Shown piece by piece: positions 1 to 64,000 of a stretch of 64,000 nt of DNA. The stretch is taken from NCBI GenBank assembly GCA_030674155.1, contig CM060325.1, positions 21,948,408 to 22,012,407 on the forward strand. The letters are read 5' to 3'. Position 1 is the stretch's first letter; each line of letters starts with the position of its first letter. The position numbers and the translations under genes are program-made. Source of the stretch: Stramonita haemastoma (lineage: Eukaryota; Mollusca; Gastropoda; Neogastropoda; Muricidae). Under the pieces are notes generated by a model that saw only the letters and a list, made by a program, of their open reading frames with translations, was not told where the DNA came from and made no database searches.

Positions 1-799
1 TTTAATCGTGATAGCCTTTAAAGTAGTCATAGTGATGGCACAGGGACACATCACATCACAGAAAGCACAAAATGTGGATGTGTGGGGGGTGTACCTATCG
101 CTGTCACCTGTGGCACCTTGGCAGACTGGAGATCTATTTTCTTTTCCTTCTCGCTATTTTCGTCATCAGCAAATCTGTCCGTTGAGTTTCAAATAAAAAG
201 TGTGGTATTAACTAGACAATAGACAAAAGGCGTCACATTTTCAGGCGTTTATGCTGCGGGCCTCCCCCCTCCCCCCCAGGTCAAATTTCTCCACAGCGTG
301 TGGGTAGCACAGGTCGCCACGCTTGCAGGAATGTGCCGTGTAGTCGGGTTCATTCTTCTCTCTAACTGCGTTATTTCCTTTCTCTTCTCCCCCGTCAGCT
401 TTTTATTTCTGACTCACTTAATATTTATCATTGAATTTTTTCTACTTCCAATGCAAACACGTTCATTTTATTGTCTAGTTAGTTAGATGAATCGTCTGCT
501 ACCAACGAAGACGCCATTTTTTTTCGCCACGCGCTATAAGTGAAAGGCGTTTCTATCACCTGCTATGCTTTCTTCCTTCCCTCCCAAGTACACACTGTTA
601 GTGGTCTAAATTTATCACTGGCACCATCTGAAACCTTCCCTCCATCGCCCCACCAAATTTCAGACACATTGTGTGAGAACCACGAGGTATGTGTGTGATG
701 GAAAAGTACTGCCCACGTGGTCAGGACCAACGGGCGGCTACGGCCGCAACGGAATCTAGCAGCGGGTGCTGTAACGGGCGGCTGCGGCCGCAACGGGGC
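1..799. other. No gene seen (DHODH intron 7)
   Basis: Low-complexity and unique sequence with no exon-like frame. The ggcggctgcggccgcaacgg block occurs twice near 730-795. No further DHODH exon is found. Confidence 0.6.
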
Positions 800-1045
800 T
801 AAGACGGTTAAGCCATGACAAGCTCTTAACATAACAACCTGCACTCTCCTTTAAAGGAGAAAAAAATCCTCTGAAGTCAGAGTATGGCTGCCTATATCAT
901 GTATATGGGCGAGATACTGGAAAACAGCCATACACGCAAACTTCTCATTCAGTGTGCAATTTCAATCTCACAGTGATTCCCAGGTAGGATGAGTGAGTCA
1001 GAGTGCACATTCTGGGTGACCCCTGGAGTGTTAAGCTGGATAGTA
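800..1045. repeat. Dispersed repeat F, copy 1
   Basis: Shares long blocks with 29515-29750 (agtatggctg, tctcacagt, gatgagtgag and gtgttaagctgg in the same order). No coding sense. Origin unknown. Confidence 0.75.
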
Positions 1046-1349
1046 CACAACAACAAGTTTTCTTTTTTTTTAAATGAAAAAAACAGAGGATGGTTTGTAA
1101 GCAAACCGATAGCAATGAATCAGCCTATAGTACAAATTAATTGATACAAATCAGGAGAGGAGGGGGCACGACAAGCTGAACACACTCAAGCCATGCCACG
1201 TTCCCTGGCACATATACACTCCTGATCTTCTTGTCAATCTACAGCATCATATTTTGACACAGAAAAAATTTGCTAAAATACCATATACAATGTAGCCAAA
1301 GCCAAAGAGAATTTCCAGGAGGTGGGGATGCTACACAGCTGTCAGTTTT

Positions 1350-1475
1350 TCCCAAACCCAGCCCAGCTAGTGCCAATCATGGCAGGAACTGACCACATGT
1401 GGACTTGGTAAAAGGAAAAGACGCACCAATTTTAGCAACGAGTCCGGCCCATGACTGAGTGAGTTATGCTGGACT
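1350..1475. repeat. Dispersed repeat D, copy 1
   Basis: Core gcaggaactgaccacatgtg followed by ggtaaaaggaa and a gactgagtgag end, shared with 1690-1880, 43560-43700 and 44340-44530. Confidence 0.7.
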
Positions 1476-1484
1476 TTTCGCGAT

Positions 1485-1690
1485 GTTTTTTTATATTTTT
1501 TTTATTTTTTTATATTTTATACCACTTTATGTCACAGCAGATTTTTCTGTGTGAAATTCGGGCTGCTCTCCCGGGGAGAGCGCGTCGCCACAAGTGCAGC
1601 GCCTACCCATTATTTTATTTTTTATTTATTTTTTTTTTTTGGTGGCAATTAATACTGACAGGCCAGGCCCCCTGGCGTCCTCATAGGGGA
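1485..1690 (-). mobile_element. SINE B fragment (3' part), reverse
   Basis: The minus strand reads through the ggagagcagcccgaatttca block shared with 2215-2340. It sits between two repeat D copies and is inverted relative to the SINE B at 1915. Confidence 0.75.
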
Positions 1691-1880
1691 ATCAACATAT
1701 GAACCACATCAGTCAGTTTCCCCACACTTTCAGCTCCTCTCAGCGGCTCATTATTTCATTTCATCCCATCCCAGCTGGTGCAGGAAATAGCAGGAACTGA
1801 CCACACTTGGGACTAGGTAAAAGGAAAGGGACATACAAAATTTAGCACTCTGGACTGAGTGATGTTGGATTTGTGCGCAG
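1690..1880. repeat. Dispersed repeat D, copy 2
   Basis: Longer copy with the ccccacactttcagc start and the gactgagtgatgttgga end. Confidence 0.7.
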
Positions 1881-1914
1881 TGTGTAACGCTATACTACAG
1901 CTAACAGCAAAACA

Positions 1915-2345
1915 GTCTGGATCGCTGGTCTAGGTGGTAACACGCCTGTCTAGAAAGCGAAAAGTCCGGGTTGGAGTGGTGCGGTGGTTCGAATCCCATG
2001 TGGACCCAAAACGTTTTCCCCATCCATTAGACCATGAGTGGTGGTCTGGGTGCTAATCTTTTGGATGAGACGATAAACTGAGGTCCCAGGTGTCACACAT
2101 CATTAGTTAGCACACGTAAAAGAACCCACGGCAACAAGGGGGTTGACCCTGGCAAAATTATGTAGAAAAAAGCCACTCTGACCGGGAAACAAATACAGTT
2201 GCAGACCGGAAAAAAAAAAAAAAAATTTAAAAGGGTAGGCGCAGCACTTGTGGCGACATGCTCTCCCCGGGGAGAGCAGCCCGAATTTCACACCGAGAAA
2301 TCTGCAGTGACATAAAGTGGTATAAAATTTTTTTAAATAATTTTT
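1915..2345 (+). mobile_element. SINE B, near full length
   Basis: tRNA-like head with an A-box-like ggtctaggtggtaac and a B box (ggttcgaatcc at 1987-1997), then a body with gaacccacggcaacaa and the agcagcccgaatttcac block, ending in an A/T-rich tail. In the DHODH pre-mRNA it lies only ~20 bases past the exon 7 donor. Confidence 0.8.
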
Positions 2346-2366
2346 TTTTAAACTGTGAGGCCGCAC

Positions 2367-2520
2367 CTTGAGTCAGTGTGTACATGTCCCTGACAGTGTT
2401 GGTGGCCAGAGTCTTCAGAGGCAGACCGCTCAGCCCCCCTGTCTCCTCCCGGTGCTTGCTCTGCAGGCTGTGGGGTCTCTGCACTGTCGTGTTGCACACA
2501 ATCAGCCCGTCCACACCGCC
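2367..2520 (-). CDS. DHODH: DHODH exon 7 (last one in the window)
   Basis: 154 bp from phase 0 to phase 1. The acceptor is tgtcctcag and the donor AAG|GTGCGG, a weaker site. It encodes [13 protein letters not shown] and [10 protein letters not shown], with the substrate-binding asparagine and the SG motif. It ends at TQ(G), where the vertebrate protein continues with the phosphate-binding segment. No matching sequence is seen in 1-2366, so the remaining exon(s) lie outside. Confidence 0.95.
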
Positions 2521-2617
2521 CTGAGGACACACATGCACGCATGCATGCACGCATGCACAGACACACACACACAAACACGCACGCACGCACACACACACAG
2601 AGACACACACACACAGA

Positions 2618-2693
<76 letters not shown>

Positions 2694-2791
2694 ATGATGC
2701 AGGCAATGTCAATTAATACCAGGGACTGGATGTTTAAAAAAAAAAAAAAAAAAGAGCACATGAGTGCTTTATTCCATTATCCTTGATATAA

Positions 2792-2863
<72 letters not shown>

Positions 2864-3569
2864 AATATCAGCACCATTCACGTCTAACATCAACACTTGA
2901 TGGATTAGCGCCTTCTGCTTACCACAAAACACCTGGTAAGGTAAGGTGAGGTAAAGGTAAGGTAAGGTGAGCTAAGGTAAGGTAAGGTGAGGTAAGGTGT
3001 CTCATAACCTATGTGGTTGTAGGGAAGCAAGGTGTCAGACCTCAGCTTCTCTAGGGGCCAGTGTGTTGAGGGCGGCACCCATGTCCTCTCCCTCGTTGCT
3101 TATTCTATTATCCTCGATATAAAAGAATAATAAAAAAAAAAGTACCTCTACCTGCACACAGTCCTACCTACCTTTTTCCTCATGACCACAGCGGCGATGT
3201 CTGCCTTGTCCTGGTCAGTCAGGTCGGGGGCTATCTTCACCAGCAGCGGGGGTTTGGGGTCCACACGCAGCTTGTCTCGCTCCGACACCACCTGCCACAC
3301 ACCAGTCATAACATGCATTCACACACGCGCACGTGCACGCACGTGCGCACGTGCACACACACAAGCACACACACACACTCATTTTATACAAACACACACA
3401 TGCGTGTGTATATAAAATGTGGGAGTGTGTAATTTTTTTAAAAATAATTCAGGTTTAGAATTTGCATTAACTACTCCTAAGTCTCATTGTTTTACCCGCA
3501 GCTAGGCTAATGGAAGGAAACATTGAAGAGTGTGACGCACTTCAATGGCGATTACACACACACACGCAC

Positions 3570-3609
<40 letters not shown>

Positions 3610-6551
3610 CACACACACACACACACACCTACCCACAACACACAACACCCACCCACAATACACACCTACCCACCCATCCACAACACACACCCACAACACC
3701 CACCCACCCATACAACACAGACCTACCCACCCACAACACACCTACCTACCCACCCACCAACAACACACACTTACCTACCCACCCACAACACACACCTACC
3801 CACCTACCCACAACACACACACACCCACAACACACACCTACCCACCCCCCACAACACACCCACCCACCCACAACACACACCTACCTACCCCCCACAACAC
3901 ACACTCTAATGATGGTAATGATGGCAGCCAACGGCAGCTAAAAAATTACTGTGCGGGAGAGATGAACAAAGAGGCAGTCTGAGATGACAAAGACGAAAAA
4001 AGCCAGTGTAAAGTATTATGCAGTGACAAAAGGAAGAAAAGTCGGCATCTTTACGACATGGAACGAGGCGAGCAATTCCGTTACGGGCTACCACGGGGCC
4101 GCCCACAAAAGTTATAAGAGCCTCGGTAAAGCCAAAGACGCAATGGCGTTCTCCGGCTACTCGGATCCAGTTGTTTATGGAGACCAGGCTATGGACACGA
4201 ACAACGACAATGACACAGCAACAATATCTACAGAGGGTGAAATCAGTGGTGTAGAAAAGGAAAACGAAAAAACACTTACAAATGACGAAATGCTGGTGAG
4301 TACATCCATCGATGCATGTCACTGTGGTATTGAATTGAAGGGCCATTCTCTGAAATGCTGTGAATGCCAGAAAAAAAATCACTGGCCCTGCACGTCCCTG
4401 CCAACTTACCAACTTTGTGTATTTGCAAAAACATCACGCAAATACACATGCAGGGTGTGCGCAGAGGCATTTTACACCACCGAAAGCCTCTGCGAACAAA
4501 TCGAACTGGAAGCAGAGCTGATGAATGACGTCAAATCCACCATGACGTCCCCTGAAAGAAGACTGACACTGGACAAGAATTCCAAAAAACAAGAGGGATT
4601 AGAATCCCAGATTCAAGATATGAAGAAAGTGATTTGTAATTTAGAAAAATCTGTCAACTTCTTAGCAGAGCAAATGTATTCAGCCAATACAGAGTTGAAA
4701 GATCAAATAGAAGTAAGTCTTCTAAATTATTCAGCTTCGACAAATCAGACACTTCAGTTACCACAAAGAAACTCTACACCCCGAAAAAAGACACAAAAGA
4801 AGACCTTGAAAAAACAAAGAAAGTCGTCTACAAACAAAACCAGTTCTGAGGATAATTCAGCAGAACCTCAAATACCATCGACCTCTACTAAGGACAAAGT
4901 GAACCTTAGTGACCGCAGTCTTTTGCCTGATCGAGATGATGGTGCAGACCAATCCTCACCCACCTCGACCAGAACATCGGCATCAGACTGCGGGATGGGA
5001 TCTGTGACACCAGAGGGGACAACTGCAGAAAACAGAAGACCACAAACTGACGTGGGAAATGAAAACAGGAGCGAGATGTCCCATTCCGATTGTGAAGATT
5101 TGATCGAAGATGTTATGTCACACAAGGACAGTCTGCCATATGTACTCATTATGCATGACTCTATAATGGATGGTCTTGACCCCAGAAGACTTGGAGCTTC
5201 CTACGGGCTGTCAGCCAGAAAAAGAAAAGCATACACCCTGGCAGACTGTGAAGAAGAAATGAACAAAACCAAGGCTACCCCAGATGCTATTTTAGTTCAC
5301 TGTGGACTTAACAACTTGAAACAGCAAAACGCCCATGAGTCCGCAAGAATGAAAAAAAAAATGATAATCAAAATGAAAACAAAATTCCCACAGTCCAAAA
5401 TAATCATCAGCCAGACAATTCCATGTGGAGATCAACAGCTTGAGAGAAAAAGAAAACTCTTCAACGCCATGGTCTACAGTGAACTTGGCCAGGAAGACAA
5501 TGTCAATTTTGTAGAGCACAATATCCAACCAGGCTACAAAAGATTATACAGGGACAAATTTCATCCTTCTGCTCGAGGTAGCAGTATCCTTGCGAGTACA
5601 ATTGGCCGCTGTTTAGAAAGCCTGCTTTGGCAACAAGCACGGAAAAGAAAGCCAAGACCAAAGTTTGCTAACTTACCAAAGCGAAGGCAGCTGGACTCTG
5701 CAGCTGGAAATTATTTTCCATTTACCTCAAGAGAAAACGAGACTTCAAACAGATGTCATGGACATATTACTGACCAATCTAAAAGAGAAAATTATCAAGA
5801 AGGTGACGAATATATTGAATATGACAGAAACACTGCAAAACTCAAACCAGATTTCTGCTCTCAAAGAATTTCAAATAACAGATCAACTTCACAATCCCAA
5901 GAGATGTTCAATACCTCAAAACCTTGGGCTTTTGAGTCAAAAGACTTCGGCAAAACTCTTTGGAGCAATAAACAAAATCAACATCAACGAACAAGAAAAA
6001 GTTGGAACGATAGGAACCGGGGACAGGAACAACCTTGGAGAGATAGAGTAGAAAAAAACTATTATGACAACATCAACAGCAACAGAAGAAAGAACACGGA
6101 AGAAAATGAACAAACAAGAAACCATGGCCCACCTATCGCTACCAACGGAAAGAGACATGACTGGAGACTTGGGGCCTCAGGAAGATGGAGACACGACTGG
6201 AGATCTAGTCAGCCCCTTGGAGACCGACAACCTGGAGAGGAGTGGGCCGATGGCCTCTATGAGAAAGACTCTAGGTCTAGATACTGGCAGAGGCCAGCGT
6301 CCCACAGATCAGACTGGGCGGACTGGAGATACGGCCATCGCCACGGACACCGACAACGCTGGCAGTGGAGAGGTGACCAGTACGTTCCCAGGCAGTACTG
6401 GAGTACAGATGCTGACCAGAACTGGGCACTGAACCAAAGACAGCGAGAAGAGCCACCAAGACAGTACAGACAGTACAGAAACAGCAGACTGAACAATCGT
6501 CTGCATCACTGACACTTCCACCGTCATTCCTTTACTCCACAAAACATATCC

Positions 6552-6629
<78 letters not shown>

Positions 6630-6873
6630 TCACTCACTCACTCACTCACTCACTCACGGCACACACACACACACACACTCACGCAAACACACACACTCAC
6701 GCAAAACACACACACACACACATACCCCCCCCCCCCCCCCCACTGTCACCACCACCACCTTCATCCGTCACCTACATCATTGGCTCTACCATCCCTACTG
6801 TAACACTCATGCACACACATGCCCGAGCACGTGCACGCAAACAATGTAACACACGCACACACACACACACACA

Positions 6874-6921
<48 letters not shown>

Positions 6922-9900
6922 ACCAGCCCGCATGTAAATGTGGAATAAAATATTTAATAAATAATTCCTTACAAGGGAATGCAGTAGGGTGAGAAATTTT
7001 TAAAAAAAAAAAAAAAAAAAAAGGATCACTGTAACAGACTTACTACTTTCTTCCAGCATTTGGCTAAAATATTCTGCGTAACTGATGATGTCATTAATAT
7101 TTTTATGTAATTATAATGACTAACTTGTCAGTGGCGTCATTTTCAAGTGGTTCACACCCCCCCCCCCCCCCCCAATGACTTGGATCTATTCACTGTATGG
7201 ATTTTCAGATTTGAAAATACCTTGGAAGTTGTGTTTATTATTGAATGGAATGAAGACCGTTTTGTATTAATATGCAGATGGCTTCTAGCAAGAATATGTC
7301 TGAATGAATGATAACTGTATTGTGCTCCATATTGCTTTCTCATGCCGATAGAGTAATACAGCATGCATATTGGTTGTTTTTCTTAATGCTTGCTTGCTTG
7401 TCATATTTACTCTTTTAAAAATGTTAATTGTTAATGAAAAATGTTTTGACATGTAAACAAAAATTAGATTAAAAGAGGTAGAATTGTATAGGTATCAGTT
7501 GCATTCTAGTTCATCTCTCTCTCAAAAAAAAAAAAAAAGAAAAGAAAAGAAAAAAAAAAAAGAAAAGAAATACTAACATTACGATATCTACTTTAAAGAT
7601 GAAAATATTATCGTGGAATATCAGAAGTATTCATGGGAAAATTGATGGAATTGACACAAATAAACTTAAGGATGTAGAAGTAGAAAATATGTTAATGCGC
7701 TATGATTTAATCTTCTTACAAGAAACACACTTAGAAAAAAAGACACAGATAGTATAATGCTCCCTGGATATATATCTGCACATTACTGCAGACCACTGAA
7801 CAGTAAAGCATCAGGTGCTTCTGGTGGTGTTTCCATTTTTGTAAAGGAAAAGTATCGTCAATTTGTAAAATTTTTGCCTCAAAATAATGCTGATATAGCA
7901 TGGGTACAAATCTTAAATGGTCCTTATGATAATGATACATGTATAGGTGGAGTGTATATCCCACCTGAATATTCTTCCTTTGGAAAACGTCACACAATGA
8001 ACATATGGAATAAACTAGAACAAGACGTTGCATATCTATCTAAACAAAATACTATCATTCTCTGCGGTGATTTCAATGCAAGAACAGGTTGTTTAGAAGA
8101 CTTCATTCAAATGGACTATCCACAAAACTATTATGAGTTACCATGCAATTACAGTTATGATAACTGTTATGAACGGTGCTCTATGGATAAAATATTTCAA
8201 AGAAATGGTAAAAGACTTATAAATATATGTGTTGATTATGAAATGAGGATATTAAATGGTCGCACACTGGGAGATCTGCAAGGACATTTCACATGTTTTC
8301 AGCCACAAGGTTGTAGTGTTGTCGATTATTTTGCGTGTTCTAAATCTATCCAAAAGGAAGTGCGCCATATGAAAGTCGATCAATTAACAGAGTACTCTGA
8401 TCACTGCCCGTCCATTTAGACATTTCAATACCAAGAATAGATAACTATAAAGTGTTAAAAAGGAATGATCTGAGAAAAAAATAGACACAGTAATACTAAA
8501 GATAATAAGAAAATTACAAAGAATGCTTTACCACCCAGTTTTTACTGGGATGAAAATTCAAAACAGAGATTTCAAACCTCTTTTAAACTGTCGACCGTAC
8601 AGTCACGTATAAAAGATATAAAACGCAAAATGTGTATAACATTAAACACATATAACCAAAATGAAGAAGATGTTGATTCAGAAAATGTGCAAAAGTCAGT
8701 AAATGAGTGTGCTGAAAATTTGTCGGTAATTTTCACTGATGCAGCAAGATTAAGTTTGAAACTTAAAAAACGAAACATTTTAATAAAAAAGAAAAACAGT
8801 AAAAAGTGGTTTGATGGACATTGTGCAGAAATGAAAAAAGAAATAAAATCTTTACTTAACGCCATCAATCGGTATCCATTCAAAGTTGCTCTTAGACAAA
8901 AGTATTTTTCAAAGAGAAAAGAATACAATAGACTTTTAAAAGAGAAAAAGAGATCGTTCAAAAGCAGTCTCGTTTCGAACCTGCATAACGCAATAGATAA
9001 GGATCCTAGTGTATTATGGAAAACTCTGCAACAATTAAGGATAAGTGAAGAAAAAAATACAAGAGAAACAAATTTCCTCAATAACACAAAATGGATGGAA
9101 CATTTAAAAAAGCTGATAGGAAAAGAACCTTCTGTCAATCAAAAGAGAAAAGAACAAGTGCAAAACATGTACGAACTACTAACAAGACGCGAAAACCCGT
9201 ACTTAGACAGGCCCTTTACTAGAAAAGAAATCACGGAAGCAATAAAAACTTTAAAAAACAAAAAATCTCCAGGCAAGGATGGTATATTAAATGAAATGAT
9301 CAAATCCATCACCCCAGATATACTAGGTATACTGGAGTTACTTTTTAATGTTGTTCTTGATACAGGGTTGTATCCACATGAATGGAAAGAAGGCATCAGT
9401 ATTCCTATTCACAAAGGTGGATGCCCCTAAAGCCTGAAAACTACAGAGGAATCACATTGACAAACACTTTCGGTAAATTATTTTGCCAGATACTGAACAA
9501 TAGAATATGCAACTATCTAGAAGAAAATAACAAACTTGCCAAAGAACAAGCTGGATTTCGAAAGAAATGTAGAACTTCAGACAATATTTTCATTTTAAGT
9601 AAACTAGTTGATAACATATGCAAAACAAAAGATAAAAGGTTGTATTCTTGTTTTGTGGATTTTCAGAAGGCTTTCGATAGCATTTGGCATCAAGCTTTAA
9701 TGGTGAAACTGCATGCAATTGGAATAACTGGTAAATGTTTCAATCTGATTGAAGATATGTATACAGATGCCACAATATATGCAAAAGTAAAAGATACGTT
9801 ATCTGAAGAAATAGAAGTAAAAGTTGGGGTCCATCAAGGCGACACACTAAGTCCCACACTCTTTAATATCTACATTAATGATATCTTTCAACATATAGGA

Positions 9901-11549
9901 ATGATTGATTCTCCATATATAACGAACAATGATGTAGTCTCAGGTTTAATGTATGCAGATGATCTTATATTGTTATCAAATACAAAATCAGGTCTCCAAT
10001 CAAAACTGGATAAATTACATGAGTATTGTCTAAAATGGGGACTCCAAGTAAACAAAGAAAAAACCAAAGTTATAATCTTCACAAAATCTGTACCTAAAAT
10101 TCCTATTCATTTTAAATGTGGACAAAACCTAATTGAAACTACAGATAGGTATAAATATCTAGGTATAGTTTTTCATCAGTCAGGAAAGTTTGATGTGGCC
10201 CAGGAACACTTAGTCAAACAAAGTAACAAAGCTATTTATTCGCTGAAAAGAGCTCTACAAGGAGGTGTACTAAAAATAAATATTGTTATGCAGTTGTTTG
10301 ATGCCCTAATAATGCCTATTTTAACGTATGGAAGTGAAATATGGTTTCCTTATGGTTGTAATGTAAAAGATAACTTCAAAATAGATGATTTATTTAAAAT
10401 GTGCTTAACCAGTCAGTTTCATTTTGAAAGCACCCACGCAAAATTTTGCAGACGGATATTAGGAGTTCACAAAAAAACAATGGTCTTGCCAGTTTTCGGA
10501 GACTTAGGCAGATACCCATTAACGTTAAAAGTTATTAGTCATTTAATAAATTTTTGGATTCACATAATAGATTCAAAAGAAAATAGCTATTTGAAATTGT
10601 TATATAATGAAATGCACCAAAACAATGAAAAAGGTCACTGGATTTATTTTATCAAAACAATAATTCATAAGATTGGATTCAAGCATGTGTGGAATAATCA
10701 TAGTACATTAAATATGAAAAGATTATGCTATGCTATAAAAACAAAACTTGAAGAATTATACAGACTGTTTTGGAATCAACAAAAAAAGTTATTTTCTAAG
10801 CTGAATTTTTACAACTCTGTTTCACATGTTTACAGATTGGAGCCGTATCTTTTGATATGCAGGAATGAAAATTATAGGCGCCTATTCAGCAGATTTCGCA
10901 CCAGCTCCCATGATTTAATGATAGAGCAAGGGAGATATATGAATATACCGAAAGAAGAAAGAAAATGCAAATGGTGTAACAAAATAGAAGACGAGTATCA
11001 CTTACTTGATGTTTGTACATTATATGATGATTTAAGAAAATTTTTTATATCTAATGTCAATATTAAGGAAATGAATAATATGAATAACTACAAGAATCTG
11101 AGTAAGTTTTTCAATAACGAGGACTGTCTGCTAGATATGATCAAATATGTGCATGATTCTTTTTCCAGAAGAGCAAGAACATAGATACATTACATAAGAA
11201 AGAATCTACATCTTTTAAGAATGTTAAATACGTTTACGTTTGGTGTCAAATAAGTCTCGTTCTGACTTAATGGCAATAAAGTTTTCTGATTCTGATTCTG
11301 ATTCTGATTCTGATTCACACACACCCACAACATACACCTACCCACCCACCTAAAACACACACCTACCCACACACCCACAACACATACCTACCAACCCACC
11401 CACAACACACACACAACCCACAACACCCACCACAACACACACACCCCCACACCCACAACACACACACAACACAAACCTACCCACCCACACCCACAACACA
11501 CACCTACCCACCCACCCCACAACACCCCCCCCCAACCTCCCCCCACCCC

Positions 11550-11583
<34 letters not shown>

Positions 11584-14500
11584 ACCCCCCCAAACCCCCA
11601 TCCCCCCCAACCCCCACCACCCCAGCCCCACACCCCACCCCACACCCCCAACACACAACACCCACCTGATCCAAAAGTTCCTCCAGCTGCTGCCTGCCCT
11701 GCATGTTGCGGAGGCCAGGTGTGTTGGGGGAGCTGACGTTGATGACCAGGTAATCGGCCACCTTGCCAAACACCTTGACCCCCGACACGTAGTCAGCCAC
11801 CGGGTGACCCGACAGCTTGTTTTTGCCCAGGTTCACCCCCATCATGCCTCGCTCTGCCCAACAACACACACACACAAAAAAAGACAAATGAACACGTGTA
11901 CGCAAATGTCATGTACCTGTCACTGTTTGGGATTTTTATTATTTAAATCTTAAGGTAAAAAGGTAAAGGTGTCCCATAACCTTTTTGATTTACTTGATTT
12001 GATTTATTCTTTTTATATCGAGGATAATGGAATAAGCACTCTTGTGCTTTTTTTTTACATCCAGTCCCCGTGTGTACACAGTTTTGTAAATGTCATCTGT
12101 TCCCACCGGCACACGATGGCCTACTCTTACGAAAAGCGGAACAGGATTTAATGTGTGCCCAAGATTTCTGCGTGCGTTCGCACACGGGGCCTCGGTTTAA
12201 AGTCTCATCCGAAGGACGCCCAACACACAAAAAGACAATATACGCAAGTGTCGTGTACCTGTCACTGTTTGGGATTTTTATTTTAAATCTAAAGGTGTAA
12301 AGGTAAAGGTGTCCCATAACCAAGGCGGTCGTAGGGCAGCGAGGCATCAGAGACCTCAGCTTCTCTAGGGATCTGCATGTTGAGGGCAGAGCCCATCTCC
12401 TCTCCCTCGCTGCTTTACCTTCCCTGACCCTAAAGAGGGCAGGTACCCATTTACAGCTGGGTGAACTGAGGGACTGTAATGAAGCCAAGGCGTGCAAACG
12501 GTCGCCTATCCAACTGGTAACCATGCTTGATGCTGCTTAACTTGACAGGGGTAAGCGAGCGCTCTGACCACTTAGCTATCCCACCCCCTATTTTCTTTTT
12601 AAATATAGGTATATCTAACTGATGCTATGATGGGAAGGGAGGGGACGTGATAGCCTAGTGGTCAGGACATTGCGCTCACAATCTGACGACCCGGGTTCAA
12701 TTCCCTTTCAAGGGAATATTTTCCTCTAGAGTTAACATCAGTTCTGACTTCTCTTTCCCCAAAAGTCTTTTGGATGAGTCTATAAACCAAGGCCCCGTAT
12801 GCGAAAGCACACAGAACATCTTGCGCACATGTTAAAACCTGTTCTGCTTTTTGGAAGAGTAAGCAATTGTGTGCATGGGGGAACAGACGATAAAATTGAC
12901 AAAACTGCATATACATGGGGACTGGATATAAAAAGGCACATGAGTGCTTCTTCCATTATCTTCAATACAAAAGAATATAAATATAAATAAATAAATATTA
13001 AGTTCTTATGTTAAGGAATAATATTATGTCAGATTGAACAAAAATGTTGACTACAACAACAAAAATATTATCGTTTACAAACAATTACAATTTTTATCTG
13101 TTTGAAAAAAACAAAAACAAACACACACACACAAAAAAAACACACAGAGAAAACCAATACCACAGATTATGAGAAAAAGCGGAGGAAAATAAATACAAAT
13201 AGCCAGTTACATCTTCATCATTATAAAAATGATTAATCAAAGCTGGAGAGAAAAAACCTATAGAATGAACTTGTTCAACACAGCATTTGAGGTATTTTTG
13301 AATAAGGACCATAATCATGCATTCCATGAATACTAAAAGGGCATCACTTGTAAAGCATAAAAATCAAAGATTTACTCAGTTTTCTTCACTGTTGCCATGG
13401 AAACAATCCAATATGGCCACCAAAACTAAATGTTTCAAACTCCTAAACCTTTTTTCTTTAACAAGTTGAAGTAACCTGTTTTTACAGACATTTTTTTACA
13501 ACCGGAATCGTTTAAAATCACACAGTGAGAGCTTCATAAATGTATCCAGCAGTTGTTTATTCTAAAAAAAACATGGTTAAGGGCACTTTTGGACCCGTGT
13601 CTACCCTTAAACCTCCATGTAACAAAATTTTTTAAACAACTTAACAAACAACCATACTTGAAGGTTAAAACCAATTCCCAAAAGCAACCTGTTACATGAA
13701 ATATCTTTTTTTTTTAAATCATGTTTGAAAACCAGTCTTTGGGGGCAGGATAGCCCAGTGGTTAGTGTTACATTCCTGATCTGCCTGCCCAAGATCAAGC
13801 CACAACGAAGGCACCTGTTTCAGGGAATTTACCCTGGAGTTATCATCAGTACTGACTCCATCCCCCCCACCCCCCACCCAAAAAAAAAGTTCTTTGGATA
13901 CGACTATAAACCAAGGCCCTATGTGCGGATGCACACTGAACACCTTGCACACACATTAATTAAAGCCTGTTCCGCATTTTAGAAATTAAGGCTATATTTT
14001 CTTGCCCGCATGAACAGATGACAAATTTTGTTAAAAACACATGCACACAGGTGTCATGTGTAGACACCTTCCCCAAAGTTTGAATGCGGCTACCTTACTG
14101 GTAGGTAAAAATGGTCACATACTATGCAAAATCTCACCATTGGAGCTCTAGCCAAAGAACAGGGGGAAAAAATAGTAGTGTTAGAAAAAGAATTTACAAG
14201 AGAGCATGGGTGGCACCATCCTGATGTGACATCAGCTACAGATAACTGCTTTTTCAATGTTCACAAACACAACACCACTTGTAATACCAAAACATAAACT
14301 GAGGCAAAGCAGGGGCATGTCTTCATAAAAACCAATCCAGAACAATTTATCATGCACAACACAAACGAGCGAAAGAATGTCAACGTGAAGCAAAAAAAAC
14401 AAAACAAATGCAATAAATAAAGCAACATTTTAAAAACACACACAAAAAACCCCAACTTTTTATAAAGCAATGCCAAATGCTGCAACAATGAGGCATCTGA

Positions 14501-17103
14501 AAGTATTTGGGGGGGAATACTATTTACAAAGCAACCAAGGTTGGGGATGTCCAGTACCTTGCTTTTTCTCAGTCTCCACTGTAATTCTCCTATCAGTCTT
14601 CATTCTAGCGGGCATTTTATCAGAGCTCTTCTTCTCCTCCGCCTCCTCTCTGTGTCCGTCCAAAAGTTGACATTCAGCATGTTCCGCTGTTCAGACAGGT
14701 ATGTGGCTGCACCCAACACACAGGCACTGTTTGAATCGGTCAGAAAAAAACACCCCAAAACAGCTTTTGCCAATCCTAAGAGTACAGTTTAAGGGGATGG
14801 GATAGCTCAGCGGTCAGAGCGCTCGCTTTCCCCAAGCCAATGTTAAACAGCATCGAGCGTGGTTACCAGTTGGATAGGTGACCATTTGCGCGCCTTGGCT
14901 TCGGTACAGTTCCCCCACTTCACCCAGATGTAAACGGGTTCCTGCCCTCTTTAGGGTCAGGGAAGGTAAAGCAGCGAGGGAGAGGAGATGGACGCTGCCC
15001 TCAATATGCTGGCCCCTAGAGAGGCTGAGTTCTCTGATGCCTCACTTCCCTACGACCACATAGGTTATAGGACACCTTTACCTTTTTAAGAGTACACCAT
15101 GAAATTGAGTCAATTTTGTCACGAGTTTCCTAGTAGCCTAGCGACTGTCTAAAAAGAACAGAACTCAGTGGTGGAACATAGCTCTAGGCAAGAATGATGA
15201 CGACAAGACCCTGCTCAAAAGCTTCTTTCTGATATTCCGTTTTTACATCTGTTCACTCTCAGTGATGTTAGTTCTTTCTGAAATGTATTCAATTTCCTTC
15301 TGGTCAAGTTTTGTGTCAGTTTTCTGTAAACGCAACAAAGCACAGATCTGCAAACTTCTATGTGTGATGATGTGGTGGTTCTTGAGTACCAAGCGCTCAA
15401 TGAGAGAGATGGGTGGGTGGATGGGGGGGGGGAGGATGAGTGAACTGACCAGCAGTACCTCGCCTTACTCTGTCTTCACTCCACGTCACCGTGTGCTCAG
15501 TCCAGAAATTGACATTTGCGCGGTTGCGTGCATCTCCCATATGTGGAAATCTTATCAGGTCTACACAGCCAACACACAACCAAGGAAAGAGTTAATTAAT
15601 ATAAATCGCAGCAGTCCACAGGGACTGAAGACTTAAGAATCGATGATGAGGATGAGGATGACACAACAATCAGGACAGACAGGTCTACTACAACAAGAGG
15701 AGAGGAAGAAAAGACATGCTTAAAACACAAAACATGTATATGTAGTGTAACAGAGTGGACATAGGGGCCCCAAGTGATGTCCCATCTCTGCACAGCTTCT
15801 CAGGTGGGTACAGCTAGCCAGTTAGGACATGACCACTAAAAAAGAGGTTGCATAAATTCTACCGTTCACAATGAAGGCAAAAGAGCATGCAATGGAGGGT
15901 TTTCGACCACCACCCATGGAAACAAGAGCATTGTACAATTCGCAGGTGTGTCCCGATTTAGTAACACAACGCTGCTGCGACAGGGCTCTGATCGCATGGG
16001 AGGCAATCTACTTACCACCCCATCACAGTAGTATATATATATATACCAAATATAGAGCAAAGTGATCTGACTGTCAGAAACAAAACTTAAAGAGCGATAA
16101 GAACCACCTGTTTTCTTTTCCCCTTTATTCCTGTGATCACTTTAACCAGCTACTGGCCCCTTCCTCACCTCCCTCCCCTCCCCCACACACCATCCAGCAT
16201 GCTGCTGCTGACTCAGTCAACTCAACCAAGTGAGTTAACTATTAATGAACAACACTGGCATAAACGCAGCACGCACTTATACTATCCTTAGTTATTAATG
16301 TTGAGGATTTTTGTTTGTTTAGGGTTGGAGGTTCCAATCTGTCCACAAGATGTCCTGCAATGCATTCACACACACAACCTCGGTTTATAGTCTCATCCGG
16401 AGAAGGACTTTGGAGGGAATGGAGCCTACACTGATGTTAACACATGGTGGAAAATCCCCTTGAACGAGTGTCTTGATGGTGGCTCAAACCAGAGTTCTTA
16501 GAAAACCGGACTTTGAACCCAGGCCATCAGAATGTCAGCACCGCACTCAATGCTCTAACCACTGTGCTATCCCCTCCCCCACCCCACTTTGAATGTTTTC
16601 AGAGCAGACTTACGCCTATTTGCAAGCGTCGTATTTACCAAACACTGTCCACCTGACCCCCGCCCCATTCAGTTTCCTAAAAACACTCCACTGGCTGCTA
16701 TTTACTGACCTGATATTTTGGGTTCAGCTTCTCGATGGCGTAGTCGTTTGAACACAGCCTCATGTCCATCACTGTTGAACCCGTACCTGACACAGCACAC
16801 AGATATACAGATACACAATGGGTCCATTTTTGGTTTGTGGCTACAAAAAAAAGTTTTAACTTTCTGTTTCTCTTGTTGTTGTGATTAAATTAATGTCCCA
16901 GCGGAGATTTCCAATTTAGGGACTGTGAGTAGAAGCCATAGTGTCTATAAGGAAGATCTGTTTCACTGAAATTAAATTATTAATTTATAAATCATGAAAG
17001 AAAAGACAACGTTCAGAATATTTCAGATCAACATTCTGTACTGTTACTTTCTTTTATGGGGTAAAAAACAATAATCTGTAATTTACTAATTTGGAATGCT
17101 GTG

Positions 17104-17183
<80 letters not shown>

Positions 17184-20100
17184 TTAATTCCTAGAAATCA
17201 TTCAAAACAACAATAATTTGAACATTTGAATAAGAAGGTAAATTTTAACAGATTTTTGGTTTTGAATTCATAAGTTTTAATTCTGCATGATGTACTTTCT
17301 TCTTCTTCCTTTTATTTGTTGTTGTTGCTGTTATCGACCAGTGCTAAGGTTTTAACAATAAGTTCTAATAGTAGTAGGCATCCGTAAGTCTCAGAAGACT
17401 ATGGAGTTGTGCTCCAGGCTCTAGAGTGCAAAGCCTGGGTAAGTCAGTATGGAGGGCAAGCTGTTACCCATGCAGCAGACCAACCCCCTCCCCCCTCTCC
17501 ATGTCACTGGAATGCTCCATTGGAAAGGCAATGACCGATACGAATGGTTCCAGTGCCATCGCAGGAGCCGCTAGAACATTGCCATATAGGCCTACAGCCC
17601 CGAACCACCCTAGGGACTACAACTCCCTGATTTTTCCTCAGGGATAGTGTCTAAACATGACACCTGTGTGCATTCTGGTTTTTTATTTTGTTGTCATCCA
17701 CTCCTACTGGCACACAATGGCTTGCTCTTCCAAAGGCAGAACAGGTTTTTAACATGTGCGCAAGATGTCCTGCATGCATTCGCACACGGGGGCCTCGGTT
17801 TATAGTCTCATCCGAATGACTTACTTCTGAAGATATGGCGGAAAGGTTCACCTGTTTATGATGGCTTCATCCAAATCACTTACTTCTTACTTAAAACATG
17901 GCGGAAAGACTCACCTGTTTATGACGGCTTCATCCAAATCACTTACTTCTGAAGATATGGCAGAAAGGCTCACCTGTTTATGACGGCTTCATCCACATCA
18001 CTTACTTCTTACTTACTTAAGACATGGCAGAAAGACTCACCTGTTTATGACGGCTTCATCCAAATCACTTACTTCTTACCACAGACATGTCAGAAAGGCT
18101 CACCTGTTTATGACGGCTTCATCCAAATCACTTACTTCTTACCACAGACATGTCAGAAAGGCTCACCTGTTTATGACGGCTTCATCCAAATCACTTACTT
18201 CTTACTTACTTAAGACATAGCGGAAAGAAAGGCTCACCTGTTTATGACGGCTTCATCCAAATCACTTACTTCTTACTTACTTAAGACATAGCGGAAAGAA
18301 AGGCTCACCTGTTTATGACGGCTTCATCCAAATCACTTACTTCTTACTTACTTAAGACATAGCGGAAAGAAAGGCTCACCTGTTTATGACGGCTTCATCC
18401 AAATCACTTACTTCTTACTTACTTAAGACATGGCAGAAAGACTCACCTGTTTATGACAGCTTCATCCAAATCACTTACTTCTTACTTAAGACATAGCGGA
18501 AAGAAAGGCTCACCTGTTTATGACGGCTTCATCCAAATCACTTACTTCTTACTTAAGACATGGCAGAAAGAAAGGCTCACCTGTTTATGACAGCTTCATC
18601 CAAATCACTTACTTCTTACTTACCTAAGGTGGGACACTGGGGTCGAAACTGATGAAATTTTGTTTACTAGAAGCCCATGTTAAAAGTTATGCCATATATT
18701 GAAAGGGCATCACTTGTAAAGCACAAAAATCAAAGAATTACTCAGTTTTCTGCACTGTTGCCATGGAAACAATCCAATATGGCTGTCAAAACTAAATAAA
18801 TATTTCAAACTCCTAAACCTTTTTATCTATAACAAGTATGAGCAACCTGTTTCTACAGACATATTTTATGATCTGAATTCTTTAATTCACAAATCTCCAT
18901 AAATGTATCCAGCAATTTTTCTTTCTAAAAAAAACATGATTTGGGCCACTTTTGGACCTGTGTCTCACCTTAAGACATGGTGGAAAGAAAGGCTCACCTG
19001 TTTATGACGGCTTCGTCCTCCACCAATCGGAAGACGCGAGGCTTGTCGTTGCCCTTTTGCGGGTGTGGGGTGATGCTGCCCACCTCCACGAAGCCAAAGC
19101 CCATCTTCAGCAGGCCGTCCACTGCCTCCCCCTGCTTGTCAAAGCCAGCAGCCAGGCCCACAGGGTTGCTGAATGTCCTGCCCCACACTTCCGTTTTCTG
19201 TGCCACACCAACACACACACACAACAGGCAAACACATCTTAGTTTTATTGTTGTTGTTGTTATTGTTGTTATTGTCTTCATAGATCCTACAATTATTTTT
19301 TTAATATAAAATTATTTACAGTCAATAATTGGATATCATCTTTGATGCACTTGCTATCCTTTATATAATCTGGGATCAAGCCAGCTGAAAGGCCTACAGA
19401 TTTTTTTTTTTTTTTTTTTAAATTCTTTTATATCGAGGACAATGGAATAAGCACTCTTGTGCTTTTTTTACATCCAGTTCCCGTGTGTATACAGTTTTGT
19501 AAATGTCATCTGTTCCCACCGGCACACGATGGCCTACTCTTATGAAAAGCGGAACAGGATTTAACGTGTGTGCAAGATGTTCTGCGTGCGTTGTTGCACA
19601 CGGGGCCTCGGTTTAAAGTCTCATCCGAAGGACTTGTGGGGAGAGTGGAGTCAGCACTGATGTTAACCCCAGGAGAAAAATCTCCTCAAACGGGAATCGA
19701 ACCCAGGTCGTCAAATTGCGAGCGCAATGTTCTGACCACAAGGCAATCCCCGTCCCCCCACACCAACACACACAACAGGCAAACACGTCTTAGTTTTGTT
19801 GTTGTTGTTATTGTTGTTGTTGTCTTCAGAGATCCTACAATTAATTTTTTTAATATAAAATTATCGTAACATATTTACAGTCAATAATCTGATATCATCT
19901 TTGATGCACTTGCTATCCTTTAAATAATCTGGGATCAAACCAGCTGAAAGATCTACAGATTTTTTTTTTTTTTGGCAGGGGGGTTGTTCTTTGGCTAGAG
20001 CTCCAAGGTTCACCAATGGTGAGATTTTGCATAAACTGTTTTTGCCCACCATGAAGGTAGCCGCTTTCCAACTTCGGGGATGTATGCTGGATATGTTCAT

Positions 20101-23100
20101 GTTTCCATACCCACTGAACACTGACACGAATTACACTTACAGGATTTTTAATGTGCATTGTTTATCTTTTACTTATGTACACATACACATAAAAGAATAA
20201 ATAAATAAATAAATAAATATATAAAGGCAAAGGGGATTAAGGCACTGGCAGATCTGCACTTGAAGTTGACCTGAGAGATCAATCCTTCACGCTCATGATA
20301 CACAACTGCCCTCATTTGCACTGTAAGTTCCCACATGCATGCATACATACATACACAATTACAGTTCTGCACATTTTTGCTGTTTTCTGCTTTGTTTATT
20401 GTGAATCAAGGGCTTTACTTCAGATGCACTGATCCCAATTACCAAACAGCTGTCTTCATTCTTTCAGTTACATGCAAACACACATGCCTTGCATGTTTTT
20501 GCTAATTACAGTATCCAAACAGCCAGCCAAACACACCGGTCTTCTCTTATGTTATTATAGGCAACAGGTGGCACAACAACAATCAGAATATCATTCAACA
20601 TATCAAGTCAGAAGCACTGTACATAACCACTGACAATGAAAGTGGGATGCCACAAGTAAGAGAGCCAGAGAGGGTGGCATCAAAAGAGAGAGAGAGAGAC
20701 AAGCATTAACAGTAATATAATACTCTTCTAATCAGTTATTTTGACTTGACTTGACTTGATTTATATCCATGTTATACACATAATGTTCTGTATAAACAGG
20801 ACTCAAAATAACTAAAATAGTAGCCAAAAAAAATGTGTTCACTTAAAATAGTCAATTGACATTGACACTACTGTAAAGCAGAGTTCACAGAAAAGAGAAG
20901 GAAAGGAGCACATACAAAGACAGGGGAGAGGGGGGGGGACACCCTACACACATAATTTACACAATGTTCTTGACAATGTGTCCACTTACCAACGTGACGG
21001 GGTCTGCCAGCTTGGGTCTGGGCACAAGCTTGTACTTGGCTGCAGTGACGGACACATTGTGTGCTGTTTCTGGATCCAGCATCCTCAACAGCGGCATGGC
21101 TATTTCTTCATAAAACTTCTCATCTCCCCGGTAAAGGCTGATCCCGAAGAATGTCAGGACACCGCCATTCAAAACAATGGCTGCCTGCTTTAACTGATCC
21201 TGCAAACACATAATTTTATATTATAAATATATATGTCTTTCAATTGAACTCTTTGGTGTTCACATATCCATTATTAAATATTAACGTTACATTCAATATT
21301 CATATTGATACCGATTTTTTTTATTCAACCTTTCTTTAAATAAAAAGGATTTTATTACTTATTTCAAAGGTAAAGGTGTCCCATGACCTATGTGGTCCCA
21401 GGGGAGCAAGGTGTCAGAGATCCCAGCTTCTCTAGGCTGTCGGGGTCAGCATATTGACGATGGAGCCCATCTCCTCTCCCTCGCTGCTTCACCTTCCCTG
21501 ACTCTTAAGAGGGTAGGTGCCCATTTACAGCTGGGTGAACTAGGTGACTGTACTGAAGCCAAGGTGCGCAAACGGTCACCCATCCAATACTGGCAATAGG
21601 TAACTCACTAACTGTGCTTGATGCTGCTTAACTTTGGCTTGGGGAAAGTGAGTGCTCTGACCACTGAGCTCTCCCGTCCCGCTACTTATTAACTACTGGA
21701 AATAAGAATAATCTGTGTGCAAGTAAAACAAGACTTTGGATAGAATTTACATACGAGTAATAAACTAATGCATTTGACAGTATGTAGTGAACATTACCAA
21801 TGCTACGCAAATCTTCTGTATGAGAAATTTATTTCACCAGTCCTGGATCTTTTGACCTTTACAAACTTTGAAATCTGTAAGATAACAGCTTAACGCAAAA
21901 CGCCAAAAGTTCTACAGAGCTTTTATTGCTGTTTTATTGAATCTGTCATTTGTTTCTCATTTATTTGCTGGTATGGTCATTTAAGTACAGGGTTCGCGCT
22001 AGGATTTTTAAAACCGGTACTGCGAGTTGCCATTTCAGAGATATCTTGACCAACTCCCCCAAAATCAGTCCCCAGAAAATAAAATCCGGTACGTACTGTG
22101 AACAAAACGAAACTATTCAGTGAGGGGGTGGGGGAGGGGGGATTGTTCGGCAGCAAAACTAAATCTAAATTGAACCAAATCTCTCAGACTTTGACTGCCG
22201 TGCTGCAGCCACTCGCTTCTTGGGCATGAAGCCACGCAGGAAATAGGATTTTTTTTCTAGCGCCTGTGCCACTGTCCGTGTCAGTCTGTTGTTTTGCAAG
22301 GCATCATTCGTGAGACTTGTATTCTTCTTTCTTGTTTCTATGCTTAGCGCTCATCTAGATCTTTCGTTCAATTAAGATTTAGTTTTCGACTCTTCTCTCT
22401 CAAAGCAACGCGCAAATTCATAGTCAAAGACCCTCCGCTTTTCGCTTTTGGTAAGAGCAGGCCATCGTGTGCCGGTGGGAACAGATGACATTTACAAAAC
22501 TGCATACACATGGGGACTGGATGTAAAAAAGCACAGGAGTGCTTATTCCATTATCCTTGATATAAAAGATTAAAAGAATAAAGATTAAATAAATCTAGGC
22601 CCCATTTACTCATTGTGAATGGAAGTTACTGTCATGCCGAGAAGAGCGCGAAGCTCTATTCTTTCACAGTAAAGCTTGCTGTTCTGCGTGCTAGGCTAAT
22701 GAGGCTGGCGCCAAAGACGTTCGTCGGAAGTGGTGGTGGTAGGAAGGGGTAGGTGCGTAAGCACAGTACAGGCGCATGACAGACTGTCAGAAAATGTCAC
22801 TTCAGACTTTTTTTTTGAGACGGAAATCTAATCGGTCACAGGCAAACAGAATCGGTACGCGGTACCGGCTGCTTCGAAAATTTTCGGTATTCCCTGTTTA
22901 CAATCGGTAAAATACCGACAATTACCGGTTATCGCGAACCCTGTAAGTATTGAAGACAAATCTGCGTAGAATAAAAATGTACAGACGTAGCAAAACTCCA
23001 GGCAGCAAACAAAAATAATCTGATTTATAAATCTTTTTTAAGTGAATATCATGTGGGAGGGGGGGGGGGGAAGGCATAAGAAATTGTGAATGATAATAAA

Positions 23101-23356
23101 CATGTTTTTGAAAAATATTATGAGCTCCTCATATCTCAGAAATGTTACAGGCTTCCAAAATTTAAAACTCTCTGATGCAAGAACACTGAACAGTTTTATA
23201 CTAATTATAGTAGCAATCATACCAAAATCAATATCACTTTTAGTACTACAAGTACAAGTATTAAGCAAAGAAAAAGCACTGAGAGAGAGATATGCAGAGA
23301 GGGACCGGGAATGAGACTGAGAGAGAGGATGGGGGTGACAGAGAGAGACACACACA

Positions 23357-23421
<65 letters not shown>

Positions 23422-23872
23422 GGGGGGAGGTGAAAGTTGATGTCAAAAATATACATGTCATATGTTTTGTTTGCATAATGTGTGGATTTTGTATGATCCT
23501 GTAAGCTTTGTTTTTCTTGTTATATAAAATACAATTAATCTCAATTTGTAAAATAAAATAAATATCTATCTATCTATCTATATATAAATACATAATACAT
23601 GAATGTATAGTATACACAGTGAGGGGGGGGGGGGGGGGGGATAATTTGGGGGTCCCACAGCATGCCTGCTTTAATGTTGCAGAAACCTGCATGGTTTGCA
23701 CACAGCATAATGTGTTGATTTTTTATTGTGCTGTAAGCTCTATGTATATGATGGTAGGACACGATTCGTTCTTTGATCCTTTCCTTGTAGATGTGTACCA
23801 ATCTTATGCTGGTGTGGTAACCTGCATGAATTTCTGTTTAAAGATAATAAAGTATATAACTAGAACTGGAGA

Positions 23873-23911
<39 letters not shown>

Positions 23912-23917
23912 CCTCTC

Positions 23918-23960
<43 letters not shown>

Positions 23961-24170
23961 ACGCGCTATCGCGAGCACATGTCCACATTATCTAATGTAC
24001 CCGCCCTTGACCTTAACTAGCATGACACGCTGACGGTCAAACCTTGTGTAAAGAGGTCATAGTTATTTCCCTTGAAAGCATAAAAACATGACTTTGTTTT
24101 TAAAACAATCCCAGCGCTTACTCACCCAAAATGCTGACCCATTGGCTGCTACTTTGCCTGAACTTGCCAT
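2367..24170 (-). CDS. DHODH: Dihydroorotate dehydrogenase (quinone), mitochondrial; 7 exons, C-terminus off the window
   Basis: Class 2 DHODH oxidises dihydroorotate to orotate in the inner mitochondrial membrane, passing electrons via FMN to ubiquinone (pyrimidine synthesis). Seven exons (24126-24170, 20990-21199, 18998-19197, 16710-16786, 11666-11853, 3172-3291, 2367-2520) join in frame with GT/AG borders and give 331 codons without a stop. Visible in order: short N-terminus with a hydrophobic segment (residues ~20-38), then the [11 protein letters not shown] flavin-site motif (~96-106), YGFNS (~153-157), GVNLGKNK (~183-190), NVSSPNT with the catalytic serine equivalent at ~219, the lysine of KIAPDL (~259) and the asparagine of CNTTV (~290). 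The family is ~395 residues, so ~65 residues (the glycine-rich phosphate-binding part) are missing to the left. The length and motif order match the vertebrate enzyme. No frame errors are seen. Confidence 0.95.
2555..2866. repeat. (CA)n then (GAAA)n microsatellites
   Basis: CA-rich run 2555-2690, then GAAA units at 2790-2866. In DHODH transcript sense the first is a GU run just upstream of the exon 7 acceptor. Confidence 0.9.
2936..3135 (-). mobile_element. SINE C fragment with GGTAA expansion, joined to a SINE A tail
   Basis: The ggtaaggtgaggtaaaggta start is expanded. The SINE C body follows only to the ctctccctcgttgctt point and then switches to the SINE A end (attatcctcgatataaaaga). Confidence 0.7.
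3172..3291 (-). CDS. DHODH: DHODH exon 6
   Basis: 120 bp, phase 0 to 0. The acceptor is tgtgtggcag and the donor AAG|GTAGGT. It encodes 40 residues including [20 protein letters not shown], whose lysine is conserved at the FMN/substrate pocket. The last four residues (MRKK) make the loop slightly longer than I expect from vertebrates. Confidence 0.93.
3545..3907. repeat. CA / CCTACCCACC minisatellite, left half
   Basis: A (CA)n run passes into irregular units built from acctacccacccacaacac. The same unit resumes at 11317 beyond the LINE, so this is the left part of one array interrupted by the insertion. Confidence 0.9.
3984..6512 (+). CDS. LINE ORF1: RNase H1-type hybrid-binding domain + PHD-like finger + SGNH hydrolase
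   Basis: 842 aa, intact. Residues ~11-57 ([20 protein letters not shown] onward) match the RNase H1 N-terminal / Cauli_VI fold that binds RNA/DNA hybrids; the aromatic Y12, F23 and W26 and basic R18-K19 positions are kept. Residues ~112-159 carry C112, C114, C125, C128, H133, C136, C156 and C159, a C4HC3 PHD-like finger. A coiled coil is likely at ~200-245, then a Lys/Ser-rich linker. Residues ~386-545 form an SGNH/GDSL-like domain: HDS (Ser393, block I), HCGLNN (~439-444, block III) and D524-x2-H527 (block V), so the catalytic residues are present. The C-terminal 280 residues are rich in Arg, Gln, Trp and Asn, as in nucleic-acid-binding tails. The likely role is as the RNA-packaging protein of the retrotransposon; the esterase-like activity is unproven in any case. 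Confidence 0.85.
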   Translation: MTKTKKASVKYYAVTKGRKVGIFTTWNEASNSVTGYHGAAHKSYKSLGKAKDAMAFSGYSDPVVYGDQAMDTNNDNDTATISTEGEISGVEKENEKTLTNDEMLVSTSIDACHCGIELKGHSLKCCECQKKNHWPCTSLPTYQLCVFAKTSRKYTCRVCAEAFYTTESLCEQIELEAELMNDVKSTMTSPERRLTLDKNSKKQEGLESQIQDMKKVICNLEKSVNFLAEQMYSANTELKDQIEVSLLNYSASTNQTLQLPQRNSTPRKKTQKKTLKKQRKSSTNKTSSEDNSAEPQIPSTSTKDKVNLSDRSLLPDRDDGADQSSPTSTRTSASDCGMGSVTPEGTTAENRRPQTDVGNENRSEMSHSDCEDLIEDVMSHKDSLPYVLIMHDSIMDGLDPRRLGASYGLSARKRKAYTLADCEEEMNKTKATPDAILVHCGLNNLKQQNAHESARMKKKMIIKMKTKFPQSKIIISQTIPCGDQQLERKRKLFNAMVYSELGQEDNVNFVEHNIQPGYKRLYRDKFHPSARGSSILASTIGRCLESLLWQQARKRKPRPKFANLPKRRQLDSAAGNYFPFTSRENETSNRCHGHITDQSKRENYQEGDEYIEYDRNTAKLKPDFCSQRISNNRSTSQSQEMFNTSKPWAFESKDFGKTLWSNKQNQHQRTRKSWNDRNRGQEQPWRDRVEKNYYDNINSNRRKNTEENEQTRNHGPPIATNGKRHDWRLGASGRWRHDWRSSQPLGDRQPGEEWADGLYEKDSRSRYWQRPASHRSDWADWRYGHRHGHRQRWQWRGDQYVPRQYWSTDADQNWALNQRQREEPPRQYRQYRNSRLNNRLHH
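6552..6920. repeat. CA and CACT microsatellites in the LINE inter-ORF spacer
   Basis: Runs of (CA)n at 6552-6625, (CACT)n at 6626-6655, more CA runs, a 16-base C run near 6727-6742, and CA again at 6858-6918. They account for a third of an unusually long spacer (1.1 kb) between ORF1 and ORF2, and probably expanded after insertion. Confidence 0.85.
7599..11184 (+). pseudogene. LINE ORF2: endonuclease-reverse transcriptase, four frameshifts
   Basis: Starts with ATG at 7599 and the endonuclease motif SWNIRS. It continues with [13 protein letters not shown] and SDHCP (APE-type endonuclease, to ~8430), then a basic linker (8482-9180), then the reverse transcriptase: [10 protein letters not shown] (~9265), [38 protein letters not shown], the catalytic YADD at ~9954-9965 and YGSEIW. 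It ends with a Cys/His cluster [17 protein letters not shown] (10968-11018). Frame changes lie near 7741 (A run), 8410, 8480 (A run) and 9420. Three are explained by one lost base each, and the one at 8480 by one gained base. All catalytic motifs survive, so the copy is young, or the breaks are assembly errors. Confidence 0.9.
11317..11660. repeat. CA / CCTACCCACC minisatellite, right half, with a poly-C core
   Basis: Continuation of the array at 3545-3907, then a C-rich stretch with ~30 consecutive C around 11552-11582. It runs up to the DHODH exon 5 donor at 11665, so the intron's first 350 transcribed bases are G/T-rich repeat. Confidence 0.9.
11666..11853 (-). CDS. DHODH: DHODH exon 5 (catalytic serine)
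   Basis: 188 bp from phase 1 to 0. The acceptor is ttgggcag and the donor CAG|GTGGGT. It encodes GVNLGKNK and [17 protein letters not shown]. The serine after NVS is the general base of class 2 enzymes. The donor abuts the minisatellite that the LINE split. Confidence 0.97.
11965..12225 (-). mobile_element. SINE A, partial, reverse
   Basis: The reverse strand carries the family's 3' half (gtgccggtgggaacagatg, then the ccttgatataaaagaataaa-like tail). Confidence 0.8.
12288..12595 (-). mobile_element. SINE C, full length, reverse
   Basis: On the plus strand: ggtaaaggtgtcccataacc to gctatcccaccccc. Read on the minus strand it starts with a tRNA-like gatagctaagtggtcagagc. Confidence 0.85.
12640..12995 (+). 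mobile_element. SINE A, full length
   Basis: tRNA-derived head with A box (tagcctagtggt at ~12651) and B box (gggttcaattcc at ~12693), a central ggatgagtctataaacc block, and a tail of AAATA units. Polymerase III type, non-coding. Confidence 0.85.
13336..13612. mobile_element. Second, 5'-shortened copy of the 344-bp MITE
   Basis: From gggcatcacttgtaaagc onward it matches 18705-18970 at roughly nine positions in ten, ending in GTGTCTACCCTTA. The first ~75 bp are not recognisable. This shows the sequence is a dispersed repeat. Confidence 0.75.
13738..14175 (+). mobile_element. SINE A with alternative 3' module
   Basis: The head and centre are as in other SINE A copies. After ~14045 the 3' part changes to a module with gtgtagacacc and ctctagccaaagaac, shared with 19965-20110, 44835-45175 and 54060-54400. 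Confidence 0.8.
14792..15092 (+). mobile_element. SINE C, full length
   Basis: tRNA-like head gggatagctcagcggtcaga with an A box, body, and the ggacacctttacctttttaa end. Confidence 0.85.
16345..16585 (-). mobile_element. SINE A, 5' half, reverse
   Basis: The reverse strand carries the tRNA-like head (gatagcacagtggttagag) and the gatgagactataaacc block. The 3' tail is missing. Confidence 0.75.
16710..16786 (-). CDS. DHODH: DHODH exon 4
   Basis: 77 bp from phase 2 to phase 1. The acceptor is ctgtgtcag and the donor CAG|GTCAGT. It completes the arginine begun in exon 3 and continues [19 protein letters not shown], the conserved NRYGFNS motif followed by the variable helix. It is too short to stand out as an ORF and was found by phase and homology. 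Confidence 0.93.
17105..17180. repeat. (CA)n microsatellite
   Basis: About 37 CA dinucleotides in DHODH intron 3. Confidence 0.95.
17655..17827 (-). mobile_element. SINE A, partial, reverse, fused to the exon-junction array
   Basis: Central block and beginning of the 3' half. On the plus strand its edge reads tttatagtctcatccgaatg followed by acttac, running straight into the first array unit. Confidence 0.75.
17828..18620. repeat. Tandem array of 12 copies of the DHODH exon 3 / donor junction
   Basis: Units of ~60-80 bp. Each contains, on the minus strand, a GATGAAGCCGTCATAAACAG-like end and the intact donor GTGAG (in one copy GTGAA), as in exon 3 at 18998-19020. Copies begin near 17848, 17911, 17969, 18036, 18098, 18160, 18231, 18301, 18375, 18442, 18509 and 18577. 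Between them lie pieces built from acttacttaagacatggcag. The real junction is the 13th copy. The array lies inside intron 3, downstream of the real donor. Confidence 0.9.
18627..18970. mobile_element. TA-flanked MITE with AGGTGRGACAC inverted ends (Tc1/mariner-type)
   Basis: 344 bp, beginning AGGTGGGACAC and ending GTGTCTCACCT: 11-bp inverted ends with one mismatch. TA lies on both sides (18625-18626, 18971-18972). Array units without the element read acttacttaagacatgg across this point, giving an empty-site comparison. There is no coding capacity. The TA duplication suggests a Tc1/mariner transposase in trans. Confidence 0.8.
18998..19197 (-). CDS. DHODH: DHODH exon 3 (FMN-site motif)
   Basis: 200 bp from phase 0 to phase 2. 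The acceptor is gtgtggcacag and the donor CAG|GTGAGC. It encodes the [18 protein letters not shown] core and ends in the AVINR motif. The last 20-odd bases together with the donor are repeated 12 times in the adjoining intron (17828-18620). Confidence 0.97.
19410..19765 (-). mobile_element. SINE A, full length, reverse
   Basis: Complete copy with a T-rich start (poly-A tail on the other strand), central block and tRNA head with B box (gggaatcgaacc on the plus strand). Confidence 0.85.
19955..20110 (-). mobile_element. SINE A alternative 3' module, reverse
   Basis: Only the second type of 3' module (gttctttggctagagctcca) is present. Confidence 0.7.
20115..20980. other. DHODH intron 2, unique sequence
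   Basis: AT-rich sequence with short ATAA and CATA repeats; no exon, SINE or RNA gene recognised. Confidence 0.6.
20990..21199 (-). CDS. DHODH: DHODH exon 2 (membrane segment)
   Basis: 210 bp, phase 0 to 0. The acceptor is tgtgtttgcag and the donor GTAAGT. It encodes residues 16-85: a hydrophobic helix ([16 protein letters not shown]), then the [19 protein letters not shown] segment matching the N-terminal quinone-tunnel helices of animal DHODH. Confidence 0.95.
21365..21685 (-). mobile_element. SINE C, full length, reverse
   Basis: Same landmarks as the copy at 12288, in the same orientation. Confidence 0.85.
21988..22943. mobile_element. 956-bp non-autonomous DNA element, CAGGGTTCGCG ends, 6-bp target duplication
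   Basis: Begins CAGGGTTCGCG and ends CGCGAACCCTG (11-bp perfect inverted ends), flanked directly by TAAGTA at 21982-21987 and 22944-22949. The interior has no transposase-like frame and carries a nested SINE A fragment (22445-22600). The CAGGG ends recall hAT-like elements, but those make 8-bp duplications, so the superfamily is open. Confidence 0.8.
22445..22600 (+). mobile_element. SINE A 3' half, nested in the 956-bp DNA element
   Basis: Begins aagagcaggccatcgtgtgc and ends with ttgatataaaagattaaaag-type tail units. Confidence 0.8.
23340..23957. repeat. GA, ATCT, poly-G, CT and CA microsatellites
   Basis: (GA)n 23340-23418, ATCT 23562-23582, G run 23622-23640, CT 23876-23907, CA 23920-23957, all in DHODH intron 1. 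Confidence 0.9.
24126..24170 (-). CDS. DHODH: DHODH exon 1 (start codon)
   Basis: ATG on the minus strand (24170-24168) is followed by 15 codons ending in TGG and a GTGAGT donor at 24125-24120. The phase is 0, exactly as exon 2 requires. The peptide starts [10 protein letters not shown] and is small, polar and slightly basic. It is a plausible start of the mitochondrial leader, but too short to be conserved, so this exon rests on start codon, donor and phase. Confidence 0.7.
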
Positions 24171-24989
24171 ATCTGGAGATTGATAGCAGATCCTGTCAAG
24201 TCAAACCCCAGGGAAAGCTTTTTATTCACAACGTGCTGCCAGCCACGATCGCCAAGACCAGACTCCACATGTAAGTTTAGGCTATATTCTCAAAGTTATC
24301 CAAAGCAATTGTCACATATTCCCCGATTTACATTCCAACTTGCTCACAGCACTTGCAAGTGAGTCCAAAAGACGTGTTTTTTTCTTTGAAAAATCGCCTT
24401 ATGTGTTACAAGCCAGACGATTTTGTTTCCTTGTGATACAACGCGATCTTGTTCCACTAGGCCTATAATAGTTGCAATTTCTGCTGTACACAGTGTCTGC
24501 TAGCCTTTTCACAGCTGTATGCATGCTCAGGGTCATCGGTGTAGGAATAAAAGCAATCCACATAATTATCGTTTATTTATTTTTCATTGATATCTAGTGT
24601 TTATCTACGTTTTTCCCATTAAATGAATGCACCGAGTATTTTGTCCAAATTCAAACTGCTCCAGTTCAAGGAGATGGAAATCTCTTTAGGATTAGGCCTA
24701 CTTCTTTACTTTTGCAACTGTGGACAGCAGCCCGAAGCGGGCAGGTCAACCAGATATGATTTACATAAAAGGATGATTTTGTAGGCTAGTTTCGAATCGA
24801 TAGCCCGCTGAAAATATACCCAGCAAATGTTCCATATGGGGTGAACTGGAAGGACGTTAAGTTCTAGATAACTTCAAATCGATCCCTAAAATTGATGTTC
24901 TTGCGACCTTGCCCCCCCCCCCCCCACCCCCCTTTTTTTTGTTGTTGTTGAAAATTTCTAATTTAGTTTACACATACTTTTAAATCTAT
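24171..24989. other. Sequence upstream of the DHODH start
   Basis: Unique, free of SINEs, and would hold the 5' UTR and promoter. I see no clear TATA box or conserved site; a C run lies at 24912-24925. Confidence 0.4.
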
Positions 24990-26930
24990 GTAGGCCCTAT
25001 CTATCTGTCCTTTAGTCTGGGACCGTGGGGGCACCCATGGGGGCACCCCTGAAGACTTGACAACCAGTTCCCTCCATTCCTATCTCTGTTTTGCCTTTAA
25101 AAAATTCGTTGAGGTCTGTGCCTGTGCATTTGCTGATGTACTCCCATCTCTTTTTTGGTCTGCCTCTATTTCTTCCAATAAAAGAATTTGCCTTGCGTTG
25201 CCTCCTTGGACAGTGTCTTGCAGTATTGTTTTTGCAAGTCCTTTTGATCTTGTGACATGCCCCTACCATTTAAGTTTACGTGTCTTTACGACTGGCAGAC
25301 GGTTTTCGTAGGGACCAATAGTTTGCTGGATTCTGTTATGTACGTCTTCGTTGCTTATGTGATCTCCGGAAGCATCTCATCTCTACCGCCTGTACTCTTC
25401 TCTCCAAATCAGTGGTCAGGGTCCACGATTCATAGGCATACAGGAATATGGAAATGACAATGGATCACATTAGTCTGATCTTGGAGTTGAGTGAAATATT
25501 TTTATCTTTCCAGATGGTGCTCAGTTTTGACACTGTTGTTATTGTCTGTGCAATCCTGCATACTACCTCCGGCTTGGACCCCTTGCCTGATACAACCCTC
25601 CAAGTACTTGAAGCTTTGAACATTTTCAGCTTCTGGTCATTGACCCTGATATCAGTGCTGATGCCCTTGGCGTTATTGGTCATCAGTTTGGTCTTCTCTG
25701 CACTGATTTCCATGCTGTATGTTTTAGAGGCCTTGTTCAGGTGTTCTGTTAGGCTGGCAAGCTCTTGTTCTGATTCTGCTAGTCAGTCAATGACTTCTGC
25801 AAAGAGGAGGTTTGTGATAGTTCTGCCACCAATGCTAAGTGATCGGTTATGGTGTTCCAGTGCATCAGCCATGATTCTCTCAAGGAAGATGTTGAATAGA
25901 GTGGGCGAGAGTAGACAGCCCTGCCTTACTCCAACTGTTGTTCAAAACCACTCTCCAGTGTTGCTGTTGTAGCACACTGCACTGGTGGCCTTTATGTACA
26001 GCTCTTTGATATAACTCAGATCAGGTTTGCATTGATGCTGTACAAATTCATAGTTGCCCACAAAGCTTCATGCCACGCCCTGTCCAATGCATTCTTAAAA
26101 TCAATAAATACGTGGTAGAGGTCTTGTTGGTGTTGAACATACCCTCACAGAGTATTCTGAGGTTGAATATCTGTTCAGTTGTGCTTCGCCCTGCTTTGAA
26201 ACCTGCTTGTTCCTCAACAAATTATGGTCTCTGCTTGTGGCTTTAGTCTGTTCAATATAATCTTCAGCATGACCTTGCTTGGGTGGCGTATGAGGCTGAT
26301 TGTGCGGTAATTCTGGCACTGCTGAAGATTTCCCTTCATGGGGAGGGTGATGATGAGTGACTGTGTCCATGGTGTTGACCATTTTCCTGTCTGCCAGATC
26401 TTAATGCAGATTTTTAGTAGAGCGTTGATCATGGCTTCCCCCCAGCTTGAACCGTCTCAGCTGGAATGTTGTCAGCCCCTGCTGACTTCCCCTTTTTCAG
26501 CGATCTGACAGCTGTTTGTTTCCACTTCTTCTCGGAGGATAGGGTGACTGTCTGTATTTGTGCTTATGGGGACATTTTAGGACTTCTGGATCTCCTGTGG
26601 TTTTGTAGTTATACAGGTCAGAGCAGTATTCTGTCCATCAGTTCAGAATATCCTGGTCATCAGTGAGGCACTTCCATTTTTGTTTTGGATCCTTGAGCTT
26701 CTTCCCTGTTTTGTGCCAGTCAGGTCTTTCACCAGTTGGTATGCTTTCCTGCTGTTATTTTTCTTGATGTTTTCTTCAATGTCCTGGCACTGTTCACCAA
26801 TCCATTTCTCTTTCGCTTCTGTCATGGACTTCCCGATTCTTTTGTTGAGTGCCCTACATTGTTCTGCTCTTTCTTCTGTTTCATTTTTCTTTTTTTTCAG
26901 TTTTAAGACGCTAGATATGTTCAATTAGGC
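24990..26930 (-). pseudogene. Decayed LINE reverse transcriptase, copy 1
   Basis: Broken frames on the minus strand read, from 26930 leftward, a charged linker (KAYQLVKDLTG), the RT palm NYRTISLIRHPSKVMLKIIL (~26330), then LLFAEVID where an active enzyme has FADD (~25800), EISAEKTKLM, and a C-terminal PKKRWEYI-type end near 25100. There are many stops and shifts. It resembles the endonuclease-RT family common in invertebrates (RTE-like), clade not certain. Confidence 0.75.
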
Positions 26931-27039
26931 ATGGTGCAAAGACAGTGTACTTGGTGGGGGGAGGGGGCGGGTATCCCGTAATGTTCTGGAACAGAAAGTA
27001 GAGACTGCAGAGAGCTTTGATAAGATTTAATGATGCAAT

Positions 27040-27041
27040 GA

Positions 27042-27108
<67 letters not shown>
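27040..27108. repeat. (CT)n microsatellite
   Basis: About 33 CT units. Confidence 0.95.
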
Positions 27109-27794
27109 GTTAAAATAACGAATTATTTTAGGAAATGTAACAAAGAAAATGATCTCAACTTTTCTTCATCGTTTGGAAAAGAAAAACACGGGAACCCCTT
27201 CTTCCGAGAATTAGGACAATTCAAACACAGTGCACCAGTCTCCTCTCGCCTTATTATACTGGCCATGTTGGACAGAGTGGAAAGAAACCCCGGTGAGGGT
27301 GGGAGTGGCAGCATGGAATGTGCCAACCATCTATCTGGCTTCAATTTTCCGTGGAGTGAACCATCTTTTGGTAAGGCGTACTATCTTTGATCAGACTCAC
27401 AAAGTCCTCAGCCACATGGCCTTCCCCTCATAGCTTCAAGCAGGAAAAGACTCTTGACAGTTGTTCTTCTTCTTGTTGAAATTATATTAAAATCCCAGTG
27501 GAAGTATTCCGATTTAGGGACTGTTGTAGACAAAAGCCAGAAATTCAGAAGGTCTCCCACTTCAGCGCCTTGGGCCACCCCCCAAAATAGGACAATTCTG
27601 TTGAAGCAGCAGGTGACAAGAGGTGACAACGGTGGCACAAGCCGAAGTTCCCTATAACTCTTGACAGGAAGATGCCAAGGGATATGAATTTCAAAGGGAG
27701 ATCACTCTCACAAAACAAGAAAGCTAACGCAATAAAGGAGTTACTTTTTGCAATGTAAGGAAAATAACTGCAGTCACTAAATTCCTGCTTAGTA

Positions 27795-27859
<65 letters not shown>

Positions 27860-28071
27860 AGTCCTTCGGATGAGACTTTAAACCGAGGCCCCGTGTGCGA
27901 ACGCACACAGAACATCTTGCGCACACGTTAAATCCTGTTCCGCTTTTCGTAAGAGTAGGCCATCGTGTGCCGGTGGGAACAGATGACAATATTTACAAAA
28001 CTGCATGCACACGGGGACCGGATGAAAAAAAGCACATGATTGCTTATTCTGTTATCCTCGATATAAAAGAA

Positions 28072-28102
<31 letters not shown>

Positions 28103-28103
28103 A

Positions 28104-28173
<70 letters not shown>
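27795..28173. repeat. Two ATCT microsatellites around a SINE A
   Basis: ATCT at 27797-27860 and 28105-28173, with (AAAT)n of the SINE tail between. Confidence 0.9.
27860..28105 (+). mobile_element. SINE A, 3' two-thirds
   Basis: From the tccttcggatgagac block to an (AAAT)n tail, between two ATCT microsatellites. Confidence 0.85.
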
Positions 28174-28175
<2 letters not shown>

Positions 28176-28715
28176 CTTTAGTCTGGCGAACGTGGGGGCA
28201 CCCATGAAGACTTGACAACCAGTTCCCTCCATTACTCTTTCTGTTCTGCCCTTCTCAGGGTTTTTTGAGTTCTAGACCTGTTCATTCATTGATGTTGTCC
28301 TCCCATCTCTTCTTTGGTCTGCCTCTTTTTCTTCCTCCTTGGACAGTGCCTTGCCTTTTTTTTTTTTTTTTGGTATTCGTAGGGACCAATGGTTTGCTGG
28401 ATTCTGTTATGTACGTCTTCGTTGCTTATGTGGTCTCTGTAGGAGATGCCAAGGAGTCTCCGGAAGCATCTCATCTCTACTGCTTGTACTCTTCTCTCCA
28501 AATGTGCAGTCAGGGTCCATGATTCACAGGCATACAGGAATGTGGATATGACAAGGGAGCGCATTAGTCTGATCTTGGAGTTGAGTGAGATATTTTTATC
28601 TTTCCAGGTGGTTTTCAGTTTTGACAGTGCTGTTATTGTCTGTGCAATCCTGCATACTACCTCTGGCTTGGACCCCTTGTCTGATACGATGGCCCCCAAG
28701 TACTTAAAGCAGCAT
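28165..28715 (-). pseudogene. Decayed LINE reverse transcriptase, copy 2 (C-terminal part)
   Basis: Same family and orientation as 24990-26930. FKYLGAIVSDKGSKPEVVCR, the thumb region, and CFRRLLGISYRDHISNEDV are readable in one frame. It is 5'-truncated and ends near 28173 beside an ATCT run. Confidence 0.75.
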
Positions 28716-28950
28716 ACCACACCATACCATGTTGTTTATAGCCCTACCGACCAAGGAAGCCATATCAAGGCTGTCACCTCATTCAGTTTCAGTGGGTCCA
28801 GTAGCTTTCAAACTCAGGTGGGCCATCATATTACATATTCATTCACATTTAACAGAATTGAACTGCAGAGCTGTGAGAATGGAACCGGTATGTTTGTTAC
28901 GACCTCCACATCCACATGACCTACCACATCAGAAGCTCTTTCAGGGGGCT
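28715..28950. repeat. Dispersed repeat G, copy 1
   Basis: catgttgtttatagccctac and a ggctgtcacctc block, shared with 53685-53880. Confidence 0.6.
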
Positions 28951-29049
28951 CAAACCAGTCAGAGCAATAGGCATGAACATTCAAAGATTGAAGATCAGCA
29001 GTTCAACATAAAGTTTTTAAATAAAAAATAATTTGTTGGGATGTAAGGT

Positions 29050-29375
29050 AATAAAAAAGGTAAAGGTGTTCCCATGACCTATGCAGTTGTAGGGGAGTGA
29101 GGCATCAGAGACCTATGCTTCTCTAGGAGCCAGCATATTGAGGGCAGCACACATCTCTCCCTCGCTACTTTACGTACCCATTCACAGCTGGGTGAACTGG
29201 GGGACTGCACTGAAGCCAAAATGCGCAAAATGGTCACCCATCCACCTGGTAACCACGCTCACAATTCAAAGATTTATTATCTGACAAATAGTGAAATTCA
29301 TGGCTCGATGTTGCTTAACCTTAGCTTAGGGGAAGCAAGTGCTCTTAGTTACCACTGAGCTATCCAGTCTGTAGG
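29050..29375 (-). mobile_element. SINE C, reverse
   Basis: Landmarks preserved; a ~40-bp insert (caaagatttattatctgaca region, ~29268-29302) interrupts the promoter half. Confidence 0.8.
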
Positions 29376-29514
29376 ATGTAAATAGTTAAAATCCCAACAA
29401 CAAAATGGAGTCTCTTGCCCAGACCGGCCCAAAAGCTGTGTCCGTCATTGATGTCAGCTCAGTGTTCTGGCCTGCGGTAAAATAGTATTCTGCTTTACAA
29501 TGCTGTGTTGAGAT

Positions 29515-29750
29515 TGCCTTCAGCCATGACTAGCTCGTGGCATTCCAAGCTGAAGTCTCCTCTAAAGGAAAAAAGAAATCCTCTGAAGTAGGAGTATGGC
29601 TGACTAAATCGTGAGGTACTTGAAAAAAGTAATGTACACAAACTTTTCATCAGTGTGAACCTATGGTCTCACAGTATTTCCAAGGTGGGATGAGTGAGAC
29701 AGAGTGCTGCATGTTCTGGGTGACCTCCAGAGTGTTAAGCTGGGAAAGGT
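29515..29750. repeat. Dispersed repeat F, copy 2
   Basis: Counterpart of 800-1045, same orientation, moderately diverged. Confidence 0.75.
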
Positions 29751-29829
29751 GCAAAAACGACCACAGCTTAAAGTTGTTGCCACAGTGTACTGTAAGGGGG
29801 AGAGGAGGGGGGAGGGAGATGCAAAGCCA

Positions 29830-30060
29830 TCAGCCATGTCATGGTGGATCAGTGGTCTAGAGGTAACACACCTGCTTAGAAAGCGAGAGGTCTAGGTTTG
29901 ATCCCTGTTTGTGGCCCTAACTTTAATTACCCCCATCCATTAGACAGTGTGTGGTGGTCTGGGTGCTACTCTTTTGGATGAGACAATAAACTGAGGTCCA
30001 GTGTGCACAGGTACAAAATCATTTTTAAAAACCACAGCAACAAGATGAGCTTTATTAATC
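29830..30060 (+). mobile_element. SINE B, 5' part
   Basis: Same head as 1915 (cttagaaagcgagaggtct, then gggtgctactcttttggatg); the copy ends after the caacaag block and runs into a SINE A. Confidence 0.75.
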
Positions 30061-30079
30061 CACACACACACAGCAACTG

Positions 30080-30450
30080 GATAGCCTGGTAGCTAGAACG
30101 CAATCTAGTGGCTTGGGTTTGAGTCACAGCCAAGATGCCTGTACAGGGGGATTTTTCTCCTGGAGTTAACATCAGTGCCAACTCTGCTCTCCCAAAAGTT
30201 CTTCAGATGAGACTATAAAACCAGGGCCCCATGTCCGAATGCATGCAGAACATCTTGCACACATGCCAAAATGTGTTCTGCCTTTCAGAAGAGTAGGCCA
30301 TTGTGTGCTGGTGGGAATGGATGACATTATTTTTAAAAACGCATATATACAGGGACTGGATGCAAAAAGTACACGAGCGCTTATTATCCTTTTTTTTACA
30401 TGAGTGCTTATTCATTATTCATGAAATAAAAGAATTTAAATTGAAAAAAC
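30080..30450 (+). mobile_element. SINE A, full length
   Basis: tRNA-like head (ggatagcctggtagctagaa), central block and type 1 tail. It marks the end of the SINE-free stretch that follows. Confidence 0.85.
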
Positions 30451-33400
30451 AACAACAAAAAAATACTTCAGAGTGAAAGAGAGAGGAGTTAGGAAAACAG
30501 AAAAGAAACAGTCAGTCAAAAACTTTAGTCAAACAACACCGATTTAAATTATTTGCATATTTTTTATTCAGTTTTTGCCGTTATATATTCCACCTGAAAA
30601 GAATATGGCAAATATGTATGTACACAGTCAGGACACTTCTGTAGTTTATATTATGTGATAAGAACCAGAATAGATGATAAAAATCACTATTTTGTGTATC
30701 ATAAACAGTCAAGTTTATTTGCAGCATGCTCGAGATTAAAAACATATACAAATAAATTATAAAAGATTCTGGGTTTTCTGTGGAGCAGACAGATAAATTT
30801 CAAACGCTTCTTTATTCAATCATCGTATATTTCTTAGGTATTTTATCTCACCATTTTTGCTCAAACAGCCATTTAAAAAAAAAACAGCAGCAGTTTAAGC
30901 CATAGTGAAGGCTGTAAATGGAAGGCAAAAGTTAAACAGGTGACTGCAAATTGTATCAGGTTTGATGGCAAGTGAACAAGTTACAATAGTTTAACAACAG
31001 CCAAAATCAGAACATTATCTTTTTTTTCATAAAGGGGACATACATACTCTGATGCATGGGCAAAGGACATGGATTTACAGGATGCATAGCCGCTGATCTT
31101 CAAATAAATCTGTGTAGAGATATTTTACTGAGTATTCTACAAAATGAAGTCATTTTAATAATGTGATTTTTTATGCACAATATATTCGGTACTGTCATGT
31201 ACAAAACTGTGAAACAATAAGATTTCTTTCTGAAATAAAATTCATCTTTATAAAACAAGTGAGACTTCAATGAGCAAGAAATAAAAATTTGATGTAATTC
31301 AATTCTATTTACAAGTACATCTGAAATAAAAAACAAACAAACAAACAAACACAACATGCAGATATTCATGGTTTTTCCCCCCACAAAGAGATCAGTTTCT
31401 GGCTACAGAGAATATACCTCCTCACATTTTCGTGTTGCCTTTGTCGCGTCTTTCCTTCTATGATGAAAAGGGCTTCCCGTCTGTATGGGATTAGATAGAG
31501 TAGTGCTGGTATACAATAAATACAGTAGTCCATTCACCTGATCTTACCACAGGACATGGGATGTCCACAGAACTAGGTATAATACTGCTGTCATGACTGA
31601 TCTGTCTTCTACAGACCCTCCCAGCTGAGACATACACCTTCCTCGTTCACCGAACGTATCTTTGGATATTATATACATATCTTTGGATATGTCAATACAT
31701 ACCAATAATTTCTGCAAAAGCATTACGAATATCCAGTTATGATCAACATAATCTCTAGACTTCAGTAATCCACAATTTAGATATGATGCTACTCGTTAAG
31801 CTGATCAAGTGACTAGAGACTGTGGATACAAAACAGGATTTGCTGAATGCACCTTTCAAGTTCAGGCAAGACTGATGCACATAGTTCTTTGTACAGGATT
31901 ACAGAATGTTCAACTTACATATGCAGAGGGGACGCTTTATGACGACTTCAAAGACATTAGCAATATCTGAATATTTGCATGTATGTGTGCCTTTAGCCAA
32001 TAGGTGAGTAAATCAACATAACAAAATACGTCTACAATACTAACACAAACTTTGAAGCAAAATGAAACAAATAAAGCAAAGGGAACACATCGTTCAAAAC
32101 CAAACTGAATTGATTTAAATTATTGCACTTTTCAACTGTGACTGAAAGCATAAATATGAAGAGGAGAAAATGCTTTCTGTACACTATTCCACTCTTTACA
32201 GGAAGGAATACATACACTGTTTTTGAACAGAGAGGAAACATGAAGAATCCTTGGTCCGTAAGACAGCCAAACCACAGCAGACCCCTCCCTCCCTCCTCCA
32301 CCTCCCATTCAGGTCACAGTCAACGTTTAGAAAAAGTCCTAGGCAGAAACATCAGAATCATCCTATGTCATACATCTTTCTTCATAGCTAGACCTAACAA
32401 AGCAACTCAAAATACCATCGAAAGTGAAGTGGTAATATAAAAAAAAACCTCTGCAAAGGAAAAGAAGAAGTATGAGTTCATCCATTCTCCAGAATGAGAG
32501 AAAACGCAGGAAAGGAGCATCATATCATGACGTGGTGTTCGTGAGAGAGTCAACAACGCACCACTGAGATTCTGTGTCCAGGCTTGAATAAGGCTGGCGT
32601 GCACACACAAGGTTTTGATCAGAATTCCGGCAATGCAGGACGTTAATTCTTTGCACACGTCCATACAACCCTGGTGCTATGGTCACACAGTGGTATATAT
32701 TATCCTTGCATGGTGTGTGTAGCATATCACAGGCGTATCTAGCGCATAATTGATAACATTGTTAAAAAAACCACAACTCAGCAGTACCTAAATTGGTAAC
32801 AACAAGACCAAACATGCGTTTCTTCTAAAGCAAAAGCATGAGTAATCTGCTGCGGCATAAACAACTGTGACACAAATGCAAAATCAGAAACATTGTTACA
32901 CAAGGTAAAAAAAAAAAAAAAATTTAAAAAGCAATGACCAGCACTGTCCTCCTGAATATCTCCAATCATGTACAATATATAATTCATTCATTTTCGACTC
33001 TTCAATGCTGGATTAACACCCACGTGCCACATGGCGATTAAATAAGTGTGCGGATCAATTTAAAGTACTGTTTTTAGTAGAATCCAACAAACAACATATG
33101 TTTGAAAGTCCAGGAGGCAAGGGGAACAAATGAACCAGTTTGAAATCTGGACAGCTGTTTCTTAACAAACAGAAGCAAAATCAAGAAGCTAGAGCATACA
33201 GCTCTGAGAGTGATGAATCAAAATGACTTGACAAAAGTCTGACCTATGCATGAACTTTCCCAACAGCCGGTAGACAGCTAGCAGTTAGACAGAAGAGAAG
33301 GCACAGATGATCACATCAACAAGCCTTCTCTCTTCCACTGTCTCTGCTCTTGCAAAACATCAACTTGCAAACTTTTGCAGCACTTTAAAAATGAGAAGAA

Positions 33401-33659
33401 AAAAAAAATCCAAAATACTATCCTTCAACAGCATTTTTCAAATCATAAAACGATCACATTGAAACGCGTCATGAAAATGAAAACTGCTAGCCAAGTGTAA
33501 AAGTGGGCATGTTAAGGCAAGAGAGAGTAGAGCAGAGTATGCTGCAGCAGAGAAAAGGCAAGGCTCCTCAGAGAGAGACACAGACAGGCAGGCAGGCAAG
33601 CAGTCACACTCCACACCACACCGCTCCACTCTCGCTGCTGCCCCCATCCAGTCAACCAA
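30450..33659 (-). other. Probable FHOD 3' UTR and downstream border
   Basis: About 3.2 kb downstream of the FHOD stop holds no SINE, no microsatellite longer than a few units and no coding-like frame, in contrast to the introns around it. SINE A resumes at 30450. AATAAA-type signals on the minus strand (TTTATT on the plus strand) occur near 30563, 30714 and 30811. A long AU-rich 3' UTR is the simplest reading, but without transcripts the end is a guess. Confidence 0.45.
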
Positions 33660-63220
<29,561 letters not shown>

Positions 63221-64000
63221 CTGGGTATTGATTGAGTCATGGACATTACCACAGGAGAAAGGCAAGTGTTTTTCTTGCCAAGGTCCAGCATTCAAACCTA
63301 CTCTTTTTCTTAATACATACAGGGAACTATAGCTGCATATCAGCTTTCTTGCTAAGGTAAAAAAGATGATGGCTTCAGGCTTGGTTTTTGTTTACTTAAT
63401 GTCATTCCTTGCAGCAGTCAATGGGACTGAGGGCTTTTTTTTTTCTGTACAAACATGGATTATCTTGAACTGACCTTCCTCTGCATTGCCAGTTCTTTCA
63501 GTGAAGCTTTTTTCAGTTTGAGTATGTGTTATGCTGACAGTGTTCTTTTGTGTGTATACCTTAATCATTGTGTTCCTCTCTGAAAGGTCTTGATATTTCA
63601 TTGAAACAAAAATAGGAATTTAAAAACAAAAACAAAAAAACTGATGGAAAGAAATTACCCAACTCCGTTTTGATGCAAAGTCATTCAGTCTGTGATGGAC
63701 TTACTTGTAGGAAAAAATGGGCAGCAAGTGTTCAACTCTCTGTTGGCTACATCAGAACATGGTAGATCAGCCGAATGGGATTTCACAAAATGCACCATGT
63801 CAAAGTTCGGTGCATATTGCTCAACTTCACTATGTCCAAGGAAAGTTTGGTATGTAAAAGGGGCCCACTAGACTAATTTCAAAGTCTTTACAGTCACATG
63901 CTACTTCCATGAGACAGGTATGTTTATAAACTTGCATACATGTAACACTCATTACCGATGAAATGAGTACGCAGAATGCACAAACCACACATGATATATG
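63221..64000. other. FHOD intron at the right edge
   Basis: Unique sequence. No further N-terminal FHOD exon recognised before the window ends. Confidence 0.5.

Follow-up and report, generated by a model that had tools for sequence, protein, structure and literature searches.

The window analysed here, a 64,000-nucleotide stretch of the Stramonita haemastoma genome, contains a LINE whose first open reading frame (ORF1) joins an RNase H1-type hybrid-binding domain (HBD), a divergent PHD-type finger, a predicted coiled coil, an SGNH esterase and an arginine-rich tail. The same order of domains recurs in a second LINE family of this genome and probably outside it, ORF1 moves together with ORF2, and the HBD is both the module most conserved between families and one under purifying selection. 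On balance we favour, at somewhat better than even confidence, the view that these proteins form a distinct conserved class of ORF1 in which the HBD clamps the RNA/cDNA hybrid during target-primed reverse transcription (TPRT). The parts of the element are as follows.

3906..11316, + strand: LINE insertion of ~7.4 kb, delimited by minisatellite flanks and matches to other copies
3984..6512, + strand: ORF1, 842 aa, exact ORF boundaries
4011..4139, + strand: hybrid-binding domain of RNase H1 N-terminal / Cauli_VI type (residues 10-52), by PF01693 and 1qhk
4317..4460, + strand: PHD-type C4HC3 finger, divergent, residues 112-159, by ligand pattern and homologues
4593..4703, + strand: predicted coiled coil, about residues 204-240, by a simple heptad score
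5124..5663, + strand: SGNH esterase, residues ~381-560, by alignment to 4c1b, Pfam scan of the piece, motif and model
5664..6509, + strand: basic low-complexity tail rich in Arg, Trp and Tyr, residues 561-842, by composition
6513..7598, + strand: CA-repeat-containing spacer of 1.1 kb between ORF1 and ORF2, which belongs to the element since it lies within continuous copy-to-copy matches
7599..11184, + strand: ORF2, encoding an APE endonuclease and a reverse transcriptase in a frame that is interrupted here, by Pfam and reading frames
11284..11316, + strand: 3' tail (TTCTGA)5.5, with eight other copies ending likewise

The earlier note had read 3984..6512 as a retrotransposon ORF1, and the surroundings of the frame agree: an ORF2 encoding an APE endonuclease and a reverse transcriptase (RT) lies downstream, the element ends in a simple-repeat tail, and dispersed copies share its ends and run contiguously across ORF1 and ORF2. 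More specifically, separate open pieces of the window's ORF2 match Exo_endo_phos_2 (E 1.5e-8) and RVT_1 (E 1.5e-37) in Pfam, and no Pfam match to an RNase H domain was found either in these pieces or in the intact ORF2 of the second family. A 25-bp minisatellite occupies both flanks of 3906-11316 and hardly occurs outside them: selected 14-mers of it matched three times in the remainder of the window (once adjoining the right array and twice near 61.4 kb). Most other copies align from window position 3914 onward. Among the 34 loci examined, counting the window's own, the match extends to the 5' end in 20, and in 15 of these 20 the hexamer ACTTCC directly precedes GGTAATGATGG / GGTAATGATGGCAGCC (3906-3925; L002-L029); the window's own copy has a start that differs from this family form. 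We take ACTTCCGG, at the 5' end of the family, to be similar to an ETS-type promoter site. Base composition is uneven along this one mobile unit, with 44% G+C in ORF1 (3984-6512) and 31% in the RT part of ORF2 (9382-11184), and ORF1 may thus have a separate origin. The spacer also carries an A-run, located ~40 bases 3' of an AATAAA.

In the genome of the window, which spans 2.17 Gb in 9373 contigs, ORF1 has at least 59 matches, counting those from more distant families; the figure is a minimum as 54 of 7012 candidates were scored. Eight of the 59 are full-length and stop-free, the window's among them, at 96-100% identity. At two loci the match runs contiguously from inside ORF1 to the 3' tail, at 98.0% (L033) and 96.2% (L034), demonstrating that ORF1 and ORF2 are mobile as one unit. 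The LINE family to which the window's ORF1 belongs is active or has been so recently. Loci L031 and L032 belong to a second family, whose ORF1 (P0002) is 38% identical to the window's (P0001) with the same domain order; L031 has an intact ORF2 of 1191 aa (L031:4074-7649; endonuclease E 4.8e-12, RT E 1.4e-38), and the RTs of the two families are 56% identical.

Outside this genome, a profile run against 5.8 billion proteins identified three relatives at E<=0.01 among 7350 candidates. Identity to the query is 34% over 97% of its length for P0005 (799 aa), 35% over 89% for P0006 (743 aa, a transcript in EukProt) and 28% over 18% for P0007 (705 aa, E 1.4e-10; 15 member sequences, an 828 kb contig). 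Compared pairwise with P0001, P0007 has the HBD (3e-13), PHD (5e-12) and SGNH (3e-7) modules in the same order, and Pfam detects all three in it. We observe that P0007 also has a likely coiled coil between its PHD and SGNH-type modules, the same order as in P0001. P0005, P0006 and P0007 are putative LINE ORF1s too. Protein searches with P0001 or its residues 1-100, searches of viral contigs with P0001 or the RT, and a search of a genome contig collection with P0001 returned no relative. This order of domains has thus been conserved across two or more families here and probably in other genomes.

Conservation is unequal along the protein. Mean pairwise identity among P0001, P0002, P0005 and P0006 is 68% in the HBD, 62% in the PHD finger and 55% in the SGNH domain, against 38% in the coiled coil, 30% in linker 1 and 24% in both linker 2 and the tail, making the HBD the most conserved module between families. 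Within the family, pN/pS over pairs of the eight open copies, which share ancestry and hence are not independent, is 0.33 overall, 0.09 in the coiled coil, 0.11 in the HBD, 0.33 in the tail, 0.37 in the SGNH domain, 0.45 in the PHD finger, 0.59 in linker 2 and 1.23 in linker 1; the HBD is under purifying selection. When a profile of four ORF1s was run against the PDB, the 14 matches at E<=1 consisted of three RNase H1 chains, six PHD chains, the LINE esterase 4c1b, three other SGNH esterases and one unrelated chain, with the PHD chains (MLL, PHF13) at E 0.034-0.84 and MLL1 PHD3 at E 0.034.

The N-terminal module had been aligned by eye with the RNase H1 N-terminal (Cauli_VI) domain at residues ~11-57, and profile searches bear this out. 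PF01693 matches residues 10-52 of the whole ORF1 with E 1.2e-14 (54.7 bits, gathering threshold 21), and E is 2.1e-16 when residues 1-72 are scanned. The closest solved chain is the N-terminal domain of yeast RNase H1 (1qhk, E 1.1e-8), with 22 of 42 residues identical. ORF1 thus has the HBD in common with eukaryotic RNase H1 (1qhk, 3bsu) and differs from it in that no RNase H catalytic domain was found in ORF1 by Pfam and in that the equivalent of human K60 is replaced. NCBIfam matches only residues 7-62, to the beginning of an RNase H model, and tblastn with the HBD matched seven phage records, four annotated as ribonuclease (H) and three unannotated. Structure prediction, which the earlier note had proposed as a check, did not help here: an AF2 model of residues 1-175 made with no alignment was useless (pLDDT 35), and therefore the HBD fold stands on sequence homology.

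All five proteins (P0001, P0002, P0005, P0006 and P0007) retain the residues that correspond to human Y29, W43 and K59. K60 is replaced by Ser in P0001, P0005 and P0006, by Ala in P0002 and by Gly in P0007, and the window's HBD has Gly at the equivalents of both R52 and A55. In the human domain, W43 and K59 are also among the residues that contact nucleic acid. Papers by Cerritelli, going by their titles, reportedly present the domain as a binder of both dsRNA and hybrid. According to the accessible part of PMC7657459, K60 and Y29 of human RNase H1 touch the DNA backbone while the main chain at R52 and A55 touches RNA, and the fly HBD retains K60 and Y29 with two other positions changed. A tagged RNase H1 HBD preferred DNA-RNA hybrid, with little affinity for single- or double-stranded DNA, ssRNA or dsRNA; at high concentration it bound dsRNA weakly (PMC7888926, accessible part). 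The same domain has been reported to bind dsRNA as well as hybrid (PMC1950709, accessible part), so that the ligand of the ORF1 HBD may be dsRNA. This HBD is plausibly still able to bind an A-form duplex.

A complete C4HC3 set had also been described at residues ~112-159, and all eight ligands are present (Cx1Cx10Cx2Cx4Hx2Cx19Cx2C), with PHD spacing apart from the first pair, which is CxxC in P0007 and CxC in the other four proteins. Shuffling residues 96-175 20000 times reproduced the ligand pattern once, and 20000 shuffles of the whole protein never did. Comparison with PHD models was only partly favourable: the fingers of family 2 and P0007 match Pfam PHD, but the window's own finger does not, whether scanned in the whole protein or as a piece. 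The family-2 finger, whose eight ligands all align with those of the window's, matches PF00628 with E 6.3e-5 as a piece (23.4 bits, gathering 24) and with E 0.067 (13.7 bits) within the whole of P0002; P0007 scores 24 bits (E 4e-5), P0005 11.6 bits (E 0.3) and P0006 10.4 bits (E 0.7). In the PDB, the family-2 finger matches ARID4 (E 4.3e-4), a chain that is presumably a PHD, as well as MLL1 PHD3 (0.0081) and PHF13 (0.026), and the window's finger aligns 8/8 ligands with the PHF20 PHD at E 4.3, which is not significant alone. We accept residues 112-159 as a PHD-type finger and regard it as divergent in most of the five proteins. As a rule PHD fingers have a conserved aromatic residue two positions ahead of the His, tied to methyl-lysine reading; this position is Lys in P0001, P0002, P0005 and P0006 and Trp in P0007, making methyl-lysine reading doubtful in the four proteins that lack the aromatic.

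The SGNH core had been placed at Ser393, Asn443/444 and Asp524/His527. S393, N443, D524 and H527 are indeed found there and are invariant in the four aligned proteins, while the block-II Gly was not placed. Pfam finds no SGNH family in the whole window ORF1; residues 373-559 scanned alone match Lipase_GDSL_2 with E 7.4e-7 (30.3 bits, just under the gathering threshold of 32.9). The nearest solved chain to this segment is 4c1b, itself a LINE ORF1 esterase (E 0.0029). S393 lies N-terminal to the part aligned to 4c1b and was placed by its motif and because it follows the first strand in the model. In the 4c1b alignment, H439 and S476 are the equivalents of ZfL2-1 H191 and S228 and are invariant in all four proteins; P0007 has Gln at the H439 position and keeps the S476 equivalent. 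According to the accessible part of PMC3905857, H191 and S228 are conserved in transposon esterases only and the double mutant is inactive. The model of the esterase is of low confidence (pLDDT 55), with PAF-AH as its best Foldseek match (E 1.2e-4); four of its five matches at E<=0.001 are SGNH proteins and one is a designed scaffold. For the whole of P0005 Pfam gives no GDSL family, and its esterase is supported by alignment; in P0007 the Pfam match is weak (E 0.013). Upstream of the esterase, 10 of 10 a/d positions are hydrophobic in the best 35-residue windows of the coiled coil by a heptad score that is a simple, uncalibrated predictor. The tail of ORF1 is 14% Arg with a net charge of +16, and P0002, P0005 and P0006 have basic tails as well.

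Among described proteins, the closest in plan are the esterase-type ORF1s of CR1, L2 and RTEX elements, exemplified by zebrafish ZfL2-1 (4c1b; Schneider et al. 2013, PMC3905857, accessible part), which have the same catalytic Ser, Asn, Asp and His, the transposon-specific His and Ser, an upstream coiled coil, long linkers and a basic region. The window's ORF1 is unlike them in its extra N-terminal HBD. The accessible text of that paper states that none of the esterase ORF1 proteins in RepBase has a structural RNA-binding domain, a generality to which the present class is an exception. PHD-containing ORF1s of CR1/L2 lineages have a separate literature in Metcalfe and Casane 2014 (PMC4120745): in its accessible part, many CR1/L2 ORF1s contain a PHD, located as here in the N-terminal half, and esterases occur in two vertebrate subgroups only. 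Table 1 of that paper gives these subgroups, L2_9 and CR1_7, without a PHD (CR1_7 with a low-probability 'zf') and, unlike the window's ORF1, places an HBD in no subgroup. A Cauli_VI domain is known on another mobile element, a pfam01693 gene captured by a Pleurotus Helitron (PMC4289320, accessible part), as cargo of a fungal DNA transposon and not as a LINE ORF1 with PHD and SGNH modules. The earlier note knew of no LINE clade with this three-part order; we likewise found no account of it in the searchable literature by titles and the starts of abstracts, with Repbase and subscription journals outside this scope. PHD-containing ORF1s of CR1/L2 lineages were reportedly also treated by Kapitonov and Jurka in 2003. 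Since neither Table 1 nor the RepBase survey has an HBD, the combination of HBD, PHD and SGNH is new relative to the accessible literature.

The junctions of the copies point to a target preference. We sought 3' junctions in 13 copies, of which 4 were unmatched and 1 ran into N, leaving 9 readable junctions including the window's. The motif ACACACA directly follows the 3' end in five of the nine (window 11316-11325; L005, L011, L016, L018), compared with 1.3% of + strand positions and 0.2% on the other strand elsewhere in the window (binomial 5e-8 against the higher rate). Additionally, a CA/GT run of at least 12 bases lies within 100 bases of the 5' end in 9 of 20 flanks (L001-L029), compared with 4.1% in the window (P 3e-8) and 17.4% at more distant upstream positions of these copies (P 0.004); with a background taken from a single window and from stretches that overlap, the P values are rough. 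We favour preferential insertion of this LINE family at (AC)n-type microsatellites. With (AC)n targets, target-site duplications are obscured: a 5-base TATCC repeat is suggested at L007/L034 only, and the 3' side of L033 also reads TATCC. The 3' end of L031, from the second family, adjoins an ACTC array at ~7780. PMC4120745 (accessible part) refers in its Discussion to microsatellite-targeting LINEs.

Just past the 3' end of the window's LINE, 11507-11905 on the - strand holds an exon-like piece of dihydroorotate dehydrogenase (DHO_dh E 1.9e-13), and the LINE thus appears to lie beside or inside a DHODH gene. Another RT remnant lies at 25423-26315 on the - strand (tblastn E 6e-7 against the ORF2 RT). 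The window also contains dispersed short, SINE-like repeats, ~77-93% alike and in both orientations (11982-12217, 19400-19635, 22440-22601, 27859-28096 and 35987-36129 among the matches listed), and tandem arrays at 17808-18628 and 48040-48860 with self-matches of ~90%. Rfam and tRNA scans across the window found nothing.

We envisage that ORF1p would most likely form multimers through the coiled coil and then coat the RNP of the element. The N-terminal HBD would supply the structured nucleic-acid contact missing from other esterase-type ORF1 proteins, gripping RNA-containing A-form duplexes, most plausibly the RNA/cDNA hybrid formed at the target site in TPRT. The Arg-rich tail may add general RNA affinity, the PHD finger may dock onto a chromatin protein, and the esterase may act in a lipid or membrane step; by analogy, the esterase, coiled coil and basic tail would suit RNP assembly with a lipid step of the kind proposed for ZfL2-1. 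From the sequence, handling of hybrid by the ORF1 HBD is plausible.

With K60 replaced and both hybrid and dsRNA described as ligands of the domain, we hold the hybrid reading only slightly above even and give real, though clearly minority, weight to a packaging role, in which the HBD binds structured or double-stranded parts of the element's own RNA for RNP assembly. That the position of K60, which touches DNA, has changed argues against a DNA strand in the duplex, and the report of the domain as a binder of both dsRNA and hybrid (PMC1950709) agrees with packaging; on the other side stand the retained equivalents of Y29, W43 and K59 and the preference of the tagged RNase H1 HBD for hybrid, with dsRNA bound weakly at high concentration (PMC7888926, accessible part in both cases). 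ORF2 begins ~1.1 kb downstream of the ORF1 stop, a distance in keeping with the notion that the HBD helps translation of ORF2 from a bicistronic RNA, comparable to the related caulimovirus ORF VI protein with polycistronic RNA. In the virus, this activity would reside in the Cauli_VI domain. We consider such a role of the HBD unlikely, as LINEs without an HBD translate ORF2 too.

Less probable still is a decoy that shields the hybrid from host RNase H1 or competes with it. The domain family is that of host RNase H1 and Pfam detects no RNase H in ORF2, as such a decoy would have it, but host RNase H may aid LINE insertion, since RNase H2 reportedly promotes LINE-1 (PMC6068448, accessible part). 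Finally, the G+C difference between ORF1 and the RT and the A-run past the AATAAA in the spacer could have suggested a single-copy fusion, a misassembly or a host gene beside an unrelated LINE. This explanation is refuted and keeps practically no weight: the 59 genome matches, the contiguous ORF1-ORF2 copies at 96-98%, the second family and the outside relatives with the same order rule it out, and the fusion seen in the earlier note is not an accident of one copy.

Returning to the hybrid clamp, we put forward tentatively, and with more doubt than confidence, a broader version in which this is an old, separate ORF1 class present across several eukaryote lineages, with its own clamp on the nascent cDNA/RNA hybrid that would time the removal of RNA by host RNase H and with TPRT coupled, at AC-repeat targets, to a lipid-modifying complex bound to chromatin. 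How esterase ORF1s hold nucleic acid was an open question in 2013 because the RepBase members had no structural RNA-binding domain (PMC3905857, accessible part). The HBD class may offer a direct and testable answer to it, built on a well-studied module of ~45 residues that is easily expressed and mutated, and a LINE that carries the substrate-recognition part of RNase H1 would bear on how the RNA/cDNA hybrid is handled in TPRT.
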